64,000 bases of DNA from Arthrobacter sp. Marseille-P9274 (GTDB lineage Bacteria; Actinomycetota; Actinomycetes; Actinomycetales; Micrococcaceae). Position 1 is the stretch's first letter. Each line of letters starts with the position of its first letter. Location of the stretch: assembly GCF_946892675.1 (NCBI RefSeq), contig NZ_CAMPOV010000002.1:434001-498000 (forward strand), read 5' to 3'. The notes beneath the pieces were generated by a model. The model did not search any database and was not told the DNA's origin. It saw only the letters and a program-made list of their open reading frames with translations. Of the stretch, positions 1 through 64,000 are shown in pieces. A program made the translations under genes and the position numbers.

Positions 1-822
1 CACGCCCTCCGCGGCAACCCAGTGCAGGCCAGGGAGCATCTGCTGCTGGGCGCCGCCTTGGCGGAGAATTACGAGAGCATGGTCAGTCCCGCACTGCTGG
101 CCCACGCCCAGCTGCTGGAAGCGGCCGGCGACTACCAGGGCGTGGTCCGGGTGCTGGCTCCGCTGGCACAGACCCGTTCGGCGCAGCTGGCCGAACCGTT
201 CTTCTGGATCTGGCAGGATACCTATGCCAACGCCCTGGTGGTGCTGGACCGGGTAGACGAAGCCTCCGCTTTCCTGGCGCCCTACGAGAGCCTCGCCGCG
301 GAGCGCCGGCACCGCACCTCGCTGTCGCAGCTGAGGTCGGTCCGCGGGCGAATCCACGCGGCCAAGGGCGACCTGGACGCGATGCGCCGCTCGTACCAGA
401 GCGCCCTCGGACAGCTGGATACGCTGTCCGCCCCGTACTACCGGGCGCGGGTGCAGTACTCGTACGGGCAGAGCCTGCGCCGGGCGGGAAAACGGCGGGA
501 GTCGGCGGAGCAGCTGGCGGCCGCCCGGCAGGCCTTCGTCCTGCTGAACGCGCAGGTCTACGTGGCGCGCTGCGACCGCGAACTGGGGGCAAGCGGAGTG
601 GACGTGCAGCGCCGGGACGATCCCACCGGCAGCTCGCTCACGGCACAGGAGGAAGCGGTCGCCCTGCTCGTCGCCCGGGGCAAGAGCAACCGGGAAGCGG
701 CCCAGGAGCTGATCGTCTCGGTGAAGACGGTGGAATACCACCTCACCCGGATCTACGCGAAGCTGCAGATCCGATCCCGCACCGAGCTGGCCGCGCGATA
801 CCGGCCGGAGGACCCTGCCTAG
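1..822 (+). CDS. LuxR-type regulator, C-terminal part (5' truncated)
   Basis: The frame is open from base 1, so this is the 3' part of a longer gene. The last ~60 residues form a LuxR/NarL helix-turn-helix (SLTAQEEAVALL, then GKSNREAAQEL and SVKTVEYHLTRIYAKL), the usual DNA-binding end of LuxR proteins. The part before it is Ala/Leu-rich helical sequence of the TPR-like type found in large LAL/MalT-like regulators; this is inference from composition. A GTG at 22 is in frame but has no clear Shine-Dalgarno and is unlikely to be the true start. Target genes are unknown. The gene faces the catC end of the cat operon convergently. Confidence 0.85.
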   Translation, partial: HALRGNPVQAREHLLLGAALAENYESMVSPALLAHAQLLEAAGDYQGVVRVLAPLAQTRSAQLAEPFFWIWQDTYANALVVLDRVDEASAFLAPYESLAAERRHRTSLSQLRSVRGRIHAAKGDLDAMRRSYQSALGQLDTLSAPYYRARVQYSYGQSLRRAGKRRESAEQLAAARQAFVLLNAQVYVARCDRELGASGVDVQRRDDPTGSSLTAQEEAVALLVARGKSNREAAQELIVSVKTVEYHLTRIYAKLQIRSRTELAARYRPEDPA

Positions 823-870
823 GGCTTCCATCCTCCGGCCGGTCTCGCCGGCGCTCTTGCTGAGGCGGTC

Positions 871-1149
871 CTACTTGATCGAAGAGGGGTGCTTCGCCAG
901 CGGAATCACGTCGATATCCATGTACGGGAAGAGCGGCAGGCCGGAGAGCAGTTCGTGCAGCTCGTCATTGCTCTCGACGTCGAATACCGAATAGTTGGCG
1001 TACTCGCCCACGACGCGCCAGATGTCCGCCCAGCGGCCGTCCTTCTGCAGCTCCTGCGAGTAGGCCTTTTCCGTCGCCTTGATCGACGCCGCCTCCTCGG
1101 CGGGCATGTCGACCGGCAGGTTCACGTCCATTCGAACCAAAAACAGCAT
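871..1149 (-). CDS. catC: Muconolactone delta-isomerase
   Basis: Converts muconolactone to 3-oxoadipate enol-lactone in the catechol branch of the beta-ketoadipate pathway; a cytosolic ferredoxin-like small enzyme. The 92-residue length fits the family (about 90-97). Family features are the N-terminal MLFLVRMDVNLP strand, the central KDGRWADIWRVVGEYANYSVFD block, and a C-terminal LSGLPLFPYMDIDVIPLAKHPSS. The ATG at 1149 is preceded by AGGGA at good spacing. It is the last gene of an operon behind catB, which it follows after a 37-base gap made almost wholly of 9-bp repeats. No catA (catechol dioxygenase) is in the window. Confidence 0.93.
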   Translation of the reverse strand: MLFLVRMDVNLPVDMPAEEAASIKATEKAYSQELQKDGRWADIWRVVGEYANYSVFDVESNDELHELLSGLPLFPYMDIDVIPLAKHPSSIK

Positions 1150-1159
1150 GTGCTTCCCT

Positions 1160-1195
1160 CTATTCGTTCTATTCGTTCTATTTGTTCTATTTGGT
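1160..1195. repeat. Four tandem 9-bp repeats between catB and catC
   Basis: Units at 1160, 1169, 1178 and 1187, consensus CTATTCGTT with 1-2 substitutions in the last two. Read on the operon strand every unit carries TAG in the catB frame, so the first unit supplies the catB stop and the next three repeat it in frame. Confidence 0.9.
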
Positions 1196-2293
1196 GTCCT
1201 GGCGGTAATGCGCCAGCTTGGCTTCGTCGATGGCTGCGCCGACGCCCGGCACCTGCCGGACGCTGATGGCGCCGTCCCGGATCACGATCGGCTCGGCCAG
1301 CAGGTCGTCGCTCATGTCCAGGAAGTTGGAGAGCTCGCCGGCGCGCCGGGAGGACGCCTCGTGGGCGGCGCCGAACGTGACGGTGGCGATAGTGCCGATC
1401 TGCGTGTCGATCTGGTTGCCCATGGTCACGTCCACGCCCAGCCCGGTGCAAAGCCCGAGGATCTGGGTGGCTTCGGTGAAGCCGCTGCGCGCGGTCTTGA
1501 TGCAGATCGCGTTGCAGCCCCCGGCGAGCAGTTCGCGGGAGACGTCCCCCGCCGTCGGGACGCTTTCATCCCCGACGACCGGGATCGGCGACTTGTCCAC
1601 CAGCCGCTTCCGGCTCATCGTTTCCTTGGCGTCGCACGGTTCCTCGAGCAGGGACAGGCCCAGCCCCTCGGTCCGGCGCAGCACCTCGAGCGCCTCGTTG
1701 GCCGTCCAGCCGCGGTTGGCATCCAGGTAGATGTCGGTGTCCTCGCCCAGCCCCTCGCGGAGCACGTGGCACGCCTCGATGTCGAGGGCCAGCGGACGCC
1801 GGCCGACCTTCAGTTTGAACGTGTTGATGCCGTAGTCGCTGCGGAAGCGCAGCGCCTCGTCCAGCAGCTTCTGCGCCGGCTGGAAGCCGAGCATGTGGCT
1901 GACCTGCATCGAATCGGTGTAGCCGCCGAGCATCTGGCTGACCGGCATCCCCGCCGCCTGGCCGAAGATGTCCCAGAGGGCGATGTCCAGCCCGCCCTTT
2001 GCGGTCTGGTTGTGGATGGTGCGGCCGAGCACCTGGTGGATCTTTTCCCGGTCCAGCGGGTCCAGCCCGATGATGCCGGGGGCGAAGATCTTGTTGATCA
2101 CGGAGACGATCGAGTCCTGCGTCTCGCCGTAGGTGTACGGGCGGGGCGGGGTGTCCGCACTGCCGACGATGCCCTCGTCCGTGTGCACGCGGATCAGCAC
2201 GTGGTCCGCCTCCGTGACCTGCCCGCTGGCGAACTTCAGCGGCTTGTTGTACGGGATGGAGTAGGGAATGGCCTCGATGCGTTCGATTTTCAC
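1187..2293 (-). CDS. catB: Muconate cycloisomerase
   Basis: Enolase-superfamily enzyme that lactonises cis,cis-muconate to muconolactone. It has 368 residues, typical of the family. Visible catalytic features: the KxK pair K160/K162 (FKLKVG), metal ligands D191 (LDANRG), E217/E218 (LLEEPC) and D242 (VGDESV), and the opposite-face lysine K266 (CIKTARSG). The ATG overlaps the stop of the upstream LysR gene by four bases (ATGA), so translation is probably coupled. The stop codon lies inside a 9-bp tandem repeat. A chloromuconate preference cannot be excluded from sequence, and the DANRG/GDES variant differs somewhat from proteobacterial CatB. Confidence 0.92.
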   Translation of the reverse strand: MKIERIEAIPYSIPYNKPLKFASGQVTEADHVLIRVHTDEGIVGSADTPPRPYTYGETQDSIVSVINKIFAPGIIGLDPLDREKIHQVLGRTIHNQTAKGGLDIALWDIFGQAAGMPVSQMLGGYTDSMQVSHMLGFQPAQKLLDEALRFRSDYGINTFKLKVGRRPLALDIEACHVLREGLGEDTDIYLDANRGWTANEALEVLRRTEGLGLSLLEEPCDAKETMSRKRLVDKSPIPVVGDESVPTAGDVSRELLAGGCNAICIKTARSGFTEATQILGLCTGLGVDVTMGNQIDTQIGTIATVTFGAAHEASSRRAGELSNFLDMSDDLLAEPIVIRDGAISVRQVPGVGAAIDEAKLAHYRQDTK

Positions 2294-3186
2294 GACGTCT
2301 GGTCCTTCGTGGGTTGGGAGATTTCCTGCATAAGTTCGATGAAGCGCGCCAGCATCGGCCGCTGGTCGCCGGCCCGCCAGGCGACGGCAAGTTCAACCGC
2401 CGGCGGATCCGCCAGCGGCCGGAACACCGTGCCCGCCAGCGAGAAGGTCCGGGTGGCCGCCGGAATCAGCGCCACCCCCGTGCCCGCCGCCACGAAGGAC
2501 AGCAGCGTGGAGGTCTCGCGCGCTTCCTGCACGACCGCGGGCGCGAAACCGGCCTTGCGGCAGGCCTCCATGAAGATCCGGTAGACGACGGAATCGCGGG
2601 GATAGGAGATGAACTGCTCCCCCGCCAGCTGCTGCAGCGACAGCTCCTCCTCCGCTGCGAGCGGGTGGTCGTGCGGCAGCGCGGCGATGAGTTCGTCCCG
2701 CTCCAGCGGCCGCAGTTCCAGCCGGTCCGAATCCACCGGGGGCCGCAGCACGCCCACGTCCAGCGCGTGTTCCTCCAGCCCGGAGATCAGTTGCGGTGTG
2801 AGCATCTCGCCGCGAACCTTCAGCTGCAGCCCCGGCAGCTGCTCCTTCGCCTCGCGGACCACCCGTGGCATCAGCCGGTAGGTGGCGGAGCCCGTGAAGC
2901 CGATCCGCAGTATGCCCTTCACGCCGCTCCCGACCTGGGCGACATCGGATTCCAGCGACTCGAGCTCCTCGAGGATTCTCCGGCCGCGCTCGAGCAGCAA
3001 CTCCCCCGCCGCCGTCAGTTCGACCTTGCGGGTGGTGCGCTCCAGCAGCAGGGTGCCCAGTTGTTCCTCCAGCTGCTTGATTTGCTGCGACAGCGGCGGC
3101 TGCGCCATGCGGAGCCGGTCGGCCGCCCTGCCGAAGTGCCGTTCCTCCGCCACCGCGACAAAGTAGCGCAGATGCCGCAGTTCCAT
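2290..3186 (-). CDS. LysR-family regulator of the cat genes
   Basis: LysR-type transcriptional regulator, likely a CatR/BenM-like muconate-responsive activator by context. An N-terminal winged helix-turn-helix (residues ~1-60, with FGRAADRLRMAQPPLSQQIK) is followed by a periplasmic-binding-protein-like effector domain. Two ATGs are in frame, 3192 and 3186. AAGGAG ends only 3 bases before the first but 9 before the second, and the second gives the canonical MELRHLRYF start, so 3186 is chosen. The gene lies upstream of catB in the same orientation and overlaps it by four bases, which is unusual because LysR genes are normally divergent from their targets. About 200 AT-richer bases upstream (3193-3393) separate it from the next gene and must hold the operon promoter. 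Confidence 0.88.
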   Translation of the reverse strand: MELRHLRYFVAVAEERHFGRAADRLRMAQPPLSQQIKQLEEQLGTLLLERTTRKVELTAAGELLLERGRRILEELESLESDVAQVGSGVKGILRIGFTGSATYRLMPRVVREAKEQLPGLQLKVRGEMLTPQLISGLEEHALDVGVLRPPVDSDRLELRPLERDELIAALPHDHPLAAEEELSLQQLAGEQFISYPRDSVVYRIFMEACRKAGFAPAVVQEARETSTLLSFVAAGTGVALIPAATRTFSLAGTVFRPLADPPAVELAVAWRAGDQRPMLARFIELMQEISQPTKDQTS

Positions 3187-3393
3187 CGCCATTCGCTCCT
3201 TCGTCTCGGCTCCCGGTCGTCGTCCCAGATTAGGCCGCCGGGAAGCCTTGTTGGAAATACATATTGACCCTTGATTGATATTCGGGACGTCTCAAATGTA
3301 ACGTCGCGCCCCCGCGCCGGATAGCCCCGGAGGAAAAGTACGACGGCGGCATACGGCCTTCCGCCAGGTCCTCGCCGGGGGCAGGATGGGCCT

Positions 3394-3687
3394 ATGTGGA
3401 TTGGCTGGATAGAGTTCGACCTCCTGCTGGGAGACGTCCATTCCCTGAAGGAGAAGCGGTCGGTGATCCGGCCGATCATCGCCGAGGTGCGCAAGCGCTA
3501 CGACGTCTCCATCGCGGAAGTCGGCCAGCACGACCTCTACCGCCGGGCCGAAGTGGGCATCGGCATGGTCGCACCGGACCGCGCCCACGTGGTCGAGGTG
3601 CTGGACGCCGCGGAGAACCACATCGCCTACCGGCCCGGCGTGGACCTGCTGAGCGCCCGCCGCCGGATCGTCTCAAGCGACGATTGA
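3394..3687 (+). CDS. DUF503 (YlxP-like) protein
   Basis: Small cytosolic protein of 97 residues with the DUF503/YlxP fold signature: N-terminal WIGWIEFDLLLGDVHSLKEKR, then VRKRYDVSIAEVGQHDLYRRAEVG and a C-terminal HVVEVLDAAENHI helix. In many Gram-positives ylxP sits beside rbfA/infB in ribosome-maturation operons; here it stands alone, so function is not implied by neighbours. AGGA precedes the ATG at 8 bases. The stop codon TGA (3685-3687) lies in a perfect 10-bp tandem duplication. Confidence 0.88.
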   Translation: MWIGWIEFDLLLGDVHSLKEKRSVIRPIIAEVRKRYDVSIAEVGQHDLYRRAEVGIGMVAPDRAHVVEVLDAAENHIAYRPGVDLLSARRRIVSSDD

Positions 3688-3700
3688 CGGCGATTGACGG
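3681..3700. repeat. 10-bp tandem duplication over the DUF503 stop codon
   Basis: CGATTGACGG occurs twice in a row (3681-3690 and 3691-3700). The first copy contains the TGA stop of the DUF503 gene. Confidence 0.9.
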
Positions 3701-3794
3701 CCTACGCCCATGTGATGGACCTGGCACGTGCCGCCGGTCCATGCTTGCTACGGTAGGACGAGACCCGCGCCACAGCCCTGGAGGAACCGTGACC

Positions 3795-4220
3795 ATGCCC
3801 GCCACCGAAGAAGGATTCGCCAGCGTCGAGGACCTGATCCGCCATCGCTACTCCTTCGACAAGGCCTCCCAGCACCTGGGCATCGAGGTTGTCTCCGCCG
3901 AAGCCGGCCGCGTCACCATGGCCATGGACGTCCAGGACAGCATGCTCAACGGACACGGCATCCTCCACGGCGGCTACCTCTTCACGCTCGGCGACACGGT
4001 CTTCGCCTTCGTCTGCGAATCCCTCGGCCACCCCTCGGTCTCCCGGCAGGCCGAGATCACCTACATCGCCCCGGGCGGCGCCGGCTCCCGGCTCATCGCC
4101 AGCGGGGTGGAACGCACCCGCTACGGCCGCAACAACATCGTCGACGTGACCATCGAAGACCAGGACGGCCAGCACCTGGCCGAGGTCCGCGTCTTCGGCG
4201 TCTTGGTCCCCAAAAAGTAA
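3795..4220 (+). CDS. paaI: PaaI-type hotdog thioesterase
   Basis: Hotdog-fold acyl-CoA thioesterase of the PaaI (hydroxyphenylacetyl-CoA thioesterase) group, which releases CoA from stalled aryl-acetyl-CoA intermediates. The signature helix block MLNGHGILHGGYLFTLGDTVFAF carries the conserved N, HGG and the acidic residue (here GD rather than AD). Length is 141 residues. An in-frame GTG at 3789 is also possible; GGAGG at 3780-3784 is 4 bases from GTG and 10 from ATG, so the start is uncertain by two codons. No other paa genes are present. A reductase gene follows after 9 bases, suggesting co-transcription. Confidence 0.87.
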   Translation: MPATEEGFASVEDLIRHRYSFDKASQHLGIEVVSAEAGRVTMAMDVQDSMLNGHGILHGGYLFTLGDTVFAFVCESLGHPSVSRQAEITYIAPGGAGSRLIASGVERTRYGRNNIVDVTIEDQDGQHLAEVRVFGVLVPKK

Positions 4221-4229
4221 GGAACCCGC

Positions 4230-5060
4230 ATGGTCCAGGTCCCCGACGTCGTACTTAACAACGGTGTCAGCATTCCGCAGCTCGGTTTCGGCGTCTTCCA
4301 GGTCCTCCCGGGCGAAACGCAGCAGGCAGTCGAGGCGGCGCTGGAGGCCGGCTACCGGCACATCGACACGGCCGCCGCCTACCGCAACGAAGCCGCCGTG
4401 GGCGCGGCGATCCGGGTCAGCGGGCTGCCCCGCGAGGAGCTGTTCATCACCACCAAGCTGCGCAACGGCGAGCAGCACATGGCACGCGGGGCCTTCGACA
4501 GCAGCCTGGCCCAGCTCAGGCTGGACTACGTCGACCTGTACCTGATCCACTGGCCGGTCCCCTCGCAGGGGCGGTACGTGGAGGCGTGGAAGGAACTGGA
4601 AAAGATCCAGTCCGACGGCGGCGCCCGGGCAATCGGGGTATCGAACTTCCTGCCGGAGCACCTTGAGACCCTGCTCGCGGAAGCCCGCACCACCCCCGCC
4701 GTGAACCAGCTGGAAATCCACCCCAGCCTGCAGCAGGCCGCCGCGGTGGAGAAGAGCCGCTCCCTGGGCATGGCCGTGGAGGCCTACAGCCCGCTCGGCC
4801 AGGGCGTGGACCTGGACCATCCCGTGATCACGTCCCTGGCGGAGCAGCGCGGTGCCACCCCCGCCCAGATCATCCTCGCCTGGCACCTGGCGCAGGGCAC
4901 CATCGTGATACCCAAGACCGTCAATCAGGCCCGCATGGCCGAAAACCTGGCCTCGGCCGGGCTCACGCTGACGGCCGAGGATGTGGCGGCCGTGTCCGCG
5001 CTGGAGGCCGGCAACCGGGTCGGCGCGGACCCGGCGACGGCGGCGTTCACCCAGCTCTAG
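4230..5060 (+). CDS. Aldo/keto reductase
   Basis: NADPH-dependent AKR of the 2,5-diketo-gluconate reductase/YtbE type, 276 residues. The full catalytic tetrad is visible: D46 and Y51 (HIDTAAAYRNE), K76 (FITTKLRN) and H107 (YLIHWPV). The C-terminal IVIPKTVNQARMAENL is the cofactor-phosphate binding segment. It follows the thioesterase gene by 9 bases on the same strand. The substrate cannot be told from sequence. A second AKR of the same group lies at 35645-36478. Confidence 0.92.
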   Translation: MVQVPDVVLNNGVSIPQLGFGVFQVLPGETQQAVEAALEAGYRHIDTAAAYRNEAAVGAAIRVSGLPREELFITTKLRNGEQHMARGAFDSSLAQLRLDYVDLYLIHWPVPSQGRYVEAWKELEKIQSDGGARAIGVSNFLPEHLETLLAEARTTPAVNQLEIHPSLQQAAAVEKSRSLGMAVEAYSPLGQGVDLDHPVITSLAEQRGATPAQIILAWHLAQGTIVIPKTVNQARMAENLASAGLTLTAEDVAAVSALEAGNRVGADPATAAFTQL

Positions 5061-5098
5061 CTAGCCAGTCCGGCCCACGTGCGAGGGCTGCCGGTCCG

Positions 5099-5554
5099 TC
5101 ACGTCCGTGGCCCGGCCTCCAGTATCTCCTTGAGCTGCCGCAGGTCTTTGCGGTTTTCGCGTCGCATCGCCGCGGCCATGAATGGGCCGGCCAGCTTCGA
5201 GAAGCCCTGGGGCATCCCGGCGTTCCGGAGGGACATTCGGGTTTCCGCGGGCCCCAGCTCCTCCCAGCGGTAGATGGTTTCCATCGGAAACGGGCCGTGC
5301 GCGGTCCGCATCACCAACCGGCTCCGCGGCATCCACTCTTCGACCCGGTAGGTGTAGGCCAGCCGCCTGCCGAGGAAGCAGGCAACAAACGCGATCTCCG
5401 ATCCGACGGCCAGCGGCTTCGGCGTGCGCCATTCGACCTCGCGGATGTTGGCGTACCAGGAAGGCGCGCGGTCCGGATCGGCGGCAAAGCCGGCCACTTC
5501 CGCAAGCGGACGGTTGATCACGGCTTCTGTAAGGACATCTACCACGTTGCCCAT
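5099..5554 (-). CDS. SRPBCC-family (polyketide cyclase/START-like) protein
   Basis: A 151-residue helix-grip protein: N-terminal strand with VINRPLAEVAGFAADPDRAPSWY, then IREVEW..VGSEIAF and the Y-R-V-E-E-W strand typical of polyketide_cyc2/SRPBCC domains. Such proteins bind hydrophobic ligands, and specific roles vary widely. It is convergent with the aldo/keto reductase and is followed on the same strand (upstream) by the desaturase. The Shine-Dalgarno is weak. Function unknown. Confidence 0.8.
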   Translation of the reverse strand: MGNVVDVLTEAVINRPLAEVAGFAADPDRAPSWYANIREVEWRTPKPLAVGSEIAFVACFLGRRLAYTYRVEEWMPRSRLVMRTAHGPFPMETIYRWEELGPAETRMSLRNAGMPQGFSKLAGPFMAAAMRRENRKDLRQLKEILEAGPRT

Positions 5555-5590
5555 TCAGCCATTCCCGGGCCGCCGGTGCAAGGCAAGTGG

Positions 5591-6700
5591 TCAGCGCGGG
5601 CGGTACTGGGTAACCATCGGGCAGTCGAACGGGTCGCGGGCGGAGAGCCCGACCTTATTGAGGTAGTTGATGACGATGCCGTAGGACTGCGGGAGGGTCG
5701 CCTCGGTGTACGGGATCTTGTGGGCGGCGCAGTATCCGCGGACGATCTCGCTGGCCCGGGCCAGGTTGGGCCGCGGCATGCTGGGGAAGAGGTGGTGCTC
5801 CACTTGGTAGTTCAGGCCGCCCATGAAGGCATTGATCGCCCGGTTGCCGAACCGGGTCCGGCCGGTGATGTTGCGGCTGGTCAGCACCTGGCGGCTGAGG
5901 AAGTCGATCTTCGAGCCCTCGGGGATCAGCGGCATGCCCTTGTGGTTCGGCGCGAAGGACGCGCCCATGTACACGCCGAAGACCGCGAGCTGGACCCCGA
6001 TGAAGGCGAAGGCCATGCCCAGCGGCAGCACGTAAAAGATCACCGCGATGTAGGCGGCGAGTCGGGCGAAGACCATCGACAGCTCACGCTTGCGGCCCTT
6101 AATGGACCCCTTGGTGAAGAGGTAGCGGATGGAGGTCGCGTGCAGGTTCAGGCCCTCGAGAGTCAGCAGCGGGAAGAACAGGTAGCCCTGCCGGCGCGTC
6201 AGCCAGGCCATGAATCCCTTGCGTGCCTGGGCCTGCTCGGGGAGGAAGGAGATCGTGTCCTGCTCGATGTCCGGGTCCTTGCCCAGCGTATTGGGATTGG
6301 CATGGTGCCGGTTGTGCTTGTTGGTCCACCACTGGTAGCTGATGCCGACGAACAGGTTCGCCAGCACCCGGCCGAAACGGTCGTTGGCCGGGCCCGACTC
6401 GAACACCTGCCGGTGCGCCGCCTCGTGGGCGATGAACGCCAGCTGGGTGAACAGGATGCCCAGCACGCCGGCGATGATCAGCTGGAACCAGCTGTCACCG
6501 AGGAGCACAAAGCCGGTGGCCGCACCGGCGAGGCCGAGGCAGAGGGCGATGAACAGGGTGATGTAGAACGACCTGCGGCGCCGGAGCAGGCCGGCCTCGC
6601 GGATAGTCTTGATGAGGCTGGAGTAGCTGCTCGAGCCCGCGGTGCCGCGGGCGGGGCGGACAGCTGGGCGGGCACTGGGGGCAGTTGCGGTAATCGTCAT
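5591..6700 (-). CDS. Membrane fatty-acid desaturase
   Basis: Integral-membrane di-iron acyl desaturase (FA_desaturase family), 369 residues from the ATG at 6700, chosen because GAAGG precedes it and the upstream extension has no domain content. All three histidine boxes are present: H92EAAH96, H129NRHH133 and Q299VEHH303. The Q-x-x-H-H third box is typical of front-end/linoleoyl-CoA-type desaturases and of DesA3-like actinobacterial enzymes. Hydrophobic spans occur near residues 45-90 and 210-250. It is divergent from cspA, so membrane fluidity and cold-shock functions share one intergenic region; co-regulation by cold is an inference. Confidence 0.9.
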   Translation of the reverse strand: MTITATAPSARPAVRPARGTAGSSSYSSLIKTIREAGLLRRRRSFYITLFIALCLGLAGAATGFVLLGDSWFQLIIAGVLGILFTQLAFIAHEAAHRQVFESGPANDRFGRVLANLFVGISYQWWTNKHNRHHANPNTLGKDPDIEQDTISFLPEQAQARKGFMAWLTRRQGYLFFPLLTLEGLNLHATSIRYLFTKGSIKGRKRELSMVFARLAAYIAVIFYVLPLGMAFAFIGVQLAVFGVYMGASFAPNHKGMPLIPEGSKIDFLSRQVLTSRNITGRTRFGNRAINAFMGGLNYQVEHHLFPSMPRPNLARASEIVRGYCAAHKIPYTEATLPQSYGIVINYLNKVGLSARDPFDCPMVTQYRPR

Positions 6701-6940
6701 GCGGCCTTCAGGGGATCGGATTCGACTTCCCAGCCGCGGAAAAGGGCGATCGCCCTGCAGATGTCTGCCAGTGTAGCCCGGGAACCTGCACGCCGGCTGA
6801 ACAGACCGCAAATTTCTTGGACAGGACTCCCAAGCCCGCACAACGGCGCCCGTCGCGGCCTTGGTCACGGGCCGACGAAATCATGCTGTACAGTTAGTCG
6901 CGTAGTTGTTGTGTTGCGCATTTGATTTTGAGCAACAGGC

Positions 6941-7043
6941 TCCTCCATCCGGAGGACTTGTGCTTCTCTGAACGGCGGCAAAACGAACACCGCTGCAGGA
7001 GGCCCCGAAAGACGGGGCTTGGACAAACTCCGAGGAGTACAAA
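6941..7043 (+). promoter_or_regulatory. Structured 5' leader of the cold-shock gene
   Basis: The 343-base gap 6701-7043 between desaturase and cspA holds no gene. Its 3' part can fold: TCCTCC/GGAGGA hairpin (6941-6956, ATCC loop) and GCCCCG/CGGGGC hairpin (7002-7018) just upstream of the GAGGAG ribosome site at about 7032. Long folded leaders are typical of csp mRNAs. The exact promoter was not identified. Confidence 0.5.
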
Positions 7044-7247
7044 ATGGCAACTGGAACTGTGAAGTGGTTCAATTCCGAAAAGGGCTTCGGCTTTATCGCT
7101 CCCGATGACGGATCGGCCGACGTTTTCGCCCACTACAGCGCGATTGAATCCAATGGCTACCGCGAACTCCGCGAAGAGCAGAAGGTCGAGTTCGAGACCA
7201 CCCAGGGCCCCAAGGGCCTGCAGGCCGCGAACATCCGCCCCCTCTAA
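7044..7247 (+). CDS. cspA: Cold-shock protein
   Basis: Single-stranded nucleic-acid-binding OB-fold protein acting as an RNA chaperone. The 67-residue length, [18 protein letters not shown] start with the RNP1 motif (KGFGFI) and the RNP2 region (VFAHYSAI) are diagnostic. A strong GAGGAG site precedes the ATG. It is monocistronic, with a structured leader and an intrinsic terminator directly downstream. Confidence 0.97.
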
Positions 7248-7284
7248 GGACGGCTGGGCGGCTCACGCCGCCGACTGAGCTTTA

Positions 7285-7318
7285 GGAAGCCGGTCCCTCT
7301 TCGGAGGGGCCGGCTTCC
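7285..7318 (+). terminator. Intrinsic terminator after cspA
   Basis: Fifteen-pair stem (7285-7299 with 7304-7318, one G-T pair) closed by a TTCG tetraloop and followed by a short T-rich stretch. Confidence 0.85.
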
Positions 7319-7387
7319 TTGTTGTCCGAGGCAGGGGAACCTTGCACACCCCTCTGCTCGTTATTCTGGCGGGAAGGTGAGGTGGGG

Positions 7388-8008
7388 ATGCAGACTAGTC
7401 TTATGCGTGAAATGTCCGTTGATGCCAGCGCCGCTGATTTCGTCTCCGAGGTTGTGCCGCAGCTCCTGCTGATCGGAGGCACTCTTGTGCTGGCCTTGTG
7501 GCTGGCGTTCGCGCTGGCCTGCTGGCTGGTGGTCCGCCGGATCCGGCGTTCCAGGAAGATACGGCAGAGCATGCGCAAGGGACAACTGATGATGCGGGTC
7601 GCCACCGGGGACCCGTCGAGGCGGCAACTGGCCAGGCTGAGGATGCAGCTGCAGCGCTCAACCGAGGCGACGGAGCGCTCACTCGCCGCAGCCTCGGGCC
7701 AGGGCCGTCCCGTGGGCGAGCTGCCGGCGGTCGCGCTGAACCTCTCCCGGGCCGAGCAGGCCCTCGATGCCCAGCTGCATTTGGCCGAACGCGAGCCGGA
7801 CCCGCAGTTGCGCAGGATCCTGGTTCCCGGCATGCAGAAGGAGGTCGAACAGCTGTGCGGGCTGGGGTCCCAGCTGCGGCAATCAGTCCTGGAGACGGGG
7901 CACACGGTCAGCGCCGCGCGGCTGGAGCAGGTCGGTCGGCATCTGGCGATGGAGCTGGATGCGCTGCAGACCTGGAACCAGTCCTACAAGTCCCGCCAGC
8001 GCCACTGA
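7388..8008 (+). CDS. Single-pass membrane protein with helical cytoplasmic domain
   Basis: About 206 residues. One strong transmembrane segment (VVPQLLLIGGTLVLALWLAF and following) is followed at once by a basic stretch (VVRRIRRSRKIRQ), then a long Arg/Gln/Leu-rich helical domain. I do not recognise a named domain. ATG 7388 is chosen because it follows a G-rich ribosome site; ATG 7403 and 7412 are alternatives. The next gene, 19 bases downstream, encodes a PspA-like coiled coil, so this could be its membrane partner (inference). Confidence 0.7.
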   Translation: MQTSLMREMSVDASAADFVSEVVPQLLLIGGTLVLALWLAFALACWLVVRRIRRSRKIRQSMRKGQLMMRVATGDPSRRQLARLRMQLQRSTEATERSLAAASGQGRPVGELPAVALNLSRAEQALDAQLHLAEREPDPQLRRILVPGMQKEVEQLCGLGSQLRQSVLETGHTVSAARLEQVGRHLAMELDALQTWNQSYKSRQRH

Positions 8009-8027
8009 CCCGCCGCGAAGGAGCATA

Positions 8028-8726
8028 ATGTCGATCGGACGGCGCCTGGGGCGCATCATCCGGGCCAACCGCACCGCGCGGCAGCAGCCGGCGGCGGATC
8101 CGATGCAGACGCTGGATGAAACCTACGCCAACCAGCTGGACCTGCTGGACCAGGCCAGCCGCAGCGCCGCGGACGTGGCGGCCAACAGGCGCCGCGTCGA
8201 GCTGCTCGCCGAACAGGCCGCCGCCGAAGTGGCCGCCCTGGACCGGGCCGCGGAGCAGGCGGTGGCGGCAGGCAACGACGACGGCGCGCGGCAGGCTTTG
8301 CAGCGGAGCATCGCCGTGCGCAAGCGGATGGAGACGCTCACCGCCCAGCGGCGGCAGCTCGATGACCAGGTCCGCGGGCTGGAGCAGACCCTGCTGCGCC
8401 TGGAGCATCGGATCGAGGATTCCCGGCTGCACTACCAGTCGCTGAAGGCCACGCACAGCGCGGCGCAGGCCGCCCTCGGCATGCAGGAGGCGGTCAACTC
8501 GTCCGGCCGGCAGGCCGCCGACGCGCGGGAAGCCGCCCGCCAGGCCGAGCAGGAGGCCCGCACCCTGCAGGCCCGCGCCGCCGCCTACGAGGAGCTGTCC
8601 TGGTCCGATCCGGACTCCCCGCAGGTGCGCCAGGCCTTCGAGGAACTCGAAACGCGGATGGAGGCCGAAGAAGGCCTGCGGCAACTCAAGGACCGGAAGG
8701 GCCTCAACCCCGGCCCATCGGCGTGA
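8028..8726 (+). CDS. PspA/IM30-like coiled-coil protein
   Basis: A 232-residue, almost entirely alpha-helical protein rich in Ala, Arg, Gln and Glu, with the PspA/VIPP1 pattern: a short basic N-terminal amphipathic segment (MSIGRRLGRIIRANRTARQ) then long heptad-like helices with ANRRRVELLAEQAAAEV and RKRMETLTAQRRQLDDQV. Family members bind and stabilise stressed cytoplasmic membranes. GAAGGAG lies 5 bases before the ATG. It is coupled to the upstream membrane-protein gene. Sequence similarity to PspA is by pattern only; no pspBC homologue is present. Confidence 0.7.
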   Translation: MSIGRRLGRIIRANRTARQQPAADPMQTLDETYANQLDLLDQASRSAADVAANRRRVELLAEQAAAEVAALDRAAEQAVAAGNDDGARQALQRSIAVRKRMETLTAQRRQLDDQVRGLEQTLLRLEHRIEDSRLHYQSLKATHSAAQAALGMQEAVNSSGRQAADAREAARQAEQEARTLQARAAAYEELSWSDPDSPQVRQAFEELETRMEAEEGLRQLKDRKGLNPGPSA

Positions 8727-8733
8727 GCCGCCG

Positions 8734-8783
8734 CCTCATCGTCACCGTGCGGTGCCACCCTCATCGTCACCGTGCGGTGCCAC
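8734..8783. repeat. Perfect 25-bp tandem duplication at the amidase 3' end
   Basis: Bases 8734-8758 and 8759-8783 are identical. The second copy contains the last codons and TGA stop (8767-8769) of the minus-strand amidase gene; the first copy is downstream of it. Confidence 0.95.
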
Positions 8784-10206
8784 GAGGACCATCGTCCGCC
8801 AGCAGCGGCGGCTGTCCCCAGGCGCCCCGTGCCTGCTCGAATGCGTAGGCTGCGCGCAGCACCAGTGCGTCCGCGTGCCGCGCCCCCACCAGCTGGAGAC
8901 CGATCGGCAGGCCGGACGAGGTCAGGCCGCAGGGCACCGACACCGCCGGCTGCTGCGTCATGTTGAACGGGTAGGTGAACGGGGACCACTCGGCCCACCG
9001 TTTCAGGCCCGAACCCGGCGGGACCTCGCAGCCGACGTCAAACGCCGGCAGCGGCATGGTCGGCGTCGCCAACAGGTCGTACTCTTCGTGGAAGGCGCCC
9101 ATCTGCTGGCCGAGCGCCGCGCGCACCGCGTTCGCATCCAGGTACTCGTCGACGGTGACGGCCTGGCCCTGGCGGCAGACTTCCAGCAGCGCCGGATCCA
9201 GCTCACCCCACCGCCCTTCGGGGTAGCCCCGGATCACCTTGCCCGCGCCGGCGAACCAGAGCGTGTGGTACTCCCCCAGCGGGTCCCGCAGCCGCAGGTC
9301 CGCCTGTTCCACGTCGGCGCCGAGTCCGCGAAGGAGCCTGACGGCGGCCTCCACCGAGGCGGCGACCTCAGGTTCGACGTGGGCATAGCCGAGGTCCGGG
9401 CTGTAGGCGATCCGCAGCCCGGCCACTCCGTCGCGCAGCCCGGCCAGGAACGACCCGCGCGGAGCGGCCAGCGCCGACCAGTCCCGGCTGTCGAAGCCGG
9501 CCAGCACATCCAGCATCAGCGCATTGTCCTCGACCGTGCGCGTCATGGGCCCCGCATGCGCCAGCGTGCCGTACGGCGTCGGCGGATACAGCGGAATGGT
9601 CCCATAGGTGGGCTTCAACCCCACGATCCCGCAGAAGGATGCCGGGATGCGGACGGAACCGCCGCCGTCGGTCCCCACGGAGAGCGCACCCATGCCCAGC
9701 GCCACCGCCGCCGCGGAACCGCCCGAGGAGCCGCCCGACGTCTTCGACGGATCCCAGGGGTTCCCGGTATTGCCGGTCAGCGGGCTGTCCGTCACGCCCT
9801 TCCAGCCGAACTCAGGCGTGGTGGTCTTGCCCAGGAACACGGCGCCGGCCCGGCGCAGCGCGGCCACCGCCGGGGCGTCATCGGTCCAGGGCTGGTCCGG
9901 ATCGATCAGGGTCGAGCCCCGCAGCGTGGGCCAGCCCCTGGTCAGCAGCAGGTCCTTGATCGAGGCCGGCACGCCGTCCAGGGCCCCGGCGGGTTCGCCC
10001 CGCAGCCAGCGTGCCTCCGATTCCCGTGCGGCCGCGAGCCCGTCGTCCTCGGCGATCAGGCAGAAGGCGTTGACCTCGTCGTTGAGCGCGTGGATCCGGG
10101 TCAGCGCCGCCTCGGCCGCCTCGACGGGCGAAACGGACTTCGCCCGGTAGCGGGCCAGCAGTTCGGCAGCGGACAGGTCCGCTAACGACGTCGTTGCAGC
10201 AGTCAT
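8767..10206 (-). CDS. Amidase (amidase-signature family)
   Basis: Hydrolyses a carboxamide with the Ser-cisSer-Lys triad. K84 (VPASIKDLL), the Gly/Ser-rich SKTSGGSSGGSAAAV around S160/S161 and nucleophile S184 (GTDGGGSVRIPAS) are visible. It has 479 residues, standard for stand-alone amidases rather than GatA, since gatB/gatC are absent. The ATG at 10206 overlaps the stop of the upstream racemase-superfamily gene by 4 bases (ATGA). It is third in an operon with two maleate-isomerase/decarboxylase-like genes, suggesting a pathway that yields a dicarboxylic acid monoamide or similar (inference). Confidence 0.9.
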   Translation of the reverse strand: MTAATTSLADLSAAELLARYRAKSVSPVEAAEAALTRIHALNDEVNAFCLIAEDDGLAAARESEARWLRGEPAGALDGVPASIKDLLLTRGWPTLRGSTLIDPDQPWTDDAPAVAALRRAGAVFLGKTTTPEFGWKGVTDSPLTGNTGNPWDPSKTSGGSSGGSAAAVALGMGALSVGTDGGGSVRIPASFCGIVGLKPTYGTIPLYPPTPYGTLAHAGPMTRTVEDNALMLDVLAGFDSRDWSALAAPRGSFLAGLRDGVAGLRIAYSPDLGYAHVEPEVAASVEAAVRLLRGLGADVEQADLRLRDPLGEYHTLWFAGAGKVIRGYPEGRWGELDPALLEVCRQGQAVTVDEYLDANAVRAALGQQMGAFHEEYDLLATPTMPLPAFDVGCEVPPGSGLKRWAEWSPFTYPFNMTQQPAVSVPCGLTSSGLPIGLQLVGARHADALVLRAAYAFEQARGAWGQPPLLADDGPRGTAR

Positions 10207-10976
10207 GCCGGGTCTCCTCCTTTTGCGGTGGCCGGGTCCGCGGTCCGGAACAGCCGGCCCAGTCCGTCGACGCGGCCCAGTCCATCCAGTCTGCCGGCGA
10301 TCCGCAGCCCCTCCCACACCGTTACCTGGTTGGCGGTGAGCACGGTCTTGCCCACAGCCTGCTCCAGTTCATCCAGCCACGCCAGCGAATGCACCGCGGT
10401 GTCCGGCACCAGCACGGCTTCGGCATCCGGCCGGTCCGCGGCGGCCGCCATCCGCGCGATCTCCGGCAGGCCCATGCGTCCGGCCTCGCCCGCCGCCGGA
10501 ATGCCGCTGCTGTCCAGATTGACGACGGCGATCCCCGCCTCCGCGAGGAACGTCCGGAAGTGCCGGGCCAGGTCTTCGGGGTAGCTGGCCGCCACGGCTA
10601 CCGTACCCAGGCCCAGCCGCTGGACGGCGTGGGCAAAAGCGAGGGAGGTCGACGACGCCGGACGCCCCGCCGCCGCGGCGAGCTCGGCGGCCTGCTGGCG
10701 GGCGCCCCCTAAACCGAAGACGAAGGAACCGGAGGTGCACGCCCACATGACGGCGTCCGGCCCGAACGCCGCCAGCCGCCGGACGCCGTCGAGCAGGTTG
10801 ACGGCGCTGCCCACCCGGCGCAGGGTGGCGACGGTGTGCTGCACGTCGCCGCCGGCCGTGGTGACCAGCGGAAGCCGCAGCCGGCCCGCCAACTGCCGCT
10901 CGAGGGCGGGGAAGTCATCCTCCGCCCCGACCCCGGGGTAGAGGAGTCCGATGACCGGGGCGGCCGCGCGGTTCAT
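10203..10976 (-). CDS. Asp/Glu racemase-superfamily protein, single-cysteine paralogue
   Basis: 257-residue member of the maleate isomerase / arylmalonate decarboxylase / hydantoin racemase superfamily. The first catalytic-type cysteine is present (C80 in MWACTSGSF), but the position of the second cysteine reads VPDTAVHS with D192. A one-cysteine enzyme cannot use the two-base racemase mechanism in the normal way, so decarboxylase or altered chemistry is plausible. The ATG overlaps the stop of the upstream paralogue and the stop overlaps the amidase start, both as ATGA. An Asp/Gly-rich tail (RLDGLGRVDGLGRLF) has a short internal repeat. Confidence 0.8.
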   Translation of the reverse strand: MNRAAAPVIGLLYPGVGAEDDFPALERQLAGRLRLPLVTTAGGDVQHTVATLRRVGSAVNLLDGVRRLAAFGPDAVMWACTSGSFVFGLGGARQQAAELAAAAGRPASSTSLAFAHAVQRLGLGTVAVAASYPEDLARHFRTFLAEAGIAVVNLDSSGIPAAGEAGRMGLPEIARMAAAADRPDAEAVLVPDTAVHSLAWLDELEQAVGKTVLTANQVTVWEGLRIAGRLDGLGRVDGLGRLFRTADPATAKGGDPA

Positions 10977-11746
10977 CGCGCCGCCCCGTCGGCCCGCACC
11001 GCGAGCAGCCGCTGCCCGGGACCCGCCGGCTCCAGTCCGAGGTAGTCGAGCGCGGCCCACATGGCTGCCTGGTTGGCGGTGACGAGCGGCTTGCCCAGAT
11101 ACTCTTCGAGCGGGGCGATCAGGTGGTAGGTCGGCAGGTTGGTGCAGGCCACGACGACGGCCTCGGCCTCGGGGCAGTCCGCCGAGGCGATCAGTTCCGC
11201 CGTGCGGGCATAGGGAACCTTCCAGATTTCGCCGGCCAGGCCGAGCATCGAGGCACGGCGGACCTCCAGGCCGCCCTCCGTGAGGAAGTCCGCGAAACGC
11301 TGGGTGACCGCGGCCGTGTAGGGACAAGCGACGGCCACCCGCCGGACCTTGAGTGCGGACAGCGCCGCGAGGATCGCCCCGGAGGCCGTGACCAAATGGG
11401 GCAGGCCTGCGGCCCGGACCGCCGAGACCAGTTCCCGTTCCCCCGCCACGCCGTGGACGAAGGACGCGGACGTGCAGGCGTAAACATAGCAGTCCGGCGA
11501 AACGGCGCTGATCCTGCGGGACGTCTCGATAATCATCTCCGGGCGCGCGAGCTGCTCGGCCTGGGCGATGTCGACCGCGGAGGGTTCGAACGGCGAGCGC
11601 GCGAAGTAGAGGTCCGCCTGGCCTTCCGCCCACCGTCCCATTTCGTGGTCGAGCGCCATGTCGTACGGGGCGACGACACCGATCTTTTTGAGCACAACCG
11701 GGCCGGGCGGAACCATTGAGGCCAGGTCTTTCAGCATGTCCACCAC
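10973..11746 (-). CDS. Maleate isomerase-like Asp/Glu racemase-superfamily protein
   Basis: 257 residues with both superfamily cysteines: C91 in YACTSASFVHG and C201 in VACTNLPTYH, the arrangement of maleate cis-trans isomerases and Asp/Glu racemases. First gene of an operon with a one-cysteine paralogue and an amidase. The start is unclear: GTG 11746, GTG 11743 and ATG 11737 are all possible and none has a textbook ribosome site. A palindrome at 11760-11773 lies just upstream and also overlaps the -35 of the divergent DUF3830 gene. The substrate is unknown. Confidence 0.82.
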   Translation of the reverse strand: MVDMLKDLASMVPPGPVVLKKIGVVAPYDMALDHEMGRWAEGQADLYFARSPFEPSAVDIAQAEQLARPEMIIETSRRISAVSPDCYVYACTSASFVHGVAGERELVSAVRAAGLPHLVTASGAILAALSALKVRRVAVACPYTAAVTQRFADFLTEGGLEVRRASMLGLAGEIWKVPYARTAELIASADCPEAEAVVVACTNLPTYHLIAPLEEYLGKPLVTANQAAMWAALDYLGLEPAGPGQRLLAVRADGAAR

Positions 11747-11759
11747 CGCCGAGATCGTT

Positions 11760-11773
11760 GATTGTTGACAATC
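11760..11773. promoter_or_regulatory. Palindromic candidate operator in the DUF3830/racemase intergenic region
   Basis: GATTGTTGACAATC is a 6-2-6 inverted repeat. It overlaps TTGACA (11765-11770), a consensus -35 for the rightward gene, and lies just before the leftward operon. The shape is compatible with a GntR-type site; no regulator is adjacent. Confidence 0.5.
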
Positions 11774-11825
11774 CTAGGGGATGGGCCGCTAGGCTCGCAT
11801 CAACTATTTTGGCGCTGGAGGATCC

Positions 11826-12350
11826 ATGGACCGTTTCCTGAAGGTATCGCTCGAAAAGCGCGGTGTCTCCTGCCTTGCGCGGCTGCTCGATGCCGAGGCA
11901 CCGCGGACGGCCGCGGCCGTGTGGGACGCCCTGCCGCTGTCCGGGCAGGTCTTCCACGGCAAGTACGCCCGCAACGAGATCTACCAGCTGGTGCCGGCCT
12001 TCGCGCCGGTGGAGCCGGGTCCGGAAAACACCACCGTCACCCCCATTCCCGGCGATCTCTGCTACTTCACCTTCAACGCAGACATCCTCAACACCCCGTC
12101 GCATGGCTACGGAGCGGGCGACGCGGTCAGCACCCCGGAGGCCATCATCGACCTGGCCCTCTTCTACGGGCGGAACAACCTGCTCCTGAACGGGGACCAG
12201 GGCTGGGTTCCCGGAAACGTCTTCGCCGCCGTCGTCGAGGGACTGGACGAAATGGCCGCTGCCTGCCAGAGCATCTGGATGGACGGCGCCCGCGGTGAAA
12301 CCCTCACCCTGGCCCGTCACGAAGGCGGCTCCGAGGACGCGGACAGTTAG
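11826..12350 (+). CDS. DUF3830 family protein
   Basis: 174 residues matching the DUF3830 pattern (cyclophilin-like fold by family knowledge): FHGKYARNEIYQLVPAF, then PIPGDLCYF, HGYGAGDAVSTPEAI, DLALFYGRNNLLL and the final GWVPGNVFAAVVEGLDEMAAAC. GGAGG stands 5 bases before the ATG. DUF3830 genes are often found beside racemase-superfamily and amidase genes, and here it is divergent from exactly that operon, suggesting a shared pathway of unknown chemistry. Confidence 0.85.
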   Translation: MDRFLKVSLEKRGVSCLARLLDAEAPRTAAAVWDALPLSGQVFHGKYARNEIYQLVPAFAPVEPGPENTTVTPIPGDLCYFTFNADILNTPSHGYGAGDAVSTPEAIIDLALFYGRNNLLLNGDQGWVPGNVFAAVVEGLDEMAAACQSIWMDGARGETLTLARHEGGSEDADS

Positions 12351-12391
12351 ATGGCGCCGAATCCGCTCCGGCCCTGATTGTCAAGCCCCAG

Positions 12392-12512
12392 TTTGGGTAT
12401 TGTTGGCACCCAAAGTGCGGCTTAGTGTGACTACACCATCGGAATGGCCGGTGGCGGGGAAGGCTCGGGGCGAGCATTCAATCCACTCGTTGGGAACCTG
12501 CCTGGTTCCCAA
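12392..12512. other. Gene-free stretch with two hairpins
   Basis: Between the DUF3830 stop (12350) and the secreted-protein gene (12665) no convincing gene was found. The stretch holds the inverted repeat TTTGGGT/ACCCAAA (12392-12414, 9-base spacer) and a perfect 9-bp hairpin TTGGGAACC/GGTTCCCAA (12490-12512). The first may end the DUF3830 transcript. The role of the second is unclear. Confidence 0.4.
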
Positions 12513-12664
12513 AAGGACCGCCCAAAGCGCTACTGCGGGAGGGTCCTGCACTCACAAGGCGGCACGCTTGATGAAGGGCCGGGGGCTCGTGCCGTTCGGG
12601 AAGCGGCACCGCGGGCGATGGGCCCAAATGCCGGCGGATCCCGGCACCACGAGGAAGCATCGCG

Positions 12665-13051
12665 ATGAGAAAGTCACCCACGTGGCGGCTGCTGCTGCTC
12701 ATGGCAGGAGTAATGCTGGGCTTGATCGCGGGACCGGGCGTGGCGGCCCCGGCCGCCGCAGCTGAGGTCTCCAAGGCCGCCGCCCAACGACTGACCTTGG
12801 CGGTCAGCAGCAATGGCAGCTACGTCGTCCAGGGGAAAAACTACAAGGACAGCGTCGTCGACGTCTGGATCGTCATGGTCAGCGGCCGCGACCGGGTCGT
12901 CGACCACCGGCGCGTCCGCCCCGGGGGCGACGACGACTTCACGATCCGCGGCTGGGGCCTGGCCTGCAGCGAGACCTACCAGGCCGTGAGCTACAGCCGC
13001 AAGGACGACTGGGACCGGAGCGCCCGCGAGCGCGTCCGCTGCGACCGCTGA
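12665..13051 (+). CDS. Small secreted protein of unknown function
   Basis: 128 residues with a clear Sec signal peptide: basic MRKSPTWR, a hydrophobic LLLLMAGVMLGLIAGPGVAA core and a likely signal peptidase site after AAAA near residue 33. The mature part is strand-like (LTLAVSSNGSYVVQGKNYKDSVVDVWI) with a GGDDDFTIRGWGLACSETY section holding one Cys pair (C with final ERVRCDR). No domain recognised. Followed by an intrinsic terminator. Confidence 0.75.
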   Translation: MRKSPTWRLLLLMAGVMLGLIAGPGVAAPAAAAEVSKAAAQRLTLAVSSNGSYVVQGKNYKDSVVDVWIVMVSGRDRVVDHRRVRPGGDDDFTIRGWGLACSETYQAVSYSRKDDWDRSARERVRCDR

Positions 13052-13108
13052 ATCCGTCCTGGAAGTCGAACGGCACAGGTACGGCGCAGGCGCAGGACAG
13101 ACATGGAA

Positions 13109-13141
13109 GGAGGGAGGACCGGGTCCGCCGGTCCTCCCTCC
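13109..13141 (+). terminator. Hairpin terminator after the secreted-protein gene
   Basis: Perfect 14-bp stem (13109-13122 with 13128-13141) and a 5-base loop, 57 bases after the stop codon. The T tract is weak. Confidence 0.7.
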
Positions 13142-13304
13142 TGGTCAGCCAGCGGGTTCCGGCAACCGGGGCGAGTCGCCGGAATCCGGGTCTCTGGCTG
13201 CGTCTACTGTCGCTGGCGGCACTTGGAAAAGCCTTGCATTGGGCCTGCTGGCGGAATCTTGACGATTGCTGGCAGGAATCGCGGCCATGGAACGTGACCG
13301 GGCC

Positions 13305-13328
13305 GGTGTTGACATCAGTGTCAACGCC
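13305..13328. promoter_or_regulatory. Inverted repeat upstream of a small gene
   Basis: GGTGTTGACA (13305-13314) and TGTCAACGCC (13319-13328) form a 10-bp arm pair with one wobble and a 4-base spacer, about 30 bases before the next start codon. Could be an operator or leader hairpin. Confidence 0.4.
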
Positions 13329-13356
13329 ACGAAGACCCGACCCGAAAGAAGGAGCC

Positions 13357-13662
13357 ATGAGCCTCCAACCCGCGGAATACTGGCTGGACATGCACAACGC
13401 CCAACTGCGGCTGAAGATGGCCGAGGCCGAGCGCCTCCGCCGCCGCAAAGAGGCCGGTGTGCGTCCGGCCCGGCGCAGCACGCAGTGGCGGGCGCGGCTC
13501 GCAGCCCTCGCCACCCGCGCGGCTGTTGGGGCCCGCCGCTCCCCCGCGGCCTCGGGTGCCAGCGGCACCGCAGCAGCAGGCGCGCGAGGTGGCACAGCTG
13601 CCGCCGGTACCCGCCGCGGCAGCCGGCCGGCCGCCGTCGGCCTTTCCCCCTGCCCCGACTGA
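13357..13662 (+). CDS. Small basic protein of unknown function
   Basis: 101 residues. AAGAAGGAG precedes the ATG. The N-terminal half is a predicted helix (MSLQPAEYWLDMHNAQLRL, KMAEAERLRRRKEAGVRPARR); the C-terminal half is Ala/Gly/Arg low-complexity sequence. No domain recognised. It stands between two terminators and may form a small transcription unit with the next gene. Confidence 0.55.
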   Translation: MSLQPAEYWLDMHNAQLRLKMAEAERLRRRKEAGVRPARRSTQWRARLAALATRAAVGARRSPAASGASGTAAAGARGGTAAAGTRRGSRPAAVGLSPCPD

Positions 13663-13781
13663 CGCGGCCATCCCGGCCGCTCGCCCTTGACCGCCGGCCC
13701 GGACAACCGCCCCGTCGCGGAAGGCTGTCGTTCGCCGCCGGAAAGGAGGACGATTAAGGGACGAGGTGAAGGAGGTGCGCG

Positions 13782-13973
13782 ATGTGCTACGCCTCGAATA
13801 GGGATTTCGGCTGGCGCTTCAGGAAAGAAGCGGCAGGTAAGCCGGAAAAGCGCGACAAGGATGAGGACGTCCGCGTCGAGTCCTGGACCGCAGCGGATGA
13901 CACCACGGTGCAGGCGTTCCTGGACAAGGCCAAGGCAGGCGAAGAGGAAACCGCCAGCGACCGGACCCCGTAG
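13782..13973 (+). CDS. Small acidic/basic protein starting MCYASNRDFGW
   Basis: 63 residues, highly charged, with no hydrophobic segment. A near-perfect GAAGGAGG ribosome site lies before the ATG and a strong terminator lies 19 bases after the stop, so expression as a separate small gene is likely. The N-terminus MCYASNRDFGWRF looks like a conserved motif, followed by a Lys/Glu/Asp-rich, probably disordered stretch. Function unknown. Confidence 0.7.
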   Translation: MCYASNRDFGWRFRKEAAGKPEKRDKDEDVRVESWTAADDTTVQAFLDKAKAGEEETASDRTP

Positions 13974-13992
13974 CCGGGGTCCGGCCAGGAGC

Positions 13993-14028
13993 AGCGAAGC
14001 CCCGCGGGGAGATCCGCGGGGCTTCGCT
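13993..14028. terminator. Bidirectional terminator between convergent genes
   Basis: Perfect 15-bp stem (13993-14007 with 14014-14028) with a 6-base loop, lying between the small MCYAS gene and the convergent yqeY-like gene. Confidence 0.8.
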
Positions 14029-14041
14029 ATGTCCGGGGTCG

Positions 14042-14506
14042 TCAGGCGAGGCGCCTGCGGACAATCTCGCTGACGGCCTTGCCATCGAAGCGGCCGGCGA
14101 CCTTGGCAGTCACGGGCTTCATCACGACGCCCATTTGGCGCATCGACGGCTCCGTCCCGTCCGCCTTCAGCCCGGCGATGACCTCGTCCACGATGGCTTC
14201 GACGTCGGCCTCGGACAGCGGTTCCGGCAGGTAGGCCTCGATCACCTCCGCCTCCGCAAGCTCGGCCGCCGCGCGCTCGGCCTCGCCGGCTTCCGTGTAG
14301 ATGCGGGCCGTGTCGCGCCGCTTGGCCGCTTCCTTCTGCAGCACGGCCGTCGTCTGGGCGTCGTCCAGCTCGACCGGCGTCTTGCCCGATTTCTCCTTGG
14401 TGCCGATTTCGCCCAGCACGTTGCGCACTGTGGTCAGGGCAATTTTGTTGCCCGCCTTCATGTGGGCAACGACGTCGGCCTGGAGCCTTTCCTTCAAAGT
14501 CGCCAT
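14042..14506 (-). CDS. GatB/YqeY domain protein
   Basis: 154 residues of the stand-alone YqeY family, related to the tRNA-binding tail of GatB. The N-terminal MATLKERLQADVVAHMKAGNKIALTTVR is the family hallmark (dimetal-free helical bundle), then KTPVELDDAQTTAVLQKEAAKRRD and a C-terminal MRQMGVVMKPVTAKVAGRFDGKAVSEIV. A role in tRNA-dependent amidation is suspected for the family but not shown. Divergent from the phosphoesterase gene across a 375-base region with a tandem repeat. Confidence 0.92.
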   Translation of the reverse strand: MATLKERLQADVVAHMKAGNKIALTTVRNVLGEIGTKEKSGKTPVELDDAQTTAVLQKEAAKRRDTARIYTEAGEAERAAAELAEAEVIEAYLPEPLSEADVEAIVDEVIAGLKADGTEPSMRQMGVVMKPVTAKVAGRFDGKAVSEIVRRRLA

Positions 14507-14590
14507 GGTGTCCTCGCTTTTCTCGTCCTGTCCTTACTCAGGATTCTCGCACTCTCAGCAAAGGGGCGCGCACACCGGCCGGCGCCGCGA

Positions 14591-14700
14591 ACGCCGTCGG
14601 ACGCCGCCGGAGGCCGCCGGACGCCGCCGGACGCCGCCGGACGCCGCCGGACGCCGCCGGACGCCGCCGGACGCCGCCGGACGCCGCCGGACGCCGCCGG
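14591..14700. repeat. Array of eleven 10-bp repeats
   Basis: ACGCCGCCGG is repeated eleven times head to tail. Units 1 and 3 differ by one base; the other nine are identical. The array sits in the 375-base divergent gap between yqeY (start 14506) and the phosphoesterase (start 14882). The rest of the gap (14701-14881) is more AT-rich and presumably holds the phosphoesterase promoter. Confidence 0.97.
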
Positions 14701-14881
14701 ACGCTAGGAGCACCGTCTTGGCGCTGAACCGTACGGGCGAAAACGCTGCAGGCCGGGCGATTCGTAAAGCTTGCTTCCCATCCCCGTAGCTTCGGCTTAG
14801 TTAACTGTTTACCCTGCGCTGAAACGGTGCCAGAGGCTGGCCAATCCGGCCCGCCTCACATCACCGCTCCGGAGGTTCTTC

Positions 14882-16705
14882 GTGCGCCCTAGTTCCCCTA
14901 AACGATCCGCCGTCCCGCTCGGCCTGGCCGCCGGCACCCTGGCACTCACCGTCGCCGGAAGCCTGCTCTCCCCCGCCGCGACGGCCGCTCCCGGCCAGGC
15001 TCCGGCCGAAACCGACTCCGCCGCCGCTGCGTTCCGCGGCGCTGTCGAGGTCGTCGACGGTCCCGATGACGACCAGCAGGTCATCGACGGCGCCGTCTTC
15101 GACGACAAGAACAAGAACTCCAGGCAGGATGCCAACGAGCCGGGCGTCCCGGGAGCCACCGTTTCCAACGGCCGCGACGTCGTCACCACGGATGGCCAGG
15201 GCCGCTACGAGCTGCCCGCGTTCGACAACATGACCGTCTTCGTGACCCAGCCCCGCGGCTACCAGGTACCCGTCGACGAGGACAACGTCGCGCAGTTCTT
15301 CTACCACCACCTGCCCGAAGGCTCACCGGAACTGAAGTTCGGCGGCCTCGAGCCGACCGGAGCACTGCCGGATGCCGTGAACTTCCCGCTGGCCAAGAGC
15401 GCGCTGACCCAGTCCCCCGAACAGCACTGCGTCATCGGCGGCGACATCCAGACCTACGACCAGGAAGAGGTCGGCTTCGCGAAGGACGGTGCGTTCGCCG
15501 ACCTGGCCGCCCGCGACGACTACGCCGGCTGCGGCGCCCTCTTCATCGGCGACGTCGTAGGCGACGATCTCTCGTTGTACCCGCAGACCCGGGAGCTCGC
15601 CGGTATGCTCAACGGCCCCGCGCGCTTCCTGCCGGGCAACCATGACCTCGACTTCGACGCCACCAGCGGCGAGCACACCTTCGATACCTTCAAGGCGAAC
15701 CTCGGCCCCGACTACTACTCGTACGACGCCGGCAAGGCCCACGTCGTCGCGCTGAACACCGTGGAGTACCCGACCAAGCATCCGGCGGCCAAGGGCGACT
15801 ACAACGGCGCGCTGGACGACCAGCAGCTCGAGTGGCTGCGCAACGATATCGCGAAGGTGCCGGACAACAAGCTGATCGTGCTGGCCGCCCACATCCCGCT
15901 GCTGGACTATGCGGACCAGGGCAGTGCCAAGCACCAGGTGGACCAGGTCGCCGAGATCTACGAAATCCTTGAGGGCCGCGAAGCCGTGGCACTCGGCGGA
16001 CACACCCACAGCATCGAGAACATGCGCACCGGCGATTCCCTGGAGGGCTGGGACAAGCTCTTCGGCGTCAAGGGACTGCCCTTCCCGCACATCACGGCCG
16101 GTGCGATCTCCGGCGACTGGTACTCCGGACGCACCGCGGACGGCAATTACCCGCTGGGGGTCCAGCGCGACGGCGGCCTGCCCGGCGTCCTCACCCTGGA
16201 CATCAAGAACAACACGTTCCAGGAACGCTTCACGGTCCGCGGCGAAGACGATTCCCTGCAGATGGCCCTGGGCCTGAACACGCCGCGCTACCGCGACTGG
16301 TATGCCGCGAACCTGGCCAAGAAGGGCTCCGCGCCCGAGTTCGCCGATCCGACCGCGGTCTCGAAGTCGGACCTGGCCGGCGGCACCTGGCTGACCACCA
16401 ACTTCTGGATGGGCAGCACGGGCTCCACGGTCAAGGTTCAGATCGATGGCGGCGAGACCGTCGAGGCCGACCGCACCCAGAAGATGCAGGGCGAAGGCCA
16501 GCTCGTCGGAGCAGAGTGGTCAGACCCGGTCGCCGTGCAGGAGCAGCTGGTCAACGGCGGTAGCCTGGCCGACCGCATGATGCACCTGTGGCGGTTCGAG
16601 CTGCCCTCCGATCTGAGCGTCGGCGAGCACACCGCCAAGGTCACGTCGACCGATGCCTACGGACGCGAGTTCACCGAGAGCCTGAGCTTCCAGGTGACCG
16701 AGTAA
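14882..16705 (+). CDS. Secreted calcineurin-like metallophosphoesterase
   Basis: 607 residues from GTG 14882, preceded by GGAGG. A Sec signal peptide (LGLAAGTLALTVAGSLL, cleavage after ATAA near residue 36) is followed by an SdrD/Cna-B-like strand domain (VFDDKNKNSRQDANEPGVPG, ~70-150), then the metallophosphoesterase core with GGDIQ, FIGDVVGDD, PGNHDLD, VLAAHIP and GGHTHS metal motifs, and a C-terminal beta domain. All metal-site blocks are intact. Extracellular or cell-wall phosphate-ester hydrolysis is likely; the substrate is unknown. A terminator follows. Confidence 0.92.
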   Translation: MRPSSPKRSAVPLGLAAGTLALTVAGSLLSPAATAAPGQAPAETDSAAAAFRGAVEVVDGPDDDQQVIDGAVFDDKNKNSRQDANEPGVPGATVSNGRDVVTTDGQGRYELPAFDNMTVFVTQPRGYQVPVDEDNVAQFFYHHLPEGSPELKFGGLEPTGALPDAVNFPLAKSALTQSPEQHCVIGGDIQTYDQEEVGFAKDGAFADLAARDDYAGCGALFIGDVVGDDLSLYPQTRELAGMLNGPARFLPGNHDLDFDATSGEHTFDTFKANLGPDYYSYDAGKAHVVALNTVEYPTKHPAAKGDYNGALDDQQLEWLRNDIAKVPDNKLIVLAAHIPLLDYADQGSAKHQVDQVAEIYEILEGREAVALGGHTHSIENMRTGDSLEGWDKLFGVKGLPFPHITAGAISGDWYSGRTADGNYPLGVQRDGGLPGVLTLDIKNNTFQERFTVRGEDDSLQMALGLNTPRYRDWYAANLAKKGSAPEFADPTAVSKSDLAGGTWLTTNFWMGSTGSTVKVQIDGGETVEADRTQKMQGEGQLVGAEWSDPVAVQEQLVNGGSLADRMMHLWRFELPSDLSVGEHTAKVTSTDAYGREFTESLSFQVTE

Positions 16706-16726
16706 CTCCCGGCCCGCACCTTCGGA

Positions 16727-16780
16727 CCGGTGCCGGCGCCGATCGAAGCCGCTGCGGCTCTCGGTCGTCGCCGGCACCGG
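16727..16780 (+). terminator. Terminator after the phosphoesterase gene
   Basis: Twelve-pair outer stem CCGGTGCCGGCG/CGCCGGCACCGG (16727-16738 with 16769-16780), inner CCGA/TCGG pairing, and a T-rich tail (CGCTTATTTA). Confidence 0.75.
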
Positions 16781-16803
16781 CGCTTATTTATCGTCGTGCC
16801 TGC

Positions 16804-17334
16804 TCACCGATCGGGGTAGTTCACGAATCTTTGGACGTCGCGAAGCTGTTGCTGAAGCTCCTCTATGGCGCTCTCGTACCGGGCGAATTCCAATCTGCGG
16901 CGCCTTTGCTCGAGACAGCTGGCCCACAGCGCGAAGATGCCCAGCGGGACCGCGGCCAGGCACCCCCAGCCGGCCATCGTGAAAAAGTCCAGGGCCACGG
17001 GAACCGCCTGCTGGAAGCCGCGAAGATCATTCACCCCGCCGACAACATTGGCCATCAGGGAGTCCAACGGCTTCAGGTAGTCCCCGACCAGCGGCGTCCC
17101 CGCCAGTGACGGCGCCGACAGCGGCGCTCCGGCGGGCCAGCGCAGGTCGATCGGATGGGCCAGCACATAGATCCCGGCACCGATGCTGGCCGCCACAAAA
17201 ACGCCCGCCGCCCCGAGGGCGGCCCAATGCAATGTGCGCGGATACCAAAAGCGCAGTAGCAAGGCTGTCCCGAGGGCCAGCGACCAAATGAGGGTCTGCA
17301 ACCCGCTGATGCTGATTCCTGCCAGAATATCCAC
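16804..17334 (-). CDS. Multi-pass membrane protein of unknown function
   Basis: 176 residues with about four hydrophobic segments (near residues 5-27, 36-58, 110-125 and 120-140) and a C-terminal charged coiled-coil (EQRRRRLEFARYESAIEELQQQLRDVQRFV) that would be cytoplasmic. No named domain recognised. A strong terminator (17399-17432) isolates it from the small gene upstream. Its promoter must lie in 17335-17398. Confidence 0.65.
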   Translation of the reverse strand: MDILAGISISGLQTLIWSLALGTALLLRFWYPRTLHWAALGAAGVFVAASIGAGIYVLAHPIDLRWPAGAPLSAPSLAGTPLVGDYLKPLDSLMANVVGGVNDLRGFQQAVPVALDFFTMAGWGCLAAVPLGIFALWASCLEQRRRRLEFARYESAIEELQQQLRDVQRFVNYPDR

Positions 17335-17398
17335 TCAGAACAACCGCCTTAACTGCGCCCGTGGCTTTCTTCCTGACGACGTTACGGGCGCCCGCACA

Positions 17399-17432
17399 AA
17401 GGAGCCCCGGCCACAAATGGCCGGGGCTCCTT
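17399..17432 (-). terminator. Strong hairpin terminator of the 27-residue peptide gene
   Basis: Perfect 15-bp stem (17399-17413 with 17418-17432) and CAAA loop, 19 bases beyond the small gene's stop. Confidence 0.8.
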
Positions 17433-17451
17433 CAATCTATCGAAAACGCTT

Positions 17452-17535
17452 CTAGATTGCCGTAGCGATCCAAATGATCAGGGCAATGGCAGCCAGAATG
17501 CCCACGATTGTCCAGATAAGGTTGCTTCCGCGCAT
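17452..17535 (-). CDS. 27-residue single-span membrane peptide
   Basis: Short gene of 27 codons, MRGSNLIWTIVGILAAIALI plus IWIATAI, i.e. a short basic start and one transmembrane helix. A GGAGGAAG ribosome site lies 5-9 bases before the ATG and a strong terminator follows, so it looks like a complete transcription unit. Small hydrophobic peptides like this are common in actinobacteria; function unknown. The gap 17536-17826 upstream holds its promoter and no other gene I can support. Confidence 0.65.
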   Translation of the reverse strand: MRGSNLIWTIVGILAAIALIIWIATAI

Positions 17536-17826
17536 TATGCTTCCTCCGTTCTCTCTATTGATCACCATTCTGCCCATAGAAAGCACACTTATGGGTGCAA
17601 GACGCGAAATCAATCCAGTGGGCTGTCTCACGCCGGGGATCACATCGGTCGGTTCGGCCCTGTCGTCGTCTTAGCTGACCGTCCTGGCACTCACGTTCGT
17701 GATGGCGCGGGCCTTCGCTTCAGCCAACCGCACGGCCTTACGGCGTCGGAGCGGGCAGATTCCTCCTGCCTAAGGCCCGAGGCCCAGTCCGCGGAGCTGC
17801 CGCCAGCCGGGGCCCAAGACCGCGGA

Positions 17827-18678
17827 TCAGTGGTGCAGCTGCATCCGCTGGAGGATCGTGGCCGAGATCTCCTCGACCGACATCGAGGCGGAGTTCACAA
17901 AGGGGATCTGGTTGAACCGGTACATCTCCTCGGCGTTGCGGAGTTCGTGGCTGCACTGAGCCAGCGAAGCATAGTTGCTGTCGGGCCGCCGCTCCTTGCG
18001 GATCTGGCTGAGCCGGACCGGCAGCGAGGTCAGCCCGAAGCACTTGCGGACAAACGGCCGCAGCGGGTCCGGCAGCGTCTGGTGGACAAAGTCCTCCTCG
18101 ACCAGCGGGAAGTTGGCGGCCAGGATGCCGTGCTGCAGGGCCAGGTACATCGTCGTCGGGGTCTTGCCGCACCGCGACGGGGCGATCAGGATCAGTTCCG
18201 CGCGTTCCAGGGCGCGGATGGACTGTCCGTCGTCGTGCTCTATCGCGTATTCGACGGCGGTCATGCGGGACTGGTACCGGATCGCGTCGCCGACGCCGTG
18301 GGCCTTGCCCGGCTCGCCGCTGGCCGGGGCATGCAGCGCGTCCTCCAGCCGGCCTATGTGCGTGCCGAACAGGTCCAGGAAGTGCCCCTTGCTCTGCGCC
18401 AGGATCTCCCGGATCTCCCGGTTGACGGCGGTCGAAAAGACGATCGGGCGCGGGCCCGAGGACGCGATGCCGTTGATGACCTCGATGACGCGGCAAGCCT
18501 CCACAGCCGTGGTGATGAAGGGGATGGTCCGCCGTTCGAACCTGTGGCCGGGAAACTGGGTCAGCAGGGTGTTGCCCAGGGTCTCGGCGGTGATGCCGGT
18601 GCTGTCCGAGAGGAAGAAGACCACGGGGGCGGGGCCGCGCCCGGCCCCCGCGGTTTCCTCATGCGTTGCGTCGGACAC
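17827..18678 (-). CDS. ppsR: PEP synthase regulatory protein (PPSR)
   Basis: Bifunctional ADP-dependent kinase / Pi-dependent pyrophosphorylase (DUF299) that inactivates and reactivates PEP synthase by threonine phosphorylation. 283 residues; N-terminal VVFFLSDSTGITAETLGNTL and the P-loop-like APSRCGKTPTTMYLA (166-180) are diagnostic; most relatives have SRTGKTPT, so C170 replaces Thr. The C-terminal RFNQIPFVNSASMSVEEISATIL is also typical. Its GTG start follows the ppsA stop with no intervening base (TAAGTG), so it is translated with its target enzyme. Confidence 0.94.
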   Translation of the reverse strand: MSDATHEETAGAGRGPAPVVFFLSDSTGITAETLGNTLLTQFPGHRFERRTIPFITTAVEACRVIEVINGIASSGPRPIVFSTAVNREIREILAQSKGHFLDLFGTHIGRLEDALHAPASGEPGKAHGVGDAIRYQSRMTAVEYAIEHDDGQSIRALERAELILIAPSRCGKTPTTMYLALQHGILAANFPLVEEDFVHQTLPDPLRPFVRKCFGLTSLPVRLSQIRKERRPDSNYASLAQCSHELRNAEEMYRFNQIPFVNSASMSVEEISATILQRMQLHH

Positions 18679-21087
<2,409 letters not shown>

Positions 21088-21144
21088 AGTGTGGTGCTCC
21101 TTGTGAGAAAACAGCGCTAAACGTGTGGACAAAACTTTGGCGGG

Positions 21145-22623
21145 CTACTGGGCGTCCGCTGCGGCGGCCCGGCGGGCCTCGGCCTCGAGCTTGGCTTCGG
21201 CCTCGAGGTCGGCCTGGAACGCCTCGTAGCGCGCCAGGTGCGCCGGGCGGCGGCGCAGCATGAGCCAGGCGATGCCGAGGACGACGAACCAGAGCGGGGT
21301 CACCAGCAGCGCGGTGAGCGTGTCCGGCTGCGTGGTCAGCGCCCAGAGGACGAAGGCGAAGAACGCGAACACCACCCAGACCATCGCGATGCCGCCGGGC
21401 ATCTTGAACTTGGACTCGTCATGCAGCCGCGCCCGGCGCTTCCGGAAGGCGAGGTAGCTGGCCAGGATGATGGACCAGACGAACATGAAGCAGACCGCGG
21501 AGACCGTGGTCACCATTTCGAACGCCAGGGCGATGTCCTTGCCGGCGTAGAGGAGGACGACGCCGGAGAGCAGCAGGACGCAGGACACGAACAGTGCGTT
21601 CTGCGGAACCTTGCGCGAGGAGAGCTTGCCGAGGACGGTCGGAGCGTCGCCTTCCTGCGCGAGGCCGTAGACCATGCGGGAGGTCGAATAGACGCCGGAG
21701 TTGGCCGAGGACATCGCCGAGGTCAGCACCACGAGGTTGATGATCGTGGCGGCCATGCCGAGTCCGGCCAGGGAGAACATTCCGATAAAGGGGCTGCGGC
21801 CCGCCTCGAACTCGGTCCACGGGGTGACGGACATGAGGATGATCAAGGCGCCGACGTAGAACAGGAGCACACGGATGGGGATGGAGTTGATGGCCTTGGG
21901 AAGGTTCTTCTCCGGGTCCTTGGCTTCCGCCGCCGTCGTACCCACCAGTTCGATGCCCACGAAGGCGAACACCGCGATTTGGAAGCCCGCCACGAAGCCC
22001 ATGAACTCGTTCGGGAAGAAGCCGCCATGGCTCCACAGGTTGCTGAAGGCGGCCGGGCCGGCCGGGGACTCGAAACCGGTGAAGATCATGATCAGGCCGG
22101 TGACGATCAGCGCCACGATGGCGACGATCTTGATCATGGCGAACCAGAACTCGGTCTCGCCGAAGGCCCTGACGGTGGCCAGGTTCAGCAGCAGCAGGAC
22201 GGCCACGGTGAAGATGCCCGGGATCCAGAGTTGGATGCCCGGAATCAGTTCGTCGGCGTAGCCGGCGATGGCGATGACGTCCGCGATGCCGGTGACGACC
22301 CAGCAGAACCAGTAGGTCCAGCCGGTGAAGAACCCGGCCCAGGGACCGAGCAGGTCAGCGGCGAAATCGCTAAAGGACTTGTAGTGGAGGTTGCTCAGCA
22401 GCAGCTCGCCCATCGCCCGCATGACGAAGAACAGCATGAAGCCGATGATCATGTAAACGAAGATCACGGAGGGGCCGGCCGCCGAAATGGTCTTCCCCGA
22501 GCCCATGAACAGGCCGGTGCCGATCGCACCGCCGATCGCGATCAGCTGGATGTGCCGGTTGGATAACTGCCGCGCGAGATGCGGCGGCTCGCCTGTCGTG
22601 GTGGATGCATGTGGCGTAGTCAT
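21145..22623 (-). CDS. cycA: Glycine/D-serine/D-alanine-type permease (CycA-like)
   Basis: APC-family amino acid:H+ symporter of 492 residues, about 12 transmembrane helices, with the family start HLARQLSNRHIQLIAIGGAI, GTGLFMGSGKTI and the central EAKDPEKNLPKAINSIPIR loop. Similarity is to the CycA/AnsP/AroP group; the tandem glycine riboswitch in its leader makes glycine (with D-Ala/D-Ser) the likely substrate. ATG 22623 is chosen over ATG 22635 because GGAG lies 6 bases before it. The C-terminus ends in a charged Ala/Glu helix (ADLEAEAKLEAEARRAAAA) beyond the last span, longer than in typical CycA. Confidence 0.93.
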   Translation of the reverse strand: MTTPHASTTTGEPPHLARQLSNRHIQLIAIGGAIGTGLFMGSGKTISAAGPSVIFVYMIIGFMLFFVMRAMGELLLSNLHYKSFSDFAADLLGPWAGFFTGWTYWFCWVVTGIADVIAIAGYADELIPGIQLWIPGIFTVAVLLLLNLATVRAFGETEFWFAMIKIVAIVALIVTGLIMIFTGFESPAGPAAFSNLWSHGGFFPNEFMGFVAGFQIAVFAFVGIELVGTTAAEAKDPEKNLPKAINSIPIRVLLFYVGALIILMSVTPWTEFEAGRSPFIGMFSLAGLGMAATIINLVVLTSAMSSANSGVYSTSRMVYGLAQEGDAPTVLGKLSSRKVPQNALFVSCVLLLSGVVLLYAGKDIALAFEMVTTVSAVCFMFVWSIILASYLAFRKRRARLHDESKFKMPGGIAMVWVVFAFFAFVLWALTTQPDTLTALLVTPLWFVVLGIAWLMLRRRPAHLARYEAFQADLEAEAKLEAEARRAAAADAQ

Positions 22624-22675
22624 GAGGAACTCCATGGTTCAAGTGGCACGGGCGCACCACGTTGATTAGGTTCCT

Positions 22676-22872
22676 CCCCACTCTGTATTGGACCTGAGAG
22701 ATTCCGCGCCCCCTGCTTGCGCAGGAGCCGCTTGCACCGTCGGTGAGACAGGCTGCCGCCTGGCTGCTTTCCAGAGTTGCCTAGCCGCGGCGGTACATGG
22801 GCCTGAGAGATTCCCGGGGAGGGTTTGCTCCTACGGCGCCTGCCGAATGTACCGGCAGGACTCTCCCGCCGC
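22676..22872 (-). ncRNA. Tandem glycine riboswitch
   Basis: Read on the minus strand, two glycine aptamers follow each other. Aptamer 1 (~22872-22787): GGCGGGAGAG, GCGCCGTAGGAGCAA, then GGAATCTCTCAGG and CCGCCGC closing. Aptamer 2 (~22779-22678): AACTCTGGAAAG, CACCGACGGTGCAAGC, GGAATCTCTCAGG, then ACAGAGTGG which pairs with the opening ACTCTG. Both contain the invariant CTCTCAGG core. The element ends about 55 bases before the cycA ATG, with a GGGGAGGAACC stretch in between. A promoter is expected just upstream (AT-rich AATAATGC near 22885). Confidence 0.95.
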
Positions 22873-23009
22873 AGATCGTAAGCATTATTGACTTATGGGT
22901 GACTGGGATCACAACTCAGAGTAGAGTGCGGCCCGGCCTCCCGCAAGCCGGTTGCGTGAAGGGCGTCATATTCCGGAAACAGAGTCCGGCGGCCCGCCGT
23001 GCAAAGCTG

Positions 23010-23963
23010 TCAGCCCCGTTCGGCGAACGGCGGCACGTGGTGACCTGGCCCGAAAGGCCTGAACCAGTCCTCGAACTTCATCGACGGAGCCCCTTCGGGG
23101 CTGGCCTCCGGATCATTTTCGAAGCCGTCCATGGCCGGGTCGAAAAGCATCATGGAGTCGGCGAAACGCAGGAAGAAGTGTTCGAGCCCGGCCACCCAGT
23201 CCGGCGGCAGGTCGGCCTCGAGCTCCAGTTCGTCGGCCAGGAATTCCGCCTCGGCGAGAAGGCAGCGCAGCCCGAGCTCCTGGGCCACGCAGGACGGTTC
23301 CTTCCAGCCGGCGGCCAGGTTCATCGTGAGGTCGGTGCAGACGGTGAGGAACCGGGCCGCGAAACGTGCGTCGTAGTGGTGCGCGTACTGCGGCGGCAGG
23401 TTGCCGAGGACGTAGGTCTCGTCAATGTCCCTGGCCGTCGGTTCCCGGCCCCTGAGCAGGTCTATGTCGTTGAACAGCTCGTCGATCATGCCGGCGCCCG
23501 CATGCCAGAGCAACCCGGCCAGCACCCGGGCCCGGTGCCGCGACAGCTCGCGCTCCGCCTCGGGCGCCGCGGCATCGTAGCCGAGCCGCTCGAGAGCGAT
23601 CCCGCCAGCCCGGCCCGCGGCTTCCAGCAAGGTGGCCACGGCGTTGCCGCTGATTCCGGTGTCCGCCGGCTCCCGCCCGCCCTCTGCCCCGGCGGCATGG
23701 GGCATAACGGAGTCCGCCACCCCGTGGCCCTCCGCCGGCTCGACCTTGCCGCGCAGGATCCGGATGCCCGGGACATCCGCCGCGATGGCCAGCGGATCCA
23801 TGGCAACGGCGAGGGCGGCGAACAGGTCAGTCGAGGCCAGAGCCACGTGTTCGGGTGTTTCGGCTTTGACGACGGCGTAGCTCCGCAGCTCCCCCGGGTC
23901 GGTGATGTCCACGTCTATGGCGATGTGGATCGACGCCGCGATGGGCCTCTCCGGGTCATTCAT
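23010..23963 (-). CDS. Uncharacterised protein
   Basis: 317 residues from ATG 23963. Largely helical with acidic C-terminal region (DSMMLFDPAMDGFENDPEA) and a His/Pro tail (GPGHHVPPF). I recognise no domain and no signal peptide. The start is a judgement: the frame is open much further upstream, but MNDPERPIAASIHIAIDVDI begins the part with protein-like composition; the ribosome site is weak. Neighbours (riboswitch leader on one side, secreted nuclease on the other) do not suggest a role. Confidence 0.65.
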   Translation of the reverse strand: MNDPERPIAASIHIAIDVDITDPGELRSYAVVKAETPEHVALASTDLFAALAVAMDPLAIAADVPGIRILRGKVEPAEGHGVADSVMPHAAGAEGGREPADTGISGNAVATLLEAAGRAGGIALERLGYDAAAPEAERELSRHRARVLAGLLWHAGAGMIDELFNDIDLLRGREPTARDIDETYVLGNLPPQYAHHYDARFAARFLTVCTDLTMNLAAGWKEPSCVAQELGLRCLLAEAEFLADELELEADLPPDWVAGLEHFFLRFADSMMLFDPAMDGFENDPEASPEGAPSMKFEDWFRPFGPGHHVPPFAERG

Positions 23964-24022
23964 GCGTAACACCCTACTCCCGCTGGCGCCTGCCACGACG
24001 GAAAGAAGCAGGCCCGGACTGG

Positions 24023-24865
24023 TCAGCCCTCGCAGCCGACCCCGTCGCCGTTGCCGTCGAACTTGGTGCTCCAGCCGGGGTCGCCCACCCGGATGGGCGC
24101 TGCGCCGCGGGCCTTCACCTCGGCGCAGTTCTTGTACTCGATGGCTGGGAGGGTCACTCCGCCGCCATCGGCCGGGACCCGTTGGTCCGCGCAGGATGAG
24201 GTTAGGACCTTCTTGATGGCGTCGTACTCGGCCCGGGTCATCCAGAGACCGTACTTGGCTTTCACCGCGGTCTGCAGGGCAACGTACTCGCAGCGGAAGC
24301 CCTTGTTCGGCGGCAGCCAGGTCGCAGCGTCGCCGTCGCCCTTGGCGCCGTTCGTGGGACCGTCGGCGGCCCTCAGGTTCAGCGGATCGTTGGCGAACGC
24401 TTCGCGTTGTCCGGAGGAGAGCTTCCGGGCGCCCTTCTGCCACGCATCCGAGAGGGCGACGACGTGGTCGATCTGGACCAGGGTGCTGGTCTTGTTGCCG
24501 CGGACAAAGTCGATCGTCTTGCCGGTGTACGGATCGGCAAGGGTGCCGGTCAGGACGACGCAGTCCTTGGTGCCGGGCTTGAAAGTCTCGTTGGCCAAGT
24601 CGCGGGCGAGAACATCATTCCGGGCGTCGCAGCCATTGTGGTCCGGATCCAGCCACCCCTCGCCGAACTGCTCACGCGAGTATCCGGTCTTCGGGGCGCG
24701 GCCCTTGACCGGGATCGTCGCGAGCTGCTCCAGCGCGGTACCGGCCTCGGCCGCCCCGGCCGCCGCCGGCACTTGGGCGTCGTAGCCCGGAGTACAGGCC
24801 GCCAGCGATGCGGCTGCGAGGAAGGCAGTGGTCAGGGAGAGGGCACGACGGCGGAAAGTCTGCAT
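24023..24865 (-). CDS. Lipoprotein with HNH nuclease and excalibur domains
   Basis: 280 residues. Lipoprotein signal with lipobox LAAC (C24). The middle carries a DUF1524/HNH-type nuclease: QIDHVVALSDAWQKGA, FANDPLNLRAADGPTNGAKG and DAATWLPP. The last ~40 residues are an excalibur calcium-binding motif (YKNCAEVKARGAAP, FDGNGDGVGCE). This layout fits a cell-surface or secreted calcium-dependent DNase, probably for nutrient use or DNA processing outside the cell. GAAGGAT precedes the ATG. Confidence 0.9.
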   Translation of the reverse strand: MQTFRRRALSLTTAFLAAASLAACTPGYDAQVPAAAGAAEAGTALEQLATIPVKGRAPKTGYSREQFGEGWLDPDHNGCDARNDVLARDLANETFKPGTKDCVVLTGTLADPYTGKTIDFVRGNKTSTLVQIDHVVALSDAWQKGARKLSSGQREAFANDPLNLRAADGPTNGAKGDGDAATWLPPNKGFRCEYVALQTAVKAKYGLWMTRAEYDAIKKVLTSSCADQRVPADGGGVTLPAIEYKNCAEVKARGAAPIRVGDPGWSTKFDGNGDGVGCEG

Positions 24866-25081
24866 GATCCTTCGGTGTACGGGGAGACCCGGCGGATCCC
24901 ATCCTCCAGCCTATGATCCCGTCGCCCGAACGCGGGGCAGGCTCGCTCTGCACGGACGTCTGGGAGTCCGCGCTGACAGCCCCGGACGGAGATGGGCGCC
25001 GGCGGTGTGCGCACCTTAAAGCCGCAGGATCCAATGAGCCACAAAGGCGCGTAACCGGCGCGGCCGGTCACGGACAACCTG

Positions 25082-26104
25082 CTAGGGGGCGGGATCGGAG
25101 TCTCGCTCCGGCGGATGGTGACCAGCGGCAGCGGCGCGTACGTCGCCCTCGTCGTGCCCACCCTTCTTCTTACCGAAAGGCAGCACCTTCAGCAGCGGGT
25201 GCAGGACGGCCATAACGACGAGGCCCCAGACGAGTCCCAGGATGGCCGAGCACAAGGTGTTCACCAGCCATGCCAAGGCGCCGCCGGCCACCGGGATTGC
25301 TGCGAAGGGGGCCTCGAGGACGTGGACCAGGTCGTACGGCGCATGCCAGCCGAGGTCGTGCGCCCCCTGGAGCATGATGTGGCCGCCGACCCACAGCATG
25401 GCGATTGTCCCAACGAAGGTGATCGCACCCAGCACGGCAGGCATGCCCTTGACGAGCAGCCGGCCAAAGCGCTGCGAGCCCGCGGAGTCCTTGGTAGTCA
25501 GGTGCACGCCGATGTCGTCCATCTTGACGATGAGCGCGACGGCGCCGTACACGAGCACCGTGATCGCGATCGCCACGACGACCAGGATGACCGCCCGGAC
25601 CAACAGGGACTGGTCGGCCACCTCGTTCATGGAGATGACCATGATCTCGCAGGACAGGATGAAGTCGGTCGTGATCGCACCCTTGACGACCTTGCCCTCC
25701 GCAGCCCGGCCCCGCTCAACGGCCGGAGCCTCTTCGCCACCGTGGTGCCCGCGGAGCCTGTGCCAGACCTTCTCGGCACCTTCGTAACAGAGGTAGGTGC
25801 CGCCCAGCATCAGGATGAACGGGATGACCGCCGGAATGAAAGCGCTGATGAGCAGCAGCGCCGGAAGGATGATCAAGAGCTTGTTCCGCAGCGAGCCCCA
25901 GAAGATCTTCTTGATCATCGGCAGTTCGCGGGACGGGTCCGTCCCGGACACGTACTGCGGCGTGACGGCGGCGTCGTCGATCACCACGCCCGCGGCCTTC
26001 GTCCCGGCCTTGGCCGCTCCGGCGGCGACGTCGTCTACCGAGGCGGCCGCGATGCGGGCCAGGGCTGCGACGTCGTCGAGCAGGGCGACGAGACCGCCGC
26101 TCAC
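25082..26104 (-). CDS. DUF808 (YedI-like) inner-membrane protein
   Basis: 340 residues. Family features: SGGLVALLDDVAALARIAAA start, DDAAVTPQYV, REL..IKKIFWGSLRNKLLIILP, TDFILSCEIMVI, VYGAVALIVKMDDIG and GLVWGLVVMAVLHPLLKVL. Several transmembrane helices. The GTG at 26104 follows GGGGGAGA and overlaps the TGA of a 21-codon reading frame (see that entry). A His/Pro/Asp-rich cytoplasmic tail ends the protein. Function of the family is unknown. Confidence 0.9.
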   Translation of the reverse strand: MSGGLVALLDDVAALARIAAASVDDVAAGAAKAGTKAAGVVIDDAAVTPQYVSGTDPSRELPMIKKIFWGSLRNKLLIILPALLLISAFIPAVIPFILMLGGTYLCYEGAEKVWHRLRGHHGGEEAPAVERGRAAEGKVVKGAITTDFILSCEIMVISMNEVADQSLLVRAVILVVVAIAITVLVYGAVALIVKMDDIGVHLTTKDSAGSQRFGRLLVKGMPAVLGAITFVGTIAMLWVGGHIMLQGAHDLGWHAPYDLVHVLEAPFAAIPVAGGALAWLVNTLCSAILGLVWGLVVMAVLHPLLKVLPFGKKKGGHDEGDVRAAAAGHHPPERDSDPAP

Positions 26105-26166
26105 AGGTCTCCCCCGAACTGCTCGACGGCGGACTGCTGGGCGCGGCTGGCACGTGTGATCGGCAT
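26101..26166 (-). CDS. Possible leaderless 21-codon leader peptide
   Basis: ATG 26166 starts MPITRASRAQQSAVEQFGGD plus L and stops at TGA, which overlaps the GTG start of the DUF808 gene (GTGA). The ATG sits 6 bases after TATACT (26172-26177), the spacing of actinobacterial leaderless transcripts. The peptide may only serve to deliver ribosomes to the DUF808 start. No clear -35 seen. Confidence 0.4.
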   Translation of the reverse strand: MPITRASRAQQSAVEQFGGDL

Positions 26167-26370
26167 GCTTCGAGTATAAGTTGGCGACCGGCTCAGGCGG
26201 GCAGCCGGCGCGGAGTTGGAGCCACGATCCGGAGGACGCCGGGTGGTCGCAACTGCCGCTGGCTGAGCCGAAATCCGGCCCACCGGCCATGGCTGAATTC
26301 GACTTCAGGAAAGCCCGCGGATAACACCGGAAATGTTCCGGACACCCGCTCGAACAGGTAAGGACCACCG

Positions 26371-26694
26371 ATGGAACAACTTTTGACGATCATGCCGACC
26401 CTGCTGACCGCAGCGGCACTCCTCATCACCTTTGCAGGGATGGCGTGGATCCGGGGACGGCAGAGGAAAGTCCTCGCCGAGGTCAGGGCCATGAGTGACA
26501 ACCAGCTGCGAGAGCTGCCCCTCGCCGACCTTGCCCGGAAACGCCTGAAGATCGGGTCGCTGAGAGGGCGTCAGCCGAAGAAAACATCCACATCGAAGTC
26601 CAGTTCTCCCGCATCAAGGACGCCCACTGAGGAGCTTGACCTACTGCCGCGGCGAATCAGTCGTGGCATGCCTAGCCGGCGAGCGTGCCGCTAA
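26371..26694 (+). CDS. Small membrane-anchored protein
   Basis: 107 residues: MEQLLTIMPTLLTAAALLIT forms an N-terminal membrane span, followed by a basic RGRQRKVL and a helical charged segment; the C-terminal 40 residues are Lys/Ser/Arg-rich and poorly structured. AAGGA precedes the ATG. No domain recognised, and the true 3' end may be affected by a frameshift since the tail has low-quality composition. The stretch 26695-26898 after it has no convincing gene. Confidence 0.5.
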   Translation: MEQLLTIMPTLLTAAALLITFAGMAWIRGRQRKVLAEVRAMSDNQLRELPLADLARKRLKIGSLRGRQPKKTSTSKSSSPASRTPTEELDLLPRRISRGMPSRRACR

Positions 26695-26898
26695 CCGTAG
26701 TTTTCCAGCGAGGCATCCCTGGCGAGTTCGGGGACGGCTGGTCCAGCCCGGGCGTCACGGCCTGATTGACTCCCACCGGGTCTTCCAGTTCCTGCTCGTC
26801 AACCAGCTGCCCTACGAACTCACCGTCCTGCGGGAGCCCGCACGGTGAGCCGGCCCGCAGTTCCATCCTGCCCGCTGATCGGAAAAGGCCTCTCGAGG

Positions 26899-27483
26899 TC
26901 AATGCACGAGCGTACTGAGCCAGATAATGATCAAGCCCAAGGCCGAGGTAGTGGCGGCGTTGAGCAGCCGGAGCGGCCAGCGTTTGCGACGCCGGGCGGC
27001 GTTGGCGTAGCCCAGCACAGCGAGGATCCCGACACCGACCCACAGGGCGACGTAATAGGCCACGTACTCGTCGAGTACTCCGGCTGTGGCCAGCAGCAGG
27101 AAGAAGGCCGGCAGGAGCATCGCAAGCACCATGCCGGCCGAATGCCGGGCGGTGTCTAGGACCGTAGCCCAGACCGCCTTGCGGGGGCGCTCGGCCGACC
27201 GATTGCCCGCAACCACACCGGAGTAAATGTGGGACAGCCAAAAAACGCCGACGGTACCGAGGGTGAACAGGAAGACTTCCAGGTCAGTCTCGTATTTCCA
27301 GCCGACGGCAATCAGGGCGCTGACCAGCACCGTGCCGTAGATGGCGTGCTCGGTTTCGTAGGTACGCAGCAGAGCGGCCGCGGGCCGGGCGACGCCGTGC
27401 GCGGCGCGCCGGGTCAAGCGGCGGGCACGTGATGGCAAGGTCACTGCGTCGGAATCGATCGCGTCAGGATTGGCACCGGCCAT
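26899..27483 (-). CDS. Membrane protein of unknown function
   Basis: 194 residues from ATG 27483, chosen because AAGGA lies 7 bases upstream. A charged N-terminal 50 residues (SRARRLTRRAAHGVARP) precede about five hydrophobic spans (for example YGTVLVSALIAVGWKY, LEVFLFTLGTVGVFWLSHIY, MVLAMLLPAFFLLLATAG). An RRRKRW cytoplasmic loop separates the last two. No family name can be given. It ends convergently with the small 26371 gene region. Confidence 0.7.
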   Translation of the reverse strand: MAGANPDAIDSDAVTLPSRARRLTRRAAHGVARPAAALLRTYETEHAIYGTVLVSALIAVGWKYETDLEVFLFTLGTVGVFWLSHIYSGVVAGNRSAERPRKAVWATVLDTARHSAGMVLAMLLPAFFLLLATAGVLDEYVAYYVALWVGVGILAVLGYANAARRRKRWPLRLLNAATTSALGLIIIWLSTLVH

Positions 27484-27599
27484 TGCTGTCCTTCGCACGG
27501 CTCTTGCCCCCACTTGATCCTACGGTAGCGGCCCGGGCTGCCGCGGTCCAGAGGACGCGTTATTTAGGCGCTGGTACCAGCCAATAGCCGCGCAAACAG

Positions 27600-27672
27600 T
27601 GGAGCCTAGGGGAATCGAACCCCTGACCTTTTCATTGCGAACGAAACGCTCTACCAACTGAGCTAAGGCCCC
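27600..27672 (-). tRNA. tRNA-Ala(CGC)
   Basis: On the minus strand a full cloverleaf begins GGGGCCT and ends AGGCTCCA; the acceptor stem includes the G3:U70 pair that identifies alanine tRNAs. D-arm AGCTCAGTTGGTAGAGC, anticodon loop TTCGCAA with anticodon CGC, and T-arm AGGGGTTCGATTCCCCT are all present. CCA is not encoded. Confidence 0.97.
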
Positions 27673-27730
27673 GAGTAACTGCGTAGATCATATGACCGCC
27701 GTGGCCGAATCACCAAAACCGAATGCAGCG

Positions 27731-27775
27731 AGACCCCCGCTCCATCCGGCAGGCATCCGGCTGGATCGGGGGTCT
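27731..27775. terminator. Terminator-like hairpin upstream of the Lrp gene
   Basis: AGACCCCCG (27731-27739) pairs with CGGGGGTCT (27767-27775), with further ATCC/GGAT pairing inside. It lies in the 287-base gap between the tRNA and the Lrp gene, where I see no coding region. What it terminates is unclear. Confidence 0.5.
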
Positions 27776-27940
27776 TCAGCTGTGAACAACCAGGTTGGAT
27801 CCTTGCGGGATCCGTCCACAGATCGTCGGCGGGGTGGGCCGGTTTCACTGCACCTTGGCGGGCGGAAGCTTGTGGCTCGTCCCGCGTTGCACCCAATTCG
27901 AGCACCACGGCAGCAATCGGTGCAATAGTTGCCTTATCGG

Positions 27941-27957
27941 TTGGTCAATCTGATCAA
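27941..27957. promoter_or_regulatory. Inverted repeat before the Lrp-type regulator
   Basis: TTGGTCA-ATC-TGATCAA is a near-perfect inverted repeat ending 2 bases before an in-frame ATG (27960). It is a candidate autoregulatory site and argues that translation starts further downstream, at TTG 27993. Confidence 0.45.
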
Positions 27958-27992
27958 CGATGAAGCGGGACACCGGACAGGGAGTGGTCAGA

Positions 27993-28454
27993 TTGCAGCA
28001 GCTGGACCCGACGGACCGCCGGATCATCCTTGCGTTGGATGAGGATCCGCGCATTCCGGTCATGCTGCTCGCCCAGAAGCTCGGGCTGGCGCGCGGCACG
28101 GTCCATTCCCGGATCGAGCGGATCAAGGCGGCGGGCATCCTCCGTCCCCATTCGGCGCGGATCCTCCCGGAGGCCACCGGACGAGGGGTGATGGCCATGG
28201 TGAGCGCGGAACTGGACCAAAGCAAGCTCAACAAGGCCGTCGAGGCGCTGCGAAAAATCCCCGAGGTCCTCGAATGCCATGCCCCGGCCGGCGACACGGA
28301 CCTGCTCATCCGGGTGGTGGCGAAGAGCCCGGACGATCTCTATCGGGTCAGCGAGGAGATCCGGCTCTGCCCCGGCATCACGCGGACTTCCACACAGATG
28401 TTCCTCCGCGAGGTGATCCCGTACCGGACCACGGGACTGCTCCAGGAGGACTGA
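27993..28454 (+). CDS. Lrp/AsnC-family regulator
   Basis: About 153 residues from TTG 27993. N-terminal helix-turn-helix (LDPTDRRIILALDEDPRIPV, LAQKLGLARGTVHSRIERIK) and a C-terminal RAM ligand-binding domain (VLECHAPAGDTDLLIRVVAK). TTG 27993 has GGGAG 8 bases upstream and gives the usual MQQLDPTDRR start; ATG 27960 lacks a ribosome site and abuts an inverted repeat. Such regulators sense amino acids. The target is unknown; the gene is followed convergently by a DUF456 gene. Confidence 0.88.
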   Translation: MQQLDPTDRRIILALDEDPRIPVMLLAQKLGLARGTVHSRIERIKAAGILRPHSARILPEATGRGVMAMVSAELDQSKLNKAVEALRKIPEVLECHAPAGDTDLLIRVVAKSPDDLYRVSEEIRLCPGITRTSTQMFLREVIPYRTTGLLQED

Positions 28455-28487
28455 GTCCGCAAGACCGGCCCCCGGAGGGGACGGCTG

Positions 28488-28985
28488 TCAGGCGAAGAAT
28501 TGCACCAGGACGCCGATGGTCCAGATGCTGCCGGCGGCAAACGCGCAGCCGAGCTCCACAATGATTCCGATCCCCATCGCCTTGAGGGCGACCCCGCTCG
28601 AGGTCAGGGCGCGGCCGAAGTCGCGCTGCCGGAGGAACTCGCTGAGCAGCAAGCCCGCCGCGAAGCCGATGAAGAGGCCCAGCACCGGGATCACGAACAT
28701 GCCCACCAGTCCCACGACAATGCCGACCACGATCGAGTGGTTGGGGATCCTGCGGGCCTTGAGCCGTTTCCCGGTCAGCACGGCGCTGGCCGTCATCCCG
28801 ATGGCCACCAGCACCGCGCCCAGTCCGAAGACGACCCAACCGACCGTGTTCTGCAGCACCAGCGCCCAGATCAGCAGGCTAATGGCGATGGTGATGCCGC
28901 CGGGCAGGACCGGAACCACGATGCCGGCGACGCCGACCGCGATGAGCAGTCCGCAGATGACGGTGGTGATGATCTGGGCTTCCAT
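28488..28985 (-). CDS. DUF456 membrane protein
   Basis: 165 residues with four to five transmembrane helices. The DUF456 pattern is visible: IAVGVAGIVVPVLPGGITIA near the N-terminus, KRLKARRIPNHSIVVGIVVGLVGMF and the duplicated VIPVLGLFIGFAAGLLLSEFL glycine-zipper-like block. It starts 9 bases after the stop of the upstream DedA-like gene, so the two are probably co-transcribed. Function of the family is unknown. Confidence 0.88.
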   Translation of the reverse strand: MEAQIITTVICGLLIAVGVAGIVVPVLPGGITIAISLLIWALVLQNTVGWVVFGLGAVLVAIGMTASAVLTGKRLKARRIPNHSIVVGIVVGLVGMFVIPVLGLFIGFAAGLLLSEFLRQRDFGRALTSSGVALKAMGIGIIVELGCAFAAGSIWTIGVLVQFFA

Positions 28986-28994
28986 ACGCCCAGC

Positions 28995-29492
28995 CTAAGC
29001 GGCTTCGCGGGCCTCTTCCGCCTTGGCGGCACGTTCGCGCCGCTTCCGGCGCCACAGCAGGAAGACCAGCACTCCCAGCAGCAGGATCGCAATAACGACG
29101 GCGGCGGCCGGCGAAGCGAGCACCAAACCCAGCCATGCGGCTACTGCCGCGAGGCCGACTGTGGCATAAACCACGGCCCAAATGATGCTGCCGGCCACAA
29201 CGGCGGGCAGGAAGCGGACCAGGTGCATGCGGGCGATGCCTGCGCTGGCAATCACCGCCGTCTGCAGGCCGATGGTGAGGAAGCACAGCGTCACGGCGAA
29301 CGGCCCGAACCTGTCCATCAGGCGTTCCGCGCGCTTCATCACCGGGCTGTCGAGGTGCTTCTCGAGGGACGTGCGGCGGGCACCGGCGGCGGCGCCGCGG
29401 CCCAGCCAGTAGGTCGCGTTGGAGCGGACCATGGCGCCGCAGAAGAGGGCGAGGATGGCCCATCCCAGCGGCAGCTCAAGGAAGATGTCCAT
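28995..29492 (-). CDS. DedA-like (VTT-domain) membrane protein
   Basis: 165 residues. The RFGPFAVTLCFLTIGLQTAV..AGIARM..RFLPAVVAGSIIWAVVYATVG stretch matches the SNARE-associated/VTT (DedA) domain, members of which flip phospholipids such as C55-P or PE. It is shorter than most DedA proteins (about 200 residues), and its N-terminal half is abbreviated. A short Arg/Glu-rich cytoplasmic tail follows the last helix. First gene of a pair with the DUF456 protein. Confidence 0.75.
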   Translation of the reverse strand: MDIFLELPLGWAILALFCGAMVRSNATYWLGRGAAAGARRTSLEKHLDSPVMKRAERLMDRFGPFAVTLCFLTIGLQTAVIASAGIARMHLVRFLPAVVAGSIIWAVVYATVGLAAVAAWLGLVLASPAAAVVIAILLLGVLVFLLWRRKRRERAAKAEEAREAA

Positions 29493-29523
29493 CGCCCTCC
29501 TTTCCGCGGATGCCGGCCCGTTA

Positions 29524-29542
29524 ATTCTACCGTCCGTAGAAT
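29524..29542. promoter_or_regulatory. Inverted repeat upstream of the DedA-like gene
   Basis: ATTCTAC-CGTCC-GTAGAAT, a perfect 7-5-7 inverted repeat about 32 bases before the start codon at 29492. Candidate operator; the binding protein is unknown. Confidence 0.4.
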
Positions 29543-29608
29543 CGGCCGGATGACCCCTCCGCGGCGGTAACGTCCTGCGCGGCGACGATTATTCCGCCGC
29601 TACGGCCC

Positions 29609-30874
29609 TTACCGCACGCCCTTGATCTTGACCACGAACACCGCTCCCAGCAATCCGATGACGGCCGCGAGCACGAACAGGGCCGTATAGCCGCCGAGGT
29701 ACAGCACCACGGGAGCCGCGACCAGCGGGGCGAAGACCTGCGGGGACGAGTTGGCGATGTTGATGACGCCCAGGTCCTTGCCGCGGTCGGCGGCGCTGGG
29801 CAGCACCTGCGTCAGCAGCGCGAAATCGACTGCGAGGAACATGCCGAAGCCGGCGCCCAGGACGGCGGCGGCGACCAGCGCCGTCGGCCAGGTCTGCCAA
29901 AGCGCCACCAGGATCGACGCCGTCGCGATGGTCGCGGCGGAGGCGATGACAAACGGCTTCCGCCGGTCGATCCGGTCGCTCCAGGGCCCGCCGATGACCG
30001 CGGTGACGATGACCATCAGCGCGTAGATGCCGGTCAGCAGCAGCACGCCGGCCGCCGGGTCGGGGTGCCCCACGGCGTCCTGCAGGAAGAAGAACAGGTA
30101 GAGCGTGAACAGGTTGTTGCCCAGGTTGACCAGGAACCGCGTCAGCCAGGCCCAGCCGAAGTCAGGGTGGCGGCGCGGGGAAATGTAAAAGCTCTTCAGG
30201 AACCGGCCCCAGGCAAACGGCGGACGCAGCGCCGGGTCCAGCGGCACATCACGGCCCTTCACCAGGAACATCACCACGCTCAGGAGCAGGAACACCGCGC
30301 AGTAGATGTAGCCGAGGACGAAGCCGCCGGCCAGGTTGGCCAGCACCGCCCCGAAGACGATGCCGACGGTCTGCCCCATGGCCGCCAGCCCGCCGACCTG
30401 GCCGCGCTGCAGCGCAGGGACCCGGTCCGGAATGCCTGCCGTCACCGCGGCGTAGGCGCCGTTGCAACCCGCCTGCACCAGGCACCAGGCCGCCACCATG
30501 ACGGCGATGGTCGGGGCGCCGGCCAGCAGGAGCAGGGCGGCAAAAGCCAGCAGCGCGCCGCCCAGCACCCAGGGCACCCGGCGTCCCAGCGCCGACGTCG
30601 TACGGTCGCTGAAGGCGCCGGCGATGGGATTGGCGACCAGCGAAACGGCGGCCCCGAAACCGGTGGCCAGCGCCAGGACGGCCTCCTTGTTGGCCGCATC
30701 GAAGGACTGGGCCTGCTGCGCGAGGAGCACCTGCAGCGGACCGAAGAAGGCCGCGTTGATGCCGACGTTGACGAGGATAACCCCCGTGATCCAGCCGGGG
30801 CCGACCCGCCGCGTCGGTTCGGCGAAGGCGGCCGCCGGCACCCCAGCGCCGGGCACCCCTCCGGGACTGGTCAT
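29609..30874 (-). CDS. Major facilitator superfamily transporter
   Basis: 421 residues with twelve predicted helices. The loop 2-3 motif SDRTTSALGRRVPWVLGGAL and its C-half counterpart GPWSDRIDRRKPFVIA mark the MFS fold; the first of these resembles SLC45/GPH-type sugar transporters. ATG 30874 has AGGAG 8 bases upstream and that site overlaps the stop of a 34-codon gene, so the two are probably translated together. The substrate is unknown. Confidence 0.88.
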   Translation of the reverse strand: MTSPGGVPGAGVPAAAFAEPTRRVGPGWITGVILVNVGINAAFFGPLQVLLAQQAQSFDAANKEAVLALATGFGAAVSLVANPIAGAFSDRTTSALGRRVPWVLGGALLAFAALLLLAGAPTIAVMVAAWCLVQAGCNGAYAAVTAGIPDRVPALQRGQVGGLAAMGQTVGIVFGAVLANLAGGFVLGYIYCAVFLLLSVVMFLVKGRDVPLDPALRPPFAWGRFLKSFYISPRRHPDFGWAWLTRFLVNLGNNLFTLYLFFFLQDAVGHPDPAAGVLLLTGIYALMVIVTAVIGGPWSDRIDRRKPFVIASAATIATASILVALWQTWPTALVAAAVLGAGFGMFLAVDFALLTQVLPSAADRGKDLGVINIANSSPQVFAPLVAAPVVLYLGGYTALFVLAAVIGLLGAVFVVKIKGVR

Positions 30875-30884
30875 GCGGGCGCTC

Positions 30885-30989
30885 CTAGATCCCGGCGAAC
30901 TGCATGATGAATCCCATGCCGACGCTAGCCACCATCGCGACGATGAGCAGCCAGACAATGGGCGTGCGGAATTTGCGCATAGTCTTCAT
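30885..30989 (-). CDS. 34-residue single-span membrane peptide
   Basis: 34 codons: MKTMRKFRTPIVWLLIVAMV then ASVGMGFIMQFAGI. A basic N-terminus is followed by one transmembrane helix. It lies between the SGNH hydrolase (ends 31018) and the MFS gene (starts 30874), with 10 bases to the latter, in one minus-strand operon. No strong ribosome site is seen, but position, composition and intact frame argue for a real gene. It may be an accessory peptide of the transporter (inference). Confidence 0.6.
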   Translation of the reverse strand: MKTMRKFRTPIVWLLIVAMVASVGMGFIMQFAGI

Positions 30990-31017
30990 GATCCACAAGT
31001 CTAGGTCCCCTGCGGGC

Positions 31018-31833
31018 CTATCCCACCGGGGCCCTTCCGGCCCGCTTGGCCAGCTTCTTCAAACCGTCGGAAACCTTGACCGGCTCCGGCCAGCGCGGCG
31101 GCAGGTTGTCCCCCAGCGTGACCCCGCGCAGCTTGCGGCCGAACATCGGCACGACCCATTCGTGCATCCAAGCCCGCTCGCGGCGCAGCATTTCCCGCCA
31201 GCCATAGCGCTCCATCGGCCCCAGCGGCCGGATTTTCAGGGTGTGTTCGACGCCGAGCAGCTCCAGGACCTGCGCGGCCATGTACTTGTGTCCGGCAGGC
31301 GACATGTGCAGCCGGTCGGAGTCCCACATCCGCTTGTCCTGGTAGGCGTCGAATGTCCAGTGGTCCACCAGCAACGCCCCGTACTTGCGCGCTATGGCCC
31401 GCACCGCCTCGTTGTACTGCCAGTTCCGCCGGCGCATCGGTTCCAGCACCGACGGCAGCATCACGTCGAACCCCGTGAAGAGCACCAGCCGGGCACCGGT
31501 CGATGCCAGCCGGGCCACGGCAGCCTCGTACTGCTCCAACAGCTCGTCCATGTCCTTGCGGATCTCCAGGATGTCGTTGCCGCCGGCGTAGAACGTGACC
31601 AGCGTGGGCTTCATTGCCACGGCCGGCTCCAGCTGGTCCGCTACGATCTGGTGCAGCCGCTTGCTCCGCACGGCCAGGTTGGCGTAGCGCAGCTCCGGAT
31701 CCTTCTTGGCCAGCTGTTTGGCCAGGCGGTCGGCCCAGCCCCGCACCCCGTTCGGGAACTTCTTGTTCCGGTCGCCCACGCCTTCGGTGAAGCTGTCCCC
31801 CAATGCGACGAATACCTCTGGCACCCGACCCAC
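31018..31833 (-). CDS. SGNH/GDSL hydrolase
   Basis: About 271 residues. GDSL-family esterase/lipase blocks: I with the nucleophile in VALGDSFTEGVG, III in YAGGNDIL, V in DRLHMSPAGHKYMA (catalytic Asp/His). GTG 31833 or GTG 31824 are possible starts; neither has a strong ribosome site. No signal peptide, so cytosolic. The C-terminal ~70 residues (RREMLRRERAWMHEWVVPM and the basic end) are an extension beyond the core. Followed by the 34-residue peptide and an MFS gene. Confidence 0.9.
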   Translation of the reverse strand: MGRVPEVFVALGDSFTEGVGDRNKKFPNGVRGWADRLAKQLAKKDPELRYANLAVRSKRLHQIVADQLEPAVAMKPTLVTFYAGGNDILEIRKDMDELLEQYEAAVARLASTGARLVLFTGFDVMLPSVLEPMRRRNWQYNEAVRAIARKYGALLVDHWTFDAYQDKRMWDSDRLHMSPAGHKYMAAQVLELLGVEHTLKIRPLGPMERYGWREMLRRERAWMHEWVVPMFGRKLRGVTLGDNLPPRWPEPVKVSDGLKKLAKRAGRAPVG

Positions 31834-31972
31834 GCTAACCGCGGACGGAAAAGGGCCGGGAAACTCAAGATGAATTCCCCGGCCACCGCCGGAATCCGGC
31901 CCGCCGGACGGCCGCGCTGCAGCCGCCGTCGCTGAACACGCGCGGCTTCCCGGCCCTATGCTTGGAGCCATG

Positions 31973-32836
31973 ATGCCGGATAAGACTCCCACCCCTCCCA
32001 CCATCGCCGTCACCGGTGCCTCCGGCCGGCTCGGCGGCGAAACGGCGCGCCTGCTCGCCGCCGAGGGGATCCCGCTTCGCCTGGTCCTGCGCGACGCCTC
32101 GCGCGCGCCTGCGCTTCCGGGAACAACGACGGCGGTGGCCAGCTTCGGGGACCCGGAGGCCTGCCGCCGGGCGCTGGAAGGCATCGGGACGGTATTCATG
32201 GTGTCAGCCGCGGAATCCGAAGACCGGCTGCAGCAGCACTTCAGGTTCATCGACGCCGCCATGGATGCCGGCGTCGAGCACATCGTCTACACCTCGTTCG
32301 CCGGCGCCGACCCCGATTCGACCTTCACCCTGGCGCGGGACCATTTCGCCACCGAAGAGAAGCTGCGGGAGACGGGGGCCAAGTTCACCCTGCTGCGCAA
32401 CAACTTCTACGCAGACATCCTGCCCGACTTCGCGGACCGGGACGGGGTGATCCGCGGGCCCGCCGAGGACGGGCGGGCGGCGTTTGTGGCCCGGTCCGAC
32501 GTGGCCCGCGTGGCCGCCGCGATCCTGCAGCAGCCCATCCCGCACGCCGGCTTCACCTACAACCTCACCGGCCCCGAGGCCCTCACGCTGGCGGAGGCCG
32601 CGGCCATCCTGACCGAGGCCACGGGACGGCAGCTGAGCTTCCACAATGAGACGGTGGAGGAGGCCTACGCCTCGCGCGCACATTACGGCGCCCCGGCATG
32701 GCAGCTGGATGCCTGGGTCAGCACCTACACCGCGATCGCCCGCGGCGAGCTCGCCAAAACCACCAACGACGTCGAACTGCTCACGGGCCAGGCTCCGCTC
32801 AGCCTGCACCAGTTGTTCTCGCAGCCCTTGAACTGA
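31973..32836 (+). CDS. NmrA-like NAD(P)-binding reductase
   Basis: 287 residues of the atypical SDR/NmrA group. The N-terminal TIAVTGASGRLGGETARLLA is a GxxGxxG dinucleotide site; HIVYTSFAGADPDSTF replaces the classical SDR triad region; TLLRNNFYADILPDF is typical of NAD(P)H azoreductase/quinone-oxidoreductase-like members. ATG 31973 is preferred (GGAG 5 bases upstream) over the adjacent ATG 31970. Convergent with the CitE-like gene. Substrate unknown. Confidence 0.88.
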   Translation: MPDKTPTPPTIAVTGASGRLGGETARLLAAEGIPLRLVLRDASRAPALPGTTTAVASFGDPEACRRALEGIGTVFMVSAAESEDRLQQHFRFIDAAMDAGVEHIVYTSFAGADPDSTFTLARDHFATEEKLRETGAKFTLLRNNFYADILPDFADRDGVIRGPAEDGRAAFVARSDVARVAAAILQQPIPHAGFTYNLTGPEALTLAEAAAILTEATGRQLSFHNETVEEAYASRAHYGAPAWQLDAWVSTYTAIARGELAKTTNDVELLTGQAPLSLHQLFSQPLN

Positions 32837-32868
32837 CGCCGGGGTGGCCTCAGCGGGGCGGAACCGGC

Positions 32869-33714
32869 TCAGGCGTTCCAGAGTCCGTAGGAATCCGCGA
32901 GCGAGGAGATCTTCTCGGCGCGGGCCAGGCGGGGCAGGTAGGAGCCGTCGCCCACCACGGCCCCGGCGGCGTGCGCATTCAGCAGCTCGTGCGCCCAGCG
33001 GATCTCGGACTCGCTCGGAGAGAGGCCCTTGTTGATGGTGTCCGCCGCCTCGAGTAGCAAGCAGAGCTTCCCCGTCATGCCCATCGATGCCGTGACCTTG
33101 CAGGCCTCCAGCAGGTCTTCGCCCAGCATTCCGACGCTCGGTCCGTCGATCGGGCCGGGGAGCTGGCCCACTCGGGAGGCGATCACGAGCCGCGAGCGCG
33201 CATAGGCGAGCGCCATCGGTTCGTCGCTGGCGCCCGTGTCGCGGCGGAAGTCGCCGACGCCGAACGCCAGGCGAAAGGTCCCGGGGGCGCTGGCGATGGC
33301 CGTGGCGTTCTCGATGCCGACGGCGGATTCGATCAGCGCGACCACCGGCGTGCCCGCATTCAGCCGCATGGCCGTGTGGGTCACCTGCTCCGGACGCTCG
33401 GTCATCGCGAGCATCACGCCGCGGAGGCCCGGCGCCTTGGACAGCGCGGCCAGGTCATCGGCCCAGTAGTCGGTTTCCATGCCATTGACCCGGACCCAGG
33501 CGGTCATGCCGTTCGACAGCGCTTCGACCACACGCTCCCGGGCCTCGGCCTTGCCCGCCGCGGGGACTGCATCTTCCATGTCGAAGATGACGGAGTCGGC
33601 TTCGGAGGCAAGGGCAGGGGCGAAATTGGCTTCGTCGGCAGCCGATGCCAGGAGCCAGGAACGGGAGAGCTTCGCCGGCAGTGCTGCTGCGCGGCGGTTT
33701 CTGATCGTGGGCAT
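32869..33714 (-). CDS. CitE-like HpcH/HpaI-family lyase
   Basis: 281-residue TIM-barrel protein of the citrate-lyase beta / malyl-CoA lyase group. Key residues: SVIFDMEDAVP (45-51), R75 (WVRVNG), E129 (VALIESAVGIENA) and D155 (FGVGDF), the last two being metal ligands. Stand-alone CitE-like proteins without citD/citF act as CoA-ester lyases or thioesterases; no partner genes are here, so the substrate is open. The C-terminus GLWNA is close to the family's usual end. Confidence 0.87.
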   Translation of the reverse strand: MPTIRNRRAAALPAKLSRSWLLASAADEANFAPALASEADSVIFDMEDAVPAAGKAEARERVVEALSNGMTAWVRVNGMETDYWADDLAALSKAPGLRGVMLAMTERPEQVTHTAMRLNAGTPVVALIESAVGIENATAIASAPGTFRLAFGVGDFRRDTGASDEPMALAYARSRLVIASRVGQLPGPIDGPSVGMLGEDLLEACKVTASMGMTGKLCLLLEAADTINKGLSPSESEIRWAHELLNAHAAGAVVGDGSYLPRLARAEKISSLADSYGLWNA

Positions 33715-33914
33715 ATACAGAGCCTACTTAACCCTCGCCCGCCCTGCTAACACGAGGGCGGTACTCTGCGGCCAACGTCACCTCCGGAAAGGCGCCGCCG
33801 GATAGGCTTTGGCAACCACCGCCGTCGCGGCCGTCTCCTCGCGGCTCTGTCGTCCATTTGCGCCGCGGGTTAGAGCCCCGGTGATGGGGGAGCCGGTGGA
33901 TTAGGGTAGGTGCT

Positions 33915-34325
33915 ATGGCGCAGCTGAAACCCCGCACCACGGACGCCCTGCCGGAGACCGAATCCCGGCGGCTCGCCCGCGCTCTGGGCGAAAGCGACGA
34001 CGTTACCGTCTTCGTCAATGGCACCACGGTGAAGCTGCCCGCCGAAGCACGGGACGCCGTCGTCGATGTCCTGCGCCGCCTGGCCGACGGTGACGCCGTC
34101 ATGGTCAGCTCCGCCGAGGGGCTGCTCAATACTTCCCAGGCGGCCGAGGTTGCCGGGATCTCCCTGACGTACATGCGGAAGCTAACCGACTCCGGCACCA
34201 TTCCGGTCGAGTACCGCGGCACCCACCGGCGGATCCGGCTGCGCGACGTCCAGGCCTGGCTCGAGTCGCGCGCGCAGAAGCAGCGCGAGCAACAGCAGCC
34301 CGGGCAGCGGCCCGCAGACCCTTAG
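33915..34325 (+). CDS. Excisionase-type HTH DNA-binding protein (antitoxin-like)
   Basis: 136 residues. The C-terminal half holds a MerR/excisionase helix-turn-helix (LLNTSQAAEVAGISLTYMRK, then IPVEYRGTHRRIRLRDVQAW). The N-terminal half (VTVFVNGTTVKLPAEARDAVVDVLRRLADGD) resembles antitoxin-type regulators that usually precede a PIN-domain toxin. No PIN gene follows; the next gene is a MarR-like regulator. It therefore looks like an orphan antitoxin or a stand-alone regulator. Confidence 0.8.
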   Translation: MAQLKPRTTDALPETESRRLARALGESDDVTVFVNGTTVKLPAEARDAVVDVLRRLADGDAVMVSSAEGLLNTSQAAEVAGISLTYMRKLTDSGTIPVEYRGTHRRIRLRDVQAWLESRAQKQREQQQPGQRPADP

Positions 34326-34402
34326 CCGCCGCCGCTTCCGATGGAGTATGCTGGTTCATCCTGGTTAAGCAGTAGCCGGATCCTTTCGTCTTTAAGGAAT
34401 CC

Positions 34403-34864
34403 GTGGATCTGCACAACCCGCCCGCCGAATACGGCGCCGGTTCCATTCTTTACCTCCTCACCGCTGCCGCCGCCGCCCTGGAAGGCACCGCGGACGAGGC
34501 GCTGGCTCCGCTGGGCATGAACCGGCAGTCACTGAGCCTGCTGGAAAAGCTCGCGGGCGGCCCGCTGAGCGCCGCCGAGCTCACCCTCCTCGCAGGTTCC
34601 CCGGGCGAAGACATCAAGGCGGTCCTGTCCAGGCTGGAGTCCCGCGGCTACGTCGACCGGCCGCGTTCGGCCGGACGGAGCACCGGATACGTACTGACGG
34701 ACAAGGGGCGCCGCGCCGCCGCAGCCGCCCAGCTGGCTGTCGGCCGTGCCACCCACGTCGCCGGCGCCGCGCTGCCGGAGCTGCGGCCACAGCTGGCGGC
34801 GCTGATCGAAGCGTTGGAGTCCACCGGCCGAGGTGAGGAACCCCACGCCGCGGACGAGGAATGA
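34403..34864 (+). CDS. MarR-family regulator
   Basis: 153 residues from GTG 34403 (AAGGA upstream). Winged-helix core: MNRQSLSLLEKLAGGPLSAAELTLLAGSPGEDIKAVLSRLE, then wing RGYVDRPRSAGRSTGYVLTDKGRR. Long flanking helices for dimerisation. It lies 55 bases upstream of an FMN reductase gene on the same strand, which could be its target. Effector unknown. Confidence 0.82.
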   Translation: MDLHNPPAEYGAGSILYLLTAAAAALEGTADEALAPLGMNRQSLSLLEKLAGGPLSAAELTLLAGSPGEDIKAVLSRLESRGYVDRPRSAGRSTGYVLTDKGRRAAAAAQLAVGRATHVAGAALPELRPQLAALIEALESTGRGEEPHAADEE

Positions 34865-34919
34865 ATCCCCCGGGCCTCCGGTTGTCATCCGTGTACCAAC
34901 CACTTGGCTTAGGAGATTC

Positions 34920-35480
34920 ATGAGCATCAAGGTCCTCACCCTCGTCGGCAGCCTTCGCGGCGCCTCCGTCAACCGCAAGCTGGCTGAAGCGGCCGCCGCC
35001 GTTGCCCCCGAAGGTACCGAGGTGACCCTGTACGAGGGGCTGGCCTCCGTCCCCTTCTACAACGAGGACCTCGACGTCGAGGGCCAGGTACCGGCCGCCG
35101 CGGCAGCCCTGCGCGAGGCGGCCGGCGAGGCTGACGCCGTGCTGTTCGTGACCCCCGAGTACAACGGCACCACCCCGGCCGTGCTGGCCAACGCCATTGA
35201 TTGGCTGTCCCGTCCGTACGGCGCCGGCGCCGTGAAGGACATGCCGGCCGCCGTGGTCAGCGCCTCCCCCTCCGGCTTCGGCGCCCAGTGGGCCAACGAC
35301 AACACCCGCAAGGCCCTCGGCGTTGCCGGCGCGAAGGTCCTCGAGGACGTGTCCATCACCGTCGGCGGCCGGTTCGAGGTCTTCGCCGAGACCCACCCGA
35401 AGGACCACGCCGAGACCGCCGCCGAACTGGCCGGCGTTGTTTCCGCACTGGCTAGCGCCCTGGAGCCGGCCAACGCCTGA
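34920..35480 (+). CDS. NADPH-dependent FMN reductase
   Basis: 186-residue flavodoxin-fold oxidoreductase. FMN-phosphate loop GSLRGASVNRKLAEAA at the N-terminus and the family block VTPEYNGTTPAVLANAIDWL with SRPYG; SPSGFGAQWANDNTRKALG forms the flavin-isoalloxazine loop. Acts as quinone/chromate/azo reductase or supplies reduced FMN in relatives. TTAGGAG precedes the ATG. A terminator follows. Confidence 0.93.
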   Translation: MSIKVLTLVGSLRGASVNRKLAEAAAAVAPEGTEVTLYEGLASVPFYNEDLDVEGQVPAAAAALREAAGEADAVLFVTPEYNGTTPAVLANAIDWLSRPYGAGAVKDMPAAVVSASPSGFGAQWANDNTRKALGVAGAKVLEDVSITVGGRFEVFAETHPKDHAETAAELAGVVSALASALEPANA

Positions 35481-35509
35481 TTCCGTCTCCGCCCCGCGCC
35501 GAGCCCGTG

Positions 35510-35550
35510 GGCCCGGCGCCGCTTCCCGAAAGGGGCAGTGGCGCCGGGCC
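35510..35550 (+). terminator. Terminator after the FMN reductase gene
   Basis: GGCCCGGCGCC (35510-35520) pairs with GGCGCCGGGCC (35540-35550), inner CCC/GGG pairs around a GAAA loop, and a T-rich tail. Confidence 0.8.
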
Positions 35551-35644
35551 TTCGCTTTGCGTTTCCCTTTGCTTCCGCAACCGCCTGCCGGCCGTCCCAG
35601 CCAAGGCCTAGGCTGGTGACCACCACGACGACCCTGGGAGAACA

Positions 35645-36478
35645 GTGACTGGACAGACCGCACCCCTGCTGGACCTGCGCAACGGCGCCACCATCCCGCT
35701 GCTGGGCCTGGGCACCTGGCCGATGAACAACGCGGAGACCGCCGACGCCGTCGAACACGCCCTGGGCTTGGGTTACCGCCTCATCGACACGGCCGAGAAC
35801 TACGGGAACGAGGCCGGGGTCGGCGAAGGCGTCCGCCGCAGCGGGCTGCCCCGCAAGGACGTCTTCATCACCACCAAGTTCAACAAGGAGTGGCACAGTT
35901 ACGACGGCGTTCGGCGGGCTTTCGAAGCCGGCGCCGGGCGGCTGGGGGTCGAGTATGTGGACCTGCTGCTGATCCACTGGCCGAACCCGGGACAGGACCG
36001 GTACGTGGACGCCTTCAAGGGCATGGCCGCGCTCCTGGAGGAGGGGCTGGTCAGGGCGGTCGGCACCTCCAACTTCAAGCCTGCCCACCTGCAGCGGCTG
36101 TTCGACGCCGGGCTGGTGCCCGACGTCAACCAGATCCAGCTGGACCCGCGGCACACGCGCGCCGACCTGGTCGAGCTGCACCGCGGGCACGACATCGCCA
36201 CCGAGGCCTGGAGCCCGCTGGGCCGCGGCGGCTCGCTGCTGCGGGAGCCCGCCATTACCGCACTCGCCGACAAGTACAACCGGACGCCGGCGCAGATCGT
36301 GCTGCGCTGGCACACCCAGCAGGGCTTCGTCGCCATCCCCAAGTCCGGCCGGCCGGAGCGCCTCGCCGAGAACCTTGCCGTCTTCGACTTCACGCTCGAC
36401 GATGCCGAGGTCCGGCAGCTGTCCGCGCTGGACACCGGCGTGGCGGATATCTACGACGCGGACGAATTCGGGCACTGA
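35645..36478 (+). CDS. Aldo/keto reductase
   Basis: 277-residue NADPH-dependent AKR, second of this group in the window. Tetrad D48/Y53 (LIDTAENYGNE), K78 (FITTKFNK) and H111 (LLIHWPN). C-terminal FVAIPKSGRPERLAENL binds the cofactor phosphate. GTG start with GGGAG upstream. It shares only family-level similarity with the 4230-5060 gene. Convergent with the aromatic-acid transporter. Substrate unknown. Confidence 0.92.
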   Translation: MTGQTAPLLDLRNGATIPLLGLGTWPMNNAETADAVEHALGLGYRLIDTAENYGNEAGVGEGVRRSGLPRKDVFITTKFNKEWHSYDGVRRAFEAGAGRLGVEYVDLLLIHWPNPGQDRYVDAFKGMAALLEEGLVRAVGTSNFKPAHLQRLFDAGLVPDVNQIQLDPRHTRADLVELHRGHDIATEAWSPLGRGGSLLREPAITALADKYNRTPAQIVLRWHTQQGFVAIPKSGRPERLAENLAVFDFTLDDAEVRQLSALDTGVADIYDADEFGH

Positions 36479-36500
36479 GCCCCGCGGCGGGCAGGCCGGC

Positions 36501-36528
36501 GCTAGCGGGATTCGGCTAGCGGGATTCG
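36501..36528. repeat. 14-bp tandem duplication at the transporter 3' end
   Basis: GCTAGCGGGATTCG occurs twice in a row (36501-36514, 36515-36528). The second copy contains the TAG stop (36516-36518) of the minus-strand transporter, so the duplicate gives a second copy of its last codons downstream. Confidence 0.92.
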
Positions 36529-37871
36529 GCCAGCTGCCCGGCGACCGCGGCTGCCGGTTCGATCGGGGCGCTGAGCGACTTCGGCTTGCGCAGCACGGCG
36601 ATCGCGACGGCGCCGAGGACCAGCGGCAGGATGAAGACGAAGTAGATGTTGCCCGGGACCCAGCCGGCGTCGACCAGCGCCCCGGCGACGATCGGGGAGA
36701 CGATGCCGCCGGACCGGCCGATGCCGCCGATCAGGCCCACCGCTGTAGCGCGGATGGAGGCGTCGTAGTAGACCGGGCCGATCGAGAACATGCCGGCGAT
36801 GGTGGCGTTGCTCAGGACGCCCAGCAGCCCCGCGAGCACGAGGGCCGTGCTCAGCTGGTTGGCGAACAGAGCGAACACCGCGAAGGCAGCCCCGGCCAGC
36901 ACGAAGAAAACGGCCAACGTGCGCTTCAGGTCAAACCGGGAGCCGAAGTAGGCAAAGACGATCGAGCCGAGGATGGAGCCGACGCTGAAGAGCACGCCGG
37001 CCGTGATGCCCTGATTGGCAGAGTAGCCGGATTCGGTCAGCAGGCGCGGGGTCCAGGAGTTGGCGAAGTAGAACGAGCCCATGATCATCATGAAGGCGAA
37101 GGCCAGCAGGCTCGTCTTGAGCGCCTGCCCGTTGGAGAAGATCGCGACCAGCTTGTTGGATGGCTGTCCCGTGGTTACCGGGGCGGCGGGGAGTGCGGCA
37201 AGGGCGGGCTGTCCGAGGCGGGCGAAGATGCTGTTGATCTTCTCCAGCGCGCCTTCCGGCCGCTTGGCGTTCAGGTAGTCGATCGACTCGGGCAGCCACT
37301 TCAGCACGATGGGCAGCATGATGAACGTGATGATGCCGCCGAAGATAAAGCCGGCGTGCCATTCGAAGCGGGTGAGCAGCGCCGCGACGATGATGCCGCC
37401 GAGCACGCCGCCGATGGGCAGGCCGGCGCTGTAGAGGCTGACCGCGGTGGCGCGGCGCCGGGCGTTGGAGTATTCGGCAACCAGGACGTTCAGGCTGGTC
37501 TGCATGGTGCCGGCGGCCACGCCGGTCACGACGCGAAGCGCCAGCAGCGTCTCGTAGTTGGGCGCGAAGGCCGAGGCGAACATGCCGGCGGTGATCACCG
37601 CGGTCGAGAGGATGATCGTGTTCCGGCGCCCGATCTTGTCGGCAATCTGCGCCACGAAGATCGCGCCGATGGCCATGCCGGCCAGGGCGGCACTGAGCAG
37701 CAGGCCCAGGTCCCCGCCGCTGAGGCCCCAGGACTCGGCGATGGCGGTGGCGCTGAACGCCATGACCAGCACGTCGTAGCCGTCAATGAAGTTCATGGCA
37801 AGGCAGATGGCAACAATGCCGATCTGCGCATTGCTCATCGGGGATGCTTCGATCCGAGCCTTGATATCCAT
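36516..37871 (-). CDS. Aromatic acid:H+ symporter (AAHS/MFS)
   Basis: 451 residues, twelve helices. The AAHS-type signature is visible: FIDGYDVLVMAFSATAI (helix 1 D-G-Y-D), then FVAQIADKIGRRNTIILSTA (loop 2-3 motif) and VLVAEYSNARRRATAV. Family members (PcaK, BenK, GenK) import protocatechuate, benzoate, gentisate and similar acids. It is divergent from a MarR gene, with a TetR-type palindrome 32-45 bases before its start, and sits beside the catabolic island. Confidence 0.9.
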   Translation of the reverse strand: MDIKARIEASPMSNAQIGIVAICLAMNFIDGYDVLVMAFSATAIAESWGLSGGDLGLLLSAALAGMAIGAIFVAQIADKIGRRNTIILSTAVITAGMFASAFAPNYETLLALRVVTGVAAGTMQTSLNVLVAEYSNARRRATAVSLYSAGLPIGGVLGGIIVAALLTRFEWHAGFIFGGIITFIMLPIVLKWLPESIDYLNAKRPEGALEKINSIFARLGQPALAALPAAPVTTGQPSNKLVAIFSNGQALKTSLLAFAFMMIMGSFYFANSWTPRLLTESGYSANQGITAGVLFSVGSILGSIVFAYFGSRFDLKRTLAVFFVLAGAAFAVFALFANQLSTALVLAGLLGVLSNATIAGMFSIGPVYYDASIRATAVGLIGGIGRSGGIVSPIVAGALVDAGWVPGNIYFVFILPLVLGAVAIAVLRKPKSLSAPIEPAAAVAGQLAESR

Positions 37872-37902
37872 GGTCGTGGCCTAACTACCTCGAATTACTG
37901 TC

Positions 37903-37923
37903 CGACCGTTCGGTCGTACGTAC
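37903..37923. promoter_or_regulatory. Palindromic operator candidate between transporter and MarR gene
   Basis: CGACCG-TT-CGGTCG (37903-37916) overlaps GTACGTAC (37916-37923). The first resembles TetR-family operators; no TetR gene is in this window. The divergent gap runs 37872-38006. Confidence 0.55.
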
Positions 37924-38006
37924 CCGGACGATGTTACGGTAATGCGGGGCAGCTCACAATCCCTAGGTCACCCACGATCGGCCCCGCTGAAAGGTTGGTG
38001 CTCCCC

Positions 38007-38453
38007 GTGCCCCGTTCCGAGGCCGTCGAATTCCGCAGCTACTGGCTGCGCCGGGCGCTGCAGTTCCATGGACAGCTCTGGCACCTGCACGCCTCCCCCG
38101 AGATCTCCTCCATCCAGTTCGGCGTGCTCACCTTCGTCCGCGACCATCCCGGAATCGGCCAGCGGGAGCTGGTGGCGCTGTCGCAGCTGGATAAGTCCAC
38201 CCTCGCGGAGCTCCTGGCTCGCATGCAGAAGAGGGGCCTGCTGCGCCTCAGCCGGCACGCCACGGACAAGCGGCGCAACAGGGTCGACCTGACCGAGGCC
38301 GGCGCCGAGGCCGTTAAGGAGCTGGAGGCCAAGGCCCGGGCGGTCAACGAGCTGCTGGTCGCCGGACTGGACGAGGCGGAGGCCCGCGAGCTGGACCGGC
38401 TGCTGGGCAAACTGCTCGCCGCGGAGCAGGCAAGAGCCGCGTCCTTGTCCTGA
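38007..38453 (+). CDS. MarR-family regulator
   Basis: 148 residues. Winged helix: ISSIQFGVLTFVRDHPGIGQ, RELVALSQLDKSTLAELLARM, and wing RGLLRLSRHATDKRRNRVDLT. GTG 38007 is chosen; GTG 37998 is also possible, and neither is ideally spaced from AAAGG. Divergent from the aromatic-acid transporter, which it may control together with the binding-protein genes beyond it. Ends at a bidirectional terminator. Confidence 0.85.
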   Translation: MPRSEAVEFRSYWLRRALQFHGQLWHLHASPEISSIQFGVLTFVRDHPGIGQRELVALSQLDKSTLAELLARMQKRGLLRLSRHATDKRRNRVDLTEAGAEAVKELEAKARAVNELLVAGLDEAEARELDRLLGKLLAAEQARAASLS

Positions 38454-38511
38454 CGCTTGCTGAGCGCTTCCGGCCGTCTCCGGCCTTCTCCTGCCAGCCT
38501 CAACGCACGAC

Positions 38512-38553
38512 GGCGCAGGGCGGCTCCCGTAAGTCCGGGAACCGCCCTGCGCC
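38512..38553. terminator. Bidirectional terminator between MarR gene and binding-protein gene
   Basis: GGCGCAGGGCGG (38512-38523) pairs with CCGCCCTGCGCC (38542-38553), with CCCG/CGGG pairs inside. The genes on either side converge on it. Confidence 0.8.
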
Positions 38554-38576
38554 TTGTCCTGCGTCCGCTCCGGCGG

Positions 38577-39569
38577 TTACTGCACCGTCATCGCGGCCAC
38601 GTCCGGGGTCTTCTCGACGTAGCCGTACTTGACCGTCAGTTCGCCCATGTCGCTGAGCACCTCGGTGGGCAGCTCGGCGTCGAAGGTTTCCATCTTCAGG
38701 CCCTTCGCCACTGCCTCGTCCATCCCCATGAACTCCGGCAGCACGGCGCGCACGCCCTCCGGGTCCGCCTCCGCGGCGGCAAGGGTCTCGGTCACGGCGG
38801 CCTTGAAGTCGGCCACGATCCCGGGATTCTCGCTGGCGAAGCTGCCGCTGGTGAAGGTCACCATGGTGGGCAGGCCCGGCAGCGCCTTCTGGTTCGGGTA
38901 GCCCAGCAGCTTGTAGTCCTTGTTGGCCAGCGCCTTCGCCTGGAACGGCTCCGGGATCCAGATGGCGTCCACGTTGCCTCGCTCCAGCTGGGCTTCCATG
39001 TCCGGGAACGGCATCTCGCTGAACTTCAGCGCCTTCGGGTCGCCGCCGTCGATCGCCGCGCTCTCCATGATGGTCAGGTCGCCCTGGGTCTTGAGCGTGT
39101 TAACCGCGGTGGTCTTGCCCGCAAGGTCCGCGAAGGACTCGATCCCGGAGTCCGCCTTGACCACTACGGCGTTGATGTCCTCGCCCTCGACCTTCGAGTT
39201 GCTGTAGCCGGTGACGATCTTCATGTCCAGGCCCTTGTCCACAGCGGTCATGACCGAGAGCGGATTACCGACGGCGAAGTTCATGGTGCCGGTGGACACG
39301 GCCGGCAGCATGGCCGCGCCGCCCTGGCCGGTCTGGAGCTCGACGTCCAGCCCGTGCTTCTCGAAGATGCCTTCGTCGATGCCGTACTGCATGGCGCCGG
39401 AGGGGGCGATGGGCAGGACGCCGACGGTGACCTTCTGCAGGCCCCCGCTGGCCGCCGCCTCGCTGCCGGCGGGCTCGCCGGAGCCGGAGGGGGAACCTGA
39501 ACCGCAGCCGGTCAGGGCGAGCGCTGCGATCGCGCAGCCGGCCAGCAGTGTGGCAAAGCGCCTCTTCAT
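38577..39569 (-). CDS. ABC substrate-binding lipoprotein (SsuA/NMT1 type), copy 1
   Basis: 330 residues. Lipobox LTGC (C22), a Gly/Ser-rich tether, then the NMT1/SsuA-like fold: VGVLPIAPSGAMQYGIDEGI, EKHGLDVELQTGQGGAAMLP, AVSTGTMNFAVGNPLSVMTA. Such proteins bind sulfonates, nitrate, thiamine precursors or aromatic carboxylates. Followed upstream after 41 bases by a close paralogue. No permease or ATPase gene is adjacent; an orphan permease/ATPase unit of the same family lies at 45725-48172. Confidence 0.9.
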   Translation of the reverse strand: MKRRFATLLAGCAIAALALTGCGSGSPSGSGEPAGSEAAASGGLQKVTVGVLPIAPSGAMQYGIDEGIFEKHGLDVELQTGQGGAAMLPAVSTGTMNFAVGNPLSVMTAVDKGLDMKIVTGYSNSKVEGEDINAVVVKADSGIESFADLAGKTTAVNTLKTQGDLTIMESAAIDGGDPKALKFSEMPFPDMEAQLERGNVDAIWIPEPFQAKALANKDYKLLGYPNQKALPGLPTMVTFTSGSFASENPGIVADFKAAVTETLAAAEADPEGVRAVLPEFMGMDEAVAKGLKMETFDAELPTEVLSDMGELTVKYGYVEKTPDVAAMTVQ

Positions 39570-39610
39570 AGTGATGCCTCTTCCTTGAGGTGGTTGGTGG
39601 TTGGTGGCTG

Positions 39611-40600
39611 CTACTTGACCAGGACGGCGTTGACGTCCGGGGCCTTCGAAACGAAGTCGTACTTCTGCATCAGCTCGCCCAGCTTGGTCATCTGCTCGGT
39701 CCGCAGTTCGCCGGAGAACTCCTCCATGTTGATCGCCTGGGCCTTTGCCTCGTCGATCTTGAGGAAGGTCGCGACGGTGCTCTTCAGCCCCTTCTCGTCC
39801 GCCTGGGCCGCATCCAAAGTCTCGGCGAGCGCCGTCTTGAAGTCGGCGACGGCCTCCGGGTTCTCCTGCGCGTACTGACCGGAGGTGAAGGCCACCATCG
39901 TCGGCAGCCCGGGGATGACGTCCTGGTAGTTGTAGCCGAGCAGCTTGTTATTCTCGTCCGCCAGTGCGTTGGCGACGAAGGGCTCGGCCATCCACGCCGC
40001 GTCGATATTGCCGCGCTCCAGCTGCGCCGGGGCGTCGGGGAAGGCCACCTCGCTGAACTTCACGGCCTTCGGGTCCCCGCCGTCCTGCTCGACGGCCTCC
40101 ATGATGGTCAGGTCGCCCTGCGTGTTCACGGCGTTCACGGAAACGCTCTTGCCCGCCAGGTCCTTCCACGAATTGATCCCGGAATCCTTCTTGACGACGA
40201 CGCCGGTGATGTCGTCGCCCTCGGCCTTGGAGTTCGAGTAGCCCGAGACGATCTTCATGTCCAGGCCCTTGTCCACGGCGACCAGGACGGAGAGGGGATT
40301 GCCGATGCCGATGTTGATCGTACCCGTCGAGACGGCCGGAAGCATGGCCGCCCCGGCGGAGCTGGTCTGGAACTCGATATCCAGGCCGTGCTTCTCGAAG
40401 ATGCCCTGGTCGATGCCGTACTGCACGGCGGCCGACGGGGCGATGGGCAGGACGCCGACAACAACCTTGGTCAGCTCCCCGTTGGCGCCTTCCGAGCCGG
40501 CCGGAGCCGCGCCGCCGGACGGGGAGCCGCTGCCGCAGCCCGTCAATACCAGCGCAGCGACAGCCGCGACCGCAAGCATCTTGCCGAAGTGCTTCTTCAT
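39611..40600 (-). CDS. ABC substrate-binding lipoprotein (SsuA/NMT1 type), copy 2
   Basis: 329 residues, clearly a duplicate of the downstream gene: same lipobox position (C22), same VGVLPIAPSAAVQYGIDQGI, MLPAVSTGTINIGIGNPLSV, DKGLDMKIVSGYSNSKAEGD and PGLPTMVAFTSGQYAQENPE blocks, with many substitutions spread through the chain. The differences argue for an old duplication with possibly altered ligand range rather than a recent copy. It lies 30 bases downstream of the maoC-like gene's stop, so co-transcription with the catabolic enzymes is likely. Confidence 0.9.
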   Translation of the reverse strand: MKKHFGKMLAVAAVAALVLTGCGSGSPSGGAAPAGSEGANGELTKVVVGVLPIAPSAAVQYGIDQGIFEKHGLDIEFQTSSAGAAMLPAVSTGTINIGIGNPLSVLVAVDKGLDMKIVSGYSNSKAEGDDITGVVVKKDSGINSWKDLAGKSVSVNAVNTQGDLTIMEAVEQDGGDPKAVKFSEVAFPDAPAQLERGNIDAAWMAEPFVANALADENNKLLGYNYQDVIPGLPTMVAFTSGQYAQENPEAVADFKTALAETLDAAQADEKGLKSTVATFLKIDEAKAQAINMEEFSGELRTEQMTKLGELMQKYDFVSKAPDVNAVLVK

Positions 40601-40630
40601 GCTCTGCTCCTTGTAGTGGTGGGCCGCTGG

Positions 40631-41086
40631 TCAGGCGTAGAACCGGGCGAGGAATTCGGCGACGACGGCCGGACGCTCTTCGCCCTCGATCTCGATGGTG
40701 TTGTTGGTCTTGATCTGGACACCGCCCTTAACCTCGGTGACCTCGGCGATCGCGGAATGCATGCGGACCTTCGCGCCGACCTTGACCGGGTTGGTAAACC
40801 GGACGCGGTCCAGGCCGTAGTTGACCTTGGTCTTGACGCCCTCTACGTCGAACAGCTCGCTCCAGAACGGAATGATCAGCGACAGGCTGAGGAAGCCGTG
40901 GGCGATCGGCGCGCCGAACGGGCCGTCCTTGGCGCGCTCCGGATCGACGTGGATCCACTGGTGGTCGTTGGTCGCCTCGGCAAAGGTATTGATCTGCTCC
41001 TGCGTGATCTCGATGTAGCTGGTGTAGCCAAGGTCCTTGCCGACCAGGCCGGGCAGTTCCTCGAACGTGACAACGGTGTTGCTCAT
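40631..41086 (-). CDS. MaoC-family enoyl-CoA hydratase
   Basis: 151 residues, hotdog fold. The hydratase-2 catalytic pair is present: D41 and H46 in EATNDHQWIHVDPERA, with the following FGAPIAHGFLSLSL. It probably hydrates a 2-enoyl-CoA with (R) stereochemistry. ATG 41086 has AGGAG upstream. Gap to the acyl-CoA dehydrogenase stop is 49 bases; all genes from 44175 down to 38577 read the same way with no terminator seen, consistent with one operon. Confidence 0.92.
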   Translation of the reverse strand: MSNTVVTFEELPGLVGKDLGYTSYIEITQEQINTFAEATNDHQWIHVDPERAKDGPFGAPIAHGFLSLSLIIPFWSELFDVEGVKTKVNYGLDRVRFTNPVKVGAKVRMHSAIAEVTEVKGGVQIKTNNTIEIEGEERPAVVAEFLARFYA

Positions 41087-41135
41087 GGGATGGCTCCTCG
41101 TGGTGGATGCGGGTGGAATTCCGGCGTTTGCCGGT

Positions 41136-42338
41136 CTAGCGGAAGGCCCCGGTGCCGGTGATCGCCCGGCCCACAATCAGGGCGTTGATTTCGTGCGTGC
41201 CTTCGTAGGAGTAGACGGCTTCGGCATCCGCATGGAAACGTGCGACGTCGGTGTCCAGCGTGATCCCGTTGCCTCCTACCAGCTCGCGCGCCAGGGCGAC
41301 GGTTTCCCGCATCCGGGCGCAGGTGAACATCTTGGCCAGCGCGGAGTTCTCGTCCTTGAAGATGCCGGCCTCCTGCTGCTGGGTCAGCCGGACCACCATG
41401 CCGAGCGAGGACGTGACGTTGCCCAGCATTGTGGCGAGCTTCTCCTGCACGAGCTGGAAGCTGGCCAGCGGCTTGCCGAACTGCTCGCGCCCCATCACGT
41501 ACCGCACGGCCGCCTCGTAGGCGCCCGCCTGCAGCCCCGCGGCGATCCAGGCGACGTCCGACCGCATGTTGCGCAGCAGGCCGGCGACGTCGGCGAAGGA
41601 ATTGACTCGCTGCAGGCGCTCGGATTCCGGCACCCGGACGTTCGTCAGCGTGATGTCCGAGTTCTGCATCATGCGCAGCGCGGTCTTGCGGTGGATCTTG
41701 GACAGCTTCACGCCCGGCGCGTCGGTGGGCACCAGGAACGCCTTGACCTGCCCGTCCGCCTCGTCGCGGGCAAACACCGCAAGCACGTCGGCCGAGACCG
41801 CCCCGCCGATCCAGCGCTTGTGCCCGTTGATGACCCAGTCCCCGCCGTCGCGCCGCGCGCTGGTGGCCAGCCCGCCGGCAATGTCGGAGCCATGGTCCGG
41901 CTCGGTCAGCGAGAACACGCCCTTGTACTCGAAGGAGCGGATCAGCGGGTCCAGCCGCGCCACCTGCTCGTCGCTGCCGCCGAGATTGACTGTGGTGCGG
42001 AACAGGCCGGACTGGGCGTTGTAGAACGTCGCCACGGAGGCGTCGGTCCGGGCCAGCTCGAAGTTCCGGAAGCCGGTATACAGGCCGCCGGGCACCGCGC
42101 CGCCGGCCGTCAGCTCCTCCGGGTCCATCAGCCTCAGGTCGAACAGCGGCTTGGTGATCTGGTAGGGAAACTCGCCCTGTTCCCAGTAGTCCGCCAGCAG
42201 CGGCTTGACCTGCTGGTCCAGCACCGCCCGCAGCCGGCCCAGCACGGCCAGCTCGGCCTCGCTGAGCAGCGTCGAGAAACCGTACTGGTCCGAAGGATAG
42301 AACCCCGTCTGCTCCTGCACGCCGGCGGAGACGCTCAC
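41136..42338 (-). CDS. Acyl-CoA dehydrogenase (glutaryl-CoA dehydrogenase-like)
   Basis: 400-residue FAD enzyme introducing a 2,3-double bond into an acyl-CoA. GVFSLTEPDHGSDIAGGLAT and WVINGHKRWIGGA are the FAD/acyl motifs; E379 in VYSYEGTHEINALIVGRAI occupies the catalytic base position of glutaryl-CoA dehydrogenases (YEGTHD). The GTG start overlaps the upstream amidohydrolase stop (GTGA). With the MaoC hydratase and SDR it would form a beta-oxidation-like sequence. Decarboxylating activity cannot be judged from sequence. Confidence 0.92.
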   Translation of the reverse strand: MSVSAGVQEQTGFYPSDQYGFSTLLSEAELAVLGRLRAVLDQQVKPLLADYWEQGEFPYQITKPLFDLRLMDPEELTAGGAVPGGLYTGFRNFELARTDASVATFYNAQSGLFRTTVNLGGSDEQVARLDPLIRSFEYKGVFSLTEPDHGSDIAGGLATSARRDGGDWVINGHKRWIGGAVSADVLAVFARDEADGQVKAFLVPTDAPGVKLSKIHRKTALRMMQNSDITLTNVRVPESERLQRVNSFADVAGLLRNMRSDVAWIAAGLQAGAYEAAVRYVMGREQFGKPLASFQLVQEKLATMLGNVTSSLGMVVRLTQQQEAGIFKDENSALAKMFTCARMRETVALARELVGGNGITLDTDVARFHADAEAVYSYEGTHEINALIVGRAITGTGAFR

Positions 42339-43240
42339 GACTGCCCGCCCGCGCCCAGGCCCAGCAGCCGCATCGCGTTGTGCTTGAGGATCTTCGGCCG
42401 GACCTCGTCCTTCAGCGGCAGGTCGGCAAAGGCACCCAGCCACTTCTGCGGCGTGATCAGCGGGAAATCCGTCCCGAAGAGGACCTTGTCCTGCAGCATT
42501 GAGTTGGAAGCCCTCACCAGCGACTCGGGGAAGTACTTCGGCGACCAGCCCGAGAGGTCGATCCACACGTTGGACTTGTGCGTGGCGATCGAGTTGGCCT
42601 CGTCCTGCCACGGCACCGAGGGGTGCGCCATGATGACCTGCAGCCCCGGGAAGTCCGCGGCGACGGCATCCAGCAGCAGCGGATTGGAGTAGGCCAGCTT
42701 GATCCCGTAACCGCCGGGCAGGCCCGCGCCCATGCCGTTCTGGCCGGTGTGGAAAATCGCCGGCAGGCCGATCTCCTGCAACGCCTCCCAGAGCGGGTAG
42801 AACTCCCCCTGGCTGGGGTCGAAGCCCTGCAGGCTCGGGTGGAACTTGAAGCCCCGGACCCCGTAGTCCTCCGCCAGCCGCTTGGCCCGCACGATCGCCT
42901 CCGATCCGGTCAGCGGGTCCACGGAGCCGAACGGGATCAGCACGTCATTGTTCCGCGCGGCGCCTTCGACGATGTCCTCGATGCTGTTCGGTTTGTGCGA
43001 AAGCTTGGTCCGCGCATCGACGGTGAAAACGACGGCGGCCATGTTGAGCGCACGGTAGGTCTCGGCGATGCTGTCCAGGGACGGCGTCCGCTCCTCCGCC
43101 TTGAAGTACGCGCTGGACGCGTCCATCAGCGCCGGGGGCAGCGAACAATGCCCGTGCCCGTCGATCTCCACATGCACGTGCATGTCGATCGCATCCAGCG
43201 CCGCCGCATCGACGCCGAGCTCGTACGCCTTGACCGCCAC
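42335..43240 (-). CDS. Amidohydrolase-family (ACMSD-like) metal-dependent hydrolase
   Basis: 301-residue TIM-barrel with the amidohydrolase_2 metal ligands: H21 and H23 (DMHVHVE), H134 (FKFHPSL), H164 (AIFHTG), H206 (MAHPSVP) and D258 (LFGTDFP). This subgroup includes decarboxylases and hydratases of aromatic breakdown products. GTG start overlapping the SDR stop by one base (TAGTG), and its own stop overlaps the acyl-CoA dehydrogenase start, so the three are translationally coupled. Confidence 0.9.
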   Translation of the reverse strand: MAVKAYELGVDAAALDAIDMHVHVEIDGHGHCSLPPALMDASSAYFKAEERTPSLDSIAETYRALNMAAVVFTVDARTKLSHKPNSIEDIVEGAARNNDVLIPFGSVDPLTGSEAIVRAKRLAEDYGVRGFKFHPSLQGFDPSQGEFYPLWEALQEIGLPAIFHTGQNGMGAGLPGGYGIKLAYSNPLLLDAVAADFPGLQVIMAHPSVPWQDEANSIATHKSNVWIDLSGWSPKYFPESLVRASNSMLQDKVLFGTDFPLITPQKWLGAFADLPLKDEVRPKILKHNAMRLLGLGAGGQS

Positions 43241-44175
43241 TACTTGCTCCCCGCCGTCTCAGGCTGCAGTTCCGCCGGCAGCTCCGGAAACTCCTCGCCA
43301 ACGGTCTGCAGCCGCTGGCCGAACAGATCGTCGAACCGCTCGCCCAGCGCCTCGTAGGTCCAGCCGCCGTCGCGGTACTCGGTCGCCACGGCCTCCGGGT
43401 GGGACCACAGCTGCAGGCGGTCGCCGCCGACGCCGATCGCCTGGCCGGTGACATTGGCGGCCGCGTCGGAGGCGAGGTAGGCAACCAGCCCTGCAACGTC
43501 GTCGGCCGTTCCGAAACCCAGGTCCTTGCGGAAGAAGTCCGGCATGGCCTCTCCGCGCTCATCCGCCTCGACCGCCTTCTGGAAGAAGGGCACGGTCTTG
43601 GTCATCGCGGTGGCGGCCACCGGGATGACGGCGTTGGCGGTGATTCCGGCCTTCTTCATCTCCAGCGCCCAGGTGCGGACCATGCCAACGATCCCGGCCT
43701 TGGCGGCGGCATAGTTCGTCTGGCCGAAGTTGCCGCGCTGGCCCGTGGGCGAGCCGATCGTGATGATGCGGCCGGGGATGCGGTTCTCCTTGAAGTAGGC
43801 GTAGGCCTCGCGCACGCAGGTGAAGGTGCCGCGCAGGTGCACGTTAATGACGAGGTCGAAGTCCTCGTCCGTCATCTTCAGCAGCGACTTGTCGCGCAGC
43901 ACGCCCGCGTTGGTGACCAGGATGTCCAGCCGGCCGAAATTGTCGACGGCGGCAGCCACCAGCTGCTTCGCGGTCTCCGTCGAGCCGACGGGGGCCACCA
44001 CGGCCACGGCCCGGCCGCCGGCCGCGGTGATGCCGGCAACGGCTTCGTCCGCGATCTGCTGGTCAACGTCATTAATAACGACGGCGGCGCCCTGCTTCGC
44101 CAGTTCCTGTGCGTAGGCCAGGCCAAGCCCGCGGCCGCTGCCGGTGACGATGGCTGCTTTTCCTGCCAGTGACAT
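43240..44175 (-). CDS. Short-chain dehydrogenase/reductase
   Basis: 311 residues from ATG 44175 (AAAGGAG 8 bases upstream). Classical SDR: cofactor motif TGSGRGLG (11-18), NAG at 89-91, catalytic S142, Y155 and K159 (GSPTGQRGNFGQTNYAAAKAG). A C-terminal extension of ~50 residues (YEALGERFDDLFGQRL) resembles the peroxisomal multifunctional-type 3-hydroxyacyl-CoA dehydrogenase group, fitting a role in CoA-ester oxidation with the neighbouring genes. First gene of the operon, divergent from a MarR gene. Confidence 0.92.
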   Translation of the reverse strand: MSLAGKAAIVTGSGRGLGLAYAQELAKQGAAVVINDVDQQIADEAVAGITAAGGRAVAVVAPVGSTETAKQLVAAAVDNFGRLDILVTNAGVLRDKSLLKMTDEDFDLVINVHLRGTFTCVREAYAYFKENRIPGRIITIGSPTGQRGNFGQTNYAAAKAGIVGMVRTWALEMKKAGITANAVIPVAATAMTKTVPFFQKAVEADERGEAMPDFFRKDLGFGTADDVAGLVAYLASDAAANVTGQAIGVGGDRLQLWSHPEAVATEYRDGGWTYEALGERFDDLFGQRLQTVGEEFPELPAELQPETAGSK

Positions 44176-44237
44176 AACGTAAGCTCCTTTGCTCAGGTCC
44201 CGGCCCATGGCCAGGACCAGCGTGCGACTGTTCCAAA

Positions 44238-44262
44238 ATCAATGACAACGTATACCATTGAT
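44238..44262. promoter_or_regulatory. Candidate MarR operator in the divergent promoter region
   Basis: ATCAATG (44238-44244) and CATTGAT (44256-44262), a perfect 7-11-7 inverted repeat placed midway between the SDR start (44175) and the MarR start (44313) in an unusually AT-rich stretch. Centre-to-centre distance is 18 bases. Confidence 0.6.
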
Positions 44263-44312
44263 AAAGTCAACAGATTTTCGGCAGGACCTGCCCGAGTAAG
44301 ATGCGAGGAACC

Positions 44313-44831
44313 ATGGCGATACAGAAGACGGCAGAGCCCCGCTCCGGCAGCGCCACCCAGGCGGCGGAGGCAAATGGAGCGGCCACGGGTCCGGAACGGC
44401 TTATGGCCGCCGAACTCGCCGATGAAATCGAGTTCCTGACCGCTCGGGCCCGCTCCGTCGGCTCCAGCCGGGCGAACCTCACCCTCAAAGAGCTGGACCT
44501 GAAGGTGCGCTCCTACTCCGTGCTGTCGCTGGCCTGCAGCGACCTCAACCCCTCACAGCGCGAACTGGCCGACTTCCTCAGCCTGGATCCCAGCCAGATC
44601 GTGGCCCTCGTGGACGAGCTGGAACGCCGCGGCGCCGTCACCCGGGAAGCCGACCCCCGCGACCGCCGCTCCAAGGTCATCGTCGCCACCCCGGAGGGAC
44701 GACGGCTCTACAAGCAGGCCTTCGACCTCGTGCGAACGGCCGAAGAGCACTCGCTCGGCGAGCTCAGCCTCGAAGAACGCGACCTGCTCCGCACCTTGCT
44801 CAGGCGCATCGCCTTCGAAGCTGCCGACTGA
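44313..44831 (+). CDS. MarR-family regulator of the catabolic operon
   Basis: 172 residues from ATG 44313 (GAGG upstream). Winged helix: YSVLSLACSDLNPSQRELAD, FLSLDPSQIVALVDELERRG and wing AVTREADPRDRRSKVIVATPEG. An N-terminal Ala/Gly-rich disordered tail of ~30 residues precedes the domain. Divergent from the SDR-led catabolic operon with an inverted repeat between, so it is probably the operon's repressor released by a CoA ester or aromatic acid (inference). Confidence 0.9.
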   Translation: MAIQKTAEPRSGSATQAAEANGAATGPERLMAAELADEIEFLTARARSVGSSRANLTLKELDLKVRSYSVLSLACSDLNPSQRELADFLSLDPSQIVALVDELERRGAVTREADPRDRRSKVIVATPEGRRLYKQAFDLVRTAEEHSLGELSLEERDLLRTLLRRIAFEAAD

Positions 44832-44867
44832 CTTCAATCCACTGTCCCGGCGTTGGACCGGTCCCCG

Positions 44868-45284
44868 TCAGCGCTTGACCAGCAGGTTGGGATGCAGTTC
44901 CCGCCAGCCGTCCTGCTGCAGTCTGGACGAATCGAAGCCGTCCGTCACGAGCATGGCCCGCACACCGTCAATTCCGGTCGCCACCGGGGCCTTCTCTGAG
45001 CAGCCCGCGACCCAGGACGAGCCGTCGCGCTGCCCATCGATCACAATGCACGCCGCCGACGCCGCCCCATCGGCGGCCGGTTTCGCCGCGTAGAAGGCTA
45101 CTCCGTCGGACTCGGCCAGGAACCGGGAGCTCGCGGCGTCCAGCTCCGCCGCTTTCAGGTATGCAGGCAGCGCGTCGCGGGGCGCCGCCTCGACCTCGAA
45201 CGCGCCCACCCCTTCCGGACCACCGCAGGCCGCCGCCACCAGCGCGGCCAAGCCCATGACCGCCGCCAGAACCATCCGCTTCAT
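44868..45284 (-). CDS. Putative lipoprotein of unknown function
   Basis: 138 residues: N-terminal MKRMVLAAVMGLAALVAAAC with C20 as a possible (slightly atypical AAAC) lipobox, then a small alpha/beta domain with two further cysteines (ASAACIVIDGQ, WVAGCSEK) that could form a disulphide. GGAGAGG precedes the ATG. No domain recognised. It lies between the catabolic operon's regulator and a repeat region, so its operon membership is unclear. Confidence 0.7.
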   Translation of the reverse strand: MKRMVLAAVMGLAALVAAACGGPEGVGAFEVEAAPRDALPAYLKAAELDAASSRFLAESDGVAFYAAKPAADGAASAACIVIDGQRDGSSWVAGCSEKAPVATGIDGVRAMLVTDGFDSSRLQQDGWRELHPNLLVKR

Positions 45285-45398
45285 AACCAGCCTCTCCCCC
45301 GGTTCCACCAACCTAAGCGCAGCCCAAGTGCAGGGCGGCGTGAATCCGGGCTTCTTTTCGATAACGGTTCCACCCGGACACGCCCACCTGCCACCCAC

Positions 45399-45540
45399 CG
45401 CCTGCCTGCTTGCTTGCCAGCGAAGCCGTCACCGTCTGCCTGCCTGCTGCCAGCGAAGCCCGGCATCGCCTGCCTGCTTGCTTGCCAGCGAAGCCGTCAC
45501 CGTCTGCCTGCCTGCTGCCAGCGAAGCCCGGCACCGCCTG
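45399..45540. repeat. 68-bp direct repeats with nested sub-repeats
   Basis: Bases 45399-45466 and 45467-45534 are near-identical (last base differs), followed by a partial third copy. Each 68-bp unit is itself a 38-bp plus a 30-bp half, both carrying GCCTGCCTGC and CCAGCGAAGCC, so CCAGCGAAGCC occurs four times. Located in the 440-base gene-free gap 45285-45724. Confidence 0.92.
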
Positions 45541-45647
45541 CTGGGTCCCACCACCGAGCTCTTCCAACCAGGATCCCCCAGGCTGCCTCCGCCCCACGGT
45601 CGATTCCTCCTTAGCCGGCCCCCGCCGTCGTAATCCCCCATACGCGA

Positions 45648-45685
45648 ATGGCAGTTGCCCTCCCCCACGGAAGGGCAACTGCCAT
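45648..45685 (-). terminator. Terminator of the ABC transporter operon
   Basis: Perfect 14-bp stem ATGGCAGTTGCCCT/AGGGCAACTGCCAT (45648-45661 with 45672-45685), 10-base loop, 40 bases past the ATPase gene stop. Confidence 0.75.
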
Positions 45686-45724
45686 CGGGATACTGCTGGA
45701 CCGCCTCGGAACGATCGACGGCGG

Positions 45725-46576
45725 TCAGGCCTGCCGCGCGGCTGCGGGGCGGTGTCCGGCTTTGGCGAGCTGGATCTGTTCGTAGACGTGGTGGCGTAGT
45801 TCGGTGAAGCGGGGCAGGGCGCGGGTGTTGAGCTGGTCGCGTTCGTCGGGCAGGTCGATGGTGATGTCTTCCTGGACGACGGTCGGCGAGGAGGACAGGA
45901 TGATTACGCGCTGGCCGAGGTAGACGGACTCGTCGATGTCGTGCGTGACGAACAGGACGGTCACGCCGAGCTTGCGCCAGACGGTGCGGATCAGGTCCTC
46001 GAGGTCGGCGCGGGTCTGCGCGTCGACGGCGGCGAACGGTTCGTCCATCAGCAGGACCTCGGGCTGGTAGGCCACGGCCCGGGCGATCGCGACGCGCTGC
46101 TGCATGCCGCCGGAGAGCTGCCACGGGTAGGACTGCGGCACGTGCGCCAGTCCCACGGCTTCCAGGGCGTCGTCGACCAGGCGGTCGCGTTCGGCCTTGG
46201 GCACGCCCTGGTTCTTCAGCGGCAGTTCAACGTTCTCGCGGACCCGCATCCAGGGGAACAGCGAGCGGCCGTACTCCTGGAACACCACGGCCATCTTCTT
46301 CGGCGGGCCGACGACCCTGGTGCCGTTGAGCAGCACCTCGCCCTCGGTCGGGGCCATCAGGCCGGCGATGCATTTGAGCAGCGTGGTCTTGCCGGACCCG
46401 GACGGGCCGACCAGGCAGGCCAGCTCCCCTGCGCGCAGGTCGAAGGTGAGGTTGCGGACGGCCTCGATGTCGCCGCCGTCGGTCTTGTAGACCTTTTTCA
46501 TGCCGCGGACCGAGAGCATTGCCTCGTTCGCGGGGAGGGTCTTGCCGGCCGGTGCCGGGGTTGTCTCAGACTGCAT
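45725..46576 (-). CDS. ABC transporter ATP-binding protein (SsuB/TauB type)
   Basis: 283-residue ATPase energising import. Walker A GPSGSGKTTLL, Q-loop FQEYGRSLFPWM, signature SYPWQLSGGMQQRVAIARA, Walker B LLMDEPFAAVDAQTR and switch His in FVTHDIDESVYL. An N-terminal ~25-residue tail precedes the first strand, and a basic Ala-rich tail ends it. It overlaps the upstream permease by 11 bases. Last gene of a three-gene unit without a binding protein. Confidence 0.95.
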   Translation of the reverse strand: MQSETTPAPAGKTLPANEAMLSVRGMKKVYKTDGGDIEAVRNLTFDLRAGELACLVGPSGSGKTTLLKCIAGLMAPTEGEVLLNGTRVVGPPKKMAVVFQEYGRSLFPWMRVRENVELPLKNQGVPKAERDRLVDDALEAVGLAHVPQSYPWQLSGGMQQRVAIARAVAYQPEVLLMDEPFAAVDAQTRADLEDLIRTVWRKLGVTVLFVTHDIDESVYLGQRVIILSSSPTVVQEDITIDLPDERDQLNTRALPRFTELRHHVYEQIQLAKAGHRPAAARQA

Positions 46577-47339
46577 TTTCTACCTCTCGCAGGCCGTGGT
46601 ACCAGCGCAGGATCCTGCGCTCGGTGAATTGGAAGATGAACGACATGGCCACACCGATCAGGCCCAGCACCACGATGCCGGACCACATTTCCGGAATCGC
46701 GAACGAGCGCTGGAACTGCACGATGGTGAAGCCGAGCCCCGACGAGGAGGCGAACATTTCGGAGATGACCATCAGGATCAGGCCGATGGACAGGCACTGG
46801 CGGACACCGGCCATGATCTGCGGGCCGGCGGAGGGCAGGACCAGGTACTTGATCCTCGCCCAGCCCCGGATGCCGTAGGTGTGGGCGCTGTCGGAGAGGA
46901 CCGAGTCGATCGCGCGGACGCCTTCGATGGTGTTCAGCAGCACCGGCCAGACGCAGCCGGAGATGATCACGACGACCTTCATGCCGTCCGTGATGCCCAT
47001 CAGCAGCATCAGGACCGGCACCAGCACCGGCGGCGGGATCGCCCGGAAGAACTCTAGCACCGGCTCGGTCAGGTCCCGCAGCCACTTGATCGAACCGATC
47101 AGCAGGCCCGCCACGATGCCGATGATGATCGCCGCGACCACGCCGACGAAGAGCCGGCCGAGGCTGGGCAGCACGTCCGAGACGATCCGCTCACCGAACC
47201 AGGTCTCGCCGAACTTCTCCGCCAGCACCCCGGGGGTCGGCACGAAGAAATTCGTCTCGCCGAGGGTGGAGGCCCACCAGATCATGACCAGGATGACCGG
47301 CAGCGCCAGCGCGTACCCGATCCCCTTCAGAATTTTCAT
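46566..47339 (-). CDS. ABC transporter permease (SsuC/TauC type), 2
   Basis: 257 residues with six transmembrane helices and the EAA coupling loop RGWARIKYLVLPSAGPQIMA. BPD_transp_1 family of nitrate/sulfonate/taurine-type importers. Starts four bases inside the upstream permease stop and overlaps the ATPase gene at its 3' end, so the three proteins are made together. Its partner permease differs in sequence, implying a heterodimeric channel. Confidence 0.93.
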   Translation of the reverse strand: MKILKGIGYALALPVILVMIWWASTLGETNFFVPTPGVLAEKFGETWFGERIVSDVLPSLGRLFVGVVAAIIIGIVAGLLIGSIKWLRDLTEPVLEFFRAIPPPVLVPVLMLLMGITDGMKVVVIISGCVWPVLLNTIEGVRAIDSVLSDSAHTYGIRGWARIKYLVLPSAGPQIMAGVRQCLSIGLILMVISEMFASSSGLGFTIVQFQRSFAIPEMWSGIVVLGLIGVAMSFIFQFTERRILRWYHGLREVENAV

Positions 47340-48172
47340 ACGATCACCTCGGAACGGATGGACGAGTGCCAGGACAGGGTCTTGCGCTCGATCCAGCGCA
47401 TCAGCAGGTTGATCAGCACGCCGATCAGGCCGGTCGCCAGGACCAGGGCGTACATGCCCGAGATCGCGCCGCCCGACTGAGCCAATGCGATTTCGCGGCC
47501 CAGCCCCGGCGAACCGATGACCAGTTCGGCCGTGATCGCCAGGATCAGCGCCACCGAAGCGGCCAGGCGCACGCCGGTCATCAGGTACGGCAGCGCGGTC
47601 GGGAAGACCACGTACCGGATCCGGGCCACCCGGCCCAGCCCGTAGGACTTAGCCGTGTTCATCGCCACGTTGTCCACGTCCGTCACCCCGTACAGCACCT
47701 GGATGAAGACCTGCCAGAAGGAGGCATACACGACCAGCATCAACGTGGACTCGATCTTCACACCGAACAGCAGCACCGCCAGCGGGATCAGCGCCACCGA
47801 CGGAATCGGCCGCAGGAACTCCACCGTGGAATTAGTCAGCTTCCGCAGGAACGACGACGAACCGATGATGAAGCCCAGCACCGTGGCCAGCACGATCGCG
47901 ATCACCAGGCCCAGCAGCCAGGCCAGCATCGTCTCGCCCACCGCAACCCAGAAAGCCGTCAGGCCGAAATCGCGGGCCAGGGCCCCGATCACCTCGGACG
48001 CCGGCGGCAGGAACCGCGGCTCGACAATACCGACCCTGGGCACCAACTCCCAGATCAACAGAAAGGCCAGGATGCCGGCGATGCCCAGCAACTGCTTGCT
48101 CGGCATCTTCCTCGCCGGGCGCTTCGGTGCGGCGTGCGCGGCACCGCTCTTGTTAACCGCCTGCGCCGTCAT
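47336..48172 (-). CDS. ABC transporter permease (SsuC/TauC type), 1
   Basis: 278 residues. A charged N-terminal tail (NKSGAAHAAPKRPARKMPSK) is followed by six helices and the EAA loop LGRVARIRYVVFPTALPYLM. Same family as the next gene, with moderate similarity. First gene of the unit; upstream lie two overlapping palindromes (48254-48277). The orphan binding lipoproteins at 38577-40600 are the obvious candidates to serve it (inference). Confidence 0.93.
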   Translation of the reverse strand: MTAQAVNKSGAAHAAPKRPARKMPSKQLLGIAGILAFLLIWELVPRVGIVEPRFLPPASEVIGALARDFGLTAFWVAVGETMLAWLLGLVIAIVLATVLGFIIGSSSFLRKLTNSTVEFLRPIPSVALIPLAVLLFGVKIESTLMLVVYASFWQVFIQVLYGVTDVDNVAMNTAKSYGLGRVARIRYVVFPTALPYLMTGVRLAASVALILAITAELVIGSPGLGREIALAQSGGAISGMYALVLATGLIGVLINLLMRWIERKTLSWHSSIRSEVIV

Positions 48173-48253
48173 ACCGATGCGGTCCTCGGTCGTTTCATTT
48201 CCACTCCTTCGTGCCCCCTCAGCGAGCGGGATGCCGCGTCAGTGTTCGCTTAT

Positions 48254-48277
48254 TGAACAGCTGTTCACTAGCTAGTG
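48254..48277. promoter_or_regulatory. Two overlapping perfect palindromes upstream of the ABC unit
   Basis: TGAACAGCTGTTCA (48254-48267) overlaps CACTAGCTAGTG (48266-48277). They lie about 85 bases before the first permease start, in the 380-base gap 48173-48555 that holds no other gene. The first has TetR-operator form. Confidence 0.6.
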
Positions 48278-48555
48278 TGAGATGACCCACCGAGTGGCGT
48301 CAAACACGGCGTGATGATCGTTACACACAAGATATTCCGTGACGCAGGCCGACAAATCAAGTTGAAAAACTCAATTGTTTGTGATTCCACGAAAATTCCG
48401 TCGCGCGCACGCCGGGCAGACGACCACCGCTGAGGGCCCTCTGGCACTTGCCGCAGCCGACCGGCGCAGTAGCGTTTGACTTGACGGGGTGAGTCACCGG
48501 TCCGAAGTAAATGCGGATGAACGCGCCCCCGCTCGCCGCAAGAGGGGGATCCGAC

Positions 48556-49191
48556 GTGGAAACGATGAAGATGAAGCGGGCTCTCCCCGCTGTCGCCGCT
48601 GCCCTGCTGACGCTTGCGGGCTGTGCGCCGGCGGAGCCGCCCGCCACGTCACCGGCCACGACCCGGGCCAGCGCCACTGTGGGAGCATCCTCGGACGCCC
48701 CGGAGCAAAGCCCGACCTGGACGACGCCAGTGGCGACCGGAAGCGGGCCGGTGTTGTCGCCGCCCGGCACGCAGGACAGTGCTGCACCAGCAGCGCTGAC
48801 GCTTTACTACGTGGCGGTGGACGATGCCGGCGGGTCCGGCGAAGCCATCGGCTGCGGCGACAGCCTGGTGGCGACCTATACGGAGCGCCTGAGCACTCCG
48901 GACAGAGTTCGCGAGGCGATGGAACGGTTGCTCGCCGACAAGGGGCAGTTCCTTGGAGAGTCGGGACTGTACAACGCGCTGTACCAATCCGACCTGTCCT
49001 TCGTCCGGGCAAGCACGGAGGCGGACACCGTCATGGTGGAGCTGGAGGGCCAACTGCAGTCCGGAGGAACGTGTGACGACCCTCGAATCGAACGCCAGCT
49101 GGAACAGACAGCGGCGACCGCTGCGGGCACGGGGACGTCCGTGGTCCTCGTCAACGGCGTCCCGGTCGAAGAGCTGCTAAGCGGCAAATAG
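48556..49191 (+). CDS. GerMN-domain lipoprotein
   Basis: 211 residues from GTG 48556 (GAGGGGGA about 7 bases upstream; ATG 48565 is an alternative). Lipobox LAGC (C23), then a Ser/Thr/Pro-rich tether of ~70 residues and a GerMN domain: ALTLYYVAVDDAGG, DRVREAMERLLADKGQF, SFVRASTEADTVMVEL and a C-terminal AATAAGTGTSVVLVNG. GerMN proteins act at the cell envelope (sporulation GerM, LpqB). Two cysteines (IGCGDS, GGTCDD) may bond. Function here unknown. Confidence 0.85.
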   Translation: METMKMKRALPAVAAALLTLAGCAPAEPPATSPATTRASATVGASSDAPEQSPTWTTPVATGSGPVLSPPGTQDSAAPAALTLYYVAVDDAGGSGEAIGCGDSLVATYTERLSTPDRVREAMERLLADKGQFLGESGLYNALYQSDLSFVRASTEADTVMVELEGQLQSGGTCDDPRIERQLEQTAATAAGTGTSVVLVNGVPVEELLSGK

Positions 49192-49230
49192 CGGCCGCTT
49201 TCCTGGGAGGCGATTGTTTTTGGACAGGGA

Positions 49231-49265
49231 ACTGGCCGGAACCGTTGGGGGGAGTTCCGGCCAGT
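49231..49265. terminator. Bidirectional hairpin between GerMN gene and peptide gene
   Basis: Perfect 12-bp stem ACTGGCCGGAAC/GTTCCGGCCAGT (49231-49242 with 49254-49265). No strong T tract on either strand. Confidence 0.6.
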
Positions 49266-49293
49266 GGCTTATGGGGTTATTGAGGTAGGAGGG

Positions 49294-49479
49294 TCACTGC
49301 CAGGCGTGGTCCGCCCAAGCCGCATCCCGTGAGTAGTCGCTCCCGGTCAGGTTCCACAGGTCGCCGTCCGGTCCGTGCGAGGCGAGCCCGCCCATCTCTT
49401 CGAGGGCGTCGGTGCTGGTCTGGTCAGTAGTTTCGGACGAGCGCAGGTAGACGGCGTTGGCCGACGTAAACGGGGTCAT
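49294..49479 (-). CDS. Candidate RiPP precursor peptide B (61 residues)
   Basis: 61 residues, acidic, with no cysteine and no signal peptide. An N-terminal MTPFTSANAVYL is followed by a Ser/Thr-rich segment (RSSETTDQTSTDALEEMGGL) and a Trp/Asp-rich end (DLWNLTGSDYSRDAAWADHAWQ split across 38-61). The ATG overlaps the stop of the lantibiotic-dehydratase-like gene (ATGA), so it is made together with it. Its AAW element near the C-terminus recurs in the peptide at 50543-50677. Function as a modified peptide is an inference. Confidence 0.6.
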   Translation of the reverse strand: MTPFTSANAVYLRSSETTDQTSTDALEEMGGLASHGPDGDLWNLTGSDYSRDAAWADHAWQ

Positions 49480-50447
49480 CTTCTTCTCTTCTCCAACAGA
49501 GCGGATTCAGTATCAGGCGTCCACGCGCGGGCGTAGATTCCCAAGGCTGCTTCTTCCCACATCGTGAAGCCAAGCCGATTCATCATGTAGTGCGACTGGC
49601 TGAACATAAGGTTCTGGGCGCTGCGGCTCACCCGGGACTTGTCAGCCCGGTAGAGGTAAGCATCAATTGCCCGCTTCCAGCGGCGGCGCCAGTTCTGCAC
49701 GGAGCCTTCGGCTGCTGTCGCTGCCATCAGGCGGTGCATCGGGGCCGTCCTCGGGGCAAGACTGGCAGCCAGACCGGCGCGCGCCTTTGCAGCACCGCGC
49801 CCGAGCTCCAACGTCGAGACCCTCAAATGGTTGTCCCAGCAGTAGTTCCAGGACAGCCTGCGCCGGTCCGGCCACTGGGCGGACTTCGGGCCGTTCATCA
49901 TTGCCCAGGCGGCATCCGAGAGCAACAGCGCTCCCAGGGCCGTCCGCCCCTGCGACTTGCTGAAGCGGCCAACCGCCCAGCTCGCAAGTTCAGATGAAAG
50001 CTCGAAGACCTCCTCGGCCAGAACCAGGCCATCGGCGCCGCCGAATCGGTCCAGCTCCGATTCGTGAACCATCGACACCGGCTCAGGCCCGACCAGGCCG
50101 GCCAGGTCCTCGCAGTTCGGAGGCAGTACGTAGTTCTGCTGGATCCTGGCAGTGGGCACGGCTTCAAGGAGCCGGCCCCGGGCCGCCAACTCAAACCTCT
50201 GGAGGCTATCGAGGGCTGAGCGGTGGCCCAGGAACCGGACCTTTATGTGAGGCCCCACCTCATCAACATGATGACCGAAGTACCAGCGGCCCACGCCTTC
50301 GCGGCGAGCGTGGGCCACCAGCGGCGTAACCAGTTCTCCTATGACGGTTTCGGCTACGTCCTGTCTACCCGTGTATATAGACAGGACCCACCAGTATGAT
50401 TTGAGACTGAGCGTTTCCGAGGTGCGGATGGCTGTCAGCTGGCTCAT
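49476..50447 (-). CDS. Stand-alone lantibiotic-dehydratase C-terminal-type protein
   Basis: 323 residues. The N-terminal third matches the SpaB_C / thiopeptide-type bacteriocin biosynthesis pattern: SYWWVLSIYTGRQDVAETVI, VTPLVAHARREGVGRWYFGH and DEVGPHIKVRFLGH. In split dehydratases this domain eliminates glutamate from glutamylated Ser/Thr, and in thiopeptides it builds the pyridine ring. Here there is no LanB N-terminal (glutamylation) partner, no LanC, no transporter. AAGGAG precedes the ATG. It is flanked by two short peptide genes on the same strand, overlapping one of them. The family call is by pattern recognition, without a search. Confidence 0.75.
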   Translation of the reverse strand: MSQLTAIRTSETLSLKSYWWVLSIYTGRQDVAETVIGELVTPLVAHARREGVGRWYFGHHVDEVGPHIKVRFLGHRSALDSLQRFELAARGRLLEAVPTARIQQNYVLPPNCEDLAGLVGPEPVSMVHESELDRFGGADGLVLAEEVFELSSELASWAVGRFSKSQGRTALGALLLSDAAWAMMNGPKSAQWPDRRRLSWNYCWDNHLRVSTLELGRGAAKARAGLAASLAPRTAPMHRLMAATAAEGSVQNWRRRWKRAIDAYLYRADKSRVSRSAQNLMFSQSHYMMNRLGFTMWEEAALGIYARAWTPDTESALLEKRRR

Positions 50448-50542
50448 GCGCTTCTCCTTGGTTAGCTCGCTGGTGGTTGGGGAGGAATAGCCTGGCCGTC
50501 CTGGTTACAGGATCAGCTACATGCTGGGGATGGGGCGGCTTT

Positions 50543-50677
50543 TTACCAGTCCCAGGCTGCGACCGGTGTGCTGTTGGGCTTAGGCCCTTGCTCGGCTACC
50601 ACTGCAGGAGTGGCTGCCGAGATCGCACCGAAGGCAACCAGCAGACCTGCCGTGATGCTGGCGATCCTCTTGAACAT
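50543..50677 (-). CDS. Candidate secreted precursor peptide A (44 residues)
   Basis: 44 residues: Sec-type signal MFKRIASITAGLLVAFGAIS then AATPAVVA with a likely cleavage after A28, leaving EQGPKPNSTPVAAWDW as a 16-residue product. No cysteine. AGGGG lies 7 bases before the ATG. It is upstream of the lantibiotic-dehydratase-like gene on the same strand with a 95-base gap holding a small hairpin (TCCTG/CAGGA, 50499-50512). Too short to be noticed by length filters, but signal and ribosome site are good. Confidence 0.65.
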   Translation of the reverse strand: MFKRIASITAGLLVAFGAISAATPAVVAEQGPKPNSTPVAAWDW

Positions 50678-50857
50678 GTCATTCCCCTTTTGGGTGTGAG
50701 TGGCAAACCATCGGGGAATGCCCCCCGACAACTTCAAGAGTTCCGTGTCAGCCCGGGTGGTGTCCAGCCGGAGGAGGGGCAGGAACCGGACATGCACACA
50801 TTGGGACAGGCGCCGGCGGGTGTCCGCTTGATGCCACCGGTGATTGACCCGAAAATC

Positions 50858-50873
50858 CCTTGAGATTCCAAGG
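50858..50873. promoter_or_regulatory. Inverted repeat in the divergent peptide/regulator region
   Basis: CCTTG-N6-CAAGG (50858-50862 and 50869-50873) in the 300-base gap 50678-50977, between the peptide gene and the LuxR-type regulator. Candidate regulator site. Confidence 0.4.
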
Positions 50874-50977
50874 TTTCAGCACCAAAGGTATGATTTGAAC
50901 GTGCCTACTTAAACCGATTGGCAACAACCGGACATGGCATTCACTTACCAGTCTCAAACCAGCCGAGGGGGCAGCGG

Positions 50978-51949
50978 ATGCTGAGCGGCACAGCCTTCGA
51001 ACTGTACGAACACGCCGTAGCCAATCCGGAATGGACGAAAGAGTCTGCTTCCACGGCGTTGGGCTACACGATACGTGACCTCAACGCCGCAATCGCGGAA
51101 CTAGTGAGCCGCAAGTTGCTGCAGCAGCCGGCACCGCATATCGAGGCCTTCATCGCCATCCCCCCGGACGTCGCGCTCTCCCAGCTGGTGGACGCGGACG
51201 AGCGGCTGCTGATCGACTTGCGGGCCAAGATCAGCGGACACCGCAGCGATATGGCCGCCCTGGTTCCCTCGTATCTGGCGGCGCGGAAGAACGTCGGCCT
51301 CGATTCGACGGTTGAGGTGCTGGAGGACCCCGGAGTCATCCGCAAGCTGCTGATCGACTACGGCCGCGACGTCAGCGAGCAGGTCCTGATCAGCCAGCCC
51401 GGCACGGGCTCCACCGCGGAAGTGCATGAGGAGAGCATCCAGAAGGACCTGGAACTGCTCGGCCGCGGGGTCGTGCGCAAAAACCTCTACAGCACCAGCA
51501 CGCTGGACCATGTGCCGACCCGCAAGGCCGTAGCAGCCACGGCTCCGGCCGGGCTCGAATACCGGACCCTTCCCTACGTGCCGCTGAAGGTGCTGATCTT
51601 CGACCGGAACCTGGCCCTTGTGGCCCGCCAGCTTTTCCCCGACGACCGCGGGGCGCTCGTGGTGCGCGACCCGAAGCTCATCCACGTCTTCACCCATCTG
51701 TTCAACGTGGCCTGGGAGCTCGCGACGCCCTACAACTCGGACGAGGACAGCCCCGCCGCCCAGCTGAACAGCGTCCAGCAGTCGATCCTGCGCGGCATGG
51801 CCTCGGGCCACTCCGACGAAGTGATCGCCCGCCGGCTCGACATCAGCGTCCGGACCTGCCGGCGGCACATCGCCTGGATGCTGGAGCAGCTTGGCGCCGA
51901 AAGCCGCTTCCAGGCCGCGCTCAAGGCCAAGGACGCCGGCTGGCTCTGA
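50978..51949 (+). CDS. LuxR-type regulator of the peptide locus
   Basis: 323 residues from ATG 50978 (GAGGGGG 7 bases upstream). N-terminal winged-helix/TrmB-like section (MLSGTAFELYEHAVANPEWT, STALGYTIRDLNAAIAELV), a central PLD/sensor-like region (YRTLPYVPLKVLIFDRNLAL), and a C-terminal LuxR helix-turn-helix (VQQSILRGMASGHSDEVIAR, RLDISVRTCRRHIAWMLEQL). This architecture is frequent next to natural-product and peptide gene clusters in actinobacteria. Divergent from the peptide A and modifying-protein genes. Confidence 0.85.
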   Translation: MLSGTAFELYEHAVANPEWTKESASTALGYTIRDLNAAIAELVSRKLLQQPAPHIEAFIAIPPDVALSQLVDADERLLIDLRAKISGHRSDMAALVPSYLAARKNVGLDSTVEVLEDPGVIRKLLIDYGRDVSEQVLISQPGTGSTAEVHEESIQKDLELLGRGVVRKNLYSTSTLDHVPTRKAVAATAPAGLEYRTLPYVPLKVLIFDRNLALVARQLFPDDRGALVVRDPKLIHVFTHLFNVAWELATPYNSDEDSPAAQLNSVQQSILRGMASGHSDEVIARRLDISVRTCRRHIAWMLEQLGAESRFQAALKAKDAGWL

Positions 51950-52031
51950 CCAGGACGGACCGGCCTGCCGTCAGCCCGGGAACCAACCACGCAAAGTAAA
52001 CAGGAGTTGCCCCTAAGGCAACATGGCGGGT

Positions 52032-52046
52032 TATCCTGTGTGAGTG
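52032..52046 (+). promoter_or_regulatory. Leaderless-type promoter -10 and start codon
   Basis: TATCCT (52032-52037) is followed after 6 bases by the GTG start at 52044, with no Shine-Dalgarno sequence. This is the layout of actinobacterial leaderless transcripts. Confidence 0.5.
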
Positions 52047-53354
52047 ACAGCACATCAGCCGACTGCGCCCGCCGATCTTTCCACGGAGACCGAGGTCGCT
52101 CTGGAGCGCGCCGCGACCTCCCACCGCCACCACGAGCTGTTTTCCGAGCGGGCGTCCAAGATCAAGCAGTCCGCGGTCCGTGACGTCTTCGACATCTCGC
52201 TGCGGCCGGGGCTGGTCTCGCTGGCCGGGGGCAACCCGTTCCTGCAGTCACTGCCGCTGGAAAAGATCGGCGGGATGGCCTACAAGCTCGTCACCGAACA
52301 CGGCCTCACCGCGCTGCAGTACGGCGGCGGCCAGGGCATGGAAAAGCTTCGGGAACAGATCTGCGAGGTCATGGCCGAGGAAGGCATCACCGATGCCGAC
52401 CCGGGGAACGTCGTCGTTACCGTAGGATCCCAGAGTGCGCAGGACGTCGCCTGCAAGGTGTTCTGCAACCCCGGGGACACCGTCCTGTGCGAAGATCCGA
52501 CCTACGTCGGTGCGCTTAATACCTTCGAAGCCTACGAGGTCAACGTCGAAGCCGTCGCCATGGACGACCGCGGGCTCGTTCCGGATGAGCTCCGGCGGCG
52601 CATCGCCGAGGTCCGCTCCGCCGGCGGCAACATCAAGTTCCTCTACACGATCCCCAACTTCAACAATCCCTCGGGCATCACGCTGGCGGCCGAACGGCGG
52701 GAAGAGATCGTGCGGATCTGCCAGGAATCGAACATCCTGATCATCGAGGACAACCCCTACGGGCTGCTGCGCTTCGACGGTCGGCCGATTCCGCCCCTGC
52801 GGGCGGGGCATCCGGCGGACGTGATCTACATGGGCTCGTTCTCCAAGATCCTCGCCCCGGGCCTGCGCATCGGCTGGGCGCTGGTGCCGTCCCACCTGCA
52901 GCGCCGGTTCTACCTGGCCAGCGAAGCCGTGACGCTGTGCCCGCCCACGCTGAACCAGATGCTGGTGTCGGAGTACCTCGACGGGCACGACTGGCGCGGC
53001 CAGATCACCACCTACCGCGACCTCTATGCGGAGCGCTGCCTCGCGATGCTTTCCGCGCTGAAGGAATTCATGCCGCCGGGGGTCACCTGGACGCGCCCCG
53101 AAGGCGGCTTCTTCGTCTGGGTGACGCTGCCGCCGGGAATCGACACGTACCCGCTGCTCCACCGCGCTATCGACGCCGGCGTCGTGTTCATCCCGGGAGC
53201 CGCATTCACGCCGTCGGACGAGCCGTCCAACCGGCTCAGGCTGGCCTTCAGCGCCGTGGCAGGCGACCGGATCCGCGAGGGCGTCCGCCGGCTGGCCCCG
53301 GTCATCGCCGAGGCCATCGAGGCGGGAGAGGCGCAGCTGCCTGAGGACGCCTAG
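52044..53354 (+). CDS. PLP-dependent aminotransferase (2-aminoadipate/MocR-type class I)
   Basis: 436-residue fold-type I aminotransferase of the LysN/2-aminoadipate transaminase group. Substrate-binding SLAGGNPFLQSLP, cofactor stretch VTVGSQSAQDVACKVFCNPG, IPNFNNPSGIT, DNPYGLLRF and the PLP-lysine in YMGSFSKILAPGLRIGW. The start codon GTG has no ribosome site and is probably read from a leaderless mRNA. The gene follows the LuxR regulator by 94 bases. Whether it belongs to the peptide locus is not shown. It ends in a shared CTAG with the convergent small gene. Confidence 0.92.
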   Translation: MTAHQPTAPADLSTETEVALERAATSHRHHELFSERASKIKQSAVRDVFDISLRPGLVSLAGGNPFLQSLPLEKIGGMAYKLVTEHGLTALQYGGGQGMEKLREQICEVMAEEGITDADPGNVVVTVGSQSAQDVACKVFCNPGDTVLCEDPTYVGALNTFEAYEVNVEAVAMDDRGLVPDELRRRIAEVRSAGGNIKFLYTIPNFNNPSGITLAAERREEIVRICQESNILIIEDNPYGLLRFDGRPIPPLRAGHPADVIYMGSFSKILAPGLRIGWALVPSHLQRRFYLASEAVTLCPPTLNQMLVSEYLDGHDWRGQITTYRDLYAERCLAMLSALKEFMPPGVTWTRPEGGFFVWVTLPPGIDTYPLLHRAIDAGVVFIPGAAFTPSDEPSNRLRLAFSAVAGDRIREGVRRLAPVIAEAIEAGEAQLPEDA

Positions 53355-53566
53355 CGCCGCTTCTTCAGGTACCGGTGGTACACGTACCGGCCGGCGAAGT
53401 AGAGGGCGAGCACCAGCACGATGCGCAGGATGGCGTGCATGCCCGGGAACAGCGCGATGAAGACGTAGCTGAGCAGGAAGATGAATAGCATCGCCCAAAG
53501 GGTGCCGCGCCAGTCGATGCGGGGGATGCCAGGGTCGTCGCGGCGCGTGGGGCGGTTGTTGCTCAT
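53351..53566 (-). CDS. Small two-span membrane protein
   Basis: 71 residues: a polar Arg/Asp-rich start (MSNNRPTRRDDPGIPRIDWR), two hydrophobic helices (GTLWAMLFIFLLSYVFIALF, AILRIVLVLALYFAGRYVY) and a basic end. GGGAGG lies very close to the ATG. Its stop overlaps the stop of the aminotransferase gene: the four bases CTAG give TAG on both strands. No named domain. Confidence 0.7.
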   Translation of the reverse strand: MSNNRPTRRDDPGIPRIDWRGTLWAMLFIFLLSYVFIALFPGMHAILRIVLVLALYFAGRYVYHRYLKKRR

Positions 53567-53606
53567 GCCTCCCAGTCTGTCACAGACGTGCGGTGCTTCC
53601 GGCGGC

Positions 53607-54092
53607 TCAGCGCTCCACGAGGATGCCGTCGAGGTCCGCGTAGAGCATCGCGCCGGGACGGAACTGCACGCCGGAGAATTCCACCGGCGCGTCCACTTCG
53701 CCTGCCGACTCCTTGGCACTCTTGCGGGGATTGCTGCCCAGCGCCTTGATCCCCAGCGGCAGGCCGGCCAGCACGGCACGGTCCCGGACGGCGCCGTTGA
53801 TGACGACGCCGGCCCAGCCGTTCTCCACGGCCGCCGCGGCGATCAGGTCCCCCATCAACGCGGTGTTGAGCGATCCGTCTCCGTCAACCACCAGGACACA
53901 ACCGTCGCCCGGGGAATTCAGCACGGACTTCACCAGGCCGTTGTCCTCGTGGCAGCGGATGGTGCGGACAGGCCCGCTAAAGGTCGTGTTCGCGCCAAGG
54001 TCCAGGAACTGCAGCGGGACGGACTGCAGTTCCTCGCCGCGCTCGTCGTAAAGGTCGGCAGTCTGTACAGCGGTGCCGGTCGTCTCGGTCAT
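53607..54092 (-). CDS. rraA: RraA-like protein
   Basis: 161 residues of the RraA / 4-hydroxy-4-methyl-2-oxoglutarate aldolase fold: TADLYDERGEELQSVPLQF, GDGCVLVVDGDGSLNTALMG, AAAAVENGWAGVVINGAVRD and LGIKALGSNPRKSAK. In E. coli RraA inhibits RNase E; the family also contains aldolases with a G-x20-R-D metal site, here NGAVRDR. GAGGAGG precedes ATG 54092. Which of the two roles applies is open. Confidence 0.9.
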   Translation of the reverse strand: MTETTGTAVQTADLYDERGEELQSVPLQFLDLGANTTFSGPVRTIRCHEDNGLVKSVLNSPGDGCVLVVDGDGSLNTALMGDLIAAAAVENGWAGVVINGAVRDRAVLAGLPLGIKALGSNPRKSAKESAGEVDAPVEFSGVQFRPGAMLYADLDGILVER

Positions 54093-54146
54093 CGTTCGCT
54101 CCTCCTCGCCACTGCTGTCGATCATAGCGAACGACGGTGCCGCGGC

Positions 54147-55667
54147 TTAGTCGAGCAGGAGCGCCGGCTCCTCCATGATCGAAGCCACGTCCGCCATGAA
54201 GCGCGCGGAGAGGTCCCCGTCGACCACGCGGTGGTCGAAGGAGCCGCCCAGGGTGGTGATCCAGCGGGGAATGACCTCGCCGTCGAGCACCCACGGCTTC
54301 TGCTTGATGGTGCCGAAGGCGACGATGGCCACTTCGCCCGGGTTGATGATCGGCGTGCCGGTGTCGATGCCGAGCGCGCCGATGTTGGTGATGGTCAGCG
54401 TGCCGCCCTGCATCTCCGCCGGCTGGGTCTTGCCCTCGCGGGCCCGGGTGGCCAGCTGGTTCAGCGCGATGGCCAGTTCCTTCAGCGAGAGGTCCTGGGC
54501 GTCCTTGATGTTGGGCACCATCAGGCCGCGCGGGGTGGCCGCGGCGATGCCCAGGTTCATGAAGTGCTTGACCAGGATCGCATCGTCCGTCCAGGTCGCG
54601 TTGACCGAGGGGTTGCGCGCGGCGGCCCAGATGACGGCCTTGGCCAAGATCAGCAGCGGGGAGACCTTGATCCCCTCGAAGTCCCGGCTGGCCTTGAGCC
54701 GCTTGACGAACTCCATGGTCCGCGAGGCGTCGACGTCCACGAAGATGCTCACATGCGGCGCGTTGAAGGCGGATTCGACCATCGCCTTCGCGGTGGCCTT
54801 CCGTACGCCCTTGACGGGTACGCGCTCGATCCGCTGGTCCTGCGGCTTCTTGCTCGGCGCCCAGAACGTCTCGGCCTGGTCCAGCTCGGCGTCCCGCTGG
54901 GCCTGGTAGCTGAGCAGGTCCTGCTTGGTGACTTCTCCGCCGCGGCCCGTCGGCACGATGTCCGCCAGGTCGATCCCGAGATCCTTGGCGGCCTTGCGCA
55001 CCGGCGGCTTGGCCAGCACGCGGTTCAGCAGCCGGGAGACGGCGGCCTGCGCGTCCGCCCGGCGGTGCTTCAGCCCGGCGGGCTCGGCAGAGGGCGCCGC
55101 CGGAACGGGCGGCACGTGCGGAGCGTGGTGGGCCGGGCTGGAGTCGGAGACGCCGTGATGGTGCCCGGCGGGAGCGTTGGCGAGCGAGGTATCTTCCGGG
55201 GCGCCGCTCCCCTCGGCGGCATCCGCCGTCGTCGTTATTGGAGCGGTGACCCCGGCGCTGCGGCGCGGCCGGCGCTTGACCGCATCCGCCTTCGGCCCCG
55301 AACCAACGAGCGGCTTCAGCTCCTGTTCGGGCGCCGCCGCAGGGGCCTCGCCCGGCGCGGCGGGCAGCGCCTCGGCGAGGGCGTCGCCGGCGGGCTTCTC
55401 CGGCTCGGCCTGCGCTTCGGCCCCGGCGGGCCGGACGGCGATGATCGGGGCGCCTACTTCCACGGTCTGGCCTTCCTCGGCCAGCAGTTCGGCCACGACG
55501 CCGGCATACGGGCTCGGCAGTTCCACCAGGGACTTGGCCGTTTCGATCTCCACGATCACCTCGTTGATCGCCACCGTGTCCCCGGGCTTGACCTTCCAGG
55601 ACACGATGTCCGCCTCGACGAGGCCTTCGCCGACGTCTGGCAGGTTGAAGATAAATGTGTTCGACAT
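54147..55667 (-). CDS. bkdC: Dihydrolipoamide acyltransferase (E2) of a 2-oxoacid dehydrogenase
   Basis: 506 residues. Lipoyl domain at the N-terminus with K45 ([10 protein letters not shown]), a long Ala/Pro/Glu linker that includes a His-rich segment ([20 protein letters not shown]), a peripheral-subunit-binding domain ([35 protein letters not shown]) and the catalytic acyltransferase domain with H479 and D483 (DHRVVDG). Third gene of the E1alpha-E1beta-E2 operon. The E3 dihydrolipoamide dehydrogenase is not in the operon. Branched-chain specificity is inferred from the separate E1 subunits. Confidence 0.94.
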
Positions 55668-55679
55668 GGGAACTCCGGA

Positions 55680-56654
55680 TCAGTAGGCGAGCGAACGGTC
55701 GAGGGCCTCGAGGATGCGGTCGATGTCCGGCAGGTAGTGCTCCTCGACCTTGGCCACCGGGTAAGGCATGTGGAAGCCGCCGACGCGGAGCACGGGGGCC
55801 TCCAGGCTCAGGAAGGCGCGTTCGCTGACCCGTGCGGCGATTTCCCCGCCGATGCCGCCGAAGGTCGGGGCCTCGTGCGCGACGATGAGCCGGCCGGTCT
55901 TCTGCACCGAGGCGGTGACCGTGTCGAAGTCGATCGGCGAGATGGAGCGCAGGTCGATCACTTCGACGCTGGTGCCGTCCTCCTCGGCGGCCTGCGCGGC
56001 GGCGAGTGCCACGGGCACCAGGGGGCCGTAGGCCACGGCCGTCGCGTCCGTGCCTTCGCGGAGGACGGCGGCGCGGAAAGCGTCCAGCCCGGCCCGCTCC
56101 GTGTCCACCTCGCCCTTGAGCCAGTACCGGCGCTTGGGCTCGAAGACGATGACCGGATCATTCGAGGTGACCGCCTGCTGGGTCATCCAGTACGCATCGT
56201 GGGCGTTGGAGGGCGTGATGATCCGCAGGCCGGCGGTGTGCGCGAAGAGCGCCTCCGGGGACTCCGAGTGGTGCTCGATGGACCCGATCCCTCCGCCGTA
56301 GGGAATGCGGACGACGACGGGGGCCGAGATCTGCCCGCTGGTGCGCGCGTGCATCTTGGCCAGCTGGGTGGTGATCTGGTTGAAGGCCGGGAACACGAAT
56401 CCGTCGAACTGGATCTCGCAGATGGGGCGGTAGCCGCGCATGGCAAGGCCGATGGCGGTGCCGATGATGCCGGACTCCGCGAGCGGGCTGTCGACGACGC
56501 GGTCCTTCCCGAACTCCTCCTGCAGCCCTTCCGTCACGCGGTAGACCCCACCGAGGGCGCCGATGTCCTCGCCCATCAGCAGCGTCTTCGGGTCCTCGGC
56601 CAGGGCGCGGCGCAGCCCGGCGGTAATCGCCTTGGCGATGGTCATCGTGGCCAT
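55680..56654 (-). CDS. bkdB: 2-oxoacid dehydrogenase E1 beta subunit
   Basis: 324 residues, beta subunit of the thiamine-pyrophosphate E1. MTIAKAITAGLRRALAEDPK, LMGEDIGALGGVYRVTEGLQ, VDSPLAESGIIGTAIGLAMR, and the transketolase C-terminal domain (IDLRSISPIDFDTVTASVQK) are visible. The ATG shares a base with the E1alpha stop (TAATG). Branched-chain 2-oxoacid dehydrogenase is more likely than pyruvate dehydrogenase because actinobacteria normally use a single-chain AceE for pyruvate. Confidence 0.94.
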   Translation of the reverse strand: MATMTIAKAITAGLRRALAEDPKTLLMGEDIGALGGVYRVTEGLQEEFGKDRVVDSPLAESGIIGTAIGLAMRGYRPICEIQFDGFVFPAFNQITTQLAKMHARTSGQISAPVVVRIPYGGGIGSIEHHSESPEALFAHTAGLRIITPSNAHDAYWMTQQAVTSNDPVIVFEPKRRYWLKGEVDTERAGLDAFRAAVLREGTDATAVAYGPLVPVALAAAQAAEEDGTSVEVIDLRSISPIDFDTVTASVQKTGRLIVAHEAPTFGGIGGEIAARVSERAFLSLEAPVLRVGGFHMPYPVAKVEEHYLPDIDRILEALDRSLAY

Positions 56655-57823
56655 TAGTTGCCCTCCCCCGAGCGGTCGGTGTCGGCGAAGCCCGCCTCGT
56701 ATTTCCGGTGCCAGGCCAGTTCCTCGGCGACCAGCGGATGCGGGTCCGCGTAGACCGTGTCGAAGCTCTGCTCGAACTCCGGTCCCTCCATGGCGAGCAC
56801 CTCGGCGCGGACCGCGGAGGCCATGGCCTCGCCCTCCGCTGCCACCTCGTCAAAGAACCTGTCCCCGGTGCCGGCGCCGCGCAGGTGCTGCGCCAGCCGG
56901 GCCAGCGGATCCCGCTGCCGCCAGTCCGCCTCTTCGGAGGACAGCCGGTACTTGGTGGGATCGTCCGCCGTCGTATGTGCGCTCATCCGGTAGGTAAAGG
57001 CTTCGATCAGCACCGGCCCCTTCCCGGAGCGGGCGTGCTCGAGGGCCCAGCGGGTGACGGCGTGAACCGCCACCACATCATTGCCGTCCACGCGGATGCC
57101 GGGGAAGCCGTAGCCACTGGCGCGGTTGGACAGCGGGATCCTCGACTGGACTTCGGTGGGCACCGAGATCGCCCAGTGGTTGTTCTGGCAGAAGAAAACC
57201 ACCGGGGACTGATTGGAGGCCGCGAACACCATGGATTCGTGGACATCGCCCTCGGAGCTGGCGCCGTCACCGAAATACGCGACGCTGACCGCGTCCTCCT
57301 GGTCCCGCTGGATTCCCATCGCGTAGCCGACGGCGTGCAGCGTCTGCGCAGCAAGCACCAGCGTGTAGATGTGGAAGTTCTTCTCCCGGGGGTCCCAGCC
57401 GCCGTTGGTGATGCCCCGGAACAGCTGCAGCAGGGAGGAGAGCTGCAGGCCCCGGGTGAGGGCGACGCCGTGTTCCCGGTACGTGGGGAACACGTAGTCC
57501 TGCGGCAGCAGCGCGCGGCCGGAGCCGATCTGCGCGGCCTCCTGTCCGAGCAGCGGCGGCCACAGGGCCAGCTGGCCCTGACGCTGGAGCGCAGTGGCCT
57601 CCTGGTCGAAGCGGCGGATCAGGAACATGTCCCGGTACAGCCCGCGCAGCGCCTCAGCGTCCAGGTGCTCGGCGAAGGGGCTGAAGCGCGCGTCGAACTG
57701 CAGGACGCCGTCCGCGCCCAGCAGCTGCACCATGTCCGGCGCGTCAGCGGGATCGCTGGCGGTCAGGGACTGCTCCAGTTCCGCAATCTCGAATTCCGAG
57801 GTGGGCAGGTGCTCAGCGCCCAT
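56654..57823 (-). CDS. bkdA: 2-oxoacid dehydrogenase E1 alpha subunit
   Basis: 389 residues, TPP-binding subunit of E1. YRDMFLIRRFDQEATALQRQ, GQEAAQIGSGRALLPQDYVF, and the TPP motif GDGASSEGDVHESMVFAASN with FFCQNNHWAISVPTEVQ are diagnostic. First gene of the operon. The ribosome site GAGGAG is embedded in an 18-bp perfect palindrome (57829-57846), which could hide it in a hairpin. Upstream TATAAC on the minus strand near 57872 is a plausible -10. Confidence 0.94.
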   Translation of the reverse strand: MGAEHLPTSEFEIAELEQSLTASDPADAPDMVQLLGADGVLQFDARFSPFAEHLDAEALRGLYRDMFLIRRFDQEATALQRQGQLALWPPLLGQEAAQIGSGRALLPQDYVFPTYREHGVALTRGLQLSSLLQLFRGITNGGWDPREKNFHIYTLVLAAQTLHAVGYAMGIQRDQEDAVSVAYFGDGASSEGDVHESMVFAASNQSPVVFFCQNNHWAISVPTEVQSRIPLSNRASGYGFPGIRVDGNDVVAVHAVTRWALEHARSGKGPVLIEAFTYRMSAHTTADDPTKYRLSSEEADWRQRDPLARLAQHLRGAGTGDRFFDEVAAEGEAMASAVRAEVLAMEGPEFEQSFDTVYADPHPLVAEELAWHRKYEAGFADTDRSGEGN

Positions 57824-57828
57824 ACGAA

Positions 57829-57846
57829 CTCCTCGCCGGCGAGGAG
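57829..57846 (-). promoter_or_regulatory. Palindrome enclosing the E1alpha ribosome-binding site
   Basis: CTCCTCGCCGGCGAGGAG is a perfect palindrome 5 bases before the start codon. As RNA it can fold to a 7-bp stem with a CCGG loop that occludes GAGGAG. Confidence 0.65.
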
Positions 57847-57969
57847 CTCTCCAGCCTCGCCTGTGCTGTTATATTCCCGCGAAGGAATAGATCACCCGCG
57901 GGGCATATATCGGTCGTTTTCCGCTCCCTAGCCTACTGCCACCGGGCAGCGACCCTGTTCCTATTACGA

Positions 57970-59121
57970 TCAGGAAACGCCGGGGCCCTTTGTGTAGTTC
58001 GCGCACAGCGCCAGGAACCGGGTGTTGGCCTCGACCTCGCCGACGGTGACGCGCACTCCCTCGCCCGGGAATGCGCGCACCGAGAGGGCCTGCGTCCCTG
58101 CGAACTGCGCAAAGTCCTGCGAATCCGCCCCCAGCGGCAGCCAAACGAAGTTCGCCTGGGTCTCCGGGATCTTCCAGCCAAGATCTGTCAGTCCGGCGAC
58201 GACCCGCTCCCGCTCGTCCACCAGGCTTTGCACCCTTTCCACAACCTTGTCGTAGTGCTTGAGCGAGGCGATGGCGGCGTCCTCAGCCAGGCTGGATACA
58301 GCGAACGGGGTGGCGGCGACCCGGAGGTGCTGGGTCAGGCTCTGGTTGGCCACGGAGTAGCCGACGCGCAGGTTCGCCAGCCCGTGGGCCTTGGAGAAGG
58401 TCCGCAGCACGATGAGGTTCGGGTAGTTGCGATAGAGCCGGATGCCGTCGACCGCCTCGGGGTCGCGCACGAATTCGGTGTACGCCTCGTCGATCACCAC
58501 AACGACGTCGGAGGGAACCTTCGCGAGGAAGGCCTCCACCTGGGCCGTGGTCAGCGCCGGACCGGTCGGGTTGTTCGGGGTGCACAGCAGGACGACGCGG
58601 GTCCGTTCGGTGATGGCGGCCGCCATCGCCTCCAGGTCGTGGGCGCCGTCCGCCCGGTTGGGCACCTGCACGCTTTCCGCGCCGGCCAGTCCCACCATGA
58701 TGGGGTAGGCCTCGAAGGACCGCCACGCGTAGACAACCTCGTCCGCGGTGCCGTCCGGATTCCGCCCGGCGAAGGTCTGCAGGATCTGCACCAGCGCACC
58801 CAGGCTGCCGGCACCCGTGACGATATCCTCCGCCGGCACGTCCAGGAAGCGGCCCAGTTCGGTGCGCAGCGCGGTGCTCAACGGGTCCGGGTAACGCTGG
58901 ATGTTGTGCTGGGAGTTGATCGCGGCCAGCACCTCCGGCAGCGGCGGCAGCGGGTTCTCGTTGGACGAGAGCTTGTAGGGCTGGAGCCCCTCGATCACGG
59001 CGGGCGGCTTCCCTGCGGCATACTTGGGCAGCTGGGCAACCACGGGGCGGGGAGCGACGGCGGCGGCGCGGGGATCTTCCTGGACCGCAGCGTCATCGGT
59101 GAAGTTCCTTGCAGAAGTCAT
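57970..59121 (-). CDS. HisC-type aminotransferase (histidinol-phosphate/aromatic)
   Basis: 383-residue PLP aminotransferase of the HisC/Pat group. KLSSNENPLPPLPEVLAAI, VVLLCTPNNPTGPALT, DEAYTEFVRD and the PLP-lysine in LRTFSKAHGLANLRVGYSV. Without other his genes nearby, aromatic amino acid aminotransferase (Pat, as in mycobacteria and Corynebacterium) is as likely as histidinol-phosphate aminotransferase. It lies 146 bases upstream of the bkd operon on the same strand. Divergent from a small membrane-protein gene. Confidence 0.9.
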   Translation of the reverse strand: MTSARNFTDDAAVQEDPRAAAVAPRPVVAQLPKYAAGKPPAVIEGLQPYKLSSNENPLPPLPEVLAAINSQHNIQRYPDPLSTALRTELGRFLDVPAEDIVTGAGSLGALVQILQTFAGRNPDGTADEVVYAWRSFEAYPIMVGLAGAESVQVPNRADGAHDLEAMAAAITERTRVVLLCTPNNPTGPALTTAQVEAFLAKVPSDVVVVIDEAYTEFVRDPEAVDGIRLYRNYPNLIVLRTFSKAHGLANLRVGYSVANQSLTQHLRVAATPFAVSSLAEDAAIASLKHYDKVVERVQSLVDERERVVAGLTDLGWKIPETQANFVWLPLGADSQDFAQFAGTQALSVRAFPGEGVRVTVGEVEANTRFLALCANYTKGPGVS

Positions 59122-59195
59122 GGGTTAAAGAATACGTGGGCCAAGGCACAGTCCTGTCCGGTGTGCTCCGGCGGCTCGTGTGACAGCATGAGGCC

Positions 59196-59600
59196 ATGGG
59201 AAAGTTCATCGTGCGTGTCCTGATCAACGGCCTCGCGCTGTGGGTGGCCAGCTGGCTGCTGCCCGGCATCTTCATGGAGACCACGTCGACGGCCGCAGCC
59301 GCAGGCGGAAACGAAACGGTCGGCGTCGTGCTGGCCTTCCTGTTCATCGGGCTGATCTTCGGGCTGGTCAACGCCATCGTGCGCCCGATCGTGAGCCTGC
59401 TGTCGCTGCCGGTGACCATACTGACCCTCGGCCTGTTCACGATCATCATCAACGCGCTGATGCTGATGCTCACGGCCTGGCTCTCCGGCTTCACCCCGGT
59501 GCACTTCGTGATCGACTCGTTCTTCTGGACCGCCGTGCTCGGCTCGCTCATCATCAGCGTCGTCTCGCTGATTGCCGGCTTGATCACCAACACGCGCTGA
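59196..59600 (+). CDS. Phage-holin-family-4-like membrane protein
   Basis: 134 residues with four transmembrane helices, of the PF04020-type 'phage holin 4 superfamily' (MGKFIVRVLINGLALWVASW, VLAFLFIGLIFGLVNAIVRP, IVSLLSLPVTILTLGLFTII, NALMLMLTAWLSGF). The RPIVSLLSLP stretch is a hallmark. Despite the name these are chromosomal proteins of unknown function, and nothing phage-like is nearby. Confidence 0.9.
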   Translation: MGKFIVRVLINGLALWVASWLLPGIFMETTSTAAAAGGNETVGVVLAFLFIGLIFGLVNAIVRPIVSLLSLPVTILTLGLFTIIINALMLMLTAWLSGFTPVHFVIDSFFWTAVLGSLIISVVSLIAGLITNTR

Positions 59601-59775
59601 CCCGCGCCCCGGCTCACCTGGACGCCGAAGCCGCCCTCCCGGCGTCGTTCTCACCGTCCGTCCGGCCCGCCGTGAGGCACTTTTGATGCGGCCGTAACGT
59701 CCCGCCGCCGGAATCGAAACACGCGGTTCCTACAGTCTTCTCCATCGGTGAAAACTGCTCCCCCTGGAGGACCGC

Positions 59776-61191
59776 GTGAGTATTGACCAGACTGAACTGA
59801 GGACCGGCCCGGCCGGCGCACCTGCCGCCGCGGCTTCCCGGCTGCGGATCCGGCCCGGGCGCTGGGTGGACGGCTGGGACCCGGAAGACAAGCAGCTCTG
59901 GGAAACCGAGGGCCGTGCCCTGGCCACGGTCAACCTGCGCTGGTCCATCTTCTGCGAGTTCCTCGGCTTCGTGGTCTGGCAGCTCTGGTCCATCATGGCC
60001 GTGCAGTTGCCGGCGGCAGGCTTCGACTTCAGCACGTCGCAGATCTTCTGGCTGATCTCGATCCCCAGCCTGGTCGGGGCGACGCTGCGGATCCCGTACA
60101 CCTTCATGGTCCCGCGCTTCGGCGGCCGGAACTGGACCGTCGTGTCGGCGCTGCTGCTGCTGGTCCCCTCGATCGGGCTGGCGCTGTGCGTGGCCAATCC
60201 GCAGACGCCGTTCGCCGTGATGTTGCTGGTGGCGGGCCTTGCCGGGTTCGGTGGCGGCAACTTCGCCAGCTCGATGGCCAACATCACTTACTTCTACCCC
60301 GCCGCGGAGAAGGGCTACGCGCTGGGCCTCAACGCGGCCGGCGGCAACCTCGGCGCCGCGGTGGCGCAACTGGTAGTCCCGCTGGCGATCACGCTGGGCG
60401 CCGCCGCCTCCGTGAACCTGCCGCTGGGCGGGCTGATCTGGGTGCCGCTGATCCTGGTGGCCGCGTGGGGCGCCCGGAAGTACATGCACAACCTCTCGCA
60501 TGCCAAGGGCGACCTGGCCGGCTCGGTCGCGGCGCTGCGCGAGCCGCATCTGTGGATTATGGCCCTGCTGTACATCGGCACCTTCGGGTCCTTCATCGGG
60601 TTCTCGGGCGTCTTCCCGAAGCTGATCAATGACATGTTCCCCGCGTTCTCCTCCTTCGCGGTGGGCACGGCGGCGCTATCGCTGGCCTTCCTGGGCCCGC
60701 TGGTCGGCTCGCTGACCCGTCCGCTCGGCGGAAAGCTGGCGGACCGGTTCGGCGGCGCAAGGATGACGGTGGCGGCGTTCGCGACGATGGCGGTGATCGC
60801 CCTGGCCGTGGTCTGGACCCTGCCGCTGGGCAACTTCTGGCTGTTCCTGTCGCTGTTCCTCGCGCTGTTCACGGCCAGCGGGTTCGGCAACGGCGCGACC
60901 TACCGGATGATCCCGAGGATCTTCGCGATCCGCGGGCACCAGCTGGCCGGTGTGCGGGGCAGCGGCAAGGTGGACAGCCAGCGCAAGTCTTCCGCGGCGC
61001 TCGGTTTGATCTCCGCCATCGGCGCCTACGGCGGCTTCGTGATTCCCCAGGTGCTCAGCGCCTCGCACGCAGCCGGGGGCAATTACAACGGGGCGTTCTA
61101 CGGGTTCGTGGCGGCCTACGTGCTGATGCTCGCGGTGACCTGGTTCTGCTACCTGCGGCCGGGATCCGTCATGGCCAAGGGCGGCGTCTGA
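59776..61191 (+). CDS. narK: Nitrate/nitrite transporter (NarK/NasA-type MFS)
   Basis: 471 residues, twelve helices. Nitrate-porter signatures: NLRWSIFCEFLGFVVWQLWS at helix 1, LAGFGGGNFASSMANITYFY (glycine-rich nitrate signature, helix 5), and the second glycine-rich helix ASGFGNGATYRMIPRIF. GTG start with GGAGG upstream. It overlaps the nitrate reductase start (TGATG), so transporter and enzyme are produced together. The intergenic region 59601-59775 must hold the operon promoter. Confidence 0.94.
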   Translation: MSIDQTELRTGPAGAPAAAASRLRIRPGRWVDGWDPEDKQLWETEGRALATVNLRWSIFCEFLGFVVWQLWSIMAVQLPAAGFDFSTSQIFWLISIPSLVGATLRIPYTFMVPRFGGRNWTVVSALLLLVPSIGLALCVANPQTPFAVMLLVAGLAGFGGGNFASSMANITYFYPAAEKGYALGLNAAGGNLGAAVAQLVVPLAITLGAAASVNLPLGGLIWVPLILVAAWGARKYMHNLSHAKGDLAGSVAALREPHLWIMALLYIGTFGSFIGFSGVFPKLINDMFPAFSSFAVGTAALSLAFLGPLVGSLTRPLGGKLADRFGGARMTVAAFATMAVIALAVVWTLPLGNFWLFLSLFLALFTASGFGNGATYRMIPRIFAIRGHQLAGVRGSGKVDSQRKSSAALGLISAIGAYGGFVIPQVLSASHAAGGNYNGAFYGFVAAYVLMLAVTWFCYLRPGSVMAKGGV

Positions 61192-63401
61192 TGGGCACCG
61201 CGACGCACTGCCCGTACTGCGCGCTGCAGTGCGCCATGCGCCTGTCGCCCGCCGGCGGTTCCGCTAACGACGGCGGGATGGCGGCTTCCGCGGGCAGGTC
61301 CGGGGTGCCGGCTTCCGCGCACGACGGCGGGATGGCGGCTTCCGCGGGCAAGCCCGGGCTGGCGGTGGCCGGGCGGGATTTCCCGACCAACCGAGGCGGC
61401 CTGTGCCGCAAGGGCTGGTCGTCCAGTACGCTGCTGAATTCGCCGGAGCGCCTGACCGCTCCCCTGCTGCGCGGTGACGACGGGAGCTTCCGGCCGATCG
61501 GCTGGGAAGAGGCGCTCGACCTCGCCGCCGGTGCCGTCCGCAGCACCCAGGCGATGCACGGGCAGGATGCGGTGGGCGTGTTCGGCAGCGGCGGCCTCAC
61601 GAATGAGAAGGCGTACCAGCTCGGAAAGTTCGCGCGGCTGGCGCTGCGGACCTCGCGGATCGACTACAATGGCCGGTTCTGCATGTCGTCGGCGGCAGCC
61701 GCGGGGAACCGGGCCTTCGGCCTGGACCGCGGCCTGCCTTTTCCGCTGGAGGATCTGGACGGCGCGGGCACCATCATGCTGCTGGGCTCCAACGTTGCCG
61801 ACACCATGCCGCCTTTCGTGCAGCATCTCCAGGGCGCCCGCGATGCCGGCGGCCTGATCGTGGTCGATCCGCGGCGCTCCGCCACGGCCGCGCTGACCGG
61901 CTCCGGGGCCGGGCTGCACCTGGCTCCGACACCGGGAACCGACATGGTCCTGCTGATGGGCATCGCGCACGTGGTGCTGCAGGAAGGGCTCGCCGACACG
62001 GACTACATCGCCCGGCGCACCTCCGGCTTCGAGGAGCTGCGCCGCAGCCTCAACCGCTGGTGGCCCGCCCGGGTGCAGGAGGTCACCGGAGTGCCGGTCG
62101 CGCTGATCCGCGAGACGGCGCACCGGTTGGCCGGTGGTGTGCGCCAAGCCGCCGCGGGGAACGGGACCGGGGGAACCTACATCCTGACCGGGCGCGGGGT
62201 GGAGCAGCACGTCGACGGCACCGACACTGCCACGGCCGCCATCAACCTGGCCCTACTGCTCGGGCTGCCCGGCAGCGCCCACAGCGGCTACGGAACGCTC
62301 ACCGGGCAGGGCAACGGCCAGGGCGGACGGGAGCACGGCCAGAAGGCGGACCAGCTGCCCGGTTACCGCAAGATCACGGATCGGGCGGCCCGCGAGCATG
62401 TCGCCGCGGTCTGGGGTGTCCAGCCCGAGGACCTGCCCGGCCCGGGCGTTCCCGCCGTCGAGATGCTGATGTCGCTCGGGCGGCCCGGCGGTGTCCGCTG
62501 CCTCTTTGTCCATGGTTCCAACGTGGCCGTTTCCGCCCCCGATGCCAACGCGGTGATCGCCGGCCTGCAGCGGTTGGACTTCCTCGTGGTTGCCGACTTC
62601 TTCATGTCGGAGACCGCCGCCGAAGCGGACCTGGTCCTGCCGGTCCTGCAGTGGGCCGAGGAAGAGGGCACGATGACGAACCTCGAGGGCCGGGTGCTGC
62701 GGCGCCGCGCCGCCATCGAGCCGCCAGCAGGCGCCCGCTCCGAGTTGTGGATCATGTCCGAACTGGCGCGGCGGCTGGGGGCGCCCTCGGACTTCAGCAC
62801 CGATCCCGAAACCGTCTTCGACGAGCTTGCCCGGGCGTCTGAGGGCGGGCCGGCCGACTACTCCGGCCTCAGCTACCCCCTGCTGGACTCCGGCGCCGCA
62901 GCCTACTGGCCTTACCCGGCAGGCTCGGCCGGTACCCGGAGGCTGTTCGGGGACGCCTTCGCCCATGCGGACGGACGTGCCCGGCTGATCGCAGTGGCTC
63001 CGGCCGCGCCGCCGGACGAGCTGCACCGGCCGGGCGAGCTGATCCTTGCCACCGGGCGCCTGCTGGAGCATTACCAGTCCGGCACCCAAACGCGGCGGGT
63101 CACTGAGCTGGCCGCCGCGCAGCCCGAGCTCGCGCTGCAGATCCATCCGGTGACCGCGCACCGGCTGGGCATCGAGGCCGGAGACCGGCTCGCGATCGGC
63201 AACGGGCGCGGTTCGGTCACCGGCGTGGCCGACCTTACCCAGGACATCCGCCCGGACACTGTCTTCCTGCCCTTCCACTTCCCCGGCGGCCAGAGCGCCA
63301 ACCGGCTCACCCCCGCCGCCACCGATCCGGTCTCCGGCATGCCCGAATTCAAAACCAGCTCCGTGAGCGTACGCGTGCTGGAGAAAGCGGGTGCACTGTG
63401 A
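61191..63401 (+). CDS. nasA: Assimilatory nitrate reductase, molybdopterin subunit
   Basis: 736 residues, cytosolic Mo-bis-MGD enzyme reducing nitrate to nitrite. N-terminal [4Fe-4S] cysteines C7, C10, C14 (HCPYCALQC) and C72 (GGLCRKGW), then the molybdopterin oxidoreductase domain (GVFGSGGLTNEKAYQLGKFA, RFCMSSAAAAGNRAFG, MLLGSNVADTMP, GQGNGQGGREHGQKADQLPG) and C-terminal molydop-binding domain (LILATGRLLEHYQSGTQTRR). Between C14 and C72 there is a Gly/Ala/Ser-rich tandem repeat not typical of the family. It overlaps genes on both sides (TGATG, GTGA). Confidence 0.93.
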   Translation: MGTATHCPYCALQCAMRLSPAGGSANDGGMAASAGRSGVPASAHDGGMAASAGKPGLAVAGRDFPTNRGGLCRKGWSSSTLLNSPERLTAPLLRGDDGSFRPIGWEEALDLAAGAVRSTQAMHGQDAVGVFGSGGLTNEKAYQLGKFARLALRTSRIDYNGRFCMSSAAAAGNRAFGLDRGLPFPLEDLDGAGTIMLLGSNVADTMPPFVQHLQGARDAGGLIVVDPRRSATAALTGSGAGLHLAPTPGTDMVLLMGIAHVVLQEGLADTDYIARRTSGFEELRRSLNRWWPARVQEVTGVPVALIRETAHRLAGGVRQAAAGNGTGGTYILTGRGVEQHVDGTDTATAAINLALLLGLPGSAHSGYGTLTGQGNGQGGREHGQKADQLPGYRKITDRAAREHVAAVWGVQPEDLPGPGVPAVEMLMSLGRPGGVRCLFVHGSNVAVSAPDANAVIAGLQRLDFLVVADFFMSETAAEADLVLPVLQWAEEEGTMTNLEGRVLRRRAAIEPPAGARSELWIMSELARRLGAPSDFSTDPETVFDELARASEGGPADYSGLSYPLLDSGAAAYWPYPAGSAGTRRLFGDAFAHADGRARLIAVAPAAPPDELHRPGELILATGRLLEHYQSGTQTRRVTELAAAQPELALQIHPVTAHRLGIEAGDRLAIGNGRGSVTGVADLTQDIRPDTVFLPFHFPGGQSANRLTPAATDPVSGMPEFKTSSVSVRVLEKAGAL
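61267..61350. repeat. 30-bp direct repeats inside the nitrate reductase Fe-S region
   Basis: A perfect 30-bp repeat at 61267-61296 and 61321-61350, 54 bases (18 codons) apart, in frame. It encodes DGGMAASAG twice between the third and fourth cluster cysteines. Confidence 0.92.
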
Positions 63402-64000
63402 CGCGCCAACCCGAGCGGATCGCCGTCGTCGGCTTCGGTCCCGTAGCCGCCCGCCTGGTGGACGAACTGCTCCCCGCGGCGGGCGAGGGGCTGATAAGGC
63501 TCACCGTGATCGGCGCGGAGACCGAGGCTGCCTACAACCGGGTCCTGGTGGCCGATGTTGGAGTTGGGCGGACCGCGGCCGAGGCGATCGCGCTGGCGGA
63601 CGAGGCCGACCTGCGCCGCCACGGGGCCATCGTCCGCCTGGGCCGGACGGTGCGGCGCATCGACCGGCCGCGCCGGCAACTGCTGCTCGACGATGGCAGC
63701 GTCGAGCCATACGACCGGCTTGTGCTGGCCACCGGCGCCCGCCCGGTGGTCCCGACGCTGACCGGTCTCAACCCGGATCCTTCCGCCCTGCACCTGCTCC
63801 CGCCGGGCGTGACGGCGCTGCGCGACCTGCGCGATGCCGCCCGGCTGCGGCACGTGGTCGCCGCGGGCGGAGAGGTCATCGTGCTCGGCGGAGGGATCCT
63901 GGGCATCGAGGCCGCGCTCGCGGCTGCCGACGAGGGCGCATCGGTCACGGTGGTCCATCATGGTCCGCGGCCGCTGGGACGGAGCATCGATGCAGGGGGC
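63398..64000 (+). CDS. nasB: Nitrite-reductase-type FAD oxidoreductase, N-terminal part (3' cut)
   Basis: Open to the end of the window; 201 codons visible. GTG 63398 overlaps the nitrate reductase stop (GTGA). Pyridine-nucleotide-disulphide oxidoreductase fold: RIAVVGFGPVAARLVDELL, then YNRVLVADVGVG (NirB/NasB-type), LVLATGARPVVP and the NAD site VIVLGGGILGIEAALAAADE. It is most likely the electron-supplying flavoprotein of nitrate/nitrite reduction (NirB-like or NasB). Siroheme domains, if any, are beyond the window. Confidence 0.85.
   Translation, partial: MTRQPERIAVVGFGPVAARLVDELLPAAGEGLIRLTVIGAETEAAYNRVLVADVGVGRTAAEAIALADEADLRRHGAIVRLGRTVRRIDRPRRQLLLDDGSVEPYDRLVLATGARPVVPTLTGLNPDPSALHLLPPGVTALRDLRDAARLRHVVAAGGEVIVLGGGILGIEAALAAADEGASVTVVHHGPRPLGRSIDAGG

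Follow-up and report, generated by a model that had tools for sequence, protein, structure and literature searches.

The elimination domain of class I lanthipeptide dehydratases, such as NisB, MibB and MadB, belongs to the PF14028 family, and the thiopeptide pyridine synthases TbtD and TsrL are likewise stand-alone proteins with a PF14028-type fold. Precursors of the biarylitide type are encoded by a 5-codon ORF, and the enzyme that serves them is a cytochrome P450. Extra stand-alone PF14028 proteins also occur in class I lanthipeptide clusters, where one report suspects them of a non-elimination reaction (PMC7268733). Peptide aminoacyl-tRNA ligases (PEARLs) are stated not to co-occur with PF14028 (PMC11212132). 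In RRNPP-type pairs, a small secreted-type propeptide adjoins a cytosolic transcription regulator, a receptor of the TPR type. Here we describe a four-gene module that is probably an undescribed peptide signaling or peptide modification system. It lies in a window of 64,000 nucleotides from Arthrobacter sp. Marseille-P9274, the whole stretch of DNA analyzed. The literature searched (titles and the beginnings of abstracts, with bioRxiv preprints outside the scope) held no description of a WDW system; the letters AAWDW matched once, in an oomycete paper.

ORF calling on the window recovered all four frames of the preliminary description, three minus-strand genes opposite a LuxR-type gene, at the same positions (Table 1). 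The start codon of the 61-residue ORF overlaps the enzyme stop codon as ATGA. The reading frame of the regulator begins with a TTG at 50918; six named relatives keep the ATG of Table 1 as the start. The locus had no match in the plasmid collection, and two genomes (G024 and G050) have the same two neighbors with the module absent between them.

Table 1. Features of the locus, with positions counted from the first letter of the window
Feature	Position	Strand	Basis
61-residue small protein, operon gene 3	49294..49479	(-)	ORF call; the conserved part is the C-terminal YSRDAAWADHAWQ
Coding sequence of the conserved 13-residue C terminus YSRDAAWADHAWQ	49297..49335	(-)	Sequence
Stand-alone LanB elimination-domain homologue (PF14028/TIGR03891), 323 residues	49476..50447	(-)	Profile searches
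95-nt spacer from peptide stop to enzyme start	50448..50542	(-)	Sequence
44-residue precursor peptide MFKRIASITAGLLVAFGAISAATPAVVA-EQGPKPNSTPVAAWDW, ending AAWDW	50543..50677	(-)	ORF and sequence reading
WDW codons, immediately 5' of the peptide stop	50546..50554	(-)	Invariant in ten loci of the window's genus
28-residue predicted Sec signal sequence with the AXA-type end VVA	50594..50677	(-)	Cleavage site inferred by eye
Divergent LuxR/GerE-type regulator gene	50978..51949	(+)	PF00196 match

In profile searches, the 323-residue protein scored 86.3 bits against PF14028 (cut-off, 24.4) and 53 bits against TIGR03891 (cut-off, 48.45), so that its proposed resemblance to SpaB_C/thiopeptide-type proteins held. 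One enzyme of genus g31 remained below the TIGR03891 threshold, at 30.7 bits. With Foldseek, the enzyme model matched MibB, TsrL, MadB, TbtD and NisB over 300 columns, with TM-scores of 0.1 to 0.3 for a low-confidence model. TsrL (7cww; E, 1.1e-4) and TbtD (5wa4; E, 5.8e-4) were among the best matches, both with TM-scores of about 0.25. Since the structure models, each given seven close sequences, were of low confidence (pLDDT of 53.6 for the enzyme and 52.2 for the regulator), we used the fold results in a supporting role only. A phmmer search of the enzyme against PDB sequences gave no match, and an enzyme profile matched MibB only partially. The PF14028, TIGR03891 and Foldseek matches led us to reject membership in another family. 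The NCBI model that stand-alone elimination-domain proteins match is the one for thiopeptide-type bacteriocin biosynthesis, and the peptide at this locus does not resemble lanthipeptide or thiopeptide precursors. Unlike thiopeptide systems, the locus has no Ser/Cys-rich precursor, and a scan of 14 window proteins (45725 to 59121) turned up neither an azole nor a dehydratase gene.

The preliminary description had pointed out that the locus lacks a LanB N-terminal protein and LanC, and neither was detected in the whole genome. A search for the glutamylation domain PF04738 found no match in this genome, with no control match there, and is one that a very divergent copy could escape. The same search, run on 120 genomes of the family, detected PF04738 in 2 (G005 and G022) and not in this one. 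The LanC cyclase (PF05147) also had no match in the genome, and the control for this search matched in Deinobacterium chartae. A PEARL, judged by the criterion of a PF04738-like ligase, was not detected in the own-genome and 120-genome searches. The enzyme homologues of G005 and G022 belong to RiPP-like clusters, where they lie directly 3' of a PF04738 gene; the regulator is also encoded in G022. Unlike the extra stand-alone proteins of lanthipeptide clusters, which adjoin a full LanB in clusters with LanC (PMC7268733), the enzyme described here has neither partner detected, and its putative precursor is a WDW peptide.

Enzyme homologues were found in 87 of the 395 sampled genomes of the family (Micrococcaceae). 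Regulator orthologues (at least 146 bits) were present in 84 of these 87 genomes and in none of the 308 others. We found no close enzyme homologue outside the family: the order sample gave 15 matches in 396 genomes, 6 of them extra-family with E values no better than 1.9e-9, and the phylum sample gave 3 in 396 including this genome, the other two at 4.5e-12 and 1.1e-5. Loci were taken from among the matches listed, with all non-paralogue places included except those of G252, G313 and G327. The g32 paralogues are a selection from the places listed, which yielded 32 enzymes. Before the peptide, tail and regulator linkage were counted, 17 duplicate loci were removed. The regulator gene is divergent in 78 of the 79 linked loci fetched, with its start 298 to 738 nt from the enzyme start; locus L047 has it downstream and on the same strand. 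The window's regulator matched PF00196 with 35.3 bits, and its N terminus has a winged-helix-like part with weak TrmB similarity below the cut-off; its structure model was of low confidence. Pfam and NCBIfam profile searches gave no TPR match in this protein. The module resembles RRNPP-type pairs in placing a small peptide beside a regulator and differs from them in its LuxR/GerE-type regulator lacking a TPR match, its extra enzyme and tail protein, and one genus without signal sequences.

The signature of the upstream peptide is W-x-W, mostly WDW. It was found upstream, no more than 12 residues from the stop codon, in 76 of the 79 regulator-linked loci, as W[D/E/G]W in 75 of the 76. Among the remaining three, L102 has WDW farther from the stop and L046 has YDW. 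The peptide is also present at four further loci where the regulator is about 9 kb away. By comparison, 1 of the 32 paralogue loci had a W-x-W ending, at a different position. Of 20,000 random 550-nt windows drawn from the same DNA, about 425 had a correctly placed ending; scoring took in only the first match in each, so the figure is slightly low. Enzyme and WxW peptide are co-inherited in at least seven genera. The middle residue is D, E, G or A (WAW in L049), WxW and the stop are separated by 0 to 6 residues in the main groups, and the residue before WxW is mostly A, S, V, N or I, with no constant Ser/Thr adjacent. Across 81 peptides, W[DEG]W occurred once in 50, twice in 23, three times in 5, four times in 1 and six times in 1, with repeat units of ASWDWPK or AGVWDWPQQ in the multicopy peptides. 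The smallest is a 7-residue ORF, MKSWDWF. This recalls biarylitide-type precursors in its length (7 codons compared to 5) as a possible leaderless RiPP precursor and differs from them in being paired with a PF14028 protein rather than a cytochrome P450.

The precursor peptide is single copy in its own genome, and several lines of evidence show that it is a real gene. In 38 loci of genus g31, 71 of 72 in-place W-x-W motifs read [S/N]W[D/E]WPK, and their codons differ at the third position (GAC/GAT, four Pro codons, AAG/AAA); therefore, the constraint acts on the amino acids. In ten loci of the window's genus, pN/pS was 0.29 for the signal sequence (first 30 codons), 0.81 for the linker and 0.26 for the last four codons. 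We rejected the possibility that the small frames are chance ORFs on the basis of their recurrence across loci, the random-window rate, these pN/pS values and the conservation of the tail described below. A hydrophobicity rule, used alone, gave a maximum of 2.29 over 12 residues in the window's peptide and detected a signal-like stretch in 51 of the 81 catalogued peptides. The 30 peptides without one comprise all 28 catalogued peptides from genus g32, L043 and L049, so secretion cannot be the universal route.

A homologue of the 61-residue protein follows directly 3' of the enzyme at 78 peptide loci and at none of the 32 peptide-less paralogues; L114, where no enzyme start was found, is absent from this count. 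All 78 homologues end in RDxxWAxxxW, 74 of them in RDAAWAxxxW. In the ten loci of the window's genus, pN/pS was 0.17 over the last 30 codons, compared to 0.64 elsewhere in the protein, and by eye the C-terminal tail is retained where the rest has decayed (e.g., in L053, L109 and L111). No Pfam or NCBIfam family matched above its cut-off. Matches of the small proteins to DUF2613, a toxin B-subunit family (E, 0.043) and GPS-CTERM (E, 0.11), all below the cut-off, were discarded as chance. Both small frames are thus conserved in related genomes, with codon constraint on each, as the preliminary description had anticipated. The AAW element that it took to be common to both did not hold up, as the constant parts are WxW in the peptide and RD(AA)WAxxxW in the 61-residue protein. 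The lack of cysteine in both is true of the window and fails in relatives, where 64 of the 78 homologues of the 61-residue protein contain LGC and two signal sequences contain Cys. The Sec signal stands as a predicted leader in the window, and relatives have multicopy peptides or signal-less ones of down to 7 residues.

To compare active sites, we mapped positions by NisB residue numbers, taken from PMC4341554, and by motif spacing, without a trusted structure. In the window's enzyme, H286 is the putative equivalent of NisB H961; the equivalents of R786 (R71) and R826 (R134) are present, and that of R784 is K69. Counts leave out 18 duplicate loci and enzymes shorter than 250 residues, and L049 (cut by a contig end) and L114 are absent. 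The H961-equivalent histidine was found in 77 of 79 peptide-linked enzymes compared to 7 of 32 paralogues without a peptide, an association that rests on few clades in a tree with a weak backbone. Both g5 enzymes have Gln in its place. All 37 g31 enzymes have H, S or N at the R786 position, and 27 of them have Arg at the R784 position. The R826 position is often Lys, as it is in both split-LanB homologues. The module thus shares with class I dehydratases the domain family and, in peptide-linked members, usually the histidine. It differs from these systems in that PF04738 and LanC were not detected, the peptides have no constant Ser/Thr, the window's mature peptide has no Cys and the R786 equivalent is lost in g31. 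Because H286, R71 and R134 are present and the R784 position is Lys, the active-site residues of the window's enzyme, taken by themselves, would still allow canonical elimination. The main arguments against glutamate elimination are the missing partner and the peptide sequence.

An undescribed modification or a repurposed enzyme is still the best reading of the locus. More specifically, the locus may well be a compact peptide-signal module that is akin to split-LanB RiPP clusters and probably arose from one by reduction, with the enzyme acting on the WDW peptide. According to this model, the WDW peptide would be the product. The stand-alone elimination-domain protein would recognize W-x-W in the cytosol and alter it by means of the retained histidine. 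This would proceed without glutamate elimination, as no glutamylating partner was found and the peptide has no constant Ser/Thr. Peptides with a Sec leader would be exported, and leader cleavage would free the W-D-W end or the repeats. The divergent LuxR/TrmB-like protein may sense either the finished peptide or the enzyme's state and control the operon. The RD(AA)WAxxxW protein may be an accessory whose Trp-containing tail binds the peptide's site or presents the peptide. If the enzyme acts on WxW, a familiar fold would be carrying out new chemistry, on a substrate of as few as 7 residues that is well suited to in vitro work. If the module is a signal, it would open peptide communication in Micrococcaceae to direct genetic work. 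A broader proposal, which we regard as somewhat unlikely, is a new ribosomal peptide class in which the LanB elimination-domain fold has moved past aminoacyl-tRNA-dependent dehydration to install a new Trp-x-Trp modification. Its precursors would range from six Sec-led tandem cores to 7 leaderless residues, in a multigenus actinobacterial peptide signaling circuit whose sensor would be of the LuxR/TrmB type and whose accessory protein would carry the Trp tail.

The loss of active-site residues can also be read differently. The absence of Arg from the R786 position in g31 and the loss of the histidine in g5 would fit a noncatalytic PF14028 protein that serves as the receptor of the WDW peptide. 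In that case, the RD(AA)WAxxxW tail would compete for the pocket, and the peptide level would switch the LuxR regulator intracellularly. An intracellular role is possible since 30 of the 81 peptides lack a signal-like stretch. The W..D..W-like ends of both peptide and tail, together with the stronger constraint on the tail half of the 61-residue protein, also favor a receptor. However, the two tails resemble each other only over a short stretch, which may be due to chance, and the histidine of the peptide-linked enzymes would be needless in a pure binder. We consider a receptor rather unlikely.

The kinship of the module to split-LanB RiPP-like clusters and the precursors with tandem cores would also suit a secreted antimicrobial or effector RiPP with several cores per precursor, for which the LuxR protein is merely a local switch. 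However, the recurrent neighbor families that were scanned comprise metabolic enzymes and regulators; none is a transporter, a peptidase or immunity-like, and the catalogued peptides of one genus all lack an export signal. Moreover, the core is almost invariant across genera, which bacteriocin cores usually are not. Together, these points make an antimicrobial product improbable.

Finally, we considered the RNA between peptide and enzyme. Leaders of the SecM/TnaC arrest type are short ORFs upstream of a gene, some of them with a signal sequence; here, 66 to 149 nt separate the ORF stop from the downstream enzyme start across the 76 W-x-W loci. The g31 and g25 spacers fold better than their shuffles (mean z of -2.09 over the first 60 nt, with 13 of 24 below -2, and -1.56 over the whole spacer), whereas those of the window's genus (n = 5) are little structured (mean z of -0.26 whole and -1.04 over the first 60 nt). 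A known RNA family was rejected, as Rfam gave no match in the spacer, the second search covering 14 loci. That the short ORF is a regulatory leader for enzyme translation (a SecM- or TnaC-like arrest peptide or a Trp attenuator), its peptide functionless afterwards, draws support from this spacing, the structured g31 and g25 spacers, the richness in Trp codons and the many g32 ORFs of only 7 to 11 residues, but is improbable given up to six regular tandem repeats with conserved D/E, P and K, the variable distance from WxW to the stop, the constrained signal sequence in the window's genus and the little-structured spacer there. A hairpin-like element, CCCGCCCCAGCGGGGGTAACCA, is conserved in the spacers of g31, g32 and g25. 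The window's spacer contains the inverted repeat TCCTGTAACCAGGA at 50499-50512, and many spacers from other genera also contain GTAACCA.

A precursor peptide carrying a W-x-W motif (mostly WDW), an enzyme matching PF14028/TIGR03891, a 61-residue tail protein and a divergent LuxR-type regulator form a real module that occurs in several genera; no description of it was found in the literature searched. In profile searches, PF14028 matched enzyme residues 19-303 with 86.3 bits and TIGR03891 scored 53 bits, above its cut-off, in agreement with the stand-alone SpaB_C-type identity proposed in the preliminary description. The enzyme is the only PF14028 match in its own genome. That description had placed neither partner at the locus, and neither the glutamylating PF04738 domain nor the cyclase LanC was found in the genome; the PF04738 search of this genome had no responding control, and the same search was positive in 2/120 family genomes.

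Features of the module and its flanks in the window
Feature	Coordinates	Strand	Remark
Precursor peptide, 44 residues	50543-50677	minus	
Enzyme, 323 residues	49476-50447	minus	
61-residue protein	49294-49479	minus	ATGA overlap with enzyme stop
LuxR-type gene	50978-51949		Divergent from the minus-strand genes
Gene flanking module	48511-49191		
Aminotransferase flanking module	52044-53354		

Among named relatives, those nearest by the enzyme are Arthrobacter mangrovi, at 99%, and A. crystallopoietes, at 93%. The enzyme was present in 87 of the 395 family genomes sampled and in 10/32 genera (coded g plus a number). Peptides of the W-x-W type occurred in seven of these: the window's genus, g5, g13, g25, g31, g32 and g8, the last with YDW. 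The homologues of g6 and g22 lie in a different setting, the g12 match is weak, and so are matches outside the family, for which one sample of the order and one of the phylum, of 396 genomes apiece, were searched. Strong regulator orthologues (at least 146 bits) were detected in 84 of the same 395 genomes, all 84 being among the 87 with the enzyme; genomes G005, G313 and G252 have the enzyme without one. Weak regulator matches, the best at 76.9 bits, appeared in many other genomes. In five g32 genomes (G080, G146, G299, G305 and G327), the regulator is about 9 to 12 kb away rather than adjacent. At loci L030, L028, L079 and L027 of the first four, about 9 kb of other DNA separates peptide and enzyme from the regulator, and the WDW peptides are kept; in G327, the enzyme match is split in two pieces.

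Both small frames are conserved in relatives. An in-frame W-x-W within 12 residues of the stop was found upstream of the enzyme at 76/79 regulator-linked loci, as W[D/E/G]W in 75. Of the remaining loci, L102 has its WDW at a greater distance from the stop, L046 reads YDWP, and L047 is a split-LanB cluster. The corresponding figures were 1/32 for paralogous g32 enzyme loci, far from the usual place, and about 425 of 20000 random windows with the motif in the right place. The 81 catalogued peptides vary in architecture. In the window's genus, the peptides begin with a Sec-type leader and end in one WDW; in g31, a leader precedes one to three S/N-W-D/E-W-P-K units, and the two g25 loci carry four and six AGVWDWPQQ units. 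The g32 frames are leaderless, such as MKSWDWF, MTSKVWDWL and MKKVTAPVSIKSWEWF, and locus L043 of g31 retains three units and lacks the leader. In g31, [S/N]W[D/E]WPK accounted for 71 of the 72 W-x-W in place. Third codon positions vary in these units, the other positions being fixed by the search pattern itself, so selection appears to act on the peptide and not just on its Trp codons. Across ten loci of the window's genus, pN/pS was 0.29 in the leader, 0.81 in the linker and 0.26 in the last four codons. The peptide of L102 (genome G284), GSWDWPKSQPQAGSPVVPG, has a second repeat that looks frameshifted, and the frame at L049 (G067), MTASAARRIWAWPESWPILGRK, has W-A-W-P in place of WDW and no leader, its enzyme being truncated by the contig end.

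The tail protein has an RDxxWAxxxW-ending homologue after the enzyme at 78 peptide loci (74 as RDAAWAxxxW) versus 0/32 paralogues; it was not found at L046, L047, L048, L049 (contig ends) or L102. It had no family match in profile searches. By eye, its first half resembles a small helix-turn-helix in most genera; this half has decayed and the tail is kept in the window's genus and at L053, L105, L109 and L111. Over the same ten loci, pN/pS was 0.17 for the last 30 codons versus 0.64 for the rest.

In passages on the class I dehydratase NisB (PMC4341554), H961 is essential, R786 and R826 are drawn beside it, and R784A impaired activity only slightly. From these passages and motif spacing, we infer that R784/R786 correspond to K69/R71, R826 to R134 and H961 to H286 of the window's enzyme. 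Since R71, R134 and H286 are all present, the residues alone would be compatible with glutamate elimination there. The H286 position is His in 77/79 peptide-linked enzymes versus 7/32 peptide-less paralogues, counts that are not independent cases, because 25 of the 26 paralogue rows used fall into two groups, with L136 apart, in a midpoint-rooted tree with a weakly supported backbone. In g31, all 37 enzymes have H, S or N at the R786 position, and 27/37 still have Arg at the R784 position. The R826 position is often Lys, also in both split-LanB homologues. No glutamylating partner was found, no Ser/Thr is constant, and g31 shows the residue pattern above, so a role other than glutamate elimination is likely for the window's enzyme. 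Its low-confidence structure model (pLDDT 53.6) matched the PDB structures of MibB, TsrL, MadB, TbtD and NisB over more than 300 columns with low TM-scores. Among the matches listed, g32 genomes carry up to five enzyme copies each. Of these copies (L117-L136, L040-L042, L050-L052, L054, L073 and L075), the 32 paralogues examined lack a linked regulator, a tail protein and a W-x-W peptide in the usual place; 25 of them also lack the histidine.

The module should not be grouped with lanthipeptide or thiopeptide systems, because the tests for a PF04738 partner, a LanC cyclase and the core residues came out negative. We tentatively favor a peptide-signal module whose enzyme would act on the W-x-W of the peptide by non-canonical chemistry. 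That the enzyme is instead a non-catalytic receptor seems rather unlikely, and an antimicrobial RiPP product improbable. A regulatory leader, the short frame then serving expression, is slightly less probable still, and is kept alive by the folding of the peptide-enzyme spacer. Spacers of g31 and g25 (24) folded better than shuffles (mean z of -2.09 over the first 60 nt and -1.56 over the full length), those of g32 (17; -0.67 and -0.83) and of the window's genus (5; -1.04 and -0.26) less so. The spacer holds a variable hairpin, with a conserved CCCGCCCCAGCGGGGGTAACCA-like element in g31, g32 and g25 and the palindrome TCCTGTAACCAGGA in the window, and gave no Rfam family match. A GTAACCA-bearing hairpin or palindrome is conserved immediately 5' of the enzyme start, both at 50448-50542 of the window and in the L013-L116 spacers, and could be an operator or RNA switch.

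In G005 and G022, an enzyme homologue (36% identical) lies directly 3' of a PF04738 gene; the surrounding clusters also encode nitroreductase-like proteins, an M50-type protein and small frames rich in Ser/Thr/Cys (scanned in L047, and shared by L048 by BLAST clustering); G022 carries the same kind of regulator as the module. The WDW module therefore looks like a split-LanB RiPP cluster reduced to its elimination-domain protein and regulator, with a new peptide; we infer this direction in time. The clusters (L047:3065-3690 and L048:3423-4084) have their small frames in tandem, and L047 has two nitroreductase-like genes, one under the cut-off, besides the M50-type protein.

Counterparts of the two genes flanking the module in the window adjoin each other in G024 and G050, which lack it, so the module behaves as a putative cassette at that site; among the 13 loci examined, the first gene was within reach in 3 and directly adjacent in 2. 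The recurrent neighbors scanned are metabolic enzymes and regulators. Since the first aminotransferase is present in 13/16 genomes picked for lacking the module, the adjacent genes, E1a/E1b/E2 and aminotransferase, look like neighbors of the site rather than parts. In several genera, as at 54147-59121 of the window, the module is accompanied by genes for E1a/E1b/E2 of a 2-oxoacid dehydrogenase and for a second aminotransferase.
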